The notes beneath the pieces were generated by a model. The model saw nothing but the letters and a program-made list of their open reading frames with translations. It was not told the origin of the DNA and made no database searches. Shown one piece after another: positions 1 to 64,000 of a stretch of 64,000 bases of DNA. This DNA is from Caballeronia sp. SL2Y3 (GTDB lineage Bacteria; Pseudomonadota; Gammaproteobacteria; Burkholderiales; Burkholderiaceae): the NCBI RefSeq assembly GCF_022879575.1, contig NZ_CP084261.1, positions 558,001-622,000 of the forward strand. Reading direction: 5' to 3'. Position 1 is the stretch's first letter. Each line of letters starts with the position of its first letter. The position numbers and the translations under genes are program-made.

Positions 1-2
1 TC

Positions 3-1742
3 ACGCGCGCCGATGCGTACCTGTGCGAGCTGAAGGAAGCGCAGATACGCGATGGACTGCATGTTTTCGGCGTGTCGCCGCAAGGCGCGCAGCGGCGCGA
101 TACGCTGCTTGCGCTCGGGCGTTTCCCGATCGGCGACGGTCAGGGCGCGAATGCAAGCCTGATCACCGCGCTCGCACGCGACCTGCAATTAGGCGACGAC
201 TTCGATCCGCTCGACGCCGACTGGGCCGCGTCGTGGCAAGGGCCGCGTCCGCCGGCATTGCAGGCGGTGAGTGATGCGCCATGGCGTCATCACGGCGACA
301 CGCGCGAGCGGCTGGAATGCCTCGCATTGCAGCTTATCGAGGGCAATGCAGCCGCACCCGGTCCGCATACGCAACGCGTGCTGGAACGCTTGCATGGCGA
401 TGTGCTCGCGCGGCTCGATGCATGCGGACCGCAAGAGTCGCTGCAACTGAAACGCGGTCTCGAAGGCCGCTTCGTTCCGCCGGGGCCGAGCGGTTCGCCA
501 TCGCGCGGCAGACCCGACGTGCTCCCGACGGGGCGTAACTTCTATTCGGTCGATACGCGCGCATTGCCGACGCAAGCGGCCTGGTCGCTCGGGCTCAAGT
601 CCGCGAACTTGCTCGTCGAGCGGCACGTGCAGGACCACGGCGATTACCCGCGCGCCATCGGTCTGTCGGTGTGGGGCACGGCCACCATGCGCACGGGCGG
701 CGACGACATCGCGCAAGCGTTTGCGCTCATCGGCGTGCGGCCGAAATGGGCGGCGGGCAGCCATCGCGTCACCGACTTCGAGATTCTGCCGATCTCCATC
801 TTCAACCGGCCGCGCATCGACGTCACGCTGCGCGTATCCGGCTTTTTCCGCGATGCGTTCGCGAATCTCATGCATCTGTTCGATGCAGCCGTGCAGGCCA
901 TAGCGGAACTCGAAGACGAGCCGGAAGACGTCAACCCGATTCGCGCGCGTATTCTGCGTGAGCGCGACGAGTTGATCGGACGCGGCGTCGATGCCAAAGA
1001 AGCGCGGCTGCGTGCCGGCTGGCGCGTGTTCAGCACGAAGCCGGGCGCGTACGGCGCGGGCTTGCAGGAGCTGATCGACCTGAAGCAATGGGAAACCGAC
1101 GCAGATCTGTCCGCCGCTTATCAAAGCACGGGCGGCTATGCCTATTCGCAAGCCGGCGATGGCGTCGAAGCGCGTTCGAGCTTCGGCGCGCGGCTCTCGA
1201 CGCTCGATGTGGTGCTTCAGAACCAGGATAACCGTGAGCACGACGTGCTCGATTCGAACGACTATCACCAGTTTCAGGGCGGAATGATCGCGGCGGTGCG
1301 TTACTTGTCGGGCGTGCAGCCGCAGGCGTACAACGCGGATCACAGCAACCCCGCCGCGCCACGCATGCGCACGCTGAACGAAGAGATCGCGCGTGTGGTG
1401 CGCTCGCGCGTGGTCAATCCCAAGTGGATCGACGGCGTGAAGCGGCATGGCTACAAGGGCGCGTCTGAACTCGCCGCGACGGTCGATTATCTCTTCGGTT
1501 ACGATGCCACCGCGCGCGTCGTCTCCGATCATCAATATGCGCTCGTCACGGATGCCTACGTGAACGATGCCGATACGCGTGAATTCATCGCGCGACACAA
1601 CCCGCACGCGCTCCGGTCGATCTGCGAGCGCCTGCTCGAAGCGATGCAGCGCGGGCTGTGGCAGGAACCCGGCGGCTATCGGCAGTCCGTGACGCAGCAT
1701 CTGCTCGATGTCGAGCAGCAACTCGAAGGCCGACAGACTTGA
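3..1742 (+). CDS. cobN: Cobaltochelatase large subunit CobN, 3' part (partial)
   Basis: This is the C-terminal 579 residues of the large subunit that inserts Co2+ into hydrogenobyrinic acid a,c-diamide in the aerobic B12 pathway, an ATP-dependent cytoplasmic reaction needing two AAA+/VWA partner subunits. The frame is open from base 3 and begins with the family-typical AYLCELKEAQIRDGLHVFG, so the gene starts outside the window; CobN is normally about 1250-1300 aa. Further recognisable stretches are the GTATMRTGGDDIAQAFALIG segment and YAYSQAGDGVEARSSF. An apparent start at 72 is only an internal GTG. The stop TGA overlaps the TTG that probably starts the chelatase ATPase gene, so the two are translationally coupled. 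Identification is firm; only the 5' end is missing. Confidence 0.97.
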   Translation, partial: TRADAYLCELKEAQIRDGLHVFGVSPQGAQRRDTLLALGRFPIGDGQGANASLITALARDLQLGDDFDPLDADWAASWQGPRPPALQAVSDAPWRHHGDTRERLECLALQLIEGNAAAPGPHTQRVLERLHGDVLARLDACGPQESLQLKRGLEGRFVPPGPSGSPSRGRPDVLPTGRNFYSVDTRALPTQAAWSLGLKSANLLVERHVQDHGDYPRAIGLSVWGTATMRTGGDDIAQAFALIGVRPKWAAGSHRVTDFEILPISIFNRPRIDVTLRVSGFFRDAFANLMHLFDAAVQAIAELEDEPEDVNPIRARILRERDELIGRGVDAKEARLRAGWRVFSTKPGAYGAGLQELIDLKQWETDADLSAAYQSTGGYAYSQAGDGVEARSSFGARLSTLDVVLQNQDNREHDVLDSNDYHQFQGGMIAAVRYLSGVQPQAYNADHSNPAAPRMRTLNEEIARVVRSRVVNPKWIDGVKRHGYKGASELAATVDYLFGYDATARVVSDHQYALVTDAYVNDADTREFIARHNPHALRSICERLLEAMQRGLWQEPGGYRQSVTQHLLDVEQQLEGRQT

Positions 1743-2752
1743 ACGAAACTTCATTTTTTCCCGCGTTTCCTTTCACCGCGCTCGTCGGGCAAGCGCCGTT
1801 GCAGCAGGCGTTGCTGCTCGCGGCGGTCGATCCGTCATTGGGCGGTGTGCTCGTGAGCGGACCGCGCGGCACCGCGAAATCCACGGCGGCGCGCGCGCTC
1901 GCTGAACTGTTGCCGGAAGGGAAACTCGTCACCTTGCCGCTCGGCGCGAGCGAAGAGCAACTTATCGGCACGCTCGATATTCAAAGCGCGTTGCGCGATG
2001 GCGGCGTGAAGTTCTCGCCAGGCTTGCTCGCGAAAGCGCATCGCGGTGTCCTGTATGTCGACGAAGTGAATTTGCTGCCGAATCCTCTCGTCGATCAACT
2101 GCTCGACGTGGCGGCGAGCGGCGTGAATATCATCGAGCGCGACGGCATATCGCATCGGCATGACGCGCGGTTCGTGCTGATCGGCACCATGAATCCGGAA
2201 GAGGGGGAACTGCGCCCGCAATTGCTGGATCGCTTCGGGCTTGCCGTCGAACTCGCGAACTGCTTCGACGCTAATGTGCGCCAGCGGATCGTCAAGGCAA
2301 GACTCGCATTCGATTCGGACGCCGAAGCATTTCGCGCACAGCACGCGGATAATCAGGCGGCGCTCGCCGAACGCATCGAAGCGGCGCGCGCGGCGCTCGA
2401 TGAGTTCGATTTCGATGACGTCGTGCATGCGCACGTGAGCGAGCTGTGCATTGCGGCCAACGTCGACGGCCTGCGAGCCGATCTCGTGATGCTGCGCGCG
2501 GCGCGTGCGCTCGCGGCGCTCGAAGGCGCGGAATACGTCGAAACGAAGCATGTCGATTGCGTGGCCGACGCGGTATTGCGGCATCGCCGGCGCGAGCATG
2601 AAGCGTCGTCTCGTGAATCAACGCGTGAATCATCGCGGCCGGAAGCAAGCGCCAATTCCGCGCAAGGCGGCGATTGGGGTTACATGCCGCCGGAGCCCGT
2701 CGGTATCGCTAAGGTCAAGCAGGTCAGGCCGCTCGCCGCAAAAAAAGCCTGA
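1739..2752 (+). CDS. chlD: ChlD/ChlI-like chelatase AAA+ ATPase (zero-frame product of chlD)
   Basis: This 337-aa AAA+ protein of the magnesium/cobalt chelatase I/D class is the probable ATP-hydrolysing small subunit working with CobN. Visible are the Walker A region GPRGTAKST, Walker B LYVDEVNLL, the arginine-finger region LLDRFGLAV and the sensor region TMNPEEGELRPQLLDR. The frame is open further upstream, but TTG 1739, overlapping the cobN stop, gives the family-typical N-terminus LNETSFFPAFPFTALVGQ and has a GAAGG-like site about ten bases before it; TTG use makes the start moderately uncertain. The frame ends AAKKA-TGA directly behind an A7 heptamer (2740-2746), where a -1 shift would continue into the VWA domain. 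No cobS or cobT is visible here, which fits a ChlI/ChlD-type partner for CobN. Confidence 0.9.
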   Translation: MNETSFFPAFPFTALVGQAPLQQALLLAAVDPSLGGVLVSGPRGTAKSTAARALAELLPEGKLVTLPLGASEEQLIGTLDIQSALRDGGVKFSPGLLAKAHRGVLYVDEVNLLPNPLVDQLLDVAASGVNIIERDGISHRHDARFVLIGTMNPEEGELRPQLLDRFGLAVELANCFDANVRQRIVKARLAFDSDAEAFRAQHADNQAALAERIEAARAALDEFDFDDVVHAHVSELCIAANVDGLRADLVMLRAARALAALEGAEYVETKHVDCVADAVLRHRRREHEASSRESTRESSRPEASANSAQGGDWGYMPPEPVGIAKVKQVRPLAAKKA

Positions 2753-2800
2753 GCCATCGAAGGCCCGACGCCGATGCGAACGCGCATCGTCTTCGATGGC
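2740..2800 (+). promoter_or_regulatory. -1 programmed ribosomal frameshift signal in chlD
   Basis: Seven consecutive A at 2740-2746 sit in phase as A_AAA_AAA in the ATPase frame, which allows both tRNAs to slip back one base. A six-base spacer (2747-2752) contains the zero-frame TGA. Then comes a hairpin: 2753-2762 (GCCATCGAAG) is perfectly complementary to 2791-2800 (CTTCGATGGC), and within it 2772-2778 (CGATGCG) pairs with 2783-2789 (CGCATCG) around the loop AACG. Heptamer, spacer length and stable stem match known bacterial -1 frameshift cassettes. Only a weak purine-rich element (AGGTCAGG, 2721-2728) lies upstream as a possible stimulatory Shine-Dalgarno sequence. Confidence 0.85.
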
Positions 2801-3435
2801 AGGAGGCGCGTTCGCGTGGGCGGGAACATGCGCGTGAAGGGCTCGCTACTGCATCGGTCGACTGGATGGCGACACTGCGCGCCAAACGCAATGCTCGCTT
2901 CGATGCCGGTCACTTGCGCTATCGACGTGGCCAAGGCGAAGCATCCGCGCTGCATTGCTTCGTGCTCGATTGCTCCGGCTCGATGCTCGGCGGCGAACGT
3001 CTTGCGCGCGCGAAGGGCTTGCTGATCGCGTTGTTCGACCGCGCGTATCGGGAACGTGCGGAGGTCGCGCTGGTGTGCTTCGGCGGGGGACGCGCTGAAG
3101 TGCGTCGTCAACCCGGAACGGCGCATTGGTTCAATGACCGCTGGATTGCGCCGATTGGCGGCGGAGGCGGCACGCCACTCACGCTTGGGTTAGCGACGGC
3201 ATCGACGGTGCTGGCGCGGGCCGCGCGTCGCAAGCCTTCGCAACGCCGCTGGTTGTGGCTGTTGAGCGATGGACGCACGAACGAACGGCCCGCAGCGCCC
3301 CCGCTGGCCGACCGTATCGTCGTGGTGGATTTCGAGGAAGGACGCGTGCGGGTCGGCGCGGCGCACGCGCTCGCGCTCGACTGGCGCGCGCAGCACATAC
3401 CCGCCGAATCGCTTCAATACGAGCGAGGCGTATAA
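2746..3435 (+). CDS. chlD: ChlD VWA domain reached by -1 frameshift (full product 1739-3435, 565 aa)
   Basis: This is the von Willebrand A half of a ChlD/CobT-like chelatase medium subunit. The MIDAS motif is plain (LDCSGSM), followed by AKGLLIALFDRA, a GGGGTPL loop and WLWLLSDGRTN. The frame is open without a stop from the A7 heptamer onward. It first encodes a basic linker and then EGLATASVDWMATLRAKR, which I recall as typical of the region just before the VWA domain in homologues. The only in-frame ATG (2866) lies inside that conserved stretch and has no ribosome binding site, and there is no ATG or GTG between 2752 and 2866. So the domain is most simply made as a 565-aa fusion by frameshifting (336 ATPase-frame residues plus 229). 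An independent 189-aa product from 2866 is the alternative. It ends 22 bp inside the convergent cobJ. Confidence 0.85.
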   Translation, partial: SLSHRRPDADANAHRLRWQEARSRGREHAREGLATASVDWMATLRAKRNARFDAGHLRYRRGQGEASALHCFVLDCSGSMLGGERLARAKGLLIALFDRAYRERAEVALVCFGGGRAEVRRQPGTAHWFNDRWIAPIGGGGGTPLTLGLATASTVLARAARRKPSQRRWLWLLSDGRTNERPAAPPLADRIVVVDFEEGRVRVGAAHALALDWRAQHIPAESLQYERGV

Positions 3436-5057
3436 ACCCATTCGCCGTCGCCGATCACGCGCGTCTTCGACGACCCGACGATCACCATCGTTCGCATATC
3501 GACGAGACCGCCGTGCAATTCGCCGAGCGTCACGACACGCATCGTTTCCGCTGGACGTCCCACGTCGCGGCCGAGCACGACGGGCGTCGCCGCGTCGCGA
3601 TGCTCGCGCACGATGTCGATTGCGCGATCAAACTGCCAGGGTCGCGCCTTCGATAGCGGGTTATAGAACGCCATCACGAGATCCGCTTCGCTTGCATGCC
3701 GAATGCGATGCTCGATCACGTCCCAGGGCTTGAGGTTGTCGGAGAGCGACAGCACGCAGAAGTCATGGCCGAGCGGCGCGCCCGCGCGCGCGGCCGTTGC
3801 GAGCGATGCGGATACGCCCGGCACGATAGCGAGTTTCACGGCGGCCCATCCGGCATGCGTCGCGCGTCCTTCGTCGAGCGCTTCGAGTACGGCGGCAGCC
3901 ATCGCGAAGACGCCGGGATCGCCCGACGATACGATCACGACCTTTCGCCCTTCGCTCGCGAGTTCGAACGCATGGCGTGCGCGCTGCAACTCCTCGCGGT
4001 TGTCGGTCATGTGAATGCGCTGCTCTGCGCGAAAGGGGCCGGCCATGCGCACGTACGTCTCGTAGCCGAGAACGTCCTGCGCGGAATCGAGTGCAACTCT
4101 TGCGGCAGGCGTCATCAAGTCTGCGCTGCCGGGACCGAGTCCGATGACCGTCAACGTGCCGCGCGCGCGACCGATGGACTCGACATCTATCGGCGCTTCG
4201 GCCACGCTCAGCGCGATTCCGTGCGCACGAAGCGCGTCATGGGGCGGCGGTTCGTTGCTGAAGCGAAGCGGCACGTCGAGCGCGTTGGCAGCATCGCTGA
4301 GCGCATCGAACGTCGTGCTTTCTGTCGTTGCGACCAGCGCGACCAGTGCAAGCGGCGACAGTCCGTGTTCGCGCAATGCATGCCGAACGCGATCAGCGAT
4401 CGCATCGTCCGGCGCATCGATCCACGCGGCCACGCAACGCGGATGAATCACGAGACTGCGCTCATCGTTCATCACATGCGGCGTGACGCGCACTGCAAGG
4501 CGCGCGTCTTGAGCGCGAGGCAAGTCGGCGTGATCGAGCCACGGTGCATGACCTTCTATGCGCGTCGTTTCGCCCGCGAGCAAGTCGGACACGAAGCGCT
4601 TGCCACGCTCCATATCCGCCAGCGCGTAGCCATCGGGCGGAGCAAGCAGGCACATGCCGAAGCGAAGTTCGCCGCTCGTCGTGATCGCGGGCGTGACATC
4701 GAGCGCCGCGGCGATCTCGCGCGCCAGCACATTCACGCCGCTCGTGCCGCCGAGCAGCGGCACGACGGCGCTGCCATCCTGCGCGACCGCGAGCACCGGC
4801 GGCTCCGCGCCTTTGTTCGTGAGACAAGGCGCGAGCGAGCGAATCACGATGCCTGCCGCGCACAGCGCGACGATAGGCGTGGCGGCAAGATAAAGCGCTC
4901 GCACGTGCGCGCCGAAATCGTCGTAGGCAATATCGGCATGGGTGCGATTGGCGAGACCATGCACGAGCGACCCGGGATAACGCGCCTGAATGCGGCGCGC
5001 GACAGGAAGCGCGCTTTCGCCGAGCACGACGATCGCGACTGATGACGCCGCGTTCAT
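3414..5057 (-). CDS. cobJ: CbiG-CobJ fusion, precorrin-3B C17-methyltransferase
   Basis: This 547-aa two-part enzyme has an N-terminal half (about residues 1-300) that is CbiG-like: [22 protein letters not shown] and TTSGELRFG. The C-terminal half starts near [18 protein letters not shown] and is a SAM-dependent tetrapyrrole methylase with [15 protein letters not shown] and [19 protein letters not shown]. The CobJ part methylates C17 of precorrin-3B with ring contraction; CbiG in the anaerobic route opens the lactone, and in aerobic organisms a CobE/CbiG-like protein has a less clear role. The start ATG 5057 overlaps the cobI stop as ATGA; an ATG nine bases upstream (5066) is possible. It is the last gene of the cobGHIJ arm and converges on chlD. 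The same fusion exists in Pseudomonas, as far as I recall. Confidence 0.95.
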
Positions 5058-5779
5058 GCCTGCCATTTCTTCCCCGGCACGACGAGCAGCGAGAAATAGG
5101 GCGACGCCATCGGATCCACTTCATCGAGCGGCACGATCCGTTGATTCGCCATCGTCGCGCGTTCGACATAAAGCGCGCGCTTGTCCAGCCCCAGATCGGT
5201 GAGCACGCGCCGCACCTTGTCGAAGTTGCGGCCGAGCTTCATCACGACGGCTGCATCCGATGCTTCGAGCTTGCACTTCAACTCGTCTTCCGGCAGCACG
5301 CCGGACAGCACGCAGAGACTCTGATTGCGATAAACGAGCGGCACGCCGAGCACGGACACGCCGCCCAGCATCGAACATACGCCGGGCACGACATGCGCAT
5401 CGAAACGTCCGGCGAGACGGTCGTGCAGATACATGTACGACCCGTAGAAGAAGGGATCGCCTTCGCAGATCACTGCCACATCGCGGCCCGCTTCGAGATG
5501 ATCGGCAATGGCGAGCGCGGCTTCATCGTAGAACGCGCTGATGATCGTCTCGTAGCACAGCGGCGGTTCTAGCACTTCGGTCGTCACCGGATACACGAGC
5601 GGCAGGCGTGTCTGCGCGTCGTCGAGATGCGCTTCGATGATGCCGAACGCGTTGCCCTTCTTGCCCTTCGCGACGAAATACGCGACCACCGGCGCAGACT
5701 TCAGAAGCCGCAGCGCTTTCACGGTGATGAGTTCGGGGTCGCCCGGACCGACGCCGAGACCATACAGGCGTCCGCTCAT
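5054..5779 (-). CDS. cobI: Precorrin-2 C20-methyltransferase
   Basis: CobI (241 aa) transfers a methyl group from SAM to C20 of precorrin-2, giving precorrin-3A. The tetrapyrrole methylase signature is at the N-terminus ([20 protein letters not shown]), with the SAM-contacting segment [18 protein letters not shown] and [20 protein letters not shown] further on. Length is normal for the family. The start ATG overlaps the cobH stop as TAATG (positions 5777-5781), and its own stop overlaps cobJ, so translation is coupled through the whole arm. The frame is open far upstream of 5779, but this start is fixed by the overlap and by homology at MSGRLYGLG. Expression is expected to follow the riboswitch ahead of cobG. 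Confidence 0.96.
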
Positions 5780-6405
5780 TATTCGTTCTCCGAAGCAAGT
5801 GCGTTCACTGCGGCGGCGGCCATCGCGCTGCCGCCGCGTCGTCCGTGTAATGCGACGAAGGGCACGCCGCGGCTGTCGGCTGCGAGCATCGCCTTCGATT
5901 CGGCAGCGCCGATAAAGCCGACCGGGAACCCGAGAATGAGCGCGGGCTTCGGCGCGCCGGCATCGAGCATGTCGAGCAGATGAAAGAGCGCGGTGGGCGC
6001 GTTGCCTATCGCGACGACCGCGCCTTGCAGATGCGGCCGCCATAGTTCGAGCGCAGCGGCAGAACGCGTGTTGCGCATGGCGCGGGCGCGCTCGGGCACG
6101 GACGGATCGCCGAGCGTGCAGATGATGCGGTTATCGGCCGGAAGACGCGCCTCGGTAATGCCGTGCGCGACCATGCGGGCATCGCAGAGTATCGGCGCGC
6201 CGGCTGCGAGGGCCGTGCGGCCCGCGTCGCCCGCGCCGGGAGAGAAGCGCAGATCGTCGACGATATCCACCATGCCGCACGCGTGAATCAGCCGCACGGC
6301 GAGCTTTTCGAGGTCGCGCGGAATCGCGCTCAGGTTCGCTTCGGCGCGGATCGTCGCGAAGGACTGGCGATAAATCTCGGCGCCGTCGCGGATATAGTCA
6401 AGCAT
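5779..6405 (-). CDS. cobH: Precorrin-8X methylmutase
   Basis: CobH (208 aa) moves the methyl group of precorrin-8X from C11 to C12, giving hydrogenobyrinic acid. The family N-terminus [19 protein letters not shown] and the [11 protein letters not shown] segment with the catalytic histidine are present, as are [14 protein letters not shown] and [14 protein letters not shown] chose ATG 6405 over ATG 6411 because the GGAG (in CCCGGAGCC) then sits eight rather than two bases upstream. It starts inside the end of cobG and its stop overlaps cobI. Length and motifs are ordinary, so the assignment is firm. Confidence 0.95.
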
Positions 6406-7699
6406 CGGCATGGCTCCGGGCGAGCCACGCGGCCGCCTCTTCGATGGATACGTTTGGTGCGACGAGGCGCGCGTCGACATGCAAGTCATAGCGTCCGGTC
6501 GACACCGCAATCAATGTGTTCGCGACGGGATGCGCGGCGGCGCACGAGCGTTCGCAGCCGCTTATATGCACATCGTCGTGTACAGGCAGCAGCGCGGCGA
6601 GGCGGTGAGCGTCGGCTTTGGTATCGGCGCGACTCTTCGCGCAGCCCGGCGAACCGGCGCACGCGATGAGGCGTGCAAGCGGATCGTCTGCGCGCGTGAT
6701 AAGCCCGAGCGCGTTCATGCGGTCGAGCACGTGTTCCGTATCTCGCGGCATCACGTCAGGCATGAGCACGCCTTGCCAGGGCGTCATCAAGAGCCGGCCT
6801 TGCGCGTGCGTCGAAGCAAGATCGGCGAGCGCGTCGAGCGTGGCGGCGTCGAGCCGTCCGAGTTGCGTCTGCGCGCCGACATGCCAGTTTGCGCCATTCG
6901 GCATCGGATGCGCGCCGAAGCGCAGCGCGTCGTTGACAGGCGCGCGACGCCAGGCAGTGTCGACGGGATCGAACGAAAGCATCGCGAGAAAACGCGTCAC
7001 GCCGATTCGCGCGAGCAACTCACGCATGCGATGCTCGTCGTTCGAAGCGAGCGCAACGAACGCGCGCAGCGCCGCGATCACGAAGTCCACGACATGCTCG
7101 CGCGCGATGCTGCCGAGCGCGGGCGAGTCGCTATCACGGTGCGGGATCGCACCAGCGAAGCCGAACGCGTAACGCGTGCCGTCGTCGAGCGCGGAAAGCC
7201 AGAGATCGTGCGCATGATCGAGCATCGCGAGCCGTTCGCCGCCGTCGAGTTGCAGCGCGAACTTCGGCGACAACGCGTGCAGCGCGGCATCGCCCTGCAT
7301 GGCGGTGACGATGGCGGCGGCAAGGCCGCGCGTGGCGTCGCTCGCGAGCGGACTCAGCATCACGTTGCGCAAGTCGTCGCCGCCTTCAGTGTGCGGACCG
7401 AGGCCCGCGTTCAGCGCGATATCGACGAGTTCCGCGTGGGCATCGTCACGAATGCCGCGCAGTTGCAGATTCGCGCGATTGGTCAGCTCGATGACGCCCG
7501 AGCCGCACTGTACGGCCGCCCGCGCGACGGCATGCGCCGCGTGCGCGCGGAGTTCGCCGCCTGCAAGACGGAGGCGCGCGAGCCCGCCGTCGCGCGCCTG
7601 CACGATGCGCATGAGGCCGGGACAAGCCGAGGGCCGCGGTGTCGGAAAAGAAGCGTTCAAAAGCGTGACCGGTGCGATTCTCGCTTCGGGCGATGCCAC
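6398..7699 (-). CDS. cobG: Precorrin-3B synthase (O2-dependent)
   Basis: CobG (433 aa) is the oxygen-using monooxygenase that hydroxylates precorrin-3A at C20 and forms the ring-A lactone; it marks the aerobic B12 route. It belongs to the sulfite/nitrite reductase superfamily. The [4Fe-4S]/siroheme-type cysteine set is visible near the C-terminus: CAGSPGCAKS and then SGCERSCAAAHP. An N-terminal ferredoxin-fold half-domain (LMRIVQARDGGLARLRL) precedes CGSGVIELTNRANLQLRG. The start is GTG 7699; no strong ribosome site is seen, and the next ATG (Met 30) lies inside a conserved segment. It is the first gene of the arm, about 80 nt downstream of the cobalamin riboswitch. Confidence 0.94.
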   Translation of the reverse strand: MASPEARIAPVTLLNASFPTPRPSACPGLMRIVQARDGGLARLRLAGGELRAHAAHAVARAAVQCGSGVIELTNRANLQLRGIRDDAHAELVDIALNAGLGPHTEGGDDLRNVMLSPLASDATRGLAAAIVTAMQGDAALHALSPKFALQLDGGERLAMLDHAHDLWLSALDDGTRYAFGFAGAIPHRDSDSPALGSIAREHVVDFVIAALRAFVALASNDEHRMRELLARIGVTRFLAMLSFDPVDTAWRRAPVNDALRFGAHPMPNGANWHVGAQTQLGRLDAATLDALADLASTHAQGRLLMTPWQGVLMPDVMPRDTEHVLDRMNALGLITRADDPLARLIACAGSPGCAKSRADTKADAHRLAALLPVHDDVHISGCERSCAAAHPVANTLIAVSTGRYDLHVDARLVAPNVSIEEAAAWLARSHADA

Positions 7700-7774
7700 C
7701 GGTACACCCCGCCCGGACGGCGTCGCGCGAATATTGCGTGTAAAGCGTGCTGAGCGTGTATAGCTTGGAAAGCG

Positions 7775-7945
7775 TGAGTCGGCAGGTCTCTTGGCTGGCA
7801 GGTCTGCGCCCGCGCCGGCCTTCCCGGTATAAACCAGTGGCAGTGGAGCGCGGACTCGCTGCGTACAATTGCGGGGGCAGCCACAGTTTCGCTGTGTTCC
7901 CTGTTAGGCCCGCGGGTTGAACCGTTGGGCACCGACGTACCGATG
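7775..7945 (-). promoter_or_regulatory. Cobalamin riboswitch ahead of cobG
   Basis: Read on the minus strand, the leader has the conserved cobalamin-aptamer elements in order: AACAGGGAA, GTGGCTGCCCCCGCAA, a GCGAGTC element, GCCACTGG, CCGGGAAGG, and the B12 box CAGCCAAGAGACCTGCC at about 7780-7796. The element lies between divergent cobG and cobL but is oriented toward cobG, so it should repress cobGHIJ when adenosylcobalamin is high. No U-rich terminator follows, so control of translation initiation is more likely, which is an inference. The 80-nt spacer to the GTG has several AGCGTG repeats. The outer borders are approximate. Confidence 0.93.
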
Positions 7946-8035
7946 TATTATGCCCGCTTTTATCGACCATCAGAACGCTTCGTGCCCGGTATCGTCGCAT
8001 GAAGCGCGTCGCGAACCGCAAGGAGGGCACGTCTC

Positions 8036-9244
8036 ATGTCGAGCTGGCTGACCGTGATAGGCATCGGCGAGGACGGCTGGCAGGGCCTGAGCCGCGCGGC
8101 GCGACGCGCGCTTGTCGAGGCCGGCGCGATACACGGCGGCGAGCGTCATCTCGCGCTCTTGCCTGCGCGTATACCCGCGCGCCGCGTGCCGTGGCCGAGC
8201 CCGTTTTCTCTCGATGCCGTGCTCGCCGAGCGCACGCGCGGCACGCCCGTATGCGTGCTCGCGAGCGGCGACCCCATGTTCTTCGGCGTCGGCGCGACGC
8301 TCGCTCGCGAGCTTTCCGTCGACGAGATGCGCGTGATTCCCGCGCCTTCGTCGCTGTCGCTCGCCGCTGCCCGTTTGCAGTGGGCGTTGCAGGACGCGCG
8401 CTGCGTGTCGCTTGTCGGGCGGCCCGTTGCTTCGCTGCTTGCGCATGTGTTTCGCGGCGAGCGCCTGCTTGTCCTGAGCGCGGACGGCGCGACGCCCGCT
8501 GCCATCGCTTCGCTCTTGACGGCGCATGGATTCGGCCCGAGCCGCATGACGGTCTTCGAGCATCTCGGCGGCGCGAACGAACGCCGCATCGACGAGCGCG
8601 CGGACGACTGGCGCGAGCCCTTCGTGGCGTCGCTCAATCTCGTGGCCATCGAATGCCGCACGCATGCGGGCCATGCCGGTCCGCCGCTCACGCCCGGCCT
8701 GCCCGACGACGCGTATCGTCACGACGGCCAGTTGACCAAGCGCGATGTGCGTGCCGTCACGCTCGCGCGCCTTGCGCCGCAGCCGCGCGAACTGCTGTGG
8801 GACGTGGGCGCGGGCTGCGGGTCGATCGGCATCGAATGGATGCGCGCGCATGTGTCCTGCCGCGCCATCGCCATCGAAGCGAACGAGGGCCGGCAGCGTC
8901 TGATCGAACATAACCGCGATGCGCTCGGCGTGCCCGCGCTTCAGCTCGTCAAGGGCGAGGCGCCCGCCGCACTCGCTGGCCTTCCCGCGCCCGACGTCGT
9001 GTTCATCGGCGGCGGCGTGACCGTGCCGGGCGTGCTCGATATGTGCTGGTCGCGGCTGCGTCAGGGTGGCCGGCTGGTTGCGAACGCGGTCACGCTGCAA
9101 AGCGAAGCCGCGCTCGTCGACTGGCGCGCGCGGCATGGCGGTGAACTCCTGCGCATCGGCGTGGCGCTCGCGGAGCCGCTCGGCGGCTTCGATACCTGGC
9201 GGCAAGCGTTGCCCATCACGCTGCTCTGCGCAAGCAAGCCTTGA
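8036..9244 (+). CDS. cobL: Precorrin-6Y C5,15-methyltransferase (decarboxylating)
   Basis: CobL (402 aa) methylates C5 and C15 and decarboxylates the C12 acetate of precorrin-6Y. The N-terminal CbiE-type half begins [16 protein letters not shown] and carries [14 protein letters not shown]. The C-terminal CbiT-type half (about residue 230 on) starts [17 protein letters not shown], followed by the SAM-binding [15 protein letters not shown]. The start has a very strong ribosome site, AGGAGG, eight bases upstream. It opens the plus-strand arm (cobL-cbiD-cobK-cobM), divergent from cobG. The riboswitch between them points the other way, so how this arm senses B12 is not evident from the sequence. 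Confidence 0.96.
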
Positions 9245-9265
9245 CCGCATTCGACGCTCATCAAC

Positions 9266-10363
9266 ATGCGTGACGAGACACCGGAACAACCCGCGCCGCT
9301 CAGAAGCGGCTACACGACCGGAAGCTGCGCGACCGCGACGAGCCTCGCCGCCGCGCGTCTGTTGCTGACCGGGCAGGCGAGCGATCGCGCGGAGATCGTG
9401 TTGCCCAAGGGCCAGCGCGTCACGATGAAGCTCGAATTCTGCCGCGCGGTCGACGGCATGCGCGATGCGGCGGAAGCGGGCGTCATCAAGGATGCAGGCG
9501 ACGATCCAGATGTGACGCACGGCGCGCTCGTGTTTGCGCGCGTGCGTCTCTCGGCGGATACGGGCGTGCGCTTTCACGCCGGACCGGGCGTGGGCACGGT
9601 GACGCGAGCGGGCCTCGCGCTTGCCATCGGCGATCCGGCCATCAACCCCGTGCCGCGCAAGATGATGACCGAGCATCTTCTCGCGCTCGCGCCACTCGCG
9701 GACTATGCGGGCGGCTTCGATGTGACGATAGGCGTCGAGCATGGCGAAGCGCTCGCGCAAAAGACGATGAACCCGCGGCTCGGCATCGTGGGCGGCTTGT
9801 CGATACTCGGCACCACGGGCATCGTCCGGCCGTTTTCGTGTTCGGCGTATATCGCCTCGATTCATCAGGGCATCGACGTGGCGCGCGCGAACGGCGTGCG
9901 GCATATCGCGGCCTGCACCGGCAATCAGAGCGAAGACGCGATGCGCGCGCGCTACGGCTTGCCGGATATCGCGTTGATCCAAATGGGCGACTTCGCGGGC
10001 GCGGTGCTCAAGCATCTGCGTCGCGCGCCGGTCGAGAAGCTTAGTCTGTGCGGCGGCTTCGGCAAACTCAGCAAGCTCGCGGCGGGACACATGGATCTAC
10101 ATAGCCGCAGCTCCAGCATCGACTTGCCGTTGTTGGCCTGCTGGGCTGCGGAGGCGGGCGCGAGCGGGGCGCTACAGTCGGCCATCCGCGCGGCGAATAC
10201 GAGTCAGGAAGCGCTGAAGCTGGCGCGCGCCGAAGGCATCGCGCTGGGCGACCTCGTCTGCGCGCGCGCGCGCGACGTGGCGCTCGATACCGTGCCGAGC
10301 GGCGTGATCGTCGAGACGTTTGCAATCGACAGGCAAGGCGTGATCGTCGGGAGCGCCGCATGA
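9266..10363 (+). CDS. cbiD: Cobalt-precorrin-5B (C1)-methyltransferase CbiD
   Basis: CbiD (365 aa) methylates C1 and belongs to the anaerobic pathway by origin. The hallmark [18 protein letters not shown] is at residues 14-31, followed by [33 protein letters not shown] and [13 protein letters not shown]. It sits 21 bp behind cobL and its stop overlaps the cobK ATG (ATGA). No cobF is visible, and CbiD presumably replaces it in an otherwise aerobic route that includes CobG. The same combination occurs in Pseudomonas aeruginosa, from memory. No unusual feature is seen. Confidence 0.95.
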
Positions 10364-11088
10364 CGCGCGCGTTGCTGTTGGGCGGCACGGGCGACGCGCT
10401 CGCCATCGCGCGCAACATGGGCGCGCCGCACGTCTACAGTCTCGCGGGACTTGCTCGCGTGCCGACGGATCTCGCCTGTGCCGTGCGCGTGGGCGGCTTC
10501 GGCGGCGTGGCGGGTCTCGTCGATTATCTGCATGCTGAGCGGATCACGCTCGTCATCGACGCCACGCATCCATATGCCGCGCAAATGAGCCGCCATGCGC
10601 GCGAAGCCTGCACGCTGGCGGATGTGCCGCTCTGGGCCGTGCGCCGGGCCGCATGGCAGCCGCAGCCCGGCGACGACTGGCGCGATGCGGCTGACTGGCG
10701 CGGCATCGTCGAGCGCATCGCGCCGTTTCGCCGGCCGCTGTTCACGCTCGGACGCGAGCCGCTCAAGCATCTCGACGAGATCCCCGCGTCGCAGCACTGG
10801 ACCATTCGCTGTCTCGGCGCGCATGAAGGAACGGCGCGCGCCAGCATTCTCGATGCGCGAGGTCCGTTCGTTATCGACGGCGAGCGCGCATTGTTCGACG
10901 CCGCGCGCATCGATGTCGTCATCAGCAAGAACAGCGGCGGCAAGGCGACCGAGGCGAAGCTCGCGGCGGCGCGTGAACGGCACTTACCCGTGGTGATGCT
11001 CGCGCGGCCGACGCTGCCCGAAGCAGACCGCGAATTCGACGACCCCGCGAGCGCGCTTCATGCGCTGCTTGCTCTCGACTCTCACTGA
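10360..11088 (+). CDS. cobK: Precorrin-6A reductase
   Basis: CobK/CbiJ (242 aa) reduces precorrin-6A to precorrin-6Y with NADPH. The N-terminus [17 protein letters not shown] is the Rossmann-like start of the family, and [18 protein letters not shown] and [18 protein letters not shown] are the diagnostic blocks. The length is typical. The start ATG overlaps the cbiD TGA, and cobM begins two bases after its stop, so it is in the middle of a tightly coupled operon. Confidence 0.95.
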
Positions 11089-11089
11089 C

Positions 11090-11815
11090 ATGACGGTCTA
11101 TTTCATCGGCGCGGGACCGGGCGATCCGGAACTCATCACCGTCAAGGGGCAAAGGCTGATTCGCGCGTGCCCCGTGATTCTGTATGCGGGATCGCTCGTG
11201 CCGGAAGGCGTGCTCGAAGGGCATCGGGCGCATCGCGTCGTGAATACGGCGGAACTCGATCTCGATGCCATCGTCGCGTTGTTGCAGCAAGCGCACGTGA
11301 ATGGCGAGGATGTCGCGCGCGTGCATTCGGGCGATCCGTCGCTGTACGGCGCGATTGGCGAGCAGATTCGTCGCATGGAAATGGTAGGGATTCCTTACGA
11401 AGTCGTGCCGGGCGTGACGGCGACGGCGGCATCGGCGGCGGCGCTCGGGCGCGAACTGACGCTGCCGGGCATCTCGCAGACGGTGATTCTCACGCGCTAT
11501 GCGGCGAAAACGTCGATGCCGCCCGGTGAATCGCTCGCGGACCTCGCGCGTCATCGCGCGACGCTCGCCATTCATCTCGGCGTGCGGCATATCGAGCGGA
11601 TCGTCGCGGATCTGCTGCCGCATTACGGCGAGGACTGTCCGGTTGCGGTGATCTTCCGCGCAAGCTGGCCGGACGAAGAACGCGTGCAGGGCACGCTCGT
11701 CGATATCGCGCAGAAAGTGCGTGCATCGGGCATGGAGCGCACGGCGCTGATTCTCGTCGGCCGCGTGCTCGACGCTCGCGATTTCGCCGATTCGACGCTC
11801 TACGCGAAAGACTGA
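11090..11815 (+). CDS. cobM: Precorrin-4 C11-methyltransferase
   Basis: CobM/CbiF (241 aa) methylates precorrin-4 at C11, giving precorrin-5. The N-terminus [20 protein letters not shown] is the tetrapyrrole methylase signature, and HSGDPSLYGAIGEQIR and PGVTATAASAAALGRELTLP follow. I used ATG 11090, two bases after the cobK stop; an in-frame start exists at 11060 but would add residues with no family similarity. With CobI, CobJ, CobL and CbiD it makes up the SAM-dependent methylation steps encoded in the window. It is the last pathway gene of this arm, six bases before the DUF4186 gene. Confidence 0.95.
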   Translation: MTVYFIGAGPGDPELITVKGQRLIRACPVILYAGSLVPEGVLEGHRAHRVVNTAELDLDAIVALLQQAHVNGEDVARVHSGDPSLYGAIGEQIRRMEMVGIPYEVVPGVTATAASAAALGRELTLPGISQTVILTRYAAKTSMPPGESLADLARHRATLAIHLGVRHIERIVADLLPHYGEDCPVAVIFRASWPDEERVQGTLVDIAQKVRASGMERTALILVGRVLDARDFADSTLYAKD

Positions 11816-11821
11816 GCGTCC

Positions 11822-12226
11822 ATGCGCGATCTCGACGCCGTGTTCGATGCGCTCGCGAAATCCGCGTTTCGCCGGCGATTCGCGCTCGGCGTGCGCGAAG
11901 GCCGCTATGTGCGCGAGCGCGGCGTGGAAACGGTGGTCGCGCAGGCGCATGAACTGATCGCAAAACGGCTCGCGCCCCAGGCGCCGCTCAACGACGGCAA
12001 GCAGACGCCGTTTCGCGGGCATCCCGTGTTTATCGCGCAGCATGCGACGGCGACGTGCTGCCGGACCTGTCTCGCCAAATGGCACGGCATCGCGGCGGGA
12101 AAAGTGCTCGACGATGCCGAGCGCCAGCATGTGGTCGATGCCATCGAGCGATGGCTGCGCGCGCAGCCTATGCCGCCTGCCGCTGAGACAACCGAGGACA
12201 ACCCGCAGCGCGAGTTGCCCTTCTGA
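11822..12226 (+). CDS. DUF4186 family protein
   Basis: This 134-aa protein has the DUF4186 core FIAQHATATCCRTCLAKWHG, in which a CCxxC cluster and the adjacent HG could bind metal. No catalytic function is established to my knowledge. It starts six bases after cobM and is probably co-transcribed with the cobalamin arm, but nothing in it points to B12 chemistry. The C-terminus is acidic and proline-rich. It converges on terC with only three bases between the stop codons. Confidence 0.85.
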   Translation: MRDLDAVFDALAKSAFRRRFALGVREGRYVRERGVETVVAQAHELIAKRLAPQAPLNDGKQTPFRGHPVFIAQHATATCCRTCLAKWHGIAAGKVLDDAERQHVVDAIERWLRAQPMPPAAETTEDNPQRELPF

Positions 12227-12229
12227 CGC

Positions 12230-12997
12230 TCAATGCGGCCTCTGCTCGCGCGGCCCCGCAACGCGGCGTTTGCTGGTCGCGCGGCGCGCCAGCATGTTCA
12301 GTCCTTCGACCAGCGCGGAGAACGCCATCGCGGCATAGATGTAGCCCTTCGGTACGTGGGTGCCGAAGCCTTCCGCGATCAGCGTCATGCCGATCACGAG
12401 CAAAAAGCCGAGCGCGAGCATCACGATGGTCGGATTGCGTTCGATGAAGCGCGAGAGCGGCCCCGCCGCGAACAGCATCACGGAAACCGCCGCGATGACC
12501 GCGACGAACATGATCGGGATGTGCTCCGTCATGCCGACCGCAGTCACGATGCTGTCGATGGAAAACACGAGATCGAGCAGCAAAATCTGGCCGATGGCCG
12601 ACAACGGCGTGAGCCGCGCGCCGGATGCGGGCCCGGCGTGATCGTCGGCGTCGTGCGTGACATGATGATGGATCTCGCTCGTGGCTTTCCACACGAGGAA
12701 CACGCCGCCGGCGATCAGGATCAGATCGCGCCACGAGAAGCCGTGGCCGAACGCCTCGAAGATCGGCGCGGTGAGCCGCACGATCAGCGCGACGGTGCCG
12801 AGCAGGCCGAGCCGCATCACGAGCGCGAGCCCGATGCCGATGCGCTGCGTGCGCGCCCGGTGCTCGGCCGGCAGCTTGTTGGTCAGGATGGAGATGAAGA
12901 TCAGATTGTCGATGCCGAGCACGACCTCCATCACGACGAGCGTCGCGAGGGCCGCCCAGGCGGCGGGGTCGGTGAGGAGGGCGGCAATGTAGTCCAT
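12230..12997 (-). CDS. TerC family integral membrane protein
   Basis: This 255-aa inner-membrane protein has about seven hydrophobic segments. The TerC motif is present twice in related form: [18 protein letters not shown] near residue 20-40 and [17 protein letters not shown] near 140-155, each with the membrane-embedded acidic residue thought to handle metal ions. A histidine-rich loop ([11 protein letters not shown]) lies between the halves. Family members have been linked to tellurite resistance and Mn2+ export; the substrate here is unknown. I chose ATG 12997, which starts directly at the conserved N-terminus; a longer frame runs upstream without similarity. No mini-ykkC or yybP-type leader was recognised upstream. 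Confidence 0.9.
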
Positions 12998-13278
12998 GCG
13001 ATGCGTTTTCCTGGAAGGGCGAGAGGCGTGATCTTAGCCCGCGAAGCGGTATAGTGAAAGGTATTTGAAACCTTGGCCGCAGCTTGGTTCCTTGAAACGT
13101 CGCGCTGGCGGCAAGTTGGCCGCGAATTACCGACAAATACCGAACTAAGGCCGAAAAGTCCTCCTGTTCCGATGATGCGCCGCAACGAATACGGGTAAAC
13201 TCCGATGCTTCGATGCGGCCGCTGTCGAGCCGCTCTCCGTCCACCTCCTGCACTCTGCAGCACACACGGTCACGCCGC

Positions 13279-14427
13279 ATGTCCGGACAATCCCAACGCC
13301 TCGTCGAGCTCGACTTCTTCCGGGGGCTCGTGCTCTTGATCATCGTCGTCGATCATATCGGCGGCAGCGTGCTGTCCCACTTCACGTTGCACGCGTTTGC
13401 GCTGAACGACGCCGCCGAAGTCTTCGTGTTTCTGGGCGGCTTCGCCACTGCGACTGCTTACGCGTCGCTGGCTCAGCGCCGGTCGGAGCGCGCCGCGGGG
13501 CTGCGCTTCGTGCGGCGGGCGTTCGAGATCTACCGCGCGTTTCTGATCACCGCCGCGCTGATGCTCGTCGCCACCTTCCTGCTGCGACCGTTCTATGGTC
13601 ACGCGCCGAATCTCGTCCTGCACGACCTCGACACGCTGACGGCGGCACCGGTGACGTCGATTGCCCAGATTCTGACGTTCGAGCGCCAGCCGTATCTCGC
13701 CGCCGTCCTGCCGATGTACGCGCTCTTCGCGCTGGCGGTGCCGCTCGTGTTGCCGCTCGCGCGCACGAAGCCGTGGGTGCTGCTGGGCCTGAGTCTCGCG
13801 CTGTGGTCGTTGGCGCCCGGCATCGGCGAATATATGCCGTCCGTCGACGATAACCTCTGGGACTTCAATCCCGCCGCCTGGCAACTCATGTTCACGCTCG
13901 GGGTGCTGGCGCGCTGCCAGCCGGTCTATCAGCGCGTGGCGTCGCACCGCTTCGGCTGGGCGATCAGCGCCGCCGCGCTCGCGGTGATCGTCGGCATGGC
14001 GTACTACAAGCTGCTCGTGCTGCCGCCCGTGCTCGACAGCGCGTTCAAGCGCGACCTGGCGGGCGCGCGCGTCGTCAATTTTCTCGCGATTGCCTGGATA
14101 GCGACCAACCTCGCGCGATACGGCGTCGTGAAGGCGGTCGCAAACCGATTGCCGTGGATCGGAGCGGTAGGGCGCGACGGCATGGTGTGCTTCGTCGCGG
14201 GCGCGGTGATTTCGCTCGTGGTCGATTCGATTCTCTTTACGCTGACGGACGGACTCGTGAACGTGCCGGCCGGGCTGGTCGGGGACGCGGTTGCCGTCAT
14301 GGCGCTGCTTTCGGTGCCGCGTTTGCGCCAGCCGGTGGCGAACTGGCTCGGCAAGCGCACGCGCGTTCCTGCGGCAAGCGCAGCCGTTGTTGCAGCGGGG
14401 GAGAATCCGGCGCGCGGCGTGCGGTGA
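13279..14427 (+). CDS. OpgC domain-containing membrane protein
   Basis: This 382-aa polytopic protein with about ten hydrophobic segments belongs to the OpgC/acyltransferase-3-like family. The N-terminal [20 protein letters not shown] is diagnostic, with the conserved RG..DH pattern. In enterobacteria OpgC succinylates osmoregulated periplasmic glucans; whether this protein does so is inference. The start ATG 13279 is chosen because the conserved block begins eight residues later; an in-frame ATG at 13213 would add 22 unmatched residues. A good intrinsic terminator follows the gene. Confidence 0.88.
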
Positions 14428-14440
14428 ATCCGGCGATAGG

Positions 14441-14466
14441 GCACCGTCTTTTGGCGGTGCTTTTTT
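14441..14466 (+). terminator. Intrinsic terminator after opgC-like gene
   Basis: GCACCG (14441-14446) pairs with CGGTGC (14455-14460) around an eight-base loop and is followed directly by six T. It lies 13 bases after the OpgC stop. Confidence 0.85.
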
Positions 14467-14572
14467 ATCGGCGCACTTCGCAACTAACGGTCTTCAGCGT
14501 GGACTGCCAACAATCTGGCGAGGCACGAGGCTTGCAGGAGGCGTGCGTATCTACAACAAAAAAGGTTCGTCC

Positions 14573-14746
14573 ATGCTCAAGCTCGCTATTCTCTTTGCAA
14601 TCATCTCGGTCATCGCCGGCTTCTTCGGTTTCGGACGCGTGTCGTCGGGTGCGGCTGGTATCGCGAAGATTTGCTTCTTCATCTTCCTCGTGCTGTTCGT
14701 GATCTTCCTGGTCGTCGCGATTTCGGCTGGGTCGCTCGTGCTTTGA
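14573..14746 (+). CDS. DUF1328 small membrane protein (YtjA family)
   Basis: This 57-aa peptide consists almost wholly of two hydrophobic helices, with the family pattern [20 protein letters not shown] followed by [18 protein letters not shown]1328/YtjA peptides are widespread inner-membrane proteins without an established function, often stress-associated. The start ATG 14573 begins directly at the conserved MLKLA; a GCAGGAGG-like site is some distance upstream (14535-14542), so spacing is loose. It stands alone behind the opgC terminator and converges on eutC. Confidence 0.9.
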
Positions 14747-14784
14747 CGGGGCTACTTATCGGTAGCGACGAGCGTCGCTCGGCG

Positions 14785-15582
14785 TTAGCCCTCGATCCGC
14801 CCCGCGCCCGCAGGCGGCGCCAGCGCACCGCTGTGATCTTTCAATCCGACGCCCGTTAGCCCGAGCCGCCGCGCTTCCTTAAGTAGCCAGTGCAGCTTGA
14901 ACCCGGCGGCATCGTAGCCGAGTCCTTCGGGGCGCACGTTGGAGATGCAATTGCGCTGGGCGTCCATCCGTCCGACGCGTGGCTCGTAAGTGACGTAAAG
15001 CCCAAGGCTGTCGGGCGAACTGAGGCCCGGCCGCTCGCCGATCATCACTACGACGATCCGCGCCCGCAAAAGCTCACCGATGCGGTCGCCCAGCGCGACG
15101 CGCGCCTGCGTCGCGATGACGACGGGGCCGACGTTCCAGCCGTCGAGCATGGCGCGCAGCCCGGACAACAACGGCGCGGCGTGGCGTTGGGCAGCGAAAG
15201 CGGACAGGCCGTCGGCGGCGACGAACACGACATCGGGCGCATCGCCGTGCTCGGCTTCGTATGCGGCGAGGCGCGCGGCGCTGGCGTCGTCGAGCATACG
15301 GCCCAGGTCAGGGCGACGCAGATAATGCTCGCGATCCGGCGCGGCGCTCGCGACTTCGAGCGTCGCAAAGCCGGCTGCGCGCAGCGCTTCGCCGAGCGAT
15401 GCGGTGTCGAGCGGCTGATGCACGGCGTCGCGCGCCTGCGCGTGCGCCAGTTGAAACGCGAGAAGGGGCGCCGTCGGCAGGCTGTTGCCCGCGCGTCCGA
15501 GCGCAATCCGCGCGTTCGTGAACCGCCTGAGCGCGTCCCAAGGGTCCGCGTCGACCGGGCTTGGCGTGGCGTCGTCGGTCAT
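14785..15582 (-). CDS. eutC: Ethanolamine ammonia-lyase small subunit
   Basis: EutC (265 aa) is the light chain of adenosylcobalamin-dependent ethanolamine ammonia-lyase, which converts ethanolamine to acetaldehyde and ammonia. Recognisable blocks are FTNARIALGRAGNSLPT, MIGERPGLSSPDSLGLYVTY and RMDAQRNCISNVRPEGL. Its ATG overlaps the eutB TGA (ATGA), so the two subunits are translationally coupled. No eutA, eutD, eutE or shell-protein genes are nearby, so this is the bare two-subunit enzyme as is common in soil betaproteobacteria. Its cofactor is made by the cob locus at the other end of this region. Confidence 0.95.
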   Translation of the reverse strand: MTDDATPSPVDADPWDALRRFTNARIALGRAGNSLPTAPLLAFQLAHAQARDAVHQPLDTASLGEALRAAGFATLEVASAAPDREHYLRRPDLGRMLDDASAARLAAYEAEHGDAPDVVFVAADGLSAFAAQRHAAPLLSGLRAMLDGWNVGPVVIATQARVALGDRIGELLRARIVVVMIGERPGLSSPDSLGLYVTYEPRVGRMDAQRNCISNVRPEGLGYDAAGFKLHWLLKEARRLGLTGVGLKDHSGALAPPAGAGRIEG

Positions 15583-16967
15583 GAGTCGATCCAGTCGAGA
15601 AGCGGTTGCCGCACTGCGCCCGATGAATGCGGAAGCAGCGCGCCGTGCGCATCCGTGACCCGCATTCGCGCGAGCCACGCCTCGAACTCCGGCGCGCGCT
15701 TCAGATTCAGCACGCGGCGCACGTACAACGCGTCGTGGAACGACGTGCTCTGATAGTTGAGCATCACGTCGTCCGCGCCGGGCACGCCCATGATGAAATT
15801 GACGTTCGCGACGCCGAGCAGCGTCAAAAGCGTGTCCATATCGTCCTGATCGGCCTGCGCGTGATTCGTGTAGCAGATGTCGCAGCCCATCGGCACGCCG
15901 AGCAGCTTGCCGCAGAAGTGATCTTCGAGTCCCGCGCGGATGATCTGCCGCCCGTCGTACAGATATTCAGGGCCGATGAAGCCGACCACCGTATTCGTCA
16001 GAAGCGGCCGGAAGTGTCGCGCGACCGCGTAGGCGCGCGCTTCGCACGTCTGCTGGTCGACGCCATGATGCGCGTTCGCGGAGAGCGCGCTGCCCTGACC
16101 GGTCTCGAAGTACATCACGTTGTCGCCGACGGTCCCGCGCGCGAGCGATTGCGCCGCGTCGTGCGCTTCGTGCAACAGCGCGAGCGACACGCCGAAGCTC
16201 GCGTTGGCGCGCTCGGTGCCCGCGATCGACTGAAACACGAGATCGACGGGCGCGCCGTGCTCGATCGCCGCGAGCGTGTTGGTCACGTGCGTGAGGACGC
16301 ACGACTGCATCGGCACGTCGTAACGCTGGCGGAAGTCGTCCATCATCGTGAGCAGCGCGGCAATGTCCCCGGGCGAATCGGACGCTGGATTCACGCCGAT
16401 TACGGCATCGCCGCAGCCGTAAAAGAGGCCGTCCAGGATGGAGGCGGCGATCCCTTTCGGATCGTCCGTCGGATGATTCGGCTGGAGGCGCACCGACAAC
16501 CGGCCCGGCAACCCGATGGTCGTCCGAAAGCGCGTGACGACAGGGCGCTTTCTCGCGGCGAGAATCAGATCCTGATTGCGCATGAGCTTGGAGACGGCGG
16601 CGGCCATTTCGGGTGTCAGGCCCATTTGCACGGCTTCGAGTGCGGCGGTGTCGGTCGCATCGGACAGCAGCCATTCGCGCAATTCGCCGACGGTCAGATG
16701 CGCGATGCGGGCGAACGCGGCGGCGTCGTGCGTATCGACGATCAGCCGCGTCACTTCGTCCGTCTCATAGGGGATGAGCGGCTCGTCGAGGAATGCGCGC
16801 AACGGCAGGTCGGCGAGCGCCATCTTCGCGGCGACGCGCTCCTCTTCGGTGGCCGCCGCGACGCCCGCGAGTTCGTCGCCCGACCGCTGCGGGCTCGCGC
16901 GGGCGAGCAGCGTTTTGAGGTCGTCGAAACGGTAGCGCCGCACGCCGATAGTTGCCTGATAGCCCAT
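15579..16967 (-). CDS. eutB: Ethanolamine ammonia-lyase large subunit
   Basis: EutB (462 aa) forms the TIM-barrel catalytic core of the B12-dependent lyase. Typical segments are TIGLPGRLSVRLQPNHPTDD, FYGCGDAVIGVNPASDS, YFETGQGSALSANAHHG and VPMGCDICYTNHAQADQDDM. The start ATG 16967 has GGAG five bases upstream and gives the usual GYQATIGVRRYRF N-terminus; a longer upstream frame has no similarity. It is first in a two-gene operon with eutC and is divergent from mnmH across about 140 bp. Confidence 0.96.
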   Translation of the reverse strand: MGYQATIGVRRYRFDDLKTLLARASPQRSGDELAGVAAATEEERVAAKMALADLPLRAFLDEPLIPYETDEVTRLIVDTHDAAAFARIAHLTVGELREWLLSDATDTAALEAVQMGLTPEMAAAVSKLMRNQDLILAARKRPVVTRFRTTIGLPGRLSVRLQPNHPTDDPKGIAASILDGLFYGCGDAVIGVNPASDSPGDIAALLTMMDDFRQRYDVPMQSCVLTHVTNTLAAIEHGAPVDLVFQSIAGTERANASFGVSLALLHEAHDAAQSLARGTVGDNVMYFETGQGSALSANAHHGVDQQTCEARAYAVARHFRPLLTNTVVGFIGPEYLYDGRQIIRAGLEDHFCGKLLGVPMGCDICYTNHAQADQDDMDTLLTLLGVANVNFIMGVPGADDVMLNYQSTSFHDALYVRRVLNLKRAPEFEAWLARMRVTDAHGALLPHSSGAVRQPLLDWIDS

Positions 16968-17110
16968 CGATTCTCCTGCCCGCCTGACCGGATTCGCGAT
17001 GCCCTTACTGTAACCGGATCGCGGCGCGCGCAAAAATCCGCCGCAAAACCGAATTTGCTGCCCGTGCGATAATTTCGGGCTTCGCCGCCGCCGAATTGCG
17101 CTCAAATTCC

Positions 17111-18178
17111 GTGAAAAACCTGCTCGTTTCAATGGACCGTCTTCAGGATTTCGATGAAATCGTCGATGTCCGCACGCCGCTCGAATTTGCCGAGGACCAC
17201 ATTCCGGGCGCGATCAACGCGCCGGTGCTCGAAAACGAGGAGCGCGTGATCGTCGGCACCATGTACAAGCAGGTGTCGCCGTTCGAAGCCACGCGCGTCG
17301 GCGCGGCCATGGTCGCGCGCAACATCGCCCGTCATCTGGACACGATCTTCGCGGATCGCCCGCGCAACTGGCGGCCGCTCATCTACTGCTGGCGCGGCGG
17401 CAAGCGCTCCGGCTCCATGACGACGTGGCTGAACATGATCGGCTGGCAGGCGCGGCAGCTCGATGGCGGCTACAAGAGCTACCGGCGCGACGTGCTGGAG
17501 AGGCTCACGGCGTTGCCGGCGCAATTCCGCTTTATCGCGTTGATCGGCCACACGGGCAGCGGCAAAACCCGGCTCTTGCACGCGCTGGCGCGGGCGGGCG
17601 CTCAGGTGCTGGACCTCGAGGGGCTCGCGGCGCATCGCGGCTCGCTGCTCGGCGCGCTGCCGGGGCACGCGCAGCCGTCGCAGAAGGCATTCGATTCCGC
17701 GCTCGTCCATGCGCTGCGCGGCTTCGATCCGGCCAAACCCGTTTTCATCGAGGCGGAAGGCCGGCGCATCGGTTCGATCTCGACGCCCGACTCGCTGCTC
17801 GACAGCCTGCACGCGGCCGCCTGCGTGGAAGTCGAAGCGCGCCGCGAGGACCGCATCGCGTTTCTGTTGCAGGACTACGCGCATCTTTTCGACGAACCGG
17901 CGTTCTTCAAGGCGCAGTTGGCGAAGCTCGTCGCGCTGCATAGCCGCGAGCGTGTGGAGCACTGGCATCGGCTGATCGACGAAGGCGAGCGCGCTGCGCT
18001 GTTCGCCGAGCTGATCGACCGCCATTACGATCCGGCGTACGGCCGCAGCAGCCGGGCGCTCTACACGCAGTTGCCGCACGCGGCGCATATGCTGTTTCGT
18101 CCGAACGACGCCGACAGCGTCGATCAGGCCAAGGCGCTGCTAGCGCAGTTGTCCGACACGACCGCTGCGCTCGGCTGA
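17111..18178 (+). CDS. mnmH: tRNA 2-selenouridine synthase
   Basis: MnmH/SelU (355 aa) replaces sulfur by selenium in the wobble 2-thiouridine of some tRNAs, using selenophosphate, through a geranylated intermediate. The rhodanese domain is N-terminal (IVDVRTPLEFAEDHIPGAINAPVL) with the active cysteine in IYCWRGGKRSGSM (Cys 93). A P-loop domain follows with GHTGSGKT at about residues 146-153. I placed the start at GTG 17111 because VKNLLV begins the usual N-terminus; a TTG at 17096 is an alternative. No selD is in the window. A CTCC-motif permease follows after 29 bp on the same strand. Confidence 0.93.
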   Translation: MKNLLVSMDRLQDFDEIVDVRTPLEFAEDHIPGAINAPVLENEERVIVGTMYKQVSPFEATRVGAAMVARNIARHLDTIFADRPRNWRPLIYCWRGGKRSGSMTTWLNMIGWQARQLDGGYKSYRRDVLERLTALPAQFRFIALIGHTGSGKTRLLHALARAGAQVLDLEGLAAHRGSLLGALPGHAQPSQKAFDSALVHALRGFDPAKPVFIEAEGRRIGSISTPDSLLDSLHAAACVEVEARREDRIAFLLQDYAHLFDEPAFFKAQLAKLVALHSRERVEHWHRLIDEGERAALFAELIDRHYDPAYGRSSRALYTQLPHAAHMLFRPNDADSVDQAKALLAQLSDTTAALG

Positions 18179-18207
18179 TTTTCTTTCTTCCGATTCGACC
18201 AAAGAAT

Positions 18208-19257
18208 ATGACCACGCTTCGACAACCCCGCGTCGCGCTCGGCTGGCTGGTGTTCCTGCTGATCGCCGTGGCGGGCCTTTTCTACGTCAAATGGTTTCCG
18301 TACTACAACCGCGCGTTCGTCGCGGCAAGTCAGCATTCCATCGGCAAGTCGATTTTGATGGGCGCGTCCGCGAGCGCGCCGGAGCCGTCGTGGCAGGCGG
18401 CGCTCGATTACGCGATGGCCTACGGCAAGGCCATCTGGCAGGCGATGGTGCTTGGCCTGTTGCTGGGCTCGGCGGTGCAGGCGCTGATTCCGCCGCAATG
18501 GGTCGCGCGCGCGCTCGGCCAGCATAGCTTCGGCAGCGTGATCAACGGCGGACTCATGTCCTTGCCCGGCATGATGTGCACGTGCTGCGCGGCGCCGGTC
18601 GTCGCCGGCCTGCGTGCGCGTCAGGCGGCGCCGGGCGCGGCGATCGCGTTCTGGCTCGGCAACACGGTCCTGAATCCGGCCGCGCTCGTGTTCATGGGCT
18701 TCGTGCTCGGCTGGCAGTGGACCGGTTTGCGTCTCGTGCTCGGCGTGTTGATGGTGTTCGGTCTCGGCTACGCGGTGAACCGCATGGTGACGCCCGCGCA
18801 GGCGGCGGCATCGCGCGAGGCGCTCGCGAAGCTGATCGAAGAAGACGAGCCGGGCACTGCGTTCTCGCGCTGGATCAAGATTCTCGGGCGCATGACGCTG
18901 CGGCTCGTGCCCGAGTACATCGTGCTGGTGCTGCTGCTCGGCGCGGCGCGGGCGTGGCTCTTTCCGCATATCGGGCCGGATATCGGTAACGGCGCGCTGT
19001 GGATCGTCGCGTTCGCGGTGGCGGGCACGCTGTTCGTCATTCCGACGGCGGGCGAAGTGCCCATCATCCAGGCGATGCTGTCGCTCGGCATGGCGGCGGG
19101 TCCGGCGGGCGCACTGCTGTTGACGCTGCCGCCGGTGAGCGTGCCGTCGATGGCCATGCTCGCCCGCTCGTTTCCGCCGAAAGTGCTGGCGTTCGTGGCG
19201 GGGGCAGTGGTGGCGTTCGGGGTTGTCGCGGGCACGATTGCGGCGGCGTTTTTCTGA
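18208..19257 (+). CDS. Permease of the COG0701 (DUF318/ArsP-like) family
   Basis: This 349-aa integral membrane protein has about eight hydrophobic segments. The cysteine-rich signature [19 protein letters not shown] and a long helix with FWLGNTVLNPAALVFMG place it in the YraQ/ArsP permease group, some members of which export trivalent organoarsenicals or metals. The substrate is not evident. It follows mnmH by 29 bp and is probably co-transcribed, so a link with selenium chemistry can be proposed but not shown. A cytoplasmic loop (about residues 200-230) is charged. Confidence 0.8.
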   Translation: MTTLRQPRVALGWLVFLLIAVAGLFYVKWFPYYNRAFVAASQHSIGKSILMGASASAPEPSWQAALDYAMAYGKAIWQAMVLGLLLGSAVQALIPPQWVARALGQHSFGSVINGGLMSLPGMMCTCCAAPVVAGLRARQAAPGAAIAFWLGNTVLNPAALVFMGFVLGWQWTGLRLVLGVLMVFGLGYAVNRMVTPAQAAASREALAKLIEEDEPGTAFSRWIKILGRMTLRLVPEYIVLVLLLGAARAWLFPHIGPDIGNGALWIVAFAVAGTLFVIPTAGEVPIIQAMLSLGMAAGPAGALLLTLPPVSVPSMAMLARSFPPKVLAFVAGAVVAFGVVAGTIAAAFF

Positions 19258-19279
19258 CGTCCGCCGCAAGTAGCGCGGT

Positions 19280-19399
19280 TCAATGAATCGCCGTCCCGAG
19301 CCGAATCAACAGCTTGAACGGCAGCGCGAGCAGCATCGCGCCGCCGACGCCCGCCATCCACAGCGCGACGAACCAGAACAGCTTCGTCGCACGCGTCAT
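19280..19399 (-). CDS. DUF2474-type small subunit of the Cio oxidase
   Basis: This 39-aa peptide has a single membrane helix and a basic N-terminus (MTRATKLFWFVALWMAGVGG). It begins 20 bases behind cioB on the same strand. DUF2474 peptides, like CydX of cytochrome bd, are encoded directly after the second oxidase subunit and are thought to be accessory subunits. Position, length and the LFWFVALW pattern support this. No clear ribosome binding site is seen, so it may be translated by coupling with cioB. It converges on the permease gene. Confidence 0.75.
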   Translation of the reverse strand: MTRATKLFWFVALWMAGVGGAMLLALPFKLLIRLGTAIH

Positions 19400-19418
19400 T
19401 GCAGCCGCGCCGCCGCGC

Positions 19419-20420
19419 TCAGTGGTAGTGATGTTCGCCATGACGCACCTTTCCTCTGAATACCCAATAGCCCAGCGTCGTGTACGCGATGATGACCGGC
19501 AGAATCACCGCCGCGCCGACAATCGTGAATAGCTGGCTCGACCGCGGCGAGGCCGCATCCCAGATCGACACGCCCGGGAAAATATCGTGCGGCGAGATGC
19601 TCGCGACCAAGCCCGCGTAACCGAGCACCACGAACCCGAGCGCCACGGCAAACGGCCGCTTTTCGTGGCGCGATGCAATCGATCGACGCATTGCCCAGGC
19701 GCATGCCACGACCAACGCAGGCACCGGCAGCATCCGATAGAAAAGCGGCGAGTCGAACCAGCGCGACGCGATGCTCGCATCGAGCAACGGCGTCCATACG
19801 CTGACGACGGCAATCGTCGCGAGTTGCAGCAGCGTCAGCGGCCACACGACTCGGTACATGCGCCGCTGCAAGTCGCCCTCGGTTTTCGCGATCAGCCAGC
19901 ACGCGCCCAGCAGCGCATACGTGACGACGAGCGCGCCGCCCGTGAACATCGAAAACGGCGTGAACCAGCCGAACGCATCGCCGGCAAAGCGGCCGTCCGC
20001 GACCGGAATGCCGTCGAGGAACGCGCCCAGCGCCACGCCCTGAAAGAACGTCGCGCCCGCCGAACCGCCGATGAACGCCAGATCCCACATCGGCTTGGTG
20101 CGGGACGCCTTCGCGCGAATCTCGAACGACACGCCCCGGAAAATCAGGCACACGAGCATGAGCACGAGCGGCAGATAGAGCGCCGAGAGCACGGTGGAAT
20201 AGACCATCGGGAACGCGGCGAACAGGCCCGCGCCGCCAAGCACGAGCCACGTCTCATTGCCGTCCCAGACGGGCGCGACGGTGTTCATCATCACGTCGCG
20301 GTCGTGCTGGTCCGGGAAGAACGGAAAGAGAATGCCGATGCCGAGGTCGAAGCCGTCGAGCACCACGTACATCAGAAGACCGAGCGCGATGATCGCGGCC
20401 CAGGCGAGTGTGAGGTCCAT
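19419..20420 (-). CDS. cioB: Cyanide-insensitive / bd-type quinol oxidase subunit II
   Basis: This 333-aa membrane subunit is the CydB/CioB type. The N-terminus MDLTLAWAAIIALGLLMYVV continues DGFDLGIGILFPF, and PVWDGNETWLVLGGAGLFAAFP is the family signature. I used ATG 20420 rather than the ATG six bases upstream because the ribosome site GGAG then has proper spacing. It starts two bases after the cioA stop. The histidine-rich C-terminus (GEHHYH) is short. The complex reduces O2 to water with quinol in the inner membrane and typically works at low oxygen or with cyanide. Confidence 0.94.
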   Translation of the reverse strand: MDLTLAWAAIIALGLLMYVVLDGFDLGIGILFPFFPDQHDRDVMMNTVAPVWDGNETWLVLGGAGLFAAFPMVYSTVLSALYLPLVLMLVCLIFRGVSFEIRAKASRTKPMWDLAFIGGSAGATFFQGVALGAFLDGIPVADGRFAGDAFGWFTPFSMFTGGALVVTYALLGACWLIAKTEGDLQRRMYRVVWPLTLLQLATIAVVSVWTPLLDASIASRWFDSPLFYRMLPVPALVVACAWAMRRSIASRHEKRPFAVALGFVVLGYAGLVASISPHDIFPGVSIWDAASPRSSQLFTIVGAAVILPVIIAYTTLGYWVFRGKVRHGEHHYH

Positions 20421-20422
20421 AG

Positions 20423-21829
20423 TCATGCTCCTTCGATGGACTGATTGGGCAACGAAAGCGGGCGGCGCGCGGTTCCCGCTGACGAAGCCGGCGCGTGCGG
20501 CGTCTCGCCCGGCAGCGCGGGACCGTGGCGCAGCAGCTTCAACAGGTAGTAGATGCCCGTGCCGAAGACGATCGTGTAGACGACCACGAACGCGAGCAGC
20601 GACACGCCCACCTGCTGCGCGGTGACGGGCGAGACGGCATCGGCGGTGCGCATCACGCCATAGACCACCCACGGCTGACGGCCGGCTTCGGTCGTGACCC
20701 AGCCCGCGAGCAGCGTGATGAAGCCGGTCGGGCCCATAAAGAGCGCGAAGCGATGAAACCAGCGCGCGTCGAACAGCTTGCGCTTGCGATGCAGCAGCCA
20801 CCCGGCGACCGACATCACGATCATCAATACGCCGAGGCCCGCCATCACGCGAAAGCTCCAGAACACGATGGTCGAGTTGGGGCGCTCATCCTTCGGGAAC
20901 GACTTCAGGCCGCGAATTTCGCCGTTCCAGCTGTGCGTGAGGATCAGGCTGCCGAGATGCGGAATCTGGACCGCGTACTTGGTCGTTTCGGCCTGCATGT
21001 CCGGAATGCCGAACACGTTGAGCGCCGTGCCGCCTTTCTCGGTGTCCCAGATGCCTTCTATCGCCGCGATCTTCGCCGGCTGATATTCGCGCGTGTTGAG
21101 ACCGTGCGCGTCGCCGACGAGCGCCTGAATCGGCGTCAGCGCGAGCAGCAGCCACAGCGCCATCGAAAACGTCTTCTTGATCGCCGGATCGCGCCGGCCT
21201 TTCAGCAGATGCCATGCGCCCGTTGCCGCGACGACGAGCGCCGCCACGATGAACGCGGCAATCGCCATGTGCGCGAGCCGATACGGGAACGAAGGGTTGA
21301 AGATGATCGCGAACCAGTCGACCGGCACGACGTGATCGCCTTCGATGCGAAAGCCTTGCGGCGTCTGCATCCAGCTATTCGAAGCGAGAATCCAGAACGT
21401 GGAGATGAGCGTGCCGATGGCGACCATCAGCGTCGCGCCGAAGTGCGCCTTCGGGCCGACCTTGTTCCATCCGAACAGCATGATGCCGAGGAAGCCCGCT
21501 TCGAGGAAAAAGGCGGTCATCACTTCGTACGTCAGCAGCGGGCCGGTGACGGGACCGGCGAAGCTGGAGAAGCCGCCCCAGTTGGTGCCGAATTCGTACG
21601 CCATGACGACGCCCGACACCACGCCCATGCCGAATGCGACTGCGAAGACCTTCGACCAGAAAAGGCACAGTTCCTTGTAGACCGGTTTGCCGGTTTTGAG
21701 CCATGCGCCTTCGAGCACGGCGATAAAGCTCGCGAGCCCGATGGACAGCGCCGGAAAGATGATGTGAAACGATACGGTGAACGCGAACTGTATCCGCGCC
21801 AGATCGAGTGCTTCAGGAGTCGATTGCAT
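20423..21829 (-). CDS. cioA: Cyanide-insensitive / bd-type quinol oxidase subunit I
   Basis: This 468-aa heme-bearing subunit shows LARIQFAFTVSFHIIFPALS, with the heme-ligand histidine, EFGTNWGGFSSFAGPVTGP, and FPYRLAHMAIAAF with a second ligand histidine. The Q-loop region (GLNTREYQPAKIAAIEGIWD) is short, as in the Cio subgroup rather than E. coli CydA. The start ATG 21829 gives the usual MQSTPEALDLARIQF; a TTG at 21862 is less likely. The 405-bp divergent spacer upstream contains a perfect 14-bp palindrome that could bind a redox regulator. Confidence 0.94.
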   Translation of the reverse strand: MQSTPEALDLARIQFAFTVSFHIIFPALSIGLASFIAVLEGAWLKTGKPVYKELCLFWSKVFAVAFGMGVVSGVVMAYEFGTNWGGFSSFAGPVTGPLLTYEVMTAFFLEAGFLGIMLFGWNKVGPKAHFGATLMVAIGTLISTFWILASNSWMQTPQGFRIEGDHVVPVDWFAIIFNPSFPYRLAHMAIAAFIVAALVVAATGAWHLLKGRRDPAIKKTFSMALWLLLALTPIQALVGDAHGLNTREYQPAKIAAIEGIWDTEKGGTALNVFGIPDMQAETTKYAVQIPHLGSLILTHSWNGEIRGLKSFPKDERPNSTIVFWSFRVMAGLGVLMIVMSVAGWLLHRKRKLFDARWFHRFALFMGPTGFITLLAGWVTTEAGRQPWVVYGVMRTADAVSPVTAQQVGVSLLAFVVVYTIVFGTGIYYLLKLLRHGPALPGETPHAPASSAGTARRPLSLPNQSIEGA

Positions 21830-22054
21830 GATGACGTCTGCTACGTTGCGTGTCTTGGCCAAGCCGGCCAGGTTTTGATTTGCGTTGATAACGAGGCAGA
21901 GCGTAGCGCCGAATCGCGCGACGTGTTGCGCTGCGTCAGCGACACGTGCTTGCGCGCAAATGCCGCAGATTCGGCGCAGTGACGCGTCTATATGCTTGAT
22001 AAGGCGGGGTTTTCGAGACGGCGGGCGCTAGAGGCATGACCGACGCGAGCACGC

Positions 22055-22068
22055 ATTGTCGCGACAAT
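22055..22068. promoter_or_regulatory. 14-bp perfect palindrome in the cioA upstream spacer
   Basis: ATTGTCGCGACAAT is a perfect palindrome in the 405-bp gap between divergent cioA and the metallopeptidase gene (21830-22234). Its position suggests an operator for one or both genes; the binding protein is unknown. The rest of the gap shows no gene. Confidence 0.4.
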
Positions 22069-22234
22069 CGACCGCACTGCATCACGCGTTTTTAGCGACA
22101 TTGGGCAATGCGTTCGCGTCGAAATAAGCGGACGAACTTTGACGGACGCGCCGCGCAGAGGAGAGCGCCGGCGCGGGTACGATAATCGCTTTCATGAGCA
22201 GCGCGCGACGCGCCAACTAAACGGAGAAAGCAAC

Positions 22235-23107
22235 ATGCGCCTCGATGATGAAGCGGAAAGTCAGAACGTCGAAGACCGGCGCGGATCGGGAGGGTTCAGC
22301 ATTGGCGGCGGCTCGATCGGGATCGGGACGATCGTCATCGCGCTGGCGGCGTCGTACTTTTTCGGCATCAATCCGATGACGATCATCAACGGCGCGCAAG
22401 TCCTTCACGGCAATGCGCCGCAACGCCAGGCCGCGCCGAGCGACGCGGCGCCCGCCAATGATCCGGGGGCGGTCTTCGTGCGCCGCGTCCTCGGCAATAC
22501 GGAACGCACGTGGGAGCACATCTTCCGCACGCAGTTCAATCAGGACTATCCGGCGCCGAAGCTGGTGCTGTTCTCAGGCGGCACGCAGACGGCGTGCGGC
22601 ATGGGGCAGGCGGCGATGGGGCCGTTTTACTGCCCGGCCGACCGCAACGTCTACATCGATTTGTCGTTCTACCGCGAATTGCGCGACCGTTTCGGCGCGG
22701 GCGGCGACTTCGCTCAGGCTTATGTGATCGCGCACGAGGTGGGGCATCACGTGCAAAACGTCCTCGGCATCTCGGACAAGGTCGACCAGGCGCGTGCGCG
22801 GATGTCGCGCGAGCAGGCGAATGCGTTGTCAGTGCGCGTCGAGTTGCAGGCGGACTGCTTTGCAGGCGTGTGGGCGGCCGTGGCCCAGCGGGACAATGCG
22901 AAGCTCATCGAACCGGGCGACTTCGAGCAAGGCTTGAACGCGGCCGGCGCGATCGGGGATGATCGCTTGCAGCAGGAGACGCAAGGGCGCGTGGTGCCGG
23001 AAGCGTTCACGCACGGGACGAGCGCGCAGCGGCAGCGGTGGCTGCGGCGAGGGATGTCGACGGGGGATGTTAGGCAGTGCGATACGTTTTCGGCGCAGGG
23101 GTTGTAG
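22235..23107 (+). CDS. YpfJ/KPN_02809-family neutral zinc metallopeptidase
   Basis: This 290-aa protein has a short cytoplasmic N-terminus, one membrane helix (about residues 28-50) and an extracytoplasmic domain. The zinc site is VIAHEVGHHVQ (HExxH), with VELQADCFAGVWAAV providing the third ligand region. FYCPADRNVYIDLSFYREL is also family-typical. The ATG at 22235 has GGAG eight bases upstream. Physiological substrates are unknown; these proteins are thought to act in envelope protein quality control. Upstream in-frame sequence to 22139 has no similarity. Confidence 0.92.
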   Translation: MRLDDEAESQNVEDRRGSGGFSIGGGSIGIGTIVIALAASYFFGINPMTIINGAQVLHGNAPQRQAAPSDAAPANDPGAVFVRRVLGNTERTWEHIFRTQFNQDYPAPKLVLFSGGTQTACGMGQAAMGPFYCPADRNVYIDLSFYRELRDRFGAGGDFAQAYVIAHEVGHHVQNVLGISDKVDQARARMSREQANALSVRVELQADCFAGVWAAVAQRDNAKLIEPGDFEQGLNAAGAIGDDRLQQETQGRVVPEAFTHGTSAQRQRWLRRGMSTGDVRQCDTFSAQGL

Positions 23108-23131
23108 GGCGGACCGAGTTTATGCGCATAA

Positions 23132-23293
23132 CGTCGAGCGGGGAAGAGACCGCTCGACACATCCGCATTAGTGCGCCACGTCGGCGCGGCGCAATCCGGC
23201 GACGCGGGCATCGCGTACGGACTCGAATTCGAAGCGCTGGAACCGTCGCAGCGTATCGCGCTGAAGTCGTTGATGGCGGAGCACCACTGCTAG
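23132..23293 (+). pseudogene. Remnant resembling the C-terminus of a PilZ-domain protein
   Basis: A 53-codon open stretch, with a stop just before it and no ATG, ends with GIAYGLEFEALEPSQRIALK before the TAG at 23291. This resembles the final strand and helix of PilZ domains (GLEF..L...QR..L). A GTG at 23171 could start at most 40 residues, too few for a domain. I take it as a decayed gene end between the metallopeptidase and frnE-like genes. A very small real gene is not excluded. Confidence 0.35.
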
Positions 23294-23317
23294 CCGATCT
23301 GCAGCGAGCGTATCGGT

Positions 23318-23971
23318 TCAGCTGCCGGGAAAGCCGTCAGGAAACAGCCGCTCGATAGCCGCTTCGAAATGCTGGACTGGCGCGGCGCCGCGCAGAGCGA
23401 TGGGCGGCGGCGGCTCTTTCCCGGGTGCCGGCTCGCGCGACAGCACCGCGAAAGGAACACCGGTCACGCCGATCTTCTTAGCGAATTCTTCGTCTTCGAC
23501 GACGAGATCGGTGTACGTGCCTTCATCGAGCGCTTCTTCCAGCAGTTCCGGATCGACGCCACAGGTCGCGGCGATGTCCAGCAGCGCGTCGGTGTCGCCG
23601 ATATCGATTCCTTCCTCGAAGTACGCCTTGAAAATCGCGCGATGCACAACATCGTAGCGGCCGGACTCACGCGCGAAGAGCGCCGTCTCGAACGCCTTGC
23701 GGCTGCGCGGCGCGACGGGCGGCATGCGCATGAGCAGGGCGCGCTCGTCGGCGAGCGGGCGCACCGACTTCTCCCACGATTCCGCGATGTGTTCGCTATT
23801 CGGGTCGAGCAGCGGCGCGGGCTCCGGACGCAGCTCGAACGCGTGCCAGCGAATCTCGACCGCGTCCCCGTAGGCGTTGCGCAACTGGTCGAGCACCGGC
23901 GTTTCCAGATAACAGAACGGACAGACGAAGTCCGACCAGACGTCGATGAACAAAAGGGGCGTGGATGCCAT
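23318..23971 (-). CDS. DsbA-family oxidoreductase (FrnE-like)
   Basis: This 217-aa thioredoxin-fold protein of the FrnE/2-hydroxychromene isomerase branch has active-site CPFC at residues 17-20 (VWSDFVCPFCYLE). The cis-proline region GVTGVPFAVLS is near residue 165. No signal peptide is present, so it is probably cytoplasmic, as FrnE proteins are. The proline-rich loop PAPGKEPPPPIALRG and the C-terminal helix follow. Substrates are unknown; relatives help in oxidative stress. Confidence 0.9.
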   Translation of the reverse strand: MASTPLLFIDVWSDFVCPFCYLETPVLDQLRNAYGDAVEIRWHAFELRPEPAPLLDPNSEHIAESWEKSVRPLADERALLMRMPPVAPRSRKAFETALFARESGRYDVVHRAIFKAYFEEGIDIGDTDALLDIAATCGVDPELLEEALDEGTYTDLVVEDEEFAKKIGVTGVPFAVLSREPAPGKEPPPPIALRGAAPVQHFEAAIERLFPDGFPGS

Positions 23972-24062
23972 GAAAGCCTCGAAACGAATGAAGTGCGGCG
24001 GCGTCGCCAGCGAATCCGGTATGTTAGCGCGTGCCGCCGCGCGCCGCGAAAGCGCCCGTTCG

Positions 24063-25403
24063 TCAGAAGCCGCCGTCGATCTCGATCTTGCTGCCGTCGA
24101 AGAACCGCGACAGACGGAACGCGTGCGGATCGAGGAGCGGCGCGTCGTTCGCGACGATATCGGCCATCAACTTGCCCGCGCCCGGTCCGATGCCGAAGCC
24201 GTGCCCCGAGAACCCGGTGCCGATGAAAAGCCCGGGCACGCGCTCGACGCCCGAGATGACGGGCACCGCATCGGGCGTCACGTCGATATAGCCGGCCCAC
24301 GACTGCTCCACCGTCACATTCGCGAGCGAAGGGAAAATGGACCGAAACTCGACTAGCGCGGTTTCGTTGAAGGCTTCGACCGGCGCGGGGTCGAGCGTGC
24401 GCACGCGCTCGAAGACCGTCTCGCGGTCGAGCGGCCAGCGGCGCGGGCGGCGCAACTCCTCGAAAAAGCGCCCGTTGAAACCGAGCTTGATGGAACCGAG
24501 CTGGCTCTTGAGCGCGGGCAGGAACTTGCCGAAGAGACGAAAGCTGTCAGGCGTGATGTCGCTATAGCTGCGAAACGCGTTCGCAATCGAATAACCGCCG
24601 TCCAGCCGCTTGCGATAGCCGACCGACTGATTGCACGCGCTCACTTCCGGGCCGCCGCGCAGCGGCGCGGTGCGCACGACCGACGAGCGCACCATCAATT
24701 GCGGCACGTCGACGCCGAGATTGCCGGCGAAGAGCCGCGTCCACGCGCCGCCCGCGATCACCACGCTGTCGCAGCGAATCCGCCCGTGTTCCGTCACGAC
24801 GCCGCTCACCGCGCCGCCGCTGGTTTCCACGCCGCGCACGGCGCAGGGCATCGCGATCTTGACGCCGCGCTCGCGCAGCGCGGCGGCCATGGCGGGCACG
24901 GCGCGTTGCGGTTCGGCGCGGCCGTCGCTCGGCGTGTAGATGCCGCCTGCGAAGCGCCGCGCCGCGCCCGGCATGAGCGCGGCGGTTTCTTCGGGCGACA
25001 CGATGCGCGAATCGAGCGCGCCGCGTCCGACCTTCGCGACGGCGCGCGCGAGCCACGCTTCATGGTCGGCGAGGGCGTCGGCATCATCGGCGGCATACAA
25101 AATGCCGCATTCGCGATAGCCGCTGTCGATGCCCAGATCCGCGTCCATGCGACGCCACAGCTTCAGGCTTTCGAGGCTGAGTTCGAGCTCCCGCAAGTCG
25201 CGGTGCGTCGCGCGGCACCAGCCCCAGTTGCGGCTCGACTGCTCGCCCGCGACGTGGCCTTTCTCGCACACCGCGACCGAAAGCCCTTTCTCTGCGAGAA
25301 AGCGCGCGGTGCTGATGCCGATCACGCCGCCGCCCACGACGACCACATCGACGCGCTCGGGAATCGCAACATCTTCGGCAATGCGTTCGGTCGGCGGTCC
25401 CAT
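24063..25403 (-). CDS. FAD-dependent amino-acid-oxidase-like oxidoreductase (DAO family)
   Basis: This 446-aa flavoprotein has the N-terminal dinucleotide fold VDVVVVGGGVIGISTARFL and a second FAD contact, EKGHVAGEQSSRNWGWCR, near residue 50. The C-terminal block VPGLFIGTGFSGHGFGIGPG closes the DAO fold. SSRNWG resembles the attachment region of DadA- and sarcosine-oxidase-like enzymes. The substrate is probably an amine or amino acid but cannot be named. It is transcribed away from the osmC-like gene; the 298-bp divergent spacer contains a strong hairpin. Confidence 0.88.
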   Translation of the reverse strand: MGPPTERIAEDVAIPERVDVVVVGGGVIGISTARFLAEKGLSVAVCEKGHVAGEQSSRNWGWCRATHRDLRELELSLESLKLWRRMDADLGIDSGYRECGILYAADDADALADHEAWLARAVAKVGRGALDSRIVSPEETAALMPGAARRFAGGIYTPSDGRAEPQRAVPAMAAALRERGVKIAMPCAVRGVETSGGAVSGVVTEHGRIRCDSVVIAGGAWTRLFAGNLGVDVPQLMVRSSVVRTAPLRGGPEVSACNQSVGYRKRLDGGYSIANAFRSYSDITPDSFRLFGKFLPALKSQLGSIKLGFNGRFFEELRRPRRWPLDRETVFERVRTLDPAPVEAFNETALVEFRSIFPSLANVTVEQSWAGYIDVTPDAVPVISGVERVPGLFIGTGFSGHGFGIGPGAGKLMADIVANDAPLLDPHAFRLSRFFDGSKIEIDGGF

Positions 25404-25580
25404 GTTAGGCCGCTCCCCGGGTCGCGGCGCGTCGTGCGAGTGGAATCATGTATTAAGCATGCAGAGAGTTGAACGAGCCCACGCATCCTAAGTGAATCGG
25501 CGGTGCTTCGCCATCTGGACAAAAGTCGTGCGGCAGCGCGCTTCCTGCGCCGCGAGCACCGATCCGCTACGATGGACCCG

Positions 25581-25611
25581 ACGCTTCGCGCAGTGCTTCG
25601 GCGCGAAGCGT
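25581..25611. repeat. Perfect 11-bp inverted repeat upstream of the OsmC gene
   Basis: ACGCTTCGCGC (25581-25591) is perfectly complementary to GCGCGAAGCGT (25601-25611) around a nine-base loop. It lies about 90 bp before the OsmC start, in the divergent spacer (25404-25701). No T-run follows, so it is more likely a leader structure or operator than a terminator. Nothing else was recognised in this spacer. Confidence 0.45.
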
Positions 25612-25701
25612 TCATCGACAAGCGTCTCGATGACCGCGCGCCGCGTGCGCCCGGTCGAACCCATGGCAATGAATAGGCAACCATCTTCACGGAGAACTCT
25701 C

Positions 25702-26133
25702 GTGCAAAAGACTGCATCGGCTAAATGGAGCGGCGGCATCAAGGACGGCAAGGGTTTCATCTCGACGCAAACCGGCGTGCTCAACGAAGCGCCGTATGGA
25801 TTCAAGTCGCGCTTCGAGGAAGGTCCGGGCACGAACCCGGAAGAACTGATCGGCGCGGCGCACGCCGGCTGTTTCACGATGGCGCTTTCGCTGCAGCTCG
25901 AACAGGCGGGCATGAAGGCGGAAAGCCTCGAAACGAAGTCGACGGTCACGCTGGAAAAAGACGGCGAAGGCTTCACGATCACGTCCTGCCAGCTCGACTT
26001 GAAGGCGAAGATTCCCGGCGCGGACAAGGCCGCGTTCGACAAGGCCGCTCAGGCGGCGAAAGAAGGCTGCCCGGTGTCGAAACTCTTCGCCGGCAACGCG
26101 AAGATCACGCTGAACGCCGAACTCGAGTCGTAA
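25702..26133 (+). CDS. OsmC-family peroxiredoxin
   Basis: This 143-aa OsmC protein reduces organic hydroperoxides with a cysteine pair. The peroxidatic cysteine is in AAHAGCFTMALSLQLEQAG and the resolving one in KEGCPVSKLF. The start is GTG 25702 with GGAG eight bases upstream, giving VQKTASAKWSGGIKDGKG, which matches family N-termini; a long upstream extension in the same frame has no similarity. A clear terminator follows. It is probably cytoplasmic and stress-induced. Confidence 0.93.
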   Translation: MQKTASAKWSGGIKDGKGFISTQTGVLNEAPYGFKSRFEEGPGTNPEELIGAAHAGCFTMALSLQLEQAGMKAESLETKSTVTLEKDGEGFTITSCQLDLKAKIPGADKAAFDKAAQAAKEGCPVSKLFAGNAKITLNAELES

Positions 26134-26155
26134 TTCGCCATCGAACGGCATATCG

Positions 26156-26182
26156 CGGACGGCTCAGGCCGTCCGTTTTGTT
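26156..26182 (+). terminator. Intrinsic terminator after the OsmC gene
   Basis: CGGACGGC (26156-26163) pairs with GCCGTCCG (26168-26175) around TCAG, followed by TTTTGTT. It starts 22 bases after the stop codon. Confidence 0.9.
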
Positions 26183-26292
26183 GTGTGCGCGCTATTGCGC
26201 TTTGTCGTCGGCGCGCTGTGCGCCCGCTATCATGCCGATGGTTCGTCGCCGCAGGCCGACCATCCCATTCACCCGATCAGCCCGGAGCGCCG

Positions 26293-27387
26293 ATGAAACT
26301 CAAGCTCGACTGGACCCTCGTTGCGCCGATTCTCGCGCTCGTCGTGCTCGGCGCGGCCGCGCTCATTCACGGCGCCGTGCTGACCGCGCTGGCGGCGGTC
26401 GCGCTGGCGTTCGCCGTGTTCGCGGCGGTGCATCACGCCGAGGTGGTCGCGCATCGCGTCGGGGAGCCATTCGGCACGCTGGTGCTCGCGGTGGCGGTGA
26501 CGGTGATCGAAGTGGCGCTGATCGTCTCCGTGATGCTGTCCGGCGGTCCGGAGAAGGCGGCATTGCCGCGCGATACGGTGTTCGCCGCGATCATGATCTG
26601 CGGCAACGGCATCGTCGGGCTGTGCCTGCTGATGGGCGGCCTGCGGCATCACGTGCAGGACTTCCAGCTGCAAGGCGCGAGCGCCGCGCTCGCCATTCTC
26701 TGCGCGCTCTCCGTACTGACGCTCGTGCTGCCGAACTTCACGAGCACGGTGGTCGGCCCCGCGCTTTCGACGTCGCAACTCATTTTCGTCGGCGTGGTGT
26801 CGCTCGTGCTGTACATGATGTTCGTGTTCGTGCAGACCATCCGCCATCGCGACTACTTTCTGCCTTTCGCGCCGAAGGCCGCTACTTCGCCGGATGCCGC
26901 CGACGACGGCCCGCACGCGCCGCCGCCGACGAAGGCGCAAGCGTGGATCGCGCTTGCGTTTCTGATGCTGTCGCTCGTCGCGGTGGTCGGGCTCGCCAAG
27001 CTGCTGTCGCCGGCCGTCGAGGCAGGCGTCGCGGCGGCGGGCGCGCCCGAGGCGGTCGTCGGCGTCGTGATCGCCGCGCTCGTGCTGCTTCCCGAAGGCT
27101 TTGCTGCGTTGCGCGCCGCGCGGCTCGACCGCTTGCAGACGAGCCTCAACCTTGCCCTCGGCTCGGCGCTCGCCAGCATCGGATTGACGATTCCGGCGGT
27201 GGCGGTCGTGTCGATCGCCATTGGCCAGCCGATCGCGCTCGGCCTCGCGCCGAAGGAAATCACGATGCTCGCGCTGACGCTCGTCGTCTCCGTCATCACG
27301 CTCGGCACGGGCCGCTCGACGGTGCTGCAAGGCGTCGTGCATCTCGTGATGTTCGCGGCGTTTCTGTTCCTTTCTGTCGTGCCGTGA
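26293..27387 (+). CDS. chaA: Calcium/proton antiporter ChaA-like
   Basis: This 364-aa cation/proton antiporter of the CaCA superfamily has about eleven hydrophobic segments. The two alpha-repeats are recognisable: GTLVLAVAVTVIEVALIVS (about residues 60-78) and ALVLLPEGFAALRAARLDRL (about 265-285), each with the membrane glutamate for cation binding. A histidine/proline-rich cytoplasmic loop (DDGPHAPPPTKAQ) separates them. The start ATG 26293 follows CGGAG closely. Ca2+/H+ or Na+/H+ exchange is the known family activity. Confidence 0.9.
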   Translation: MKLKLDWTLVAPILALVVLGAAALIHGAVLTALAAVALAFAVFAAVHHAEVVAHRVGEPFGTLVLAVAVTVIEVALIVSVMLSGGPEKAALPRDTVFAAIMICGNGIVGLCLLMGGLRHHVQDFQLQGASAALAILCALSVLTLVLPNFTSTVVGPALSTSQLIFVGVVSLVLYMMFVFVQTIRHRDYFLPFAPKAATSPDAADDGPHAPPPTKAQAWIALAFLMLSLVAVVGLAKLLSPAVEAGVAAAGAPEAVVGVVIAALVLLPEGFAALRAARLDRLQTSLNLALGSALASIGLTIPAVAVVSIAIGQPIALGLAPKEITMLALTLVVSVITLGTGRSTVLQGVVHLVMFAAFLFLSVVP

Positions 27388-27502
27388 CGCATCGCGTTTG
27401 CTACCATTCAGGGTTTTCCCGAAAGGGGCCACCGCGCGCCGCGTGTTTCGAAGTAGAGGAACGCAGCGCGCCAGCAATCACCGCAAGTCTCGAAGGATTG
27501 GA

Positions 27503-28312
27503 ATGTCGCAGAAGAAGTTCGTCAGCAAGTCCGCATCGTTCGCTCTGCGCGCGATGCTCGCCGCACTCGCCATCACCTCGTTCTCCGCACACGCGAAGGA
27601 CATCACGCAAATCCGCTTCGCCGTGGATCCGTCGTACCCGCCGTTCGAATCGAAGCAGCCTGACGGCAAGCTCGTCGGGTTCGATATCGATCTCGGCAAC
27701 GCCTTGTGCGCGCAGATGAAGGTCAAGTGCGTCTGGGTCGAGAATAATTTCGACGGCATGATTCCCGGCCTGAAGGCGCGCAAGTTCGACGCCGTGCTCT
27801 CCGACATGGGCGTCACCGAAGAACGCCTGAAGCAGATCGACTTCACCCAGCCGCTTTACGACACGCACGCGCAACTCGTCGCGCGCGCCGGCTCGGGCAT
27901 TCTGCCGACGCCGCTGGCGCTCAAGGGCAAGCGCGTCGGCGTCGAGCAGGGCACCGTGCAGGAACGCTACGCGAAGGCGAAGTGGGAACCGCAAGGCGTG
28001 ACGGTCGTCGCGTACGGCGATCAGGAACAGGTCGAAGGCGACCTCGTCGCGGGCCGTATCGACGCCATGTTCACGGATGCGGCGCAGGCGGCCATCGGCT
28101 TTCTGAAGAAGCCGCAGGGCAAGCCGTTCGCGCTCGTCGGGCCGATCGTCGAGGACAAGGCGCTCATCGGTCCGGGCACGGCCATCGGCCTGCGCAAGGG
28201 CGACGCCGATCTGCAGAAGGGCCTGAATCAGGCGTTCGACGCGATCAAGAAGGACGGCACGTTCAAGCGCATCATGGCGAAGTACTTCGCGACCGACGTT
28301 TCCATTCAGTAA
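27503..28312 (+). CDS. Periplasmic amino-acid-binding protein (family 3 solute-binding)
   Basis: This 269-aa periplasmic protein has a signal peptide ending near SFSAHA (about residue 29). The SBP family 3 pattern is complete: IRFAVDPSYPPFESKQPDGK, LVGFDIDLGNALC, FDAVLSDMGVTEERL, IDFTQPLY and KGKRVGVEQGTVQE. It resembles basic amino-acid binding proteins (ArgT/HisJ), but the ligand is not certain. AAGGA is eight bases before the ATG. No permease or ATPase gene is adjacent, and a terminator separates it from the aspartoacylase-like gene, so it is an orphan binding protein that must use a transporter encoded elsewhere. Confidence 0.92.
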   Translation: MSQKKFVSKSASFALRAMLAALAITSFSAHAKDITQIRFAVDPSYPPFESKQPDGKLVGFDIDLGNALCAQMKVKCVWVENNFDGMIPGLKARKFDAVLSDMGVTEERLKQIDFTQPLYDTHAQLVARAGSGILPTPLALKGKRVGVEQGTVQERYAKAKWEPQGVTVVAYGDQEQVEGDLVAGRIDAMFTDAAQAAIGFLKKPQGKPFALVGPIVEDKALIGPGTAIGLRKGDADLQKGLNQAFDAIKKDGTFKRIMAKYFATDVSIQ

Positions 28313-28338
28313 GCGCGCAAGGGTCGCGCATCCGGTCG

Positions 28339-28371
28339 AAAGGCATCGCTCGCGGTGCCTTTTGCTTTTTT
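28339..28371 (+). terminator. Intrinsic terminator after the solute-binding protein gene
   Basis: AAGGCATCGC and GCGGTGCCTT form a stem with one G-U pair around a two-base loop, followed by a T-rich tail (TTGCTTTTTT). It lies 27 bases after the stop codon. Confidence 0.85.
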
Positions 28372-28399
28372 CAGGCGGCAGTGTCGAAGGTCAGGCGCA

Positions 28400-29521
28400 A
28401 TGCAGATTCACGATCATCCGCTCGTCGGCGCCGCGCTCGGCACCCGGCGCGCGATCAGGAGCTATTCGTTCGGACCGGCAGACGACGCCGTGCCGAAGGT
28501 CTACATTCAGGCATCGCTGCACGCCGACGAGTTGCCCGGCATGGTGGTCGCGTGGATGCTCAAGCGCCGCTTCGCCGAGCTGGAAGCCGCGGGCACGCTC
28601 AACGCGCGGATCGTGCTCGTGCCGGTGGCGAATCCCGCCGGGCTGAATCAGCATTGGTTCGGCACGCACATGGGCCGCTTCGACATGCAGTCGGGACACG
28701 ACTTCAACCGGCGCTTTCCCGATCCCGGCCCGGCGCTGGCGATGCAACTCGAAGGCCGCCTGACCGACGACGCCGCGCGCAACGCAGACCTGATCCGCGC
28801 CGCGTTGCGCCGCCATTTCGCCGCGAGCGAAGGCGCGACGGAACTGGAGTCGCAACGCATCGCGCTGTTGCGTCTTGCCTGCGACGCGCATCTCGTCATC
28901 GACCTGCATTGCGACTGGGAAGCCGTCGCGCATCTGTACACGACGCCGGATGCGTGGGCCGACATCGAGCCGCTCGCGCGCTTTATCGGCAGCGAGGCGC
29001 AGTTGCTGGCGGACGTGTCGGGCGGCGAGCCGTTCGACGAAGCATGCACGTCGGCGTGGCGTTTTTTGCGCGATGCGTTCGGCGCGCGTTTCCCTATTCC
29101 GACCGGCGTCACGCCGGTCACGCTCGAACTGCGCGGCGTGCGCGATGTGTCGCACGAGACGGCGGCGCACGACGCGCAAGCGATCGTCGATTATCTGACG
29201 CACGCGGGCTTTGTCGCGGGCCGCGCGCCCGAGCCGCCGCCGCTCCGCCATCCCGCGACGCCGCTTGCCGGCTGCGAGTACCTTCACGCGCCGGCATCGG
29301 GCGTGATCCTGCATCGGCGCGAAATCGGCGAGCGGGTGCGTGCCGGCGAGACGATCGCCGACATCCTCGATCCGCTCGAAGACCGGCTCGTACCGCTCGT
29401 CGCGCAAACGGAAGGCGTGCTATACGCGCGCCACTGGACGCGCTTCGCGACGACGGGAATGCTCGTCGCGCGGATCGCGGGCAATGGACCGGCGCGTCGC
29501 GGCGAACTGCTGGCGAAGTGA
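28400..29521 (+). CDS. Succinylglutamate desuccinylase/aspartoacylase family protein
   Basis: This 373-aa M14-type zinc-dependent deacylase has the first zinc ligands in IQASLHADELPGMV (HxxE, near residues 41-44) and the third in LVIDLHCDWEAVAHLY. A C-terminal barrel-like extension contains a lipoyl-like turn (ASGVILHRREIGERVRAGETI). The physiological acyl-amino acid is unknown. It starts about 30 bases past the terminator of the preceding binding-protein gene. The spacing to the 48-aa gene downstream is 126 bp, with its own promoter. Confidence 0.85.
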   Translation: MQIHDHPLVGAALGTRRAIRSYSFGPADDAVPKVYIQASLHADELPGMVVAWMLKRRFAELEAAGTLNARIVLVPVANPAGLNQHWFGTHMGRFDMQSGHDFNRRFPDPGPALAMQLEGRLTDDAARNADLIRAALRRHFAASEGATELESQRIALLRLACDAHLVIDLHCDWEAVAHLYTTPDAWADIEPLARFIGSEAQLLADVSGGEPFDEACTSAWRFLRDAFGARFPIPTGVTPVTLELRGVRDVSHETAAHDAQAIVDYLTHAGFVAGRAPEPPPLRHPATPLAGCEYLHAPASGVILHRREIGERVRAGETIADILDPLEDRLVPLVAQTEGVLYARHWTRFATTGMLVARIAGNGPARRGELLAK

Positions 29522-29581
29522 TGAATCGGAAAATGCGACCGGCAGACGGACGAGGGACGGTGTAGCTTTTTTGAGAATTGG

Positions 29582-29609
29582 TTGCAATGCAGCATGAAAA
29601 GCGTATAGT
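29582..29609 (+). promoter_or_regulatory. Sigma-70 type promoter of the 48-aa peptide gene
   Basis: TTGCAA (29582-29587) and TATAGT (29604-29609) are separated by 16 bases, close to the -35/-10 consensus. The start region contains an imperfect inverted repeat (TAGGG-TTAT-CCCCTA, about 29610-29625). Confidence 0.6.
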
Positions 29610-29647
29610 TAGGGTTATCCCCTAGCTACTTACCCTGAGAGCTTTCC

Positions 29648-29794
29648 ATGAAAACCACCGCTCAACAATCTGTGCTCGTTTCGTTCGGTTCGTGGATGCG
29701 CGCGGCGAAGGCTGCGGTGCGTCGCGAGTGGAATCGCGCGCTGCAATTGCATCTGCAGAACTGCGAAATCCTCGTCGAAGCGTATCGCAAGTAA
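29648..29794 (+). CDS. Small basic hypothetical protein, 48 aa
   Basis: This short frame runs from ATG 29648 to TAA 29792-29794 and encodes a basic, mostly helical peptide with KAAVRREWNRALQLHLQNCE in its middle. It has a good promoter 40-65 bases upstream, a GAGAG purine stretch before the ATG, and a strong hairpin terminator 50 bases after the stop. These signs support real expression. I do not recognise a family with certainty, though I believe similar short proteins occur across Burkholderia relatives. The single cysteine and the tryptophans are the only notable residues. Confidence 0.6.
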   Translation: MKTTAQQSVLVSFGSWMRAAKAAVRREWNRALQLHLQNCEILVEAYRK

Positions 29795-29844
29795 GTCCGA
29801 GTCCGCCTCGGCCTGACGCCCGGTCAAGCGCATCAGCATTGGGC

Positions 29845-29876
29845 AAAGCCCCGGAAGCGAACGCTTCTGGGGCTTT
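29845..29876. terminator. Bidirectional terminator between the 48-aa gene and the purine permease
   Basis: AAAGCCCC (29845-29852) and GAAGCG (29854-29859) pair with CGCTTC (29862-29867) and GGGGCTTT (29869-29876) around a two-base loop, with one base mismatched between the stem halves. A-rich and T-rich ends serve both converging genes. Confidence 0.85.
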
Positions 29877-29894
29877 GTCGTTTCAAGGCACCGT

Positions 29895-31295
29895 TCAGAT
29901 TGCCCAGCCGCCGAGATAGAACACCGCGAGCGCCGCTGCGATCGCCACCGTTCCCACGTTCAGCTTGCGGATCTCGCCCGCGACCACGCGCCCGATCACC
30001 AGCGTGCAGAAGCCGAGCATGATGCCGGTCACGATGTTCGCCGTCAGCACGATAAACACCGCGCAGACGAGTCCCGACATCGTGTCCACCGTGTCGTCCA
30101 TGTGCAGCTTCGCGACGTTGCCGAGCATCAGCAAGCCGACGTACATGAGCGCGGGCGCCGTCGCGTAAGAGGGCACCAGGCTCGCGAGCGGCGAGAGGAA
30201 CATCACCGCGAGAAAGAGCGCCCCGACGACGCTCGCCGCGAGACCCGTTTTCGCGCCCGCCGCCACGCCGACCGACGATTCGATATACGCCGCCGCCGGC
30301 GCGCCGCCGAAACATGCCGAGAAAATCGAGCTGATGGAATCCGCCGTCAGCGCGCGACCGCCGTTCACGATGCGTCCGTTCGCGTCGATCTGGCCCGCCT
30401 GGCCCGCGACCGCGCGGATCGTGCCGGTGGCGTCGAATACCGCGGTCATCACGAGGGCGAGCACGCTCGGCAGCACGGCCATCGACAGCGCGCCTTTGAT
30501 GTCCATCGCGCCGATCAGCGACGCATGACCCGGCGCGGACAGCGACGGCAACGCGAACACGCCATGAAAGCGCACGGCCGGATCGATCACGAGGCCGATC
30601 GCCGAGAGCCCGATCACCACCAGCAAAATGCCGCCCGGCACGCGCCGGCGCTCCAGACCGAAGATGGCCGCGAGCCCGGCCACGGACATCAAGACCGGCA
30701 GCGCCGTGATGTGACCGAGCGAGACCGGCATGCCCGGCGCGGGATTCTTCACGATCAGACCGACATCGTTGGAGGCGATCAGAAGCAGAAACAGCCCGAT
30801 GCCGATGCCCGTGCCATGCGCGACGCCCGTCGGGAGATTGCGCAAGATCCAGGAGCGCACGCCAGTCACGGAGATCGCGGTGAACACGACACCCATCAGG
30901 AACACCGCGCCGAGCGCGATGGCGGGCGAGAGCCCCTTGCCGAGCACGAGGCCGAACGCGGTGAACGCCGTCAACGAAATGGCGCAGCCGATGGCGATCG
31001 GCAGGCGCGCCCACACGCCCATCAGCAGCGAGCCGAACGCGGTGGTGAGGCACACGGCGACGAATACCGCGCTGGTATCGAAGCCCGCCTTGCCGAGCAT
31101 GCCGGGCACGACGAACACGGAATAGACCATCGCGAGAAAGGTCGTGACGCCGGCCACGACTTCGCGTTTGGGCGTGCTGCCGGCGCGCGAAATGCCGAAG
31201 TAGCGGTCGAGCACGCCGCCGCTGGCCGTCTGAACATCCTGTTCCCGATTGACGGGCGTGATATCGCCAAGCTGCTGGGCGGGGGATTCCAACAT
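29895..31295 (-). CDS. NCS2 purine permease (AzgA family)
   Basis: This 466-aa membrane transporter has about 12-14 hydrophobic segments. Family blocks are [58 protein letters not shown] and [12 protein letters not shown], which identify the AzgA-like branch that takes up adenine, guanine or hypoxanthine with protons. The start ATG 31295 has AAGGAG seven bases before it. The 334-bp gap upstream (31296-31629) contains its promoter region and a hairpin belonging to ggt; no other gene was seen there. Confidence 0.92.
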
Positions 31296-31561
31296 GAGCT
31301 GCTCCTTTATCAGCACGCTGAAACGAATGCCCGTGCGCGCGTCGATGCGCACTGCGGTTCCGTCGTCAGGGTCGTCTCGTATGTAGTTCTGGATGGGCCG
31401 GGTGCGTCGCGCGCAGCGGCGCATGGTGCACTCGGTCAGGACAGAGACTAGGGGAACGAAACGCGCGGTCCAATCCCGCGCGAAACATGCCGCTCATGCC
31501 AGCATTCTTATATTTCTGAGAATCCCGCAGGGGACGGGCCTAAGAGCGCGACCGGCGAAAG

Positions 31562-31588
31562 CCGGACTAGGGCAAATGCCTAGTCCGG
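31562..31588. repeat. Perfect 10-bp hairpin 40 bases after ggt
   Basis: CCGGACTAGG (31562-31571) pairs with CCTAGTCCGG (31579-31588) around GCAAATG. It lies about 40-70 bases past the ggt stop on the minus strand and probably marks its transcript end, although no T-run follows. Confidence 0.55.
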
Positions 31589-31629
31589 ACCGAGCGCGAC
31601 GCTTTCAACCTGAAAGCGCCAGAGCCTCG

Positions 31630-33363
31630 TTACTGAATGACGCGCGACACGCCGCGCCCGCGCGGATCGGACATCGGCTCAGGCGTTCCGCCGTTGATAC
31701 GGATTGCCTGAATATCGCCGTTGAAGCCCTGCATCGAGAAGGTGTAGCCCTTCGCCTCGAGTTGCTTCACGACCTCGGAATCGAGCTGATGGAATGGCTC
31801 CTGATAGATCGTGTTGGGCGGCAGCAGCTGATGGTGAAAGCGCGTCGCGCCGACGGCTTCCGGCAACGGCATCTGGAAGTCGTACACGTTCGACAACACC
31901 TGGAAGATCGACGTGAAAATGCGCGATCCGCCCGGCGTGCCGATCACCATCGCAACCTGGTCTTCCTTCGTGAGAATGGTCGGCGTCATCGACGAGAGCG
32001 GCCGTTTGCGCGGCGCGATGGCGTTCGCGTCGCTGCCCACGACGCCGAACATGTTCGCCACGCCCGGCTTCGCGGAGAAGTCGTCCATCTCGTCGTTCAG
32101 CACGACGCCCGTGCCTTCCGCGACCACGCCCGCGCCGAAGTAACCGTTGATCGTGTACGTGTTCGACACCGCGTTGCCCCACTTGTCGACGACCGAGAAG
32201 TGCGTCGTCTCCGCCTTCTCGGGCATCGACGTGCCGAGCCCCGGCTGCACGCTCTTGGTATCGGACGGCGCCTCAGGATTCACTTCCTGCGCGCGCTTCA
32301 GGATGTAGTCGTCGTCGATCAGTTGCGCGACCGGCACCTTGTAGAAGTCCGGATCGCCGAGATACTGCGCGCGGTCGGCGAACACGCGCTTCTCGATTTC
32401 CGCGACGAGGTGGATGTACTGCGCGGAATCCAGCGGCACGCCTTCGAACTTGTCCTTCAGGTCGGCCTTCATCTTGAGCAACTGCACGAGGCCGACGCCG
32501 CCCGAGCTCGGCGGCGGGGCGGTGATCACGCGATAGCCGTTCCAGCTCGCCACCACGGGCTGCCGCCAGACCGCCTTGTACTCCTTCAGATCGCGCGCGG
32601 TGATGAGTCCGTGTCCGGTCATCGACGTGGCGATCAGTTCAGCGGTCTTGCCCTGATAGAAGCCTTTCGCGCCCTTGTCCGAGATGCGCTGCAAGGTCTG
32701 CGCCAGATCCGGCTGCTTGAATACTTCGCCCGCTTTCATGCCGCCGAAGTAGAGGTCGAAGTTGGTCTTGCCGGCGAAGTCTTTCGACGCACGGTCGCGC
32801 CGCTCGATCAGTTGATCGTCGACGACGAAACCGTCCTGTGCGTATTGAATCGCGGGCGCGAGCACCTGCTTCCACTTGAGCTTACCGAAACGCTTTTGCG
32901 CTTCCCACATGCCTTCCACCGTGCCCGGCACGCCGACCGCGCGATGGCCGTACAGGCTCATGCCCTTGATGACCTCGCCCTTGTCGTCGAGGTACATGTT
33001 GCGCGTGGCAGAAATCGGCGCGCGCTCGCGGTAGTCGAGGAAGTAGGGCCGATGGTTCACGTAAAGCGTCATGAACCCGCCGCCGCCGATGTTGCCCGCC
33101 TCCGGATACGTGACCGCGAGCGTGAACGCGATGGCGACGGCCGCGTCGACTGCGTTGCCGCCTTGCTTGAAGATCTGCTCGGCGGTGTCGGCGGCGTACT
33201 TGTCTGCGACGGCGACGGCCGAGGCCGTCAAAACCTGCGGCTGCGCGTCCGCTGTCTTCGCATACGCGGGCGACGTTTCGACGAAGCCCGCCACGCTGAA
33301 TGCGGCGACGGCCGCGGCTGTCAGCGCGAGGGACCGAAAGCGATGTTCCTGTTTCAACGGCAT
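31630..33363 (-). CDS. ggt: Gamma-glutamyltransferase
   Basis: This 577-aa periplasmic enzyme hydrolyses or transfers the gamma-glutamyl group of glutathione. A signal peptide (SLALTAAAVAAFSVAGF, cut near SPAYA) is followed by the large-subunit block GGNAVDAAVAIAFTLAVTYP and GNIGGGGFM. The autocleavage site and catalytic threonine are in ETTHFSVVDKWGNAVS (first Thr near residue 386). Late blocks are PLSSMTPTI and IGTPGGSRI. ATG 33363 is chosen because AGGAG lies ten bases upstream; ATG 33372 would leave it almost touching. The glycine loop and catalytic residues are all present. Confidence 0.95.
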   Translation of the reverse strand: MPLKQEHRFRSLALTAAAVAAFSVAGFVETSPAYAKTADAQPQVLTASAVAVADKYAADTAEQIFKQGGNAVDAAVAIAFTLAVTYPEAGNIGGGGFMTLYVNHRPYFLDYRERAPISATRNMYLDDKGEVIKGMSLYGHRAVGVPGTVEGMWEAQKRFGKLKWKQVLAPAIQYAQDGFVVDDQLIERRDRASKDFAGKTNFDLYFGGMKAGEVFKQPDLAQTLQRISDKGAKGFYQGKTAELIATSMTGHGLITARDLKEYKAVWRQPVVASWNGYRVITAPPPSSGGVGLVQLLKMKADLKDKFEGVPLDSAQYIHLVAEIEKRVFADRAQYLGDPDFYKVPVAQLIDDDYILKRAQEVNPEAPSDTKSVQPGLGTSMPEKAETTHFSVVDKWGNAVSNTYTINGYFGAGVVAEGTGVVLNDEMDDFSAKPGVANMFGVVGSDANAIAPRKRPLSSMTPTILTKEDQVAMVIGTPGGSRIFTSIFQVLSNVYDFQMPLPEAVGATRFHHQLLPPNTIYQEPFHQLDSEVVKQLEAKGYTFSMQGFNGDIQAIRINGGTPEPMSDPRGRGVSRVIQ

Positions 33364-33421
33364 CTCCTGCATTCTCCTTTCTTCGGTATCGACTAGCGCC
33401 TTATAACACGGCCGGCGCGCG

Positions 33422-34183
33422 TCACGGCATCAACTGGCCGCCGTTGACGTCGATGATCTGACCGGTCACGTAGCGCGACATCGCCTCCGACGCGAGATAG
33501 AGGAACGCGCCGCTGCAATCGTCCGCCTCGCCGATATAGCCCATCGGGATCGACTTGCGGAAGCCTTCGAGTTGCTCGGGCGTCGAGAAGCGGTCGTGAA
33601 ACGGCGTGCCGATCACGCCCGGCGCGACGGCGTTCACGCGAATGCGGTCGGCGGCGAATTCCTTCGCCATGCCCTTCGTGATGGTGCTGACGAAGCCTTT
33701 CGACGCCGCGTACAGCAGCGCGCCCGGCCCGCCGCCGTTGCGCGCGGCCACCGACGTCACGTTGATGATCGAACCGCCGCCGCCCGAGCGCAGCGAAGGC
33801 AGCGCCGCCCGCGTGAACGAGACGACCGAGCGCGCATTGATGTTGATGATGTCGTCGAAGAGTTCGTCGGTCGCGCTTTCGAGCGGCTCGCGCTTCACGA
33901 GGCTGCCCGCGTTGTTGATGAGCACGTCGATTTTGCCGAACGCATCGACCGTTTGCGCGACAACGGCCTCGATCGCCTTCGAATCGCGCACGTCACCGCC
34001 GACCGTGATCGCGCTCACGCCGAGCGCGCGCACGTCTTTCGCGACTTCCTCGGCCTGGTCCTTCGAACTGTTGTAATGCACCGCGACATTCGCGCCGTAA
34101 CGCCCGAACGCGCGGGCCGCCGCCGCGCCGATGCCCGTGCTCGCGCCCGTGATGAGAATCGACTTGCCTTTCAGATCGTGCAT
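33422..34183 (-). CDS. Short-chain dehydrogenase/reductase
   Basis: This 253-aa classical SDR has the cofactor motif TGASTGIG (residues 12-19), NNAG at 90-93, and the catalytic Ser 144, Tyr 158 and Lys 162 (YAASK). The AVHYNSSKDQ loop after strand two suggests NADP(H). The C-terminal YVTGQIIDVNGGQLMP is standard. The substrate is unknown. It is divergent from the VOC-family gene. Confidence 0.92.
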   Translation of the reverse strand: MHDLKGKSILITGASTGIGAAAARAFGRYGANVAVHYNSSKDQAEEVAKDVRALGVSAITVGGDVRDSKAIEAVVAQTVDAFGKIDVLINNAGSLVKREPLESATDELFDDIININARSVVSFTRAALPSLRSGGGGSIINVTSVAARNGGGPGALLYAASKGFVSTITKGMAKEFAADRIRVNAVAPGVIGTPFHDRFSTPEQLEGFRKSIPMGYIGEADDCSGAFLYLASEAMSRYVTGQIIDVNGGQLMP

Positions 34184-34364
34184 GAGTGCTCCGTTTGATG
34201 GGGAAGTGGGACGTGCTTCGACCTAGAGTATGAAGCGAATAGTGAAAACTTGTTAAGGGCACGTGGCCGCTCTTTGCGGCGCTCGCCAAAACCGGCACCA
34301 TCTTGAGTGCGCCGCCGGTGGCGAATGCGGCGTCCGCTAACCTTTGCCGAATCAGGAGGCATTC

Positions 34365-34835
34365 ATGAGTGCACCAGTCGATCCCATTCCCGAAGGCCGT
34401 CATGGCGTGATTCCGTATATTGCGGTGGCGGGCGGCGTCGCGGCCATCGACTTCTACAAGAAAGCGTTCGGCGCGACCGAAGTCTTCAGCATGCAGGAGC
34501 CGGGCGGGCGCGTCGGGCATGCGGAGCTGCTGATCGGCGGCAATCCGTTTTATCTGAGCGACGAATTCCCCGAGATGGACGTGAGAGGCCCGCTCGCGGT
34601 CGGCGGAACGCCGGTGATGCTGCATCTGTACGTGGAAGACGTCGATGCCGTGGTGCAGCGCGCCGTCGACGAGGGCGCGACCGTTCTGCGGGCGGTCGAA
34701 GACCAGTTCTACGGCGACCGCGGCGGCAAGCTGCGCGATCCGTTCGGCCATGTGTGGTGGATCGCGACGCACAAGGAAGACGTATCGCCCGAGGAATTGC
34801 GCGCTCGCGCGGAGCGCCTCTTCGGCGGAGCCTGA
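34365..34835 (+). CDS. VOC-family (glyoxalase/PhnB-like) protein
   Basis: This 156-aa protein of the vicinal oxygen chelate fold is in the PhnB/YxbAlike group: IPYIAVAGGVAAIDFYKKAF, then MQEPGGRVGHAELLIGG and the closing RDPFGHVWWIATHKEDV. No enzyme activity can be assigned; relatives include antibiotic-binding and metal-binding members. The start ATG 34365 has AGGAGG six bases upstream; an in-frame TTG at 34344 is rejected. Confidence 0.88.
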   Translation: MSAPVDPIPEGRHGVIPYIAVAGGVAAIDFYKKAFGATEVFSMQEPGGRVGHAELLIGGNPFYLSDEFPEMDVRGPLAVGGTPVMLHLYVEDVDAVVQRAVDEGATVLRAVEDQFYGDRGGKLRDPFGHVWWIATHKEDVSPEELRARAERLFGGA

Positions 34836-34848
34836 CTTCGCGGTCTAA

Positions 34849-34916
34849 CGTGTCGTCGCTGCGATCTGCGCGACGACACGCTGCGGTCCGTTCTTGCGAG
34901 CCGCCGCAGGCTCGCA
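34849..34916 (+). repeat. Two consecutive perfect hairpins after the VOC gene
   Basis: CGTGTCGTCG (34849-34858) pairs with CGACGACACG (34871-34880), and TGCGAGCC (34895-34902) pairs with GGCTCGCA (34909-34916). They lie in the 350-bp gap before oppA (34836-35184), which otherwise holds only a doubtful 33-aa frame and a small inverted repeat. They may end the VOC transcript, but neither is followed by a T-run. Confidence 0.5.
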
Positions 34917-34989
34917 CCGGTCCCAGTCGCTCGTTCGGGCGACATTTCGAAAAATTTCGTCATCAAGCGCGATTGCGGGTGGCATCCGC

Positions 34990-35091
34990 ATGACCGATGC
35001 GAAATACTCGCCGGCAGTCATCAAGCAAATCAAGCGCGGTTCGGAAATGTTCCGAGCGCGGCGCATGATTCTCGCTGATTGGCAGTACTAA
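34990..35091 (+). CDS. Doubtful 33-aa open reading frame
   Basis: This short frame begins with ATG 34990 and ends TAA 35089-35091; its basic core is VIKQIKRGSEMFRARRM. No ribosome site or family is recognised, and it precedes oppA by 93 bp. It could be a small protein, a leader peptide or chance. It is listed because the composition looks protein-like and the gap has no other gene. Confidence 0.25.
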   Translation: MTDAKYSPAVIKQIKRGSEMFRARRMILADWQY

Positions 35092-35184
35092 TGGTGCATG
35101 CGCGTTCGTTTAGCCGAAACGCTAAACGTTGCCGCGCGCGCAGCCTTTCATAACAAACACTACAACGAGACAAAGAGGAATCCG

Positions 35185-36819
35185 ATGAAGTCGTTCGCCG
35201 CTCTCAGCTCCTTTCATCGCACGGCAATTACCGCCGCCAGCGCCGCTTTCGTATTCACGGCGACGCCTGCCGCAGCCGCCATCGTCCCGCCCGGCGTGAC
35301 GCTTGCCGCCAAGCAGGAACTCGTGCGCAACAACGGCTCGGAAGTGGAGACGCTCGACCCGGCGCTCGTCGAATCGGTCGTCGCGGCGAATCCCGCGCGC
35401 GACCTCTTCGAAGGGCTGACCGCGACCAACGGCGACGGCACGGTCGTCCCCGGCGTCGCGGAGAAGTGGGAGCAGAAGGACCCGACGACGTGGATCTTCC
35501 ATCTGCGCAAGAACGCGCGCTGGTCCAACGGCGACACCGTGACCGCGAACGACTTCGTCTACGGCTGTCAGCGTTTCATCGATCCGAAAACGGCGTCGTC
35601 GTACGCGAGCGTCTTCGGCCCGTTCCTGCTGAACGGCGCGGAAATCGTCGCGGGCAAGAAGCCGGCCAGCACGCTGGGCGTGCGCGCCATCGACGCGGCC
35701 ACGCTGGAAGTCAGGACTTCGGGTCCGGTGCCGTTCCTGCCGGAGCTCATGTCGAATACGAACCTCGGGCCGGTGCATCGCGCGACGGTGGAGAAGTTCG
35801 GCAAGGAGTGGACGAAGCCGGGCAATCTCGTCAGCAACGGCCCGTTCCAGTTGAAGGACTGGCAGGTCAACAGCAAGCTCGTGCTCGTCAAGAACGAGCA
35901 TTACTGGGACAAGGAACATGTCCAGTTGACGAAGGTGACGTATTTGCCGGTCGAGGACGAGAACACGGACGTCAAACTGTTCCAGTCGGGCGAGAACGAC
36001 ATGACGTATCAGCTGCCCACCGGCACCTATGCCAAATACCGTCAGCAGTTCCCGAACGATATCCGCAACTCGCTGATTCTCGGCACGCGCTACTACAGCT
36101 TCAATAACCGCGATCCGCTCCTGAAGGACGTGCGCGTGCGCAAGGCGCTTTCGATGGTGATCGACCGCGATCTGCTCGCGCAACGCGTGACCGCCGACGG
36201 CCAGACGCCCAGCTACGGCCTGCTGCCAAAGGGCGTGAGCGGCGCCGACGTGTCCGCCTACGAATGGGCGAGCTGGCCGATGGACAAGCGCGTCGCGGAA
36301 GCGAAGAAGCTGCTGGAACAGGCGGGCGTGAAGCCGGGCACGACGCTGCGCTTCGCCATGAATACGAGCGACTACAACAAGAAGATGGCGATCTTCGCGG
36401 CCTCCGAATGGAAAACGAAGCTGGGTCTCGCCACCGACATCGAATCGATGGAATTCAAGGTGCTCTTGAAGAAGCGCCATGACGGCGACTACCAGATCGC
36501 GCGCAACGGCTGGGTGGCGGACTACAACGACGCGACGACCTTCCTTACGCTCGTGCAGTGCAAGTCGGAGCAGAACGACAACTTCAACTGCAATCCTAAG
36601 GCGGATGCGCTCGTCAAAGAGGCGAGCGGCACTACGGACGCCGTCAAGCGCAAGCAACTGCTGACCGAAGCGGCGAAACTCGTGATGGAAGACTATCCGA
36701 TGCTGCCGCTTCTGCAATACGGTTTGCCGCGCCTCGTTCGCAGCTATGTGGGCGGCTATTCGCTGAAGAATCCGATGGATCACTACGGCAGCAAGGACCT
36801 CTACATCGTCAAGCATTGA
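35185..36819 (+). CDS. oppA: Oligopeptide ABC transporter, periplasmic binding protein
   Basis: OppA (544 aa) is a family 5 solute-binding protein. A signal peptide ends around PAAAA (residue 32), then ETLDPALVESVVAANPARDLFEGL, WIFHLRKNARWSNGDTVTANDFVYGCQR and FQLKDWQVNSKLVLVKNEHYWD follow. AGAGGAA stands just before the ATG. It heads the oppABCDF operon (35.2-40.6 kb), all on the plus strand with tiny gaps. A 7-bp inverted repeat (CGTTTAG...CTAAACG, 35106-35127) just upstream may be an operator. Confidence 0.94.
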   Translation: MKSFAALSSFHRTAITAASAAFVFTATPAAAAIVPPGVTLAAKQELVRNNGSEVETLDPALVESVVAANPARDLFEGLTATNGDGTVVPGVAEKWEQKDPTTWIFHLRKNARWSNGDTVTANDFVYGCQRFIDPKTASSYASVFGPFLLNGAEIVAGKKPASTLGVRAIDAATLEVRTSGPVPFLPELMSNTNLGPVHRATVEKFGKEWTKPGNLVSNGPFQLKDWQVNSKLVLVKNEHYWDKEHVQLTKVTYLPVEDENTDVKLFQSGENDMTYQLPTGTYAKYRQQFPNDIRNSLILGTRYYSFNNRDPLLKDVRVRKALSMVIDRDLLAQRVTADGQTPSYGLLPKGVSGADVSAYEWASWPMDKRVAEAKKLLEQAGVKPGTTLRFAMNTSDYNKKMAIFAASEWKTKLGLATDIESMEFKVLLKKRHDGDYQIARNGWVADYNDATTFLTLVQCKSEQNDNFNCNPKADALVKEASGTTDAVKRKQLLTEAAKLVMEDYPMLPLLQYGLPRLVRSYVGGYSLKNPMDHYGSKDLYIVKH

Positions 36820-36837
36820 CGCCAAGGACGCGCTCTC

Positions 36838-37758
36838 ATGTGGTCATATGCCCTGCGTCGCGTGCTGCTCACGCTGCCGACGCTCCTGATCGTCGTGACG
36901 GTCTGCTATCTGCTGCTGCACGCCACGCCCGGCGGTCCGTTCGACGGCGAGCGCAAGGTCTCCGCCGAAGTGCTCGCGAACCTGCAGGCGAAGTATCACC
37001 TCGGCGAGCCGTTGTGGAAGCAGTATCTGCTCTACCTCGACGGCCTGCTGCACGGCGACCTCGGCGCGTCGTTCCGTTACGCCGACTGGAGCGTGAACGA
37101 ACTCGTGCTGCGCGCGCTGCCGGTGTCGCTCACCATCGGGGGCGTGTCGATGGCGTTGGCCATCGTCATCGGCGTGCTGCTCGGCGCGGGCGCGGCGCTG
37201 CGGCGCAATAGCATCGCCGACTACGCGCTGATGCTCGTCAGCAACGCGGGCAACGCGTTTCCGTCGTTCGTCATCGGGCCGGTGCTGATTCTCGTCTTTG
37301 CCATCGGCCTCAAGTGGCTGCCCGCGGGCGGCTGGAACGGGGCGGACGCGCGCTACATGGTTCTTCCGGTCGCGCTTCTCGTGATGATCAACGTCGCGAC
37401 AGTGGGCCGCGTCACGCGCGCAAGCCTCATCGAAGTGATGAACACGCCGTATATTCGCACCGCCCGCGCGAAGGGCTTGCCGATGCGCGCCATCGTGCTG
37501 CGTCACGCGCTCAAGCCGACGCTGATCCCGGTCGTCTCCGTAATCGGGCCGCTCGCGATCGCGTCGATCACGGCGGCGGTCGTCACGGAGTCCGTGTTCT
37601 CGCTGCCCGGCATCGGCAAGCTGATCGTGAATGGCGCAGCCAATCGCGATTACACGCTGGTGCTCGGCCTCGTCGTGCTGGTCACGGTCGTGGCCGTGCT
37701 GCTCAACCTGCTGGTCGATCTCGCGTACGCGTGGCTCGATCCGAAGATTCGCTACTGA
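36838..37758 (+). CDS. oppB: Oligopeptide ABC transporter permease OppB
   Basis: This 306-aa inner-membrane permease has six hydrophobic segments. The N-terminus YALRRVLLTLPTLLIVVTVC and the later EAA-type loop YIRTARAKGLPMRAIVLRHALKP, which docks to the ATPases, are typical, as is SVFSLPGIGKLIVNGAANRDY. It lies 18 bp behind oppA and ten bp before oppC. Length and order match OppB of other proteobacteria. Confidence 0.94.
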   Translation: MWSYALRRVLLTLPTLLIVVTVCYLLLHATPGGPFDGERKVSAEVLANLQAKYHLGEPLWKQYLLYLDGLLHGDLGASFRYADWSVNELVLRALPVSLTIGGVSMALAIVIGVLLGAGAALRRNSIADYALMLVSNAGNAFPSFVIGPVLILVFAIGLKWLPAGGWNGADARYMVLPVALLVMINVATVGRVTRASLIEVMNTPYIRTARAKGLPMRAIVLRHALKPTLIPVVSVIGPLAIASITAAVVTESVFSLPGIGKLIVNGAANRDYTLVLGLVVLVTVVAVLLNLLVDLAYAWLDPKIRY

Positions 37759-37768
37759 GGGCCGCGCG

Positions 37769-38659
37769 ATGAAATCTGCTTCTCTTGCGCCGATGCTCGA
37801 ACAGGCGGTCGCGGGCCGCAGTCCGTGGCAGGACGCGCGCGCGCGATTCCTGCGCAACAAGGCGGCGGTCGTGAGTCTGGCGCTGCTCGCCGTCATCACG
37901 CTCGCGTGCATCGTCGGGCCGTGGGTCTTGCCGAACGCGTTCGATTCCGCCGACTGGAACGCGATGAGCGTGCCGCCCACGTTCGCTCACTGGCATCTCT
38001 TCGGCACGGACGAGACGGGGCGCGACCTGCTCGTGCGCTGTCTCGTGGGCGGGCGCGTCTCGCTGATGATCGGCGCGCTCGCCACGCTGACGTCCGTGAC
38101 GCTCGGCATCGTCTGGGGCGCGATTGCGGGCTTCGTCGGCGGACGCGTCGACAACGCGATGATGCGCTTCGTCGACATGATGTACGCCATTCCGTACCTG
38201 CTCATCGCCATTCTGATGGTGACGCTGCTCGGCCGCGAGTTCTATCTCGTCGTGCTGACCATCACCGTGTTCTCGTGGATGGACATGGCGCGCGTGGTGC
38301 GCGGCCAGACGCTCGCCATCCGCTCGAAGGAATACGTGGAGGCGGCGCGCGCCATCGGCGTGCCGACGCGGCGAATCATCGCGCGGCATGTGGTGCCGAA
38401 TCTGCTCGGCATCGTCGCGATCTATACGACCGTCACCGTGCCGGGCGTGATTCTCACGGAGTCGGTGCTGTCGTTCCTCGGGCTCGGCGTGCAGGAGCCG
38501 ATGACCAGCTGGGGCGTGCTGATTCAGGACGGCGTCGGCGTGATGGAAGCGTCGCCGTGGATTCTGCTGTTTCCGGCCGGGCTGCTGTCGGTGACGCTCT
38601 ATTGCATCAATTATGTCGGCGACGGGCTGCGCGACGCGCTCGATCCCAAGGACAGGTGA
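37769..38659 (+). CDS. oppC: Oligopeptide ABC transporter permease OppC
   Basis: This 296-aa second permease has an N-terminal cytoplasmic region with the OppC_N pattern (SPWQDARARFLRNKAAVVSL), the FGTDETGRDLLVRCLVGGR loop, and the ATPase-docking loop EYVEAARAIGVPTRRIIARH. It ends NYVGDGLRDALDPKDR, the family-typical C-terminus. The start ATG 37769 is ten bases after oppB; the frame is open upstream but without similarity. Confidence 0.94.
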   Translation: MKSASLAPMLEQAVAGRSPWQDARARFLRNKAAVVSLALLAVITLACIVGPWVLPNAFDSADWNAMSVPPTFAHWHLFGTDETGRDLLVRCLVGGRVSLMIGALATLTSVTLGIVWGAIAGFVGGRVDNAMMRFVDMMYAIPYLLIAILMVTLLGREFYLVVLTITVFSWMDMARVVRGQTLAIRSKEYVEAARAIGVPTRRIIARHVVPNLLGIVAIYTTVTVPGVILTESVLSFLGLGVQEPMTSWGVLIQDGVGVMEASPWILLFPAGLLSVTLYCINYVGDGLRDALDPKDR

Positions 38660-38662
38660 GCC

Positions 38663-39661
38663 ATGCCGCTAGTCGAAATCAACGATCTGCGCGTCGAGTT
38701 CGCGACACACGACGCCACCGTTCGCGCGGTCAACGGCGTGAGCTTCGCGCTGGAAGAAGGCGAAACGCTCGGCATCGTCGGCGAATCCGGCTCGGGCAAA
38801 AGCCAGACGGTGCTTGCCATGCTCGGGCTGCTGGCGTCGAACGGTCGCGCAAGCGGGCGCGCGATGTATCGCGGCGAGAACCTCCTCGGCATGTCCGCGA
38901 AGGCGCTGAACCGCATTCGCGGCAACCGCCTCTCGATGATCTTCCAGGACCCGATGAGCTCGCTCAATCCGTACCTGACGATCGAGCGGCAAATGACCGA
39001 AGTGCTGGAACTGCACAAGAGCATGACGCGCCGCGAGGCGAAGAAGCGGGCGATCGCCATGCTGGAAGCCGTGCGCATTCCCGAGGCGGCGCATCGCATC
39101 GGACAGTATCCGCACGAGTTGTCGGGCGGCATGCGGCAACGCGTGATGATCGCGATGGCCTTGCTCTGCGAGCCCGAAGTGCTGTTCGCGGACGAGCCGA
39201 CCACCGCGCTCGACGTCACCGTTCAGGCGCAAGTGCTGCAACTGCTGCGGGATTTGCAGCGCGATTTCGGCACGTCCATCGTGTTGATTACGCATGATCT
39301 CGGCGTCGTCGCCGGCCTGTGCGAAAAGGTCATGGTGATGTACGGCGGCCGCGTGATGGAGCAGTGCGACGCCGCCACGCTGTTCGCGAAGCCCTCGCAT
39401 CCGTACACCATCGGCTTGCTGCGCGCGTTGCCGCGCCTCGACCAGCAGGGCGGCGAGCTCACCGGCATTCCCGGCAATCCGCCGAACATGGCGCATCCGC
39501 CGGCGGGCTGTCCGTTCCACGAACGTTGCGCCGATGCCGCCGCCGAATGTGCCGAGCGCGCGCCCGCGCTCGCGGCAGTCGACGGCGCTCACTGGCTGCG
39601 CGCGTGCCATCGGCCCGTGGATGCACTGAAGACGCGTTATCGGGAGGCGAGCCATGTCTGA
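38663..39661 (+). CDS. oppD: Oligopeptide ABC transporter ATPase OppD
   Basis: This 332-aa ATPase has Walker A GESGSGKS (about residues 39-46), Q-loop FQDPMSSLNPY, signature LSGGMRQRVMIA, Walker B VLFADEPTTALDV and the switch LITHDLG. A C-terminal oligopeptide/dipeptide extension carries the cysteine cluster GCPFHERCADAAAECAER. It starts three bases after oppC and overlaps oppF by eight. Confidence 0.95.
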   Translation: MPLVEINDLRVEFATHDATVRAVNGVSFALEEGETLGIVGESGSGKSQTVLAMLGLLASNGRASGRAMYRGENLLGMSAKALNRIRGNRLSMIFQDPMSSLNPYLTIERQMTEVLELHKSMTRREAKKRAIAMLEAVRIPEAAHRIGQYPHELSGGMRQRVMIAMALLCEPEVLFADEPTTALDVTVQAQVLQLLRDLQRDFGTSIVLITHDLGVVAGLCEKVMVMYGGRVMEQCDAATLFAKPSHPYTIGLLRALPRLDQQGGELTGIPGNPPNMAHPPAGCPFHERCADAAAECAERAPALAAVDGAHWLRACHRPVDALKTRYREASHV

Positions 39662-40643
39662 CGCGGCATCCACCATTCTTTCCGTGCGCGACATGCGCGT
39701 GCATTTTCAGGTGAAGTCGAAGAGTCGCCTGCCGTGGGCGCCAGCGCGCACGCTAAAGGCCGTCGACGGCGTGAGCTTCGATCTGCGCGCCGGTGAAACG
39801 CTCGGCGTAGTCGGCGAATCGGGCTGCGGGAAATCGACGCTTTCACGCGCCATTCTGAATCTGATTCCGGCGACGAGCGGCGACATCGTGTGGATGGGCG
39901 CGAATCTCACGCGGGGCTCGCAGCGCGAATGGCACGCGGCGCGCGCCGAGGTGCAGATGATCTTTCAGGACCCGCTCGCATCGCTCGATCCGCGCATGAC
40001 GGTCGGGCAGATCATCGCGGAGCCGCTGACCGAGCATCGGCCGGGCATCGGCAAGCAGGAGAGCCAGGCACGCGTGCGCGCGATGATGGCGAAAGTCGGC
40101 CTCCGCGAGCAGATGATCAACCGCTATCCGCACGAGTTTTCGGGCGGGCAGTGCCAGCGTATCGGCATCGCTCGCGCGCTCATCGTGGAGCCGAAGCTGG
40201 TTATCTGCGACGAACCCGTTTCCGCGCTCGACGTTTCCATTCAGGCGCAGATCGTCAATCTGCTGAAGTCGTTGCAGTCGGAGATGGGGCTGTCGCTGAT
40301 TTTCATCGCGCATGATCTCGCAGTGGTGCGCCATATCTCGGACCGCGTGATGGTCATGTATCTCGGCCGCGTGATGGAGCTTGCCGACAAGCGGGCGCTT
40401 TACGAGACGCCGCGGCATCCGTACACGCGCGCGCTGCTTTCGGCCGTACCGGTGCCTGATCCGGCCGTCGAGCGTGGCAAGACCGTGCAGATCTTGTCGG
40501 GCGATATCCCGAGTCCCATCAATCCGCCTTCCGGCTGCGTGTTTCATACGCGTTGCCCGATGGCCGAGGCGCGATGCGCGGTGGAATCGCCCGCATTGCG
40601 CGCGCTCGATAACGGCGCGTCGGCCGCGTGCTTCTTCGCCTGA
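39654..40643 (+). CDS. oppF: Oligopeptide ABC transporter ATPase OppF
   Basis: This 329-aa partner ATPase has Walker A GESGCGKST, Q-loop FQDPLASLDPRMT, signature FSGGQCQRIGIARALI, Walker B LVICDEPVSALDV and switch FIAHDLAVV. The C-terminal cysteine region (SGCVFHTRCPMAEARC) is also present. It overlaps oppD, closing the operon; the OprD-like porin gene follows after 160 bp that contain no recognised element. Confidence 0.95.
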   Translation: MSDAASTILSVRDMRVHFQVKSKSRLPWAPARTLKAVDGVSFDLRAGETLGVVGESGCGKSTLSRAILNLIPATSGDIVWMGANLTRGSQREWHAARAEVQMIFQDPLASLDPRMTVGQIIAEPLTEHRPGIGKQESQARVRAMMAKVGLREQMINRYPHEFSGGQCQRIGIARALIVEPKLVICDEPVSALDVSIQAQIVNLLKSLQSEMGLSLIFIAHDLAVVRHISDRVMVMYLGRVMELADKRALYETPRHPYTRALLSAVPVPDPAVERGKTVQILSGDIPSPINPPSGCVFHTRCPMAEARCAVESPALRALDNGASAACFFA

Positions 40644-40803
40644 TGCGCAAGTTTCCATAGCCCGCGACATGCATGCGTAGCAATCCTAAGCGCGCGTCGA
40701 TCGTCCCGACTGCTTCGGTCGCCGGGCGCGGCTTGTTGCAGCCGTCGATTTTGAGAGTTGGTTTGTAGTCCGCAGGTTGAGTCAGTCGTTGGAGATACTT
40801 TTC

Positions 40804-42201
40804 GTGAAAAAAGAGAAACTTTCAGTCGCACTTTCGATTTTGCTTTTCAGCAGCGTGATGGCCGCAACCGTCTCCGCATACGGCCAGGAAGCCGATACCG
40901 AGCCGCTTTCGCGCCATACCGAAACTGTCCCGAGTTCGCCGCCCAATACCGAAGCCGATGCGCCAGTGAGCAATCAGGCGAAGTCGAAGGGCTTTATCGA
41001 GGACTCGCATTTCAACGTGCTCGGCCGCTCTTTCTCTGAACACTTCGAACCGAAGGGCGCAAAGGATAAAGACGCGTGGGTGCTCGGCGCGCAGGCGGTG
41101 TTCGAATCCGGCTTCACGCGCGGGCTGATCGGGCTCGGCGGCGACGTGTCGATGTTCGGCGCGTTCAAGCTGAACGGCGGCAACGGCGCGGGCACCCGCG
41201 TACACGTGGGCACGGACGGCGGCGGGGCGAACCAGCTCGCGTGGGCGTATCCGGGCGTGTGGGACGTGAAGGCGCGCGTGTCGAACACCGTGCTCAAATA
41301 CGGCCAGCAACTCTTCGACAACCCGTTCCTCGTGCCGCACGACAATCGCGCGTTGCCGCCGACGTATCGCGGCTTCTCGCTCGCGAGCGACGAGTTCAAG
41401 AACCTTACGTTAAAGGCCGGCACGGTGGATGGCGTGATCTCGCGCGGCATGACGACCGTGACGGGGCTCTCGACGGAATATGGCGGCAAGCACGTCTCGC
41501 AGTTCACGTACTTTGGCGGCGACTGGACGCGCGGCGACGATACGGCGGTCACGCTGTACGGCAGCATCGCGAATAACGTGTGGCAGCAGTACTATCTTTC
41601 GGCGACGCAAAGCATCGGCGACGCGAAGTCGGTGCGCTGGACCGGCGCGCTGAACTATTACTACACGGGCGCCATCGGCGACAAGCGTCAGGGGCCGATC
41701 AATAACAATGCGTATAGCCTCGCGCTCGCCGGCACGCATGGCGCGCATACGCTGCAATTCGCCTTCCAGCAGATTCTCGGCGACCAGATGTTCGACTACA
41801 TGCACGAGTCGGGCGGCGATTATCTGTCGAACTCGCTGGATGTCGACTACAACCAGCCGCACGAAAAGTCCGTGAGTCTTTCGTATTCGCTCAATCTGAA
41901 GGACTACGGTATGCCCGGCTTCAAGGTGACGACGTGGGTCGCTTATGGCTGGGGCGCCGACGGCAGTGCCATGGCCAATAGCGGCACGGTCAACGCGGGC
42001 AGTTATATCGTGAACGGACAGCCCGTGCACGGCACGCATCACGAATTCGGCATTATTCCGAGTTACACCGTGCCGGACGGCAAGTTCAAGAACACGTCGG
42101 TCAAGTTCTATTACATGCATCACCAGGGCAACAAATATTACTCCGACGGAACAAGCGACATTTATCGGCTCATGGTGAATGTGCCGTTTAATGTGTTTTG
42201 A
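40804..42201 (+). CDS. OprD-family outer-membrane porin
   Basis: This 465-aa outer-membrane channel has a signal peptide of KKEKLSVALSILLFSSVMAA type. Then comes the OprD-like FIEDSHFNVLGRSFSEHFEP, alternating beta-strand sequence, and a C-terminal strand ending in phenylalanine (VNVPFNVF), as required by the BAM machinery. The start is GTG 40804, nine bases after GGAG; a TTG 27 bases upstream is less likely. OprD porins admit basic amino acids, peptides or small acids. Position after oppABCDF suggests peptide entry, which is inferred. A strong terminator follows. Confidence 0.88.
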   Translation: MKKEKLSVALSILLFSSVMAATVSAYGQEADTEPLSRHTETVPSSPPNTEADAPVSNQAKSKGFIEDSHFNVLGRSFSEHFEPKGAKDKDAWVLGAQAVFESGFTRGLIGLGGDVSMFGAFKLNGGNGAGTRVHVGTDGGGANQLAWAYPGVWDVKARVSNTVLKYGQQLFDNPFLVPHDNRALPPTYRGFSLASDEFKNLTLKAGTVDGVISRGMTTVTGLSTEYGGKHVSQFTYFGGDWTRGDDTAVTLYGSIANNVWQQYYLSATQSIGDAKSVRWTGALNYYYTGAIGDKRQGPINNNAYSLALAGTHGAHTLQFAFQQILGDQMFDYMHESGGDYLSNSLDVDYNQPHEKSVSLSYSLNLKDYGMPGFKVTTWVAYGWGADGSAMANSGTVNAGSYIVNGQPVHGTHHEFGIIPSYTVPDGKFKNTSVKFYYMHHQGNKYYSDGTSDIYRLMVNVPFNVF

Positions 42202-42315
42202 CTGGGCCATCCGTCGCGAGCGTTTACCCTACAGAAACCACTCTTTATATTACGATACCCTTTCATCTATAAAGAGAGTGCGTGCAGCGGATTGCCATGT
42301 CTCGCCCACGCCCAT

Positions 42316-42349
42316 CGCCCGGCAGCCTCGTGACTGCCGGGCTTTTTTT
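42316..42349 (+). terminator. Intrinsic terminator after the OprD-like porin gene
   Basis: GCCCGGCAG (42316-42324) pairs with CTGCCGGGC (42333-42341) around an eight-base loop, followed by eight T. It ends the opp/porin region. Confidence 0.95.
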
Positions 42350-42406
42350 TCGCCATCGCCCGATTAGATCATCGCTTTCATCTGCTTACAGTCCACGTTG
42401 TCCTAA

Positions 42407-43744
42407 GTGGAAACCCCGTCGTTTCTTTCGCTTGACTTACTAGATATATCAAATAAGGTGGGTGCGTCGCGTCTCGCGTCGCCGTGGGTGCAGTTGGTCT
42501 TTGGCGTCATCTGCATGGCGATGATTGCCAACATGCAGTACGGATGGACGCTCTTCGTCAATCCGATCGACGAGAAATATCACTGGGGCCGCGCGGCGAT
42601 TCAGGTCGCCTTCACGATCTTCGTCGTCACCGAAACGTGGCTTGTGCCGATCGAAGGCTATCTCGTCGACAAGTACGGCCCGCGCCCCGTGGTCGTCGGC
42701 GGTGGCGTCCTCTGCGCGATTGCCTGGGCGATGAACTCGATGGCGTCCTCGTTGCCGCTCCTGTATCTCGCCGCTGCGATAGGCGGAGTGGGCGCGGGCG
42801 CCGTGTACGGCACGTGCGTCGGCAACGCGCTCAAATGGTTCCCGACGCGGCGCGGCCTCGCGGCAGGCATCACCGCGGCCGGCTTCGGCATGGGATCGGC
42901 GGCGACGGTCGTGCCCATCGCGCACATGATCAAATCCAGCGGCTATGAAGCGACATTCCTCTGGTTTGGGCTCGGGCAGGGACTGGTCGTCTTCTTGCTC
43001 GGCATGGCGCTGTATGCGCCGCCCGCTCAGTTGCTGGCGGCGGTCAAGAGCACGGTCACGCGCGCCGTTTATAACGCGAGCCCGAAGCAGGTACTGGCGT
43101 CGCCCATCTTCTGGGTGATGTACGCGATGTTCGTGATGATGGCGGCGGGCGGCCTGATGGCGACCGCCCAGCTCGGACCGATCGCGAAAGACTTCGGATT
43201 GCAGGATTCGCCTGTGTCGATTCTCGGGCTGACGCTGCCGGCCTTGACTTTCGCGCTGACGATCGACCGTGTGCTCAACGGTCTGACGCGGCCGTTCTTC
43301 GGCTGGGTATCGGACAGGATAGGGCGTGAGAACACGATGTTTCTGGCCTTCGCGATAGAAGCGGTGGGGATCGTCGCGCTGTCCAACTTCGGCCACAACC
43401 CGACGGCGTTCGTGGTGCTGACCGGCATTGTGTTCTTTGCGTGGGGCGAGATCTACAGTCTCTTCCCCGCGACTTGCGGCGATACGTTCGGCCCGAAGTT
43501 CGCGGCGACCAACGCGGGCCTCTTGTACACGGCAAAGGGCACGGCGGCGCTCCTGGTGCCGTTTTCGAGCGTCCTCACGAAGTCGACGGGAAGCTGGCAC
43601 GCCGTCTTTATGCTCGCGGCCGGAATGGCGGCACTCGCGGCGCTCCTCGCGCTCTTCGTGCTCAAGCCAATGCGCAACGCCCACACACAAAAGCATGCGC
43701 GCGAGGTGGGGCGGGAGATGGGCTATGCGCCGCTGAAAGAGTAG
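42407..43744 (+). CDS. oxlT: Oxalate/formate antiporter OxlT-like MFS transporter
   Basis: This 445-aa major facilitator protein has twelve predicted helices. QYGWTLFVNPIDEKYHWGRA and the MFS loop GYLVDKYGPRPVVVGGG are strongly OxlT-like, as are GTCVGNALKWFPTRRGLAAG and FGWVSDRIGRENTMF. OxlT exchanges oxalate for formate; no frc or oxc genes are nearby, so the true substrate remains inferred. The start GTG 42407 has no evident ribosome site, and an alternative GTG lies 17 codons downstream. Confidence 0.85.
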   Translation: METPSFLSLDLLDISNKVGASRLASPWVQLVFGVICMAMIANMQYGWTLFVNPIDEKYHWGRAAIQVAFTIFVVTETWLVPIEGYLVDKYGPRPVVVGGGVLCAIAWAMNSMASSLPLLYLAAAIGGVGAGAVYGTCVGNALKWFPTRRGLAAGITAAGFGMGSAATVVPIAHMIKSSGYEATFLWFGLGQGLVVFLLGMALYAPPAQLLAAVKSTVTRAVYNASPKQVLASPIFWVMYAMFVMMAAGGLMATAQLGPIAKDFGLQDSPVSILGLTLPALTFALTIDRVLNGLTRPFFGWVSDRIGRENTMFLAFAIEAVGIVALSNFGHNPTAFVVLTGIVFFAWGEIYSLFPATCGDTFGPKFAATNAGLLYTAKGTAALLVPFSSVLTKSTGSWHAVFMLAAGMAALAALLALFVLKPMRNAHTQKHAREVGREMGYAPLKE

Positions 43745-43795
43745 GCGATCTCGGCAAAGGGGCCGCGTCGATCTTCAAGTGCTCAGGACGAAAAC

Positions 43796-43826
43796 ACGGA
43801 CCCGCCGTTGCCCAGCGCGGGTCCGT
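43796..43826. terminator. Bidirectional terminator between oxlT and hmp
   Basis: ACGGACCCGC (43796-43805) is perfectly complementary to GCGGGTCCGT (43817-43826) around an eleven-base loop, with pyrimidines after it on the plus strand and A-rich sequence before it for the minus strand. Confidence 0.85.
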
Positions 43827-43852
43827 CTTCTCAACGCAACGCAAAGCATCGT

Positions 43853-45037
43853 TCAGTCGAGCGCAGCAGCCGGGCCGAAGAACTCATAGCGGCTCTGCGC
43901 CTCCGGCACGCCGAGCGCCTTCAGATGCTTCTTCACCGCCTTCATGAACGACTTCGGGCCGAGGAAGTACGCATCGACATCGCGGTTCGCGGGCAGCCAC
44001 TGGTCGAGCAGCGTTTCGTTCACGAAGCCGACGCCGTGCGGCTCGCTGTCGCCGTCGCGCCGATTTTCATAGCAATAGAAGCGTTTGAGTTGCGGGTAAC
44101 GCGCGGCGAGTTCGTCGATCGTCTCGCGGAACGCATGGGCGCCGCCGTGCCGCGCCGCGTGGATGAAGTGAATCGGGCGCTTCGTCGTGGCGAGCGCGGC
44201 GTGGAGCATCGCAAGCGTCGGCGTGATGCCCACGCCGCCGCTGATCAGAACGAGCGGCTTGTCGCTGTGTTCGAGCCTGAAGTCACCCGCGGGCGGATAC
44301 AGATCGAGCGTGTCGCGTTCGTGAATCCGGTCGTGCAGAAAGCTCGACACCTTGCCGTCCTTCTCGCGCTTGACGCTGATGCGATATTCGCGTCCGTTCG
44401 GCGCCGCCGACAGCGAATAGTTGCGACGCAGTTCCTCGCCGTCGATGAAAACGCGCAGCCCGATGTACTGCCCCGGATGAAAATCGAGCAGACTGCCGCC
44501 GTCCTGCGGCACGAGATAAAACGACGTGATCTCATCGCTCTCCGCGACCTTGCGCGCGACGACGAAGCGCCGTGTGCCGCGCCATCCGCCGGGCGCGTGC
44601 TCGCGCTCGCTGTAGATCCCTTCCTCCAGGCCGATGAGCAGATCGGCCAGCTGACCGTAAGCAGCGGCCCACGCTTCGATGACGGCGTCGGTCGCGATGT
44701 CTGCGCCGAGCACTTCGCGGATCGACCGGAGCAGGCAGCTTCCGACGATCGGATAATGCTCCGGCTGGATATTCAGCGCGACATGCTTGTTGATGATCTG
44801 CCCGACGAGGCCGCCGAGCTTGTCGAGTTCGTCGATATGCCGCGCGTACATCAACACGCCATTGGCGAGCGCACGTTGCTGCGCGCCGCTTGCCTGATGC
44901 GCCTGATTGAACATCGGGCGCACTTCGGGGTGTTCGTTCAGCATGGTGGCGTAGAAATGGCGCGTGAGCGCTTCGCCGCCGCTTTCCAGAAGCGGCACGG
45001 TAGCTTTGATGATGGCTCGGTGTTCTGCTGACAGCAT
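43853..45037 (-). CDS. hmp: Flavohemoprotein, nitric oxide dioxygenase
   Basis: Hmp (394 aa) oxidises NO to nitrate with O2 and NAD(P)H in the cytoplasm. The globin domain covers about residues 1-140, with the proximal histidine in IINKHVALNIQPEHYPIVG. The ferredoxin-reductase part has the FAD motif RNYSLSAAP, the NAD motif ISGGVGITPTLAML and the closing YEFFGPAAAL. The start ATG 45037 has AGGA six bases upstream. It is divergent from norR, whose product is the expected activator. Confidence 0.96.
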   Translation of the reverse strand: MLSAEHRAIIKATVPLLESGGEALTRHFYATMLNEHPEVRPMFNQAHQASGAQQRALANGVLMYARHIDELDKLGGLVGQIINKHVALNIQPEHYPIVGSCLLRSIREVLGADIATDAVIEAWAAAYGQLADLLIGLEEGIYSEREHAPGGWRGTRRFVVARKVAESDEITSFYLVPQDGGSLLDFHPGQYIGLRVFIDGEELRRNYSLSAAPNGREYRISVKREKDGKVSSFLHDRIHERDTLDLYPPAGDFRLEHSDKPLVLISGGVGITPTLAMLHAALATTKRPIHFIHAARHGGAHAFRETIDELAARYPQLKRFYCYENRRDGDSEPHGVGFVNETLLDQWLPANRDVDAYFLGPKSFMKAVKKHLKALGVPEAQSRYEFFGPAAALD

Positions 45038-45155
45038 GGTGGTCCTCGTGACAAGGGGCGGAGACGGCAAGCTCCGCAGGCGGTTTATGTTGTCTTTCTA
45101 TACAGTTTCTATGCCAGTGTAGAATTGTCATAATTTCAATGGCTTACACAGCGTT
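45038..45155. promoter_or_regulatory. hmp-norR divergent control region
   Basis: This 118-bp AT-richer spacer separates hmp and norR. On the minus strand TGGCAT-N6-TGTA (about 45116-45101) loosely resembles a sigma-54 -24/-12 element, but the -12 GC is GT. No GGT-N7-ACC NorR box was found by eye. The region surely holds the promoters, but the exact sites are not resolved. Confidence 0.4.
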
Positions 45156-46745
45156 ATGGTCGATTCGACTCTGGTCCAAAAGACTGCCGATGTAGTCGCA
45201 ATGACTTCGCGCGTCCTCCTCGACGCCCTTGTGCCGCTTATCGAAGACCTGTCGCAGGACATTCCGGAGGCCGAGCGCTACCGCCGGCTGTTGAGCACGC
45301 TGCGCGCGCTTTTCCCGAGCGATGCCGCTGCGCTATTACGGCTCGACGGCGAAACGCTGGTGCCGCTCGCCATCGACGGTCTGTCGAGCGACACGCTCGG
45401 CCGGCGCTTTCTCGTGCGCGACCATCCGCGGTTCGCGCGCATTCTCGCGCGCGCCGAGCCGACGCGTTTTCCCGCACATTCCAGTCTCCCCGACCCCTAC
45501 GACGGCCTCGTCAAGCACGCGGGCGCGCACCTCGAAGTGCACGATTGCCTCGGCAGCCCGCTCTTTATCGGCGGACGTCCGTGGGGCGTGCTGACGCTCG
45601 ATGCGCTCGATCCCGCGCGCTTCGACGGCATCGACATGGCTTCGCTACAGGCATTCCTGAGTCTGACGGCGGCGACCGTGAGCGTCGCCGAACGCATTGA
45701 CCGGCTGGCGCGCACGAGCGAGGCGGAGCGGCAACGCGCGGAGGTGTACCGGCAGGCGAGCGGCCCGCGCCGCCGCGAGATGATCGGCAGCAGCGCGCCG
45801 CAGAGGCATTTGCTGGAAGAGATCGGCATCGTGGCGTCGAGCGACCTGACCGTGCTGATTACCGGCGAAACGGGCGTCGGCAAGGAACTGGTCGCCTCGG
45901 AGATTCACGCGCGTTCGCCGCGCGCCGACAAGCCGCTCGTGAGCCTCAACTGCGCGGCGCTACCGGATACGCTCGTCGAAAGCGAGCTCTTCGGACATGT
46001 GCGCGGGGCGTTCTCGGGCGCGTCGTCGGACCGGCGCGGCAAGTTCGAACTTGCGGACGGCGGCACGCTGTTCCTCGATGAAGTCGGCGAACTGCCGCTT
46101 GCCGTGCAAGCCAAGCTGCTGCGCGTGTTGCAGAACGGCCAGTTGCAGCGCATCGGCTCGGACAGCGAGCATCGCGTGGACGTGCGGCTGATCGCGGCAA
46201 CGAATCGCGATCTGGCCGAAGAAGTGCGCGGCGGACGTTTTCGCGCGGACCTGTATCACCGGCTGTCGGTGTATCCGCTCGTCGTGCCGCCGTTGCGCGA
46301 GCGTGGCCGCGACATCTTGCTGCTCGCAGGCTACTTCCTGGAGGAGAACCGGTCGCGGCTCGGCCTGTCGGGCCTGCGGCTTTCCGCCGATGCGCAGGCC
46401 GCGCTGCTTGCCTACCGTTGGCCGGGCAACGTGCGCGAACTGGAGCACCTGATCGGGCGAAGCGCGTTGAAGGCGCTCGCGGGCCATCGCGAACGGCCGC
46501 GCATTCTGACGCTGACCGCCGCGGACTTCGGCATCGGCGATACGGCGAGCATCGCGCCGCCCGCACCGGCCGAATCAGATGCGCCCGCTGCTGTCGGCTT
46601 GCGAGAAGCCGTCACTGCATACGAGCGCACGCTGGTTCTCGATGCGCTCGCGCGCAACCAGCAGAACTGGGCATCGACGGCGCGCGAGTTGGGGATCGAT
46701 CGGGCGAACCTGAACCGGCTCGCGCGACGCCTCGGGCTCAAATAG
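45156..46745 (+). CDS. norR: NO-responsive sigma-54 activator NorR
   Basis: NorR (529 aa) senses NO through non-heme iron in an N-terminal GAF domain (about residues 20-180). A central AAA+ domain has Walker A GETGVGKE and Walker [11 protein letters not shown], and a C-terminal Fis-type helix-turn-helix follows ([20 protein letters not shown]). The sigma-54-contact loop reads GAFSGA instead of GAFTGA. Its place opposite hmp shows the target. The start ATG 45156 lacks a good ribosome site. A proline/alanine-rich linker precedes the HTH. Confidence 0.93.
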
Positions 46746-47011
46746 TGAGCCCGAGTCTCGAAAAACGTGACGATCGCTGCAAAGCCACGTCCTAAGCACC
46801 ACAGAGACCGTCAACCGCTTGGTTGAGCATCTCGAAATAATGAACTTCTTTGACCAAACGCAAAGTTTTCTGCCGTCTTGTCACGCGCAGCGATCGCATG
46901 TATTGAGACAATCTCAGGGCTGGAGAAAACGAAGCGCGTCTCCTACCATCTGAAAAGCCAAGCACAGCCCGCCACCGGCAAGACCTTTAGCTTTGAAGAA
47001 AAGCGTCGCCG

Positions 47012-47037
47012 CCCATTGCATGCAACCCATTGCATGC
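47012..47037 (+). promoter_or_regulatory. Direct repeat pair CCCATTGCATGC in the cytochrome operon leader
   Basis: The 12-mer CCCATTGCATGC occurs at 47012-47023 and again at 47026-47037, a 14-base period; the first copy continues into a TTGCATGCAA palindrome. It lies 50-75 bases before the first gene of the oxidase operon. A second symmetric element, TGAGA-CAA-TCTCA, lies near 46904-46916. These are candidate operators in the 340-bp gap 46746-47085, which holds no gene. Confidence 0.45.
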
Positions 47038-47085
47038 GACCGGCCGCGCGTCCAAACGAAAACGGCAACCTGAAACGGGGGATAC

Positions 47086-47808
47086 GTGGGAAACGTGGCT
47101 CAGCGCAGCGCCTTGTTCCTGATTTCGGCGCTCTTCACGTTCTGCGGCATCGATGCGTGCGCCGCGGACGCGCCTCTCGAACGCGCGCCCGACACCATGC
47201 AGGCGCGCGTCATGGGTTGCGCCGCGTGCCACGGCGCGCACGGCGAGGGCACGGACAACGATTACTTTCCGCGCCTCTCCGGCAAGCCCGCCGGTTATCT
47301 GTACAACCAACTGCTCGCGTTTCGCGACGGCCGGCGCAAGTATCCGCCGATGAACTACCTGCTGGCGTACTTGCCCGACGCGTATCTCAAAGAGATCGCC
47401 GATTATTTCGCCGCCGAGCGCCCGCCGTTCCCGCCGCCGTCCGCCGTCACCGTCGATGCAAAGACGCTCGATCTCGGCAAGACGCTCGTCATGAAGGGCG
47501 ATGCCTCGGGCAAGGTGCCGGCGTGCGTCAGTTGCCACGGCGCGTCGATGACCGGCATGGAGCCGGCGATTCCCGGCTTGCTCGGCCTGCACGCGGACTA
47601 CATCAGCGCGCAACTCGGCGCGTGGCGCTACGGCACGCGCTCGACCATCGCGCCGGACTGCATGCGGCAGGTCGCCCAGCTTCTGAGCGAGCGGGACATC
47701 ACCGCGATCTCCGCCTATCTGGCTTCGCTGCCCGCGCCGGCCAATCCGACGCCTGTCGCCGCCGGCTCGCTGAAGATGCCGCTCGCGTGCGGCAGCGTCC
47801 AACACTAG
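47086..47808 (+). CDS. Diheme cytochrome c (c4-like)
   Basis: This 240-aa secreted cytochrome has two CxxCH heme sites: CAACH in VMGCAACHGAHGEG and CVSCH in PACVSCHGASMTGMEP. An N-terminal signal peptide (FLISALFTFCGIDACA) exports it. The pattern YLYNQLLAFRDGRRKYPPMN is typical of c4-type electron carriers. The start is GTG 47086 (a second GTG lies three codons later). It opens the oxidase gene cluster and probably donates electrons to the ba3-type oxidase, which is inferred from context. Confidence 0.88.
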   Translation: MGNVAQRSALFLISALFTFCGIDACAADAPLERAPDTMQARVMGCAACHGAHGEGTDNDYFPRLSGKPAGYLYNQLLAFRDGRRKYPPMNYLLAYLPDAYLKEIADYFAAERPPFPPPSAVTVDAKTLDLGKTLVMKGDASGKVPACVSCHGASMTGMEPAIPGLLGLHADYISAQLGAWRYGTRSTIAPDCMRQVAQLLSERDITAISAYLASLPAPANPTPVAAGSLKMPLACGSVQH

Positions 47809-47819
47809 CGAGGGCCGAC

Positions 47820-49088
47820 GTGCTTCGTTTCAACCAACTTGGGGCGCTTGCCGTAGCGGTCTTCTTCGCGGCGTGCGCCGTGCCGGCCGGCAGCGCGCTC
47901 GCGCAGTCGAAGAGCGCCGATGCCGACACCGTCAAGCGCGGCGAGTATCTGGCGCGCGCGGGCGATTGCATCGCGTGTCATACGCTGCCGGCGGGCAAGA
48001 CCTTCGGCGGCGGCCGTCCGATGGACACGCCGTTCGGCACGCTCTACACGCCGAATATCTCATCGGACAAGGAAACGGGCCTGGGTTCATGGACCGCCGA
48101 CGAGTTCTACAACATGATGCACACGGGCCGCTCGCGCGACGGCTCCTTGCTGTATCCGGCCATGCCGTTCGCGTCGTACACAAAGGTCACGCGCGCCGAT
48201 TCGGATGCCATCTACGCGTTTCTGATGTCCACGCCGCCCGTGCATCAGCCGAACCGTCAGCACGAGTTGCGTTTCCCGTTCAACCGGCGCGAGCTGCTGA
48301 TCGGCTGGCGGTCGCTGTTCTTCAAGCAGGGCGAGTATCAGCCCGATCCGAAGCAGTCCGTCGAATGGAATCGCGGCGCGTATCTGGTCGAAGGTCTCGG
48401 CCATTGCTCGATGTGCCATACCGCGATCAACGCGCTCGGCGGCAACGTCAGCTCGAAGGCGTTCGAGGGCGGCCTCATTCCGATTCAGAACTGGTACGCG
48501 CCGTCGCTCACGTCGAACAAGGAAGCGGGACTCGGCAACTGGGGCATGGACGACATCGTCGGCTTGCTGCATGCAGGCGTCTCCGACCGCGGCGCGGTAT
48601 ACGGCCCGATGGCCGAAGTCGTCTACGACAGCTTGCAGTATCTGAGCGAAGACGACGTGCGCGCGATGGCCGTCTATCTGAAGGCGCTGCCCGCGCGCGC
48701 CGGCGACAAGTCCGAGCCGCCGACGCAGGCCGTGGTCGAGCAGCGCACGAGTCTCTCGCCGCTCGGCAAGAAGATCTACGACGCCCAATGCGCCGTGTGT
48801 CACGCCGCGCAGGGGCAGGGCAAGCCACCGCACTTTCCGCCGCTCGCGAACAACCAGTCGATCGTGATGAGTTCCGCGGTCAACCCGATTCGCATGGTGC
48901 TCAATGGCGGCTATCCGCCGGGCACATTCAAGAATCCGAAGCCCTATGGCATGCCGCCGTTCGCGCAATCGCTGTCGGACGTGGAAGTGGCCGCCGTGGT
49001 CACGTATATCCGCACGACGTGGGGCAATAACGGCGCGCCGGTCTCCGTGAAGGAAGTCAACGAACTGCGCTCGGCGCCCCTTTACTAG
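47820..49088 (+). CDS. Triheme cytochrome c (alcohol dehydrogenase cytochrome-subunit type)
   Basis: This 422-aa secreted protein has three CxxCH sites: GDCIACHTLP near residue 50, GHCSMCHTA near 200 and AQCAVCHAAQ near 325. The architecture and blocks such as TFGGGRPMDTPFGTLYTPNIS and YPAMPFASYTKVTRADSDA match the membrane-bound alcohol/gluconate dehydrogenase cytochrome subunits. No dehydrogenase gene is nearby, so here it probably acts as an electron carrier toward the oxidase. The start GTG 47820 follows GAGGG; the signal peptide ends near SALAQ. Confidence 0.88.
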   Translation: MLRFNQLGALAVAVFFAACAVPAGSALAQSKSADADTVKRGEYLARAGDCIACHTLPAGKTFGGGRPMDTPFGTLYTPNISSDKETGLGSWTADEFYNMMHTGRSRDGSLLYPAMPFASYTKVTRADSDAIYAFLMSTPPVHQPNRQHELRFPFNRRELLIGWRSLFFKQGEYQPDPKQSVEWNRGAYLVEGLGHCSMCHTAINALGGNVSSKAFEGGLIPIQNWYAPSLTSNKEAGLGNWGMDDIVGLLHAGVSDRGAVYGPMAEVVYDSLQYLSEDDVRAMAVYLKALPARAGDKSEPPTQAVVEQRTSLSPLGKKIYDAQCAVCHAAQGQGKPPHFPPLANNQSIVMSSAVNPIRMVLNGGYPPGTFKNPKPYGMPPFAQSLSDVEVAAVVTYIRTTWGNNGAPVSVKEVNELRSAPLY

Positions 49089-49101
49089 TCTAGACACGAC
49101 C

Positions 49102-49260
49102 ATGAACGACGATCCGAACGAAGACGCAAGACTCGACGAAATCGTGCGCAGCGGGCCGGGCGGGGCGCTCGCGCTCGCGGGCATCGCGACGGCCATTGTG
49201 ATCGGCAGCTGGTTTGTCTTTTACTTTGCCGTGTTCCTGCCTCGCGGCGTGATCCAGTGA
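49102..49260 (+). CDS. Small single-helix membrane protein of the oxidase cluster, 52 aa
   Basis: This short gene lies between the triheme cytochrome and oxidase subunit II. The N-terminus is acidic (NDDPNEDARLDEIV) and is followed by one membrane helix containing AIVIGSWFVFYFAVFLPRGV. Size, position 18 bases before the subunit II ATG and topology recall the one-helix subunit IIa of ba3 oxidases or small assembly peptides. It is too short for automatic gene calling to be reliable but composition and spacing support it. Confidence 0.7.
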   Translation: MNDDPNEDARLDEIVRSGPGGALALAGIATAIVIGSWFVFYFAVFLPRGVIQ

Positions 49261-49278
49261 CTCATTGAGCAGCGTTAT

Positions 49279-49845
49279 ATGGCCATCAATCCAGGTTCAC
49301 ATGAAGTCGCGGAGCGCGTCGAGAAACGCTGGGCGATGCTCGTGCTCGCCATCGTCGCCGTGCTGGTCGCGATGGTGGTCTACACCGGCCTGCACTGGGC
49401 GATGATGCCGCCCTCGCGCGTCGAGACCGTGCGGCCCGAAACGCTGCACGTGTCCGGCGAATTCGTCGAAAGCAATCTCGGCACGGCGCCCGAGGCCGAC
49501 GGCTCGGTGACGGTGCGCGTCGTCGCGCAGCAGTACTCGTTCACGCCGCAATGCCTGCTCGTGCCGGCAGGCGTGCCGGTCACGTTCCGCGCGACGAGTT
49601 CCGATGTCGTGCACGGCTTTCTCATCACGAAGACCAATATCAATTCGATGCTGGAGCCGGGCTATGTCTCGACCTTCAAGACCACGTTCGACGAACCCGG
49701 CGACCATCTGATGCCCTGCCACGAGTTCTGCGGCGTCGGGCACCATGGCATGTGGGCGCATGTGAAGGTCATCGATCGCGCCGAATTCATGCAGATGGCC
49801 GACAAGCTGCCGGCCAATTCGCGGAGACTGTCCTGTGTTAAATAG
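49279..49845 (+). CDS. ba3-type cytochrome c oxidase subunit II
   Basis: This 188-aa subunit has one N-terminal membrane helix (about residues 18-38) and a CuA cupredoxin domain. The copper ligands are all present: His 112 (VVHGF), Cys 147, Glu 149, Cys 151, His 155 and Met 158 (CHEFCGVGHHGM). Having only one helix fits the B-type (ba3) family rather than aa3. Its last bases overlap the subunit I start by eleven. Confidence 0.92.
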   Translation: MAINPGSHEVAERVEKRWAMLVLAIVAVLVAMVVYTGLHWAMMPPSRVETVRPETLHVSGEFVESNLGTAPEADGSVTVRVVAQQYSFTPQCLLVPAGVPVTFRATSSDVVHGFLITKTNINSMLEPGYVSTFKTTFDEPGDHLMPCHEFCGVGHHGMWAHVKVIDRAEFMQMADKLPANSRRLSCVK

Positions 49846-51460
49846 CAAGCGCCTTATCCTCGCGCACTTCTGGCTTGCGTTCGCGGCCTTCGGCGTCGCG
49901 CTGTTGCTCGGCGCCTGGCAGATGTTCGCGCGCAGTCCGCTGTACATCGGACTGCAAAATCCCGAGATCTACTATCGCTCCGTGACGGCTCACGGCTCCG
50001 CGATGGGCTACGTGTTCCCGACGCTCATCGCGATGGGCTTCGGCTACGCGGTGAGCGAGCTTGCGCTCAAGCGCGCTCTCGTGGGCGTGCGCTGGGCGTG
50101 GCTCGGCTTCTGGCTGGTCGCGGTCGGTTCGGTTATGGCGATGATTCCGGTCGCGATGGGCCTGGCCTCCGTGCTCTACACCTTCTATCCGCCGATGATC
50201 GGCAACGCGTTCTACTATCTCGGCGTGGTGCTGGTGGTGGTCGGATCGTGGATCTGGGTCGCGCTGATGTCGGTGAATCTGCACGCATGGAAGCGCGACA
50301 ACCCCGGCAAGACCGTGCCGCTGCCGATGTTCGCGACCGTCGCGGGCGCGTATCTGTGGGGCTGGACGGCGGTGGGCGCGGCCATCGAAGTGTTGTTCAT
50401 GATCCTGCCGGTGGCGATCGGATGGAAGAGCACCATCGACGCCGGTCTCGCCCGCGTCTTCTTCTCATGGACGCTGCACGCTATCGTCTATTTCTGGCTG
50501 ATGCCCGCGTATATCGCGTATTACACGATCATCCCGCGCGCCATCGGCGGGCGTCTGTATAGCGACGCGATGGCGCGCATCTCGTTCATCCTGTTCCTCG
50601 TGGTGTCGATGCCGATCGGCATTCACCATCTGTTCGCCGATCCGCAAGTGGGCTCGGGCTTCAAGTTCATGCATTCGGTGTTCACCGCGCTCGTCGCCGT
50701 GCCGACGCTTCTGACCGTGTTCACCATCTGCGCGTCGGTGGAGATCGCGGCGCGGCTGCGCGGCGGCCGCGGCGCGCTCGGCTGGATTCGCGCGCTGCCA
50801 TGGGACAACCCGATGATGCTCGCCGTCGCGTTTTCATTCGTGATGCTCGGCTTCGGCGGAGCGGGCGGTCTCATCAACATGAGTTACCAGCTGGATTCGA
50901 CCGTGCACAACACGCAATGGGTCACGGGCCATTTCCATCTGATTTTCGCGGGCGCGATCGTCATCATGTACTTCGCTATCGCTTACGACCTGTGGCCGCA
51001 TCTCACCGGCCGCGCGCTGCGTGACGTGAAGCTCATGCGCTGGCAGTTATGGCTGTGGTTCATCGGCATGATCGTGCTGACGTTCCCGTGGCACTACACC
51101 GGTATTCTCGGCATGCCGCGACGCATGGCGTTCTACGATTACAGCGATCCGCAGATCGCGGCGCAGGCGGCTTCCGTGGTGACATCGACCATCGGCGGGT
51201 TCATTCTGGTCGTGTCCGCCATTCTGTTCTTCGTCGTGCTGATACGGGCGCACGGCGCGCCGCGCGTGAGCGTCGAAGAGTTCCGCTTCAGCCGCGCGGT
51301 GCACGAGCCGCGCACCGTTCCGGTCGCGCTGAACAGCTTCGGGCTGTGGATCGCGCTGATGATCGGCCTCACGCTCGTGAACTACGGCTATCCGATCGCG
51401 CAGCTCGTGGCGCGCTCCGATACCTCCGTGCCGGCGGTTCCCATCGGAGCGCAGCGATGA
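49835..51460 (+). CDS. ba3-type (B family) cytochrome c oxidase subunit I
   Basis: This 541-aa heme-copper oxidase subunit has about 13-14 helices. Ligands visible are His 53 (TAHGSAMGY) and His 368 for the low-spin heme, His 366 for heme a3, and His 215 with the cross-linking Tyr 219 (LHAIVYFW) and His 264/265 (IHHLFADP) for CuB. The HxxxY spacing and lack of the D-channel NxxxxD pattern suit the ba3 class. The start GTG 49835 has GCGGAG nine bases before it and overlaps subunit II. It reduces O2 to water while pumping protons. Confidence 0.93.
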   Translation: MLNSKRLILAHFWLAFAAFGVALLLGAWQMFARSPLYIGLQNPEIYYRSVTAHGSAMGYVFPTLIAMGFGYAVSELALKRALVGVRWAWLGFWLVAVGSVMAMIPVAMGLASVLYTFYPPMIGNAFYYLGVVLVVVGSWIWVALMSVNLHAWKRDNPGKTVPLPMFATVAGAYLWGWTAVGAAIEVLFMILPVAIGWKSTIDAGLARVFFSWTLHAIVYFWLMPAYIAYYTIIPRAIGGRLYSDAMARISFILFLVVSMPIGIHHLFADPQVGSGFKFMHSVFTALVAVPTLLTVFTICASVEIAARLRGGRGALGWIRALPWDNPMMLAVAFSFVMLGFGGAGGLINMSYQLDSTVHNTQWVTGHFHLIFAGAIVIMYFAIAYDLWPHLTGRALRDVKLMRWQLWLWFIGMIVLTFPWHYTGILGMPRRMAFYDYSDPQIAAQAASVVTSTIGGFILVVSAILFFVVLIRAHGAPRVSVEEFRFSRAVHEPRTVPVALNSFGLWIALMIGLTLVNYGYPIAQLVARSDTSVPAVPIGAQR

Positions 51461-52260
51461 GCGAGGAACGCCTCTTCACCTTCCGCAACCGCTGGTTCGC
51501 GACGAGCGTGATCGGTACGGTCGGCATCGCGGCGGTATCGGCGCTGATCGGCTTCGTGTGGCTGCCGTCCGCCCAGCGCGATGCCTCGTTCACCGGCGTG
51601 TGGAACGCCATCTGCAGCGCGGCGGGCGTGCCGCGCGCATGGTACAGCGGTGACACGACCGTGCAGCCGACAATCAAGCTGTCCGCCGTCGAAGTCACGC
51701 CGCAAATGCTCGCGCACGCGAGCGCGAACTCCATCGGGCGCGGCGCGACGCTCGCCCTGCGCTGCACGATGTGTCACGGCGAACGCGGCATGAGCGAAGC
51801 GAATTCGCCCAATCTCGCGGGGCAGTATGCGTCGGTCATCTACAAGCAGTTGATGGATTTTCAGACGGGCGCGCGCACCAATGCCGTGATGTCGCCGATG
51901 GCCGCGAACCTGAGCGACCAGGACATGCGCGATCTCGCCGCCTACTACGCGAGCCTGCCGAGGCCGCCCGCGCAGCGCAAGGTCAGCGATTCGCTCGCGC
52001 CGGGCATCGTCTCCCACGGCGCGCCGATGCGCAATGTCGCGCCGTGCGCGGCGTGTCACGGCGGGATCGACAACAAGGCGGGCAGTCCGTGGATCGACGG
52101 CTTGCCGGCGGCGTACACGAAGGCGCAACTGATCGCGTTCGCCAACGGCACGCGCACCAACGACATCAACGAAGTCATGCGCAACGTCGCGCGCAACATG
52201 ACGCCGGAGGAGATCGACGCCGCGTCCGCGTATTACGCGCGCGAGTTGAACAAGCAGTAG
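51457..52260 (+). CDS. Membrane-anchored diheme cytochrome c (c4-like)
   Basis: This 267-aa protein has an N-terminal membrane anchor (FATSVIGTVGIAAVSALIGFV) and two hemes: CTMCH (about residue 106) and CAACH (about 199). MSPMAANLSDQDMRDLAAYYASLP repeats the c4 pattern. The ATG overlaps the subunit I TGA (ATGA), so it is an integral member of the oxidase operon and probably the direct electron donor. Confidence 0.9.
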   Translation: MSEERLFTFRNRWFATSVIGTVGIAAVSALIGFVWLPSAQRDASFTGVWNAICSAAGVPRAWYSGDTTVQPTIKLSAVEVTPQMLAHASANSIGRGATLALRCTMCHGERGMSEANSPNLAGQYASVIYKQLMDFQTGARTNAVMSPMAANLSDQDMRDLAAYYASLPRPPAQRKVSDSLAPGIVSHGAPMRNVAPCAACHGGIDNKAGSPWIDGLPAAYTKAQLIAFANGTRTNDINEVMRNVARNMTPEEIDAASAYYARELNKQ

Positions 52261-52382
52261 GCCGCAGCGCGGAATCGCCGCCCTGGGCGCAGGGGCTTCG
52301 TTGCCGCGCCCGGATGCTTTCTGTATCGTGGACCGTTGAATGCTGGCAACGCAGGACAGCCGGCACAACGGAAGACGACTAC

Positions 52383-53444
52383 ATGAACGCATCGGGCAGC
52401 ACCATTCAGACGGATGTATTGATCATCGGCGCGGGGCCCGTGGGCCTTTTCGCCGCATTCGAGGCGGGCGTCCTCGGGCTCTCGTGTCATATCGTGGATG
52501 CGCTCGGGCGTATCGGCGGCCAATGCATCGAGCTCTATCCCGACAAACCGATCTACGACATCCCCGCGATTCCCTCGTGCACCGCGCGGGAACTGGTCGA
52601 CCGGCTTCTCACGCAGATCCGCCCGTTCGACGTGCCGATTCATCTCGACCAGCGCGTGCAGTCCGTCGAACAGCGCGACGATCAACGCTGGACGGTGCGC
52701 ACAGAACAAGGCATGACCTTCGATGTCGCCGCCATTCTGATCGCGGCGGGCAACGGCGCGTTCGTGCCGCAGCGTTTGCAATTGCCGGAAGCAGCGGCGC
52801 TCGAAGGACGCGACGTGCTCTATAGCGTCGCGCGCATCGCGGATTTTCAGGACCGCGAGGTCGTGATCGCGGGCGGCGGCGATTCCGCGCTGGATTGGGC
52901 GAACGCGCTTGCGGGCGTCGCGCGCAAGTTGACGCTCGTGCATCGGCGCAACGGCTTTTCGGCGGCGGCGGCCTCCGTCGCGGCGATGAAGGCGAAGGTC
53001 GAGGCGGGCGAGATGAACTTCGTCGTCGGCATGATCGATTCGCTCGACGCGCCCGATGGCGCGCTGCGCGGCGTGCGCATCAAGCACGTCGAAGGCACGA
53101 CGGATCTCGCGGCGGACAAGCTCATCGTGCTGTACGGACTCGTCGCGGATCTCGGGCCGATCGCCGGCTGGAATCTCGACGTGCGCGGCGGGCGCATCGA
53201 AGTGGATACGTCGAACTACGAATCGTCGCGGCCGGGCATTTTCGCGGTCGGCGATATCGCGAACTATCCGAACAAGCAGAAGCTGATTCTCTCGGGCTTT
53301 CACGAAGCGTCGCTCGCGTTGCGCAAGGCTTATTCGTACGCGTACCCGGACAAGAAGCGCACGCACATCCATTCGAGCTACGACGCGAAGCTCGCCGAGC
53401 GCGTGCAGGCCAGTGCAACGGACGCCTCGCATCCCGCGGGCTGA
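52383..53444 (+). CDS. Ferredoxin/flavodoxin-NADP+ reductase (thioredoxin-reductase-like type)
   Basis: This 353-aa FAD/NAD(P) protein has the FAD site VLIIGAGPVGLFAAFEAGVL, the NADP site VVIAGGGDSALDWANALAG near 160, and the late FAD contact PGIFAVGDIANYPNKQKLIL. There is no CxxC redox pair as in thioredoxin reductase, so it belongs to the TrxR-like ferredoxin reductases (YumC type). It starts 120 bp after the oxidase operon. A partner ferredoxin is not encoded here. Confidence 0.9.
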   Translation: MNASGSTIQTDVLIIGAGPVGLFAAFEAGVLGLSCHIVDALGRIGGQCIELYPDKPIYDIPAIPSCTARELVDRLLTQIRPFDVPIHLDQRVQSVEQRDDQRWTVRTEQGMTFDVAAILIAAGNGAFVPQRLQLPEAAALEGRDVLYSVARIADFQDREVVIAGGGDSALDWANALAGVARKLTLVHRRNGFSAAAASVAAMKAKVEAGEMNFVVGMIDSLDAPDGALRGVRIKHVEGTTDLAADKLIVLYGLVADLGPIAGWNLDVRGGRIEVDTSNYESSRPGIFAVGDIANYPNKQKLILSGFHEASLALRKAYSYAYPDKKRTHIHSSYDAKLAERVQASATDASHPAG

Positions 53445-53474
53445 CGGCAAGCGCGCCGGAACGCGGAGAGCAGG

Positions 53475-54185
53475 GTGATCGGGCGAATCATCCGCTGGGT
53501 GATGCTGCTTGCGTTCGTCGCGGCGCTGGTGCTGGCGTACGGCGTGTACACGCGACGCATCGCCGTGCCGGAACGCTACGATCCGTTCGCGCCGCTCGAC
53601 GTGCGCGCGCCGCGCGGCCCGCTGACCGAATTCAAGCTCTGGCGCACGACCCGCGACCCGCAACTCTGCGATGCCGCGCTCGCGCAATCGGGCCTTCAGT
53701 ATCGGCCGATGGCGGACGCGTCCGGGCCGGGCGGCTGCGAACTGACGAACGTCGTGCGCGTCACCCAATCGGACGACGTGCGCTTCAGCGCGCCGTTTCT
53801 CGCCACGTGTCCACTCGCGCTCGGCATCGCGTTCTTCGAGCATCAGTATCTGCAACCCGCCGCCATCGACATGTACGGCGAGCGCGTGACGCGCATCGAG
53901 CATGTCGGCAGCTACGCGTGCCGCAACGTGAATCATCAGAAGGACGCGGGGCTGAGTCAGCATGCGAGCGCCAACGCCATCGACCTGACCGGCTTCGTGC
54001 TCGCCAACGGCCGGCGCATCACGCTCGCGCGCTGGGAAGACACCGCGTCGCCCGATGCCGCGTTTCTGCGCCGCGTTCACGACGGCGCGTGCCGTTCGTT
54101 CGACACCACGCTCGGGCCGGACTACAACGCGTTGCACAAGACGCATTTTCACGTCGACATGGGCCCGTATCGCATCTGCCGCTAA
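53475..54185 (+). CDS. Extensin-like C-terminal domain protein
   Basis: This 236-aa protein has an N-terminal membrane anchor (WVMLLAFVAALVLAYGVY) and an extracytoplasmic extensin-like domain. Typical blocks are FLATCPLALGIAFFEHQYLQP, RIEHVGSYACRN, SQHASANAIDLTGFVLANG and THFHVDMGPYRICR; the histidine/aspartate pattern resembles D-Ala-D-Ala peptidase-like folds. Function is not established. The start is GTG 53475 with GGAGAG upstream. Confidence 0.85.
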   Translation: MIGRIIRWVMLLAFVAALVLAYGVYTRRIAVPERYDPFAPLDVRAPRGPLTEFKLWRTTRDPQLCDAALAQSGLQYRPMADASGPGGCELTNVVRVTQSDDVRFSAPFLATCPLALGIAFFEHQYLQPAAIDMYGERVTRIEHVGSYACRNVNHQKDAGLSQHASANAIDLTGFVLANGRRITLARWEDTASPDAAFLRRVHDGACRSFDTTLGPDYNALHKTHFHVDMGPYRICR

Positions 54186-54298
54186 TGCACGCGCGAGTCG
54201 GATTCCAACGTGAGGTTCGCTAGAATCGAAATGAACGCGGCGTGCGTCATGCGATGCGCGCCGTCCGCATTTCATCTCCTACCGGAAGGAAAGAGCGC

Positions 54299-54805
54299 AT
54301 GACGAATCGAGCGGCCCCGATACAGGAACCCTACGAACGACGCGCCTTGCTGCTGCATCTCGGCGATGTGCTGGAGACGGTGTTTTGCCTGAGCCAATGC
54401 GCCGACGAGTACGCGAGCATCGGCGACGCGGTGCGCGGCAACGACGCGCTCGCGGGCTTCGCGCTGCTCGGTTTCGTCGATGCGCGCATGACGCCGCGCG
54501 AGGTCATTCGGCGCGCATCGGGCGCGTTCTTCCTTTGGCCGAAGGCGCTGCTCGACGAATCGCTGAATCGTCCGATGCTCGCGAATACCGTCAAGCACGA
54601 TCTCTTCGAGAACAATGCGACCGGCTGGCGCGCGTATGTGGAAGAGAGGCGCGGCGAAGTGCCGTGGTTCGGCGAGGACTTGCCCGAGATCGCCGAAAGC
54701 GCGGCGCCCGCGCATGCGGCCCGCGAGGACGCGCCGAAGCGAAAGAGCGAGACGCAAAAGCCGTCTCGCTATCTCACGTGGCCGTGGCCGAACAAGTCGG
54801 CGTGA
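54299..54805 (+). CDS. Hypothetical protein, 168 aa
   Basis: I do not recognise this family. It is soluble, without a signal peptide or membrane helix; the centre (ALAGFALLGFVDARMTPREV and RRASGAFFLWPKALLDES) looks helical, and the C-terminal 35 residues are charged and end LTWPWPNKSA. AAGGA lies nine bases before the ATG. It converges on the secreted 114-aa protein with 24 bp between. Codon use is like its neighbours, so it is probably native. Confidence 0.7.
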   Translation: MTNRAAPIQEPYERRALLLHLGDVLETVFCLSQCADEYASIGDAVRGNDALAGFALLGFVDARMTPREVIRRASGAFFLWPKALLDESLNRPMLANTVKHDLFENNATGWRAYVEERRGEVPWFGEDLPEIAESAAPAHAAREDAPKRKSETQKPSRYLTWPWPNKSA

Positions 54806-54829
54806 CCGCCGCTCGCGTATTGCAAACGA

Positions 54830-55174
54830 TCAGGGCTTCTTGCCCATGCTGCCCGCGTCCGTATCGAAGCCGAGGCCGTTCGGGCGCTTCGGCGGCGGCG
54901 CTTTTCCCGCCGACGTCTTGCCCGGCTGCGTTTTCAGCACGCCGCTCGCGTTCTCGGCCGCGACGGCCGGCGGCGTGACGTTCTGTTCCCGATAGGCGGG
55001 CGTGCTGTCTTTATCGAGCCGGCTCGGTTTCGTCTGGTTGGGCTGCGTGTCCTGCTGACCGCTCGGGTGTCCCTCCGGCCTCGACGTCGGATTCTGCGCG
55101 TTCGCCGCGAATGCGAACGTCGCACCTGCCAGCATCGCCGCCAGCCGGGCGGCTGCCCCAAAAGTGGGTCTCAT
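54830..55174 (-). CDS. Small secreted hypothetical protein, 114 aa
   Basis: A signal peptide (LAAMLAGATFAFAANAQ) precedes a low-complexity, proline-, glutamine- and lysine-rich mature part (HPSGQQDTQPNQTKPSRLDK, PPKRPNGLGFDTD) without a recognisable domain. GGGAG is seven bases upstream of ATG 55174. It is probably periplasmic and disordered. It is divergent from the OmpW gene across 174 bp. Confidence 0.7.
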   Translation of the reverse strand: MRPTFGAAARLAAMLAGATFAFAANAQNPTSRPEGHPSGQQDTQPNQTKPSRLDKDSTPAYREQNVTPPAVAAENASGVLKTQPGKTSAGKAPPPKRPNGLGFDTDAGSMGKKP

Positions 55175-55348
55175 CTCGTTCTCCCAATGTTCTGTCCTTT
55201 GCTTCGTTAAAAGCAAGCAGCGGACCCGGCCGCTTTCCTTGTCGATGCGCAAGGTGTCGCGTCGCGGGATAAGCACACGCTGAATTCCGTTGTTCGCCGT
55301 CAAAGAGACGCGCGCCGCTCGCCGGGACAATCGAGCTTTCAACCGAAA

Positions 55349-56017
55349 ATGCGAAAAATGAGAACGAAAACGAGAACGAAACTTCGGGCGGTGCTGTTGG
55401 CAAGCGCGGCTGTCTTTGCGGGGACGGCATATGCGAACGATGCAGCACCGGCCAGCGATGCAGCGATGACCGGCATCCACGCCGGGGACGTGCTCGTGCG
55501 GCTGCGGGCGATCAGCATACAGCCGCAGGTGTCGGCGGGCGGAACGCTCGGCTCGCTCGGCGTCGATGTGAACAACGCGATCGTGCCGGAGCTCGACTTC
55601 ACGTACATGATCCGCGATGAGATCGGCGTCGAGCTGATTCTCGCGACATCGCGGCATCAGGTGACATCGAACATCGGCGGACTGGGCGGCGTGGGCGTGC
55701 TCCCGCCCACGATCCTGCTGCAATATCACTTCAATCATCAAGGCCATGTGCGGCCCTACGTCGGCGCGGGACTGAACTACACGTACTTCTACAACGACAA
55801 GCTGAAGGCCGGCGATACGCCCGTGTCCATCAAGCGCAGCAGCTTCGGTCCGGCGTTGCAGGCAGGCGTGGACGTGGACGTCGCGAAGAACGTGTTCGTC
55901 AACGCGGACGTGAAGAAGATCTGGATGCGCACGAGCGCGTCGGCGGGCGCGGCGGATCTGGGGTCGCTCAAGATCGATCCGTGGGTGCTCGGCGTGGGCG
56001 TCGGCATGAAGTTCTGA
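55349..56017 (+). CDS. OmpW-family outer-membrane protein
   Basis: This 222-aa eight-strand barrel protein has a signal peptide (LRAVLLASAAVFAGTAYA), then GDVLVRLRAISIQP and the family blocks PELDFTYMIRDEIGVELILATSRH, LLQYHFNHQGHVRPYVGAGLNYT and the closing strand ending MKF. OmpW forms a narrow hydrophobic channel. It stands alone; the next gene begins 185 bp later with no element recognised between. Confidence 0.92.
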   Translation: MRKMRTKTRTKLRAVLLASAAVFAGTAYANDAAPASDAAMTGIHAGDVLVRLRAISIQPQVSAGGTLGSLGVDVNNAIVPELDFTYMIRDEIGVELILATSRHQVTSNIGGLGGVGVLPPTILLQYHFNHQGHVRPYVGAGLNYTYFYNDKLKAGDTPVSIKRSSFGPALQAGVDVDVAKNVFVNADVKKIWMRTSASAGAADLGSLKIDPWVLGVGVGMKF

Positions 56018-56201
56018 CGCGGCGGCGGGGCGCGCCCGATGCGGAATTTGGCGGAAGATGCCGGTGCTTCTGGCGTGGCGCGGTGCGTGGGCGCGGTATC
56101 CTTGACAGCAGGCCCGGCGCAGACTCGCGGCCATACGCGCGAGCGACGCGGTGGCGAGCGAACTGCAACGACTAAAAACACCGCATCGGGGAACGCAGTC
56201 A

Positions 56202-56780
56202 ATGAAACCGTCACATCTCGCGGGAATCGCCTTGCTCGTCGGCTCTTGCGCCGCTCTCGCGCAGCAGCCGATGACCTTGCCCGGCCGCAGCCAGAGCGCG
56301 GGACAACAGGCCGTGGACAACGCCGCCTGCTATGCGTACGCCAATCAGACGACGAAGGTCAACATGGCGCGCGAGTCGCAGGCTGCGCCGAAGCAGAGCA
56401 CAGCCGACACGCGCACGATAAGCCCGCCGCGTGCCGTCGAACCGCCGCTGCCGCCGACGGCATCGGGCGCGCTCGCGGCATCGGCTGCGTCAACGGCTTC
56501 GGGGGCGTCGGCCGCCGTGGCGGCGTCCGGGGCATCGGCGGCTGTGGTCGCGGGCGCATCGGCGCCGCGCGGCGCGTCGGCGGCGAAGCCCGCGTCCGGC
56601 GCCGCAGGCACAGGCGTGGCAGGTGTGCCGGCGATGCCGGGCACGGCGAGCGGCGCATCGGATGCGCTCTATAGCGGCGACATGAAGATGCCGCCGCTTC
56701 CTCCGCCCGAGCCGCCGATGGTCCGCTACTGGCGCGCGTACGGCGAGTGCATGCAAAACCGCGGATACTTCGTGCGATGA
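56202..56780 (+). CDS. Secreted hypothetical protein with Ala/Ser-Gly repeats, 192 aa
   Basis: A signal peptide (LAGIALLVGSCAALA) is followed by a short region with a cysteine (NAACYAYANQTTKVN). Then comes a 65-residue low-complexity tract built on ASGASAA-type repeats, PPLPPPEPP, and a conserved-looking end VRYWRAYGECMQNRGYFVR. The two cysteines could pair. The repeat tract is a likely flexible linker. No family is recognised, but similar Cys-flanked short periplasmic proteins occur in Burkholderia relatives. Confidence 0.7.
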   Translation: MKPSHLAGIALLVGSCAALAQQPMTLPGRSQSAGQQAVDNAACYAYANQTTKVNMARESQAAPKQSTADTRTISPPRAVEPPLPPTASGALAASAASTASGASAAVAASGASAAVVAGASAPRGASAAKPASGAAGTGVAGVPAMPGTASGASDALYSGDMKMPPLPPPEPPMVRYWRAYGECMQNRGYFVR

Positions 56781-56845
56781 GCGCCTGAGCGCGCTCGAGC
56801 TTCGTCGCGAGATTGCGGCGAGGCAGGCAACGCCGGGAGCGATGC

Positions 56846-57247
56846 ATGAGCCGCCATTTCATTCACGAAGGACATTGCGCGTGCGGCGCGGTTCGGGTGC
56901 GCGTGTTCGCGGAGCCGAAAGAGGTCAATCTCTGTCACTGCATGACGTGCCGCCGCATCCACGGCGCGCCGTTCGGCGTGTACGCGATCTTCGAGCGCGA
57001 CGCGGTGGAGGTCTGCGGCGACACCATCGCGTGGGAAAGCTCCGCGACGGGGCGCCGCCATCACTGTCCGGCGTGCGGTTCGCCGGTCTATCTCGCGTTC
57101 GATGGCGTGCCGGAGATCGAAGTACCGACCGGCATCTTCGACGAGATCGGGCTGTATCCGCCCGAGTATGAGATCTGGTGCGATACCGCCGAGCCGTGGC
57201 ACGACGCTCAAGGCAGGGCGCGTTATGTGCGCAGCAGGCCTCAATAG
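56846..57247 (+). CDS. GFA-family (CENP-V/GFA domain) zinc-binding protein
   Basis: This 133-aa protein has the GFA cysteine pattern: HCACGAVR near residue 11, LCHCMTCRRIHGAPFG near 30 and HHCPACGSPVY near 75. These bind two zinc ions. GFA stands for glutathione-dependent formaldehyde-activating, though most members have no proven activity. The start ATG 56846 (GGGAGC upstream) is preferred over ATG 56842 in another frame. Its 3' end is the first unit of the tail-repeat array behind it. Confidence 0.9.
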   Translation: MSRHFIHEGHCACGAVRVRVFAEPKEVNLCHCMTCRRIHGAPFGVYAIFERDAVEVCGDTIAWESSATGRRHHCPACGSPVYLAFDGVPEIEVPTGIFDEIGLYPPEYEIWCDTAEPWHDAQGRARYVRSRPQ

Positions 57248-57850
57248 CAGCGAGGCAGTCCACGAGCGAGTTGACGCCGTCCGTTTCAGCACAAACGGCG
57301 CGGCCTCAGAAGCGGGCAATACTTCAAGATCGATGTGACGACGGCCGCCTTGAGATTCAGCGGCAACGAAGACTGCGCGGGCACGACCGTCAAGGCCGGC
57401 CGCGTTTGTGCGCAGCCGGCCTCAATAGCAGCTCGGCAGTCCACGATCGAGTTGACGCGCTGCGCCTCAGCTCAGACGGCGCGGCCTCAGTAGCGGGCAA
57501 TACTTCAAGATCGATGTGACGACGCCCGCGTCGAGCTTCAGCGGCAACCAAAATGCGCGGGCACGAACGCCAAGGCCGGCCGCGTTCCGTGCGCAGCCGC
57601 CTCAGTAGCAGCTCCGCAACGCACAATCGAATCGACGCCGTGAGCCTCAGCACAAACGGCGCGGCACGACCGGTAGGGCCGGTTGCGTTTAGTAGCGGGG
57701 CAACGCATCTCGTTCGATATGACGACGCCCGCCTTGCACAGCGCGGGCGCAACCGCGCAGACCGGCCGCGCTACGTGCGCAACCGGCCAGATCAGCGCCT
57801 CAGCACTCCACAATCGCCTTCACGACGCCCGCCTTCGGATCGAGCAACGA
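57227..57850. repeat. Degenerate tandem array (181-bp period) of flanking gene tails
   Basis: Units begin with GTGCGCAgC at 57227, 57408, 57589 and 57775, so spacing is 181, 181 and 186 bp. The first unit overlaps the end of the GFA gene and the last overlaps the end of the alcohol dehydrogenase gene. Within each unit two half-units resemble the dehydrogenase 3' end. On the minus strand the half-unit at about 57300-57390 still translates as AAVVTSILKYCPLL after VVPAQSS, against KAGVVKAIVEC after DVPAQFSS in the gene. The 550-bp gap has no other gene; frames inside it are repeat artefacts. Confidence 0.85.
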
Positions 57851-58810
57851 CGAAAACTGCGCGGGCACATCGTTGAGCGCCATGCGATGCGTGTTGAGCG
57901 CATCCGTCGGCACGTCGCCTCGGCGCATCGCGGCGAGCACCGTCTCGAAGTCCTCGGGCGTCGCATTGCGGCTCGCGAGCAGCGTCGCCTCGCGCTTGTG
58001 AAACTCGGGATCGGCGAAGGAAATGCGGTCCGGCACGATCGAAACGAGCACGTACTTGCCGCCATGCGCGATGAACTCGAAGCCGCGCTCCATCGCGCGC
58101 GAATTGCCGGTCGCATCGAACACCACGTCGAAAAACTCTCCATTCGTCAGTTGCGACAACTCCTCCTTGTCGCGCTCGCCGATCTGCACGGTGGCGTTCA
58201 CTTTGAGTTCGCGCTTGCAGAACGCGAGGCGGTCTTCGCGCGTATCCAGCGCGGTGACGTTCGCGCCGCGCAGCCGCGAGAACGTGATCGCCGCCATGCC
58301 TATCGGTCCGGTGCCGACCACCAGCACGCGCTGGCCCGGCTGCACGTCGGCGCGGCGCACGGCATGCGCGCCGATCGCGAGGAATTCGACCATCGCCGCC
58401 TGATCGAGCGTGACGCCTTCGGCCTTATGGACGAATTGCGCGGGCAAATTCAGGTATTCCGTGAACGCGCCGTCGCGATGCACGCCCAGCACCTGAATGT
58501 TCACGCAGCAGTTGGTCTTGCCCTGACGGCACGCGATGCACTTGCCGCACGACAGATACGGCATCACATAGACGGTATCGCCCGCTTTGAGGCCGCTGGC
58601 GGCGTCGGCTTCCTCGATCACGCCGGACAACTCGTGGCCCATCACGCGCGGATACGACAGATACGGCTGATTCCCGGTGAAGATGTGCAGGTCCGTGCCG
58701 CACACGCCGACGCGCTTTACGCGCAGCAGCACTTCGTTCTCGGCGCGCTGCGGCTTCGCGCGTTCTTCGGCCTTGAGGGTGCCGGGGGTTTCGCAGATGA
58801 CGGTCAGCAT
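57800..58810 (-). CDS. Zinc-dependent alcohol dehydrogenase family protein
   Basis: This 336-aa medium-chain dehydrogenase has catalytic zinc ligands in RVGVCGTDLH and GHELSGV, a structural zinc loop CGKCIACRQGKTNCC, and the cofactor motif LVVGTGPIGMAAI near residue 170. ALDTREDRLAFCKREL suggests NAD preference. Relatives act on sugar acids or polyols (for example L-galactonate or threonine-type substrates); the substrate is not certain. Its 3' end has been copied into the repeat array downstream. Confidence 0.9.
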   Translation of the reverse strand: MLTVICETPGTLKAEERAKPQRAENEVLLRVKRVGVCGTDLHIFTGNQPYLSYPRVMGHELSGVIEEADAASGLKAGDTVYVMPYLSCGKCIACRQGKTNCCVNIQVLGVHRDGAFTEYLNLPAQFVHKAEGVTLDQAAMVEFLAIGAHAVRRADVQPGQRVLVVGTGPIGMAAITFSRLRGANVTALDTREDRLAFCKRELKVNATVQIGERDKEELSQLTNGEFFDVVFDATGNSRAMERGFEFIAHGGKYVLVSIVPDRISFADPEFHKREATLLASRNATPEDFETVLAAMRRGDVPTDALNTHRMALNDVPAQFSSLLDPKAGVVKAIVEC

Positions 58811-58993
58811 CGTGTCTCTCGTTCGAATAAGGTGGGGCAGCGCATCAATCTATCGGCGCGCCGCCGTTTGGTCAAGCCAATTCCAACATCGACGAAGTGG
58901 TAAGGCCGGTGCATCGGTGGGCATTTCGCCTTATATTTTCAAGATACCGCACCGGCAACTACCGCGCGTTCTTTTGCGCACCAAGGACAGCAC

Positions 58994-59839
58994 GTGCTTT
59001 CACTTCATGACTTTGTCGAGCGGCATCCGCGGCTCTTCGTACTTTCCGGCGCGGGCATCAGCACCGAGTCCGGCATTCCCTGTTATCGCGATCGCGAAGG
59101 CCAGCGCACCGGCCGTGCGCCGATTCTCCTGAAAGACTTTCTCGACTCCGATTACGCGCGGCGGCGCTACTGGGCGCGTAGTCTGATCGGCTGGCCGGTG
59201 GTGGCGAGCGCGCGGCCCAACGCGGCGCATCACGCGGTGCGGGCGCTGGCGGCGCGCTCGCGCGTGCATCGGCTGGTGACGCAGAACGTCGATGGGCTGC
59301 ATACGCGCGCCGGAAACCCGGACGTGATCGAACTGCACGGGAACATCGGCCGCGTGCGCTGCATGGACTGCGGCGCGCGGCACGAGCGGGCCGACGTGCA
59401 ACGCCTGCTCGAAGCGGCGAATCCCGACTTCGTGGGCTACACGGCGCCCGCCGTGCCGGACGGCGACGCGCTGATCGAAGACCTGGACTTCGGCGCGTTC
59501 GACGTGCCCGGCTGCACGCGTTGCGGCGGGCTATTGAAGCCGGACGTGGTCTTCTTTGGCGAAGGCGTGCCGCGCGAGACCGTGCAGGACGCGGCGAGCG
59601 CGCTCGATGGCGCGGACGCGATGCTCGTCATCGGCTCGTCGCTGATGGTCTATTCCGGCTACCGCTTCTGCGAGTGGGCCGCGAAAAGCGGCAAGCCGAT
59701 CGCGGCGATCAACATCGGCAAGACGCGCGCCGATGCGCTGCTCGCGCTGAAGGTGGAAGAGCCGTGCTCCGAGGCGCTGGGCGAGCTGATCGCGCGGCTC
59801 GACGCGCGATCAGCAGGCAGCGAAGCGGCGCCCGCCTAG
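58994..59839 (+). CDS. NAD-dependent protein deacetylase (sirtuin)
   Basis: This 281-aa Sir2 protein has the NAD site VLSGAGISTESGIPCYRDREG, the catalytic TQNVDGLHTRAG with ELHGNIGRVRC, and two zinc CxxC pairs (CMDCGARH and CTRCGGLL). KPDVVFFGEGVP and LVIGSSLMVYSGYRF complete the fold. The start is GTG 58994. It removes acyl groups from lysines; targets are unknown. The last 90 bases of the gene are found again, degraded, 180 bp downstream. Confidence 0.93.
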   Translation: MLSLHDFVERHPRLFVLSGAGISTESGIPCYRDREGQRTGRAPILLKDFLDSDYARRRYWARSLIGWPVVASARPNAAHHAVRALAARSRVHRLVTQNVDGLHTRAGNPDVIELHGNIGRVRCMDCGARHERADVQRLLEAANPDFVGYTAPAVPDGDALIEDLDFGAFDVPGCTRCGGLLKPDVVFFGEGVPRETVQDAASALDGADAMLVIGSSLMVYSGYRFCEWAAKSGKPIAAINIGKTRADALLALKVEEPCSEALGELIARLDARSAGSEAAPA

Positions 59840-60017
59840 CGCGCCTTATTCGACAACACCCTGAGCACCTGGGGCTGCCGCCCGGCATCCGACCTCCGCT
59901 AGAACAGCGCGGGCCGCGTTGCGGTGAAGGTGTCGAACCTTCTCTGCGCGCGCGAAGGTGGAAGCGTCGTGCTCCGTCCGGGGCGCTGGCAATCAGCGAG
60001 GCCGCGCCCGCCTAGCT
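59840..60017. repeat. Decayed tandem duplication of the sirtuin/aminotransferase junction
   Basis: 59841-59940 is a damaged copy of the aminotransferase 3' end at about 60028-60165: it shares CGACAACAC, CATCCGAC-TCCGC and GCGCGGG, then lacks about 37 bases, then has CCGCGTTgCGGTGAAG. 59941-60015 is a damaged copy of the sirtuin 3' end: GAAGGTGGAAG, CGTGCTCCG, GGCGCTGG, ATCAGC, and GCGCCCGCCTAGC including the stop. So the segment [sirtuin tail + aminotransferase tail] was once duplicated head to tail. No gene remains in this gap. Confidence 0.85.
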
Positions 60018-60020
60018 TGC

Positions 60021-61286
60021 CTAGCTTCTTGCCTCGCGCGACAACACGCCGAGCGCGTCGGCGAGCCGCTCAACATCCGACATCCGCGAAAAGAGCGCGG
60101 GCGTCACACGCACCACGTCTCCCGCGTCGGGGCCGGGCCGCGTTACGGTGAAGATGCCGAAACGCTCGCGCAGCGCATCGCACGTCGTCCGGGCGCTTTG
60201 ACCGTCGAGCCGGAAAGCGGTGATGCCGACCGCCATCGACGGATCGTCGGGCGTCAGAATGCGCACGCCCGGCAGCGCGCGCGCCGGCTTCACCCACGCA
60301 TCGCGCAACGCTCGCAGACGCGCTTCCTTCGCGTGCGCGCCGATGCGCGCGTGCAACTCCAGCGCGGCCGGCACGGTGAGCCACGCGGCGAAGTTCGGCG
60401 AGCCGGTATGCACGCGCGAGCGGATGTCGTCGGCGGGCCAGGTGCGGTCGCCGAGATACGCATCGATGCTGCTCAGGTGCCCGCGGCGGATGTAGATTGC
60501 GCCGCAGCCGAGCGGCGCGCCGATCCACTTGTGCAGATTCAGCGCGGCGAATGGCACGTCGAGCGCGGGCACGTCGAAGTCGAGCGCGCCCCAGGAATGC
60601 GCGGCATCCGCGATCACGTCCGCGCCTGCTTCTTTCGCCAGCGCCGACAGTTCCGCGACCGGCATCACGAGGCCGGTGGCGAAGCAGACGTGCGAAACCA
60701 GCACGAGCCGCGTTCGCGGGTGGGTGCGCAGCCCTTCGGCGTAGGCATCGATGACCGCGCGGCCGAAATCCTCGTCCGCGCGCGGTTCGGGAATCATGAT
60801 CCGCACCGGCGTCACGCCGCGCCGCTCGCGCAGCCATTCCATCGCGTCCTTGCCGCACGGGTAGTCGAGGTCGCTGTAAAGCACCGTGTCGCCCGGCGAC
60901 AGGCCGTTATAGCCGCTAATCAGCGCGAGCAGCGCCTCCGTCGCATTGCGCGTCAGTTCGATTTCCTCGACGCCGCAGCCCATCGCCGCCGCGACGCGCT
61001 CGCGCAGGCCGTCGTGGATCGCGCCCCAGTGCGGGCGCACGAGCGTCGTCGTTTCGTAATTCAGGCGGTCGATCCAGTGATGGAATACCGATTTCACCGG
61101 CTCGGCCATCGCGCCCCAGTAGCCGTTCTCCAGATTGACGACCGCATCCGTCTGCCGGTACAGCCCGCGCACGGCGTTCCAGTACGTCTCGTCGGCGGCG
61201 ACGTCGGCGGGCGACGCAGGCGTGGGCGGCAGCGCGCGCAATGCGGCGTCGAATTCGGGCGTGCGGATATCGAGCGGATCGGTCAT
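60021..61286 (-). CDS. Class V aminotransferase (cysteine-desulfurase-like fold)
   Basis: This 421-aa PLP enzyme has the cofactor lysine in AALNLHKWIGAPLGCGAIY and upstream blocks ELTRNATEALLALISGYNG and ADAAHSWGALDFD, where the aspartate/histidine stack on PLP. The N-terminus reads MTDPLDIRTPEFDAALRALP. There is no catalytic cysteine loop of NifS type, so an isopenicillin-N-epimerase-like or amine-lyase-like activity is more likely; the substrate is unknown. ATG 61286 is preferred over a TTG two codons upstream. Confidence 0.88.
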   Translation of the reverse strand: MTDPLDIRTPEFDAALRALPPTPASPADVAADETYWNAVRGLYRQTDAVVNLENGYWGAMAEPVKSVFHHWIDRLNYETTTLVRPHWGAIHDGLRERVAAAMGCGVEEIELTRNATEALLALISGYNGLSPGDTVLYSDLDYPCGKDAMEWLRERRGVTPVRIMIPEPRADEDFGRAVIDAYAEGLRTHPRTRLVLVSHVCFATGLVMPVAELSALAKEAGADVIADAAHSWGALDFDVPALDVPFAALNLHKWIGAPLGCGAIYIRRGHLSSIDAYLGDRTWPADDIRSRVHTGSPNFAAWLTVPAALELHARIGAHAKEARLRALRDAWVKPARALPGVRILTPDDPSMAVGITAFRLDGQSARTTCDALRERFGIFTVTRPGPDAGDVVRVTPALFSRMSDVERLADALGVLSREARS

Positions 61287-61468
61287 GAGCAAAGTGGAGG
61301 CGCAAAGGCGTCATTATCGTCGACGAACAGAATATCGACGATGACGCGCGCAGCCCTTCAGACGAGCGCCCGCCGCGCCGTAATAAAGCCCGAGGGCACG
61401 ACGCGACGCAAGCCAAGAGCGTGAGCGCGATGCATACAACGATTTTCCGGACCTGAGAGAGCCCAAGC

Positions 61469-63148
61469 GTGAATTTCCGCAACATCACCATCAAAAACAA
61501 ACTCATTGCCGGCTTCGGACTGCTCGCCGTGCTGCTCGTGCTGGTCGCGGGCATGTCGCTGCGGGCGCTGTCCACGGCGACCGACGGCTTCGCGCATTAC
61601 GTGCACGGCATCAACGCGCGCGCCGACGTGGCCGCGCAGGTCCGCGCCGCCGTCGACCGCCGCGCCATCGCAGCGCGCAATCTGGTGCTGGTCACGAAGC
61701 CCGCTGATTTCGAAGTGGAAAAGGCCGACGTCGAGCGCGCGCACGCGGACGTCCAGGCGCGCCTCAAGCAGTTGCAGGACATGCTCGCCTTAGCAAGCGA
61801 CGCGAGCGACCAGGCGCGCAGCCTTGTCGGCGAGATGACGCGCGTCGAGGCGCTGTACGGGCCGGTCGCGACCGCCATCGAAGCGCTCGCGCTGGCGGGC
61901 CGTCACGACGAGGCCGTCGTGAAGCTCGACGAGGATTGCCGCCCGTTGCTCGCGCGCCTCGTGAAGGCCACGGAAGACTACGCGACCTACACGAACGTGC
62001 GCCGCGACGAAATGGTGCGCGAATTCGAGGCGAACTATCGGACGCAGCGCAACGTTTTGCTCGCGCTGTGCGTGTTCGGCGGGCTGTTCGCCGTGATCGC
62101 GGGTATCGTGGTGACGCGCTCCATTACCGCGCCGATCGCGGAAGCCGTCGGGATCGCGCAGACCGTGGCGCGCGGCGATCTGCGCAGCCGGATCGTCGCC
62201 GAGACGAAGGACGAAACCGGCGATCTGCTGCGCGCGCTTGCCGACATGAACGCACGCCTGACCGATACCGTGAGCCTCGTGCGCGAAAGCGGCGGGGCAG
62301 TCGGCAGTGCGGCAAAGGAACTCGCGATGGGCAATACCGACCTGAGCCAGCGCACCGAAGAACAGGCGGCATCCCTCCAGGAGACGGCGGCGAGCATGGA
62401 AGAGCTGACGTCCACGGTCCGCCAGAACGCGGACAACGCGCAGCAGGCGAGCTCGCTGGCATCGAATGCGTCGGAAGTCGCGCGCAAGGGCAATGATGTC
62501 GTCGGCCGCGTCGTATCGACGATGCAGGGCATCAGCGACAGCTCGGCGCGCATCGCGGAGATCACCGGGATGATCGAGGGCATCGCGTTCCAGACGAATA
62601 TCCTGGCGCTCAACGCGGCGGTCGAAGCGGCGCGCGCGGGTGAACAGGGACGCGGCTTCGCGGTGGTCGCAACGGAAGTGCGCAGCCTGGCGCAACGGTC
62701 CGCGACGGCGGCGAAGGAGATCAAGGAACTGATCGCGGAGTCGGTCGACAAGGTGCGCGACGGCTCGGCGCTCGCGGGGGAAGCCGGCTCGACGATGAGC
62801 GAAGTCACGCAGGCTGTCGCGCGCGTGACCGACATCATGGAGGAAATCGCGGCGGCGTCGGTGGAGCAGGGACGCGGCATCGAGCAGATCAATCAGGCCA
62901 TCACGCAGATGGACGAAGTGACGCAGCAGAACGCGTCGCTCGTGGAGGAAGCGGCGGCCGCGTCGCATGCGCTCGAGGAGCAGGGGCGCAAGCTGAACGA
63001 GGCGATGGCGTTTTTCAGCGTGGAGGCGGGCGGTTCCGCTGTTGCGGCGCCTGCGCCGGTCGTCGCGCGCAAGGCAACGCGGCCCGCGCCGGTGCGCAAG
63101 GAAATGGCGAGCGTGGCTGCGGATGGGAGTGGGTGGAGCACGTTCTGA
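61469..63148 (+). CDS. Methyl-accepting chemotaxis protein
   Basis: This 559-aa chemoreceptor has a first membrane helix ([20 protein letters not shown]), a periplasmic four-helix domain of about 150 residues, a second helix ([20 protein letters not shown]), HAMP ([20 protein letters not shown]) and the signalling hairpin with [33 protein letters not shown]. The C-terminus GSGWSTF resembles the tether pentapeptide for CheR/CheB. The start is GTG 61469. The ligand is unknown. Its end faces the decayed acuI tails. Confidence 0.94.
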
Positions 63149-63182
63149 ACGGCAATCTACGCGTGGCAGGTCGCTGTGCGGT

Positions 63183-63400
63183 GCGCTTCGCGTTCGCATC
63201 GACGATTGCGTGCCGGTCGGTTTCGCCGCGACGCAGACATCAGGCGCGTTAGGCGCGTCGGCGGGTCCGCGACGCCGTTGGCAGTCCGCGCCACGCGGCG
63301 CTCCACGTTAGTAACGACGCACACGCGCCGTTCAATTGCGAAGCTCGCTTGCGCGCATTCGGCGCGTCGGCGAGCGAGATGTTGATGGCGACGGGGCGTC
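63183..63400. repeat. Two decayed copies of the acuI-like gene 3' end
   Basis: The intact 3' end of the minus-strand gene is at 63445-63550. A first degraded copy lies at about 63183-63262 (TTCgCATCgACGATt..., TTTCgCCGCG, GGCGCgTCGGCG). A second lies at about 63330-63395, where GGCGCGTCGGCGAGCGAGAT matches the gene in 18 of 20 bases. The 296-bp gap 63149-63444 holds no gene. Divergence is strong, so borders are approximate. Confidence 0.7.
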
Positions 63401-63444
63401 GGCGGTGCTAACCGGCGAAAGTCCCGGTCAACGCCCCGCCGCCT

Positions 63445-64000
63445 TCACGCATTCACATCCACGATGACCCGCCCTTTGATCTCACCGCGCAGCAAACTCG
63501 CCGCGCTTTCCGGCGCATCGGCGAGCGAAATCGTGCTCGCGACGCGCTCCATCGTCTCGACGGGCACGGCCGCCGCAATCGCGTTCCACGCCGCGATGCG
63601 CCGCTCCCTCGGCACGTAGACGCTATCCACGCCGAGCAGCGCGACGCCGCGCAGAATGAACGGCGCGACCGTCGCCGGGAAATCCATACCCTGCGCGAGT
63701 CCGCACGCGGCGACCGCGCCACCGTATCGCAAGCTCGCGCAGACGTTGGCGAGCGTGTGGCTGCCGACGCAATCGACCGCCGCCGCGAACCGCTCTTTCT
63801 GCAACGGCTTGCCCGGCGCGGACAACGTCTGCCTGTCGACGATATCCGCCGCGCCGAGTTCGCGAAGCCGCGCCGCTTCCTCGGGCCGACCCGTCGATGC
63901 CAAGACGCGATAGCCGCGCTTCGCGAGAATGGCGACCGCGAAGCTGCCGACGCCGCCGTTCGCGCCGGTCACGAGCACGTCGCCGTCGCCGGGCGCGACG
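63445..64000 (-). CDS. acuI: Acrylyl-CoA reductase AcuI/YhdH-like, C-terminal part (partial)
   Basis: The 3' 185 codons of a medium-chain reductase, without zinc ligands, run off the window edge. Visible are the NADPH loop VTGANGGVGSFAVAILAKRGY, SASTGRPEEAARLRELGA-type second contact, and YGGAVAACGLAQGMDFPATV with LRGVALLGVDSVYVPRERR, which are typical of the YhdH/AcuI branch. AcuI reduces acrylyl-CoA to propionyl-CoA; YhdH is of broader specificity. The start lies beyond 64000; the GTG at 63978 is internal. Confidence 0.9.
   Translation of the reverse strand, partial: VAPGDGDVLVTGANGGVGSFAVAILAKRGYRVLASTGRPEEAARLRELGAADIVDRQTLSAPGKPLQKERFAAAVDCVGSHTLANVCASLRYGGAVAACGLAQGMDFPATVAPFILRGVALLGVDSVYVPRERRIAAWNAIAAAVPVETMERVASTISLADAPESAASLLRGEIKGRVIVDVNA

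Follow-up and report, generated by a model that had tools for sequence, protein, structure and literature searches.

The window analysed here is a stretch of 64,000 nucleotides from Caballeronia sp. SL2Y3 (positions 558,001 to 622,000 of NZ_CP084261.1), and its first kilobases carry, on the forward strand, the end of cobN and a chlD gene divided between two reading frames (fs-chlD). cobN starts upstream of the window, and only its 3' part lies inside (ORF 72..1742, + strand; TIGR02257 CobN, E 3.6e-217), with a PF02514 match at G000:C2:556389-559670, G000 being the window's genome. The cobN stop codon, TGA 1740-1742, overlaps the TTG start (1739-1741) of fs-chlD, whose zero frame (1739..2752, +) ends at TGA 2750-2752 and encodes a ChlI-like AAA+ protein of 337 aa with matches to PF17863, PF01078 and PF07728. 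This AAA+ half also matches TIGR02442 (E 1.1e-116) and TIGR02030 (E 3.2e-101), in both cases below the whole-protein cut-offs. The VWA half occupies the -1 frame (2740..3435, +; TAA stop at 3433-3435) and matches VWA_2 (PF13519) and TIGR02442 (E 4.6e-27), the two halves thus lying in adjacent frames of one gene. Direct reading of the junction gives a slippery heptamer, A_AAA_AAA (2740..2746, +; codons 2741-2743 and 2744-2746), followed by a 6-nt spacer made up of GCC and the zero-frame stop TGA (2747..2752, +); beyond it, computed folding and conservation in relatives place a hairpin at 2753..2800 (+). The product of a shift here would have 336 + 229 = 565 residues. An earlier sequence-only reading had the end of the AAA+ frame, the in-phase heptamer and the 6-nt spacer right, and the coordinates bear out the lengths of 337 and 565 aa that it predicted for the products; its statement that the VWA frame opens from the same point at which the AAA+ frame ends does not hold, as the -1 frame is already open from 2713 and overlaps the AAA+ frame by 37 nt. 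The same cobalamin cluster includes CobG (precorrin-3B synthase; window 6398-7699, -) and CbiD (window 9266-10363, +), which by their usual labels combine aerobic-type with anaerobic-type enzymes. A single ORF of 550 aa on the reverse strand (window 3414-5066) joins a CobJ/CbiH methyltransferase to a CbiG-like N-terminal part.

The division between frames is shared throughout the window's family. A search of 200 genomes of this family with the VWA half gave a match in 97, of which 88 strong loci were analysed and the nine weakest were kept apart and examined separately (eight are in-frame genes, and in the remaining one, G188, the I-like and D-like parts are separate ORFs). The VWA half lies in the -1 frame in 88/88 strong loci, and the same step was found in 80/80 loci from named genomes, many of which are common to the 88-locus set. 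The heptamer stands 3 nt before the AAA+ stop in every one of the 88 (A_AAA_AAA in 86, A_AAA_AAG in two), and Walker A, Walker B and MIDAS patterns are likewise present in all of them. When the window's family was pooled with three strong loci from family f49 and 15 from family f55, both at greater distance and possibly Comamonadaceae and Pseudomonadaceae, respectively, the resulting 191 loci gave 154 distinct junctions, all with A_AAA_AAR (136 A_AAA_AAA, 18 A_AAA_AAG) and with TGA (145) or TAG (9) as the zero-frame stop. At the 30,379 other codon positions of these 88 AAA+ frames, A_AAA_AAR never occurs in phase, and A takes up only 8.3% of third codon positions. From these counts we conclude that the A_AAA_AAR slip site in fs-chlD is under selection. 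The loci L172-L225 (54 loci, with 19 weak ones left unclassified) comprise only the best 30 matches per search, and L180, L182 and L190 were scored as in-frame on the ground that their AAA+ and VWA matches fall in open frames of equal length.

The segment 3' of the slip site can be drawn as 10 bp, a 9-nt bulge, 7 bp and a 4-nt loop, with 7, 1 and 10 nt on the returning side. Folded alone, 2753-2800 reaches -26.5 kcal/mol (z -4.59; 0/200 shuffles as good), and folded with its flanks -34.4 (z -2.88; 3/200 shuffles as good). The 10-bp outer and 7-bp inner stems proposed from the sequence alone are present in the segment as read, although the minimum-energy fold pairs slightly otherwise. Across the 88 loci, the eight bases that follow the stop can be paired at 8/8 positions in 70 and at 7/8 in 18 when the position of the partner is left free, and a free-position stem search places 73 loci at or below 5% of base shuffles, the other 15 lying above this level (58% at worst). 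For a fixed 48-base register we used 91 distinct sequences, derived from 105 of the 139 distinct junctions outside f55; since these 105 were kept because at least 7/8 outer pairs form there, the 93.7% of outer-stem cells paired in register, against 24-51% when slid by one to four positions, is partly a product of selection of the rows. Changes on both sides of the outer stem, such as A-T to G-C and T-A to C-G, are seen within this set: pair 4-45 is A-T in 84 sequences, G-C in five, T-A in one and G-T in one, and pair 5-44 is T-A in 75, C-G in 14 and T-G in two. The outer stem is conserved and covarying in the window's family. The 7-bp inner stem shows no such conservation in register, only 18-69 of the 91 sequences pairing per position. 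The alignment of related chlD loci proposed with the sequence-only reading thus came out in its favour, with the A7 or A_AAA_AAR and its spacing kept in 88/88 relatives and the outer stem covarying; its description of the window as having unusually complete signals did not, since slip site, spacing and outer stem are common to the relatives and the inner stem is out of register. At the fs-chlD locus L091 (G036), the hairpin past the stop is very stable (-47.2 kcal/mol) and the VWA domain is extended.

We therefore regard a conserved programmed -1 frameshift in chlD as strongly supported by sequence comparison, and consider it very likely that the window gene is the frameshifted chlD of an aerobic-type cobaltochelatase beside cobN, from which -1 slippage would yield a short and a long protein. 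Most ribosomes would pass A_AAA_AAA without shifting and terminate 3 nt further on at the TGA, releasing the 337-aa ChlI-like AAA+ ATPase, and some, aided by the hairpin 6 nt downstream, would move back by one base on the A7, enter the VWA half and complete the 565-aa ChlD-like protein. Both products would contain the same AAA+ module, its Walker motifs intact, and could therefore come together in a single motor that powers cobalt insertion by CobN. That slippage takes place in Caballeronia, how often, and what the two products do are points that we infer.

Other routes to the two proteins appear far less probable. Sequencing errors do occur at homopolymers such as the one at the junction, yet an error or a broken gene is a negligible prospect, given that the same -1 step recurs in 88/88 strong and 80/80 named loci and in 154 distinct junctions with motif patterns intact, by which an error in the window's genome is refuted. 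The homopolymer could also cause RNA polymerase to slip on the A run, with ribosomes translating the resulting A6 or A8 messages in frame, and the higher shifting of published cassettes with longer A runs (in the accessible text of PMC3711429) speaks for such a route. We nevertheless hold it to be very improbable: 18 of the 154 distinct junctions are A_AAA_AAG, in which the run, where checked (15 named loci, L051, L072 and L159), is an A6 with no preceding A, and the held codon phase and the fixed distance of the stem fit ribosomal slippage. Slightly less probable still is separate initiation of the VWA half, by coupled re-initiation at ATG 2866 or by a weak start past the AAA+ stop. Such an ATG is present in the window, some ATG, GTG or TTG occurs in the corresponding stretch in 60 of 87 loci (one of the 88 was left out of this count), and downstream initiation was seen in some experiments of the 2013 paper, to judge from the part available (PMC3711429). 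The start in question is an ATG in only 22 of the 87 loci, however, and a Shine-Dalgarno-like match precedes a possible internal start in just one; in the window, ATG 2866 is the sole ATG, GTG or TTG between the A7 and the conserved domain in the VWA frame, and it falls at SVDWM, within the conserved SVDWMATLRAKR. It has no Shine-Dalgarno-like match, in line with the earlier remark that the VWA frame lacks a ribosome site. Separate initiation also sits poorly with the conservation of the slip site and with the invariance of K K x L at the very beginning of the -1 frame in 18 aligned sequences.

I. Antonov reportedly described in Mol Biol Evol in 2020 how a single chlD gene gives rise to two cobalt chelatase subunits through programmed frameshifting. 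The kind of gene and the author named in the sequence-only reading fit the chlD frameshift described in the available portions of PMC3711429 and PMC9227772, and the fs-chlD of the window is a gene of this already published kind. It shares with the published fs-chlD/magnesium chelatase cluster the gene, the -1 step, A_AAA_AAR and a downstream structure, as far as the accessible text of these two papers describes them. The 2013 paper lists, in the part available, 23 magnesium-chelatase fs-genes, Burkholderia among them, and reports that in E. coli reporters such genes shift at 63, 40 and 10% with 11, 9 and 7 As, the value of about 10% belonging to an A_AAA_AAA cassette assayed in E. coli (PMC3711429). 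According to the accessible part of a 2022 paper, both the small and the medium subunit come from fs-chlD (PMC9227772), and a 2016 review, in the sections available, places A_AAA_AAR under strong purifying selection and describes the sequence of the downstream structure as not strongly conserved (PMC5009743), whereas in the window's family the outer stem is conserved and covarying. Our literature search found no paper combining Caballeronia, frameshift and chelatase, and no treatment of Caballeronia chlD or of an inverted chlD frameshift. TIGR02442, a putative cobaltochelatase with AAA+ and VWA in one continuous frame, is matched at its two ends by the halves of the window gene, in which a stop and a -1 step interrupt the reading frame.

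The sequence-only reading had the two products replacing CobS and CobT. This agrees with the window's genome, where cobN is present, no match to CobT (PF06213) or CobS (TIGR01650) was obtained, and a single strong ChlI-like place was found (next best E 1.6e-7); it has cobN with neither a separate chlI nor CobS/CobT, the gene content looked for in an fs-chlD genome, and not that of the CobNST type. As a general statement it fails for some fs-chlD relatives. CobT-like genes occur in several of them (for example G030, G032 and G034), strong CobS-like genes just below the curated cut-off in G034, G190, G109 and G329, and weaker CobS-like matches of about 122 bits in G632 and G015. Two chelatase motors may coexist in G034, G190, G109 and G329. 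In G034, the CobS-like gene adjoins a CobT-like gene. A single strong ChlI-like place was found in each of the 25 frameshifted genomes examined, and in 20 of 21 genomes (8 + 13) with a D-type gene in one frame, the exception being G188 with its separate I-like ORF; among the 20, G643 belongs to family f65, where another slip site may give a short form. All 12 in-frame genomes tested, with TIGR02442-type genes, have cobN, and none has a CobS match above 27 bits. Since genomes with cobN and an in-frame gene can thus be without a separate ChlI or CobS, and those outside f65 show almost no candidate slip sites in their linkers, two separate products may not be a general need.

Families f60 and f65, presumably Halomonas- and Marinomonas-like, contain in-frame genes of this kind. 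In f65, a gammaproteobacterial family, 44 of 48 genomes have the gene, and all 44 genes were read (L221, L226-L254 and L264-L277): AAA+ and VWA share one frame in the 30 loci checked, and the other 14 have open frames of 594-628 aa. In 38 of the 44, the linker between the two modules holds a single in-phase G_GGA_AAG, found nowhere else in phase in those genes; the remaining six are without the site, and in 500 synonymous shuffles the linker heptamer appeared in a mean of 0.8 and a maximum of 5 of 44. L221 is among the genes with an in-phase GGGAAAG in the linker. A stop follows in the -1 frame after one codon in 19 of the 38 genes, three codons in six, five in two, seven in seven and 11 in four, against a background over all f65 linker positions of 17% within one codon and 71% within 11. 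In 36/38 genes a Shine-Dalgarno core precedes the heptamer by 4-16 nt, compared with 17.0 expected; the fold downstream of it is weak, with a mean z of -0.74, hardly surpassing synonymous resampling. All these counts come from one genus, so that the rows are not independent. Depending on the species, the heptamer stands ahead of the linker's WG motif or behind it, an argument for selection acting at the nucleotide level. The search for a separate ChlI covered a single genome of f65, G643, which has one strong ChlI-like place. In L221 there is, in addition, an A7 accompanied by a +1-frame TGA; it is absent from 29 f65 relatives and was set aside as chance or a remnant.

Slippage at the linker G_GGA_AAG, a heptamer that is highly shift-prone in E. 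coli according to the accessible text of PMC5009743, would be helped in f65 by the upstream Shine-Dalgarno-like site and would end within 1-11 codons, giving a short protein. f65 thus probably makes its short form by an inverted shift, and we think it likely, on the present comparison, that -1 frameshifting in chlD exists in two forms that mirror each other: the shift would lead to the long product in the window's group, whereas in f65 the zero frame would give the long product and the shift at G_GGA_AAG the short one. As far as the literature was searched, the inverted form has not been described. The layout in f65 resembles that of E. coli dnaX. In the available part of PMC5009743, dnaX has A_AAA_AAR and yields a short and a long product from one gene, as predicted for the window, but its zero frame encodes the long product and the -1 stop comes one codon later, whereas in the window the zero frame encodes the short product; the roles of the dnaX frames are reversed in some bacteria (same portion of PMC5009743).

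A scan of 19 other in-frame loci found a comparable site in one, L263, whose linker contains TTTGGGA as an in-phase X_XXY_YYZ that is followed within 15 codons by a -1 stop; f65 thus stands apart. The linker patterns were without a start in L261 and L262 and without an end in L219, L220, L222 and L224, and these six loci were judged from the complete list of heptamers with near stops. The four f60 loci (L219, L220, L222 and L224) have no X_XXY_YYZ linker slip site near a -1 stop, and neither a separate ChlI nor CobS was found in their four genomes; f60 and the other in-frame branch may do without a frameshifted short form. In a tree of the AAA+ module only (55 rows, midpoint root, L255 on a long branch), the in-frame genes of f60 and f65 stand beside the frameshifted ones of f55, inside the frameshifted group, with two label changes. 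The joint group of f60, f65 and f55 has support of 98/91, and f60 with f65 94/78. Either one gain and one loss of the frameshift or two gains would fit this arrangement.

Since the frameshift is conserved across the window's family and its signals are under selection, annotation of the VWA half of chlD as a separate gene is misleading. If f65 truly shifts inversely, the output of two proteins would have persisted through an exchange of roles between the frames; this would argue that the short product matters and would turn the matter into a testable question. Such an inverted form would escape tools designed to detect disrupted frames, since a single open frame encodes its long product.
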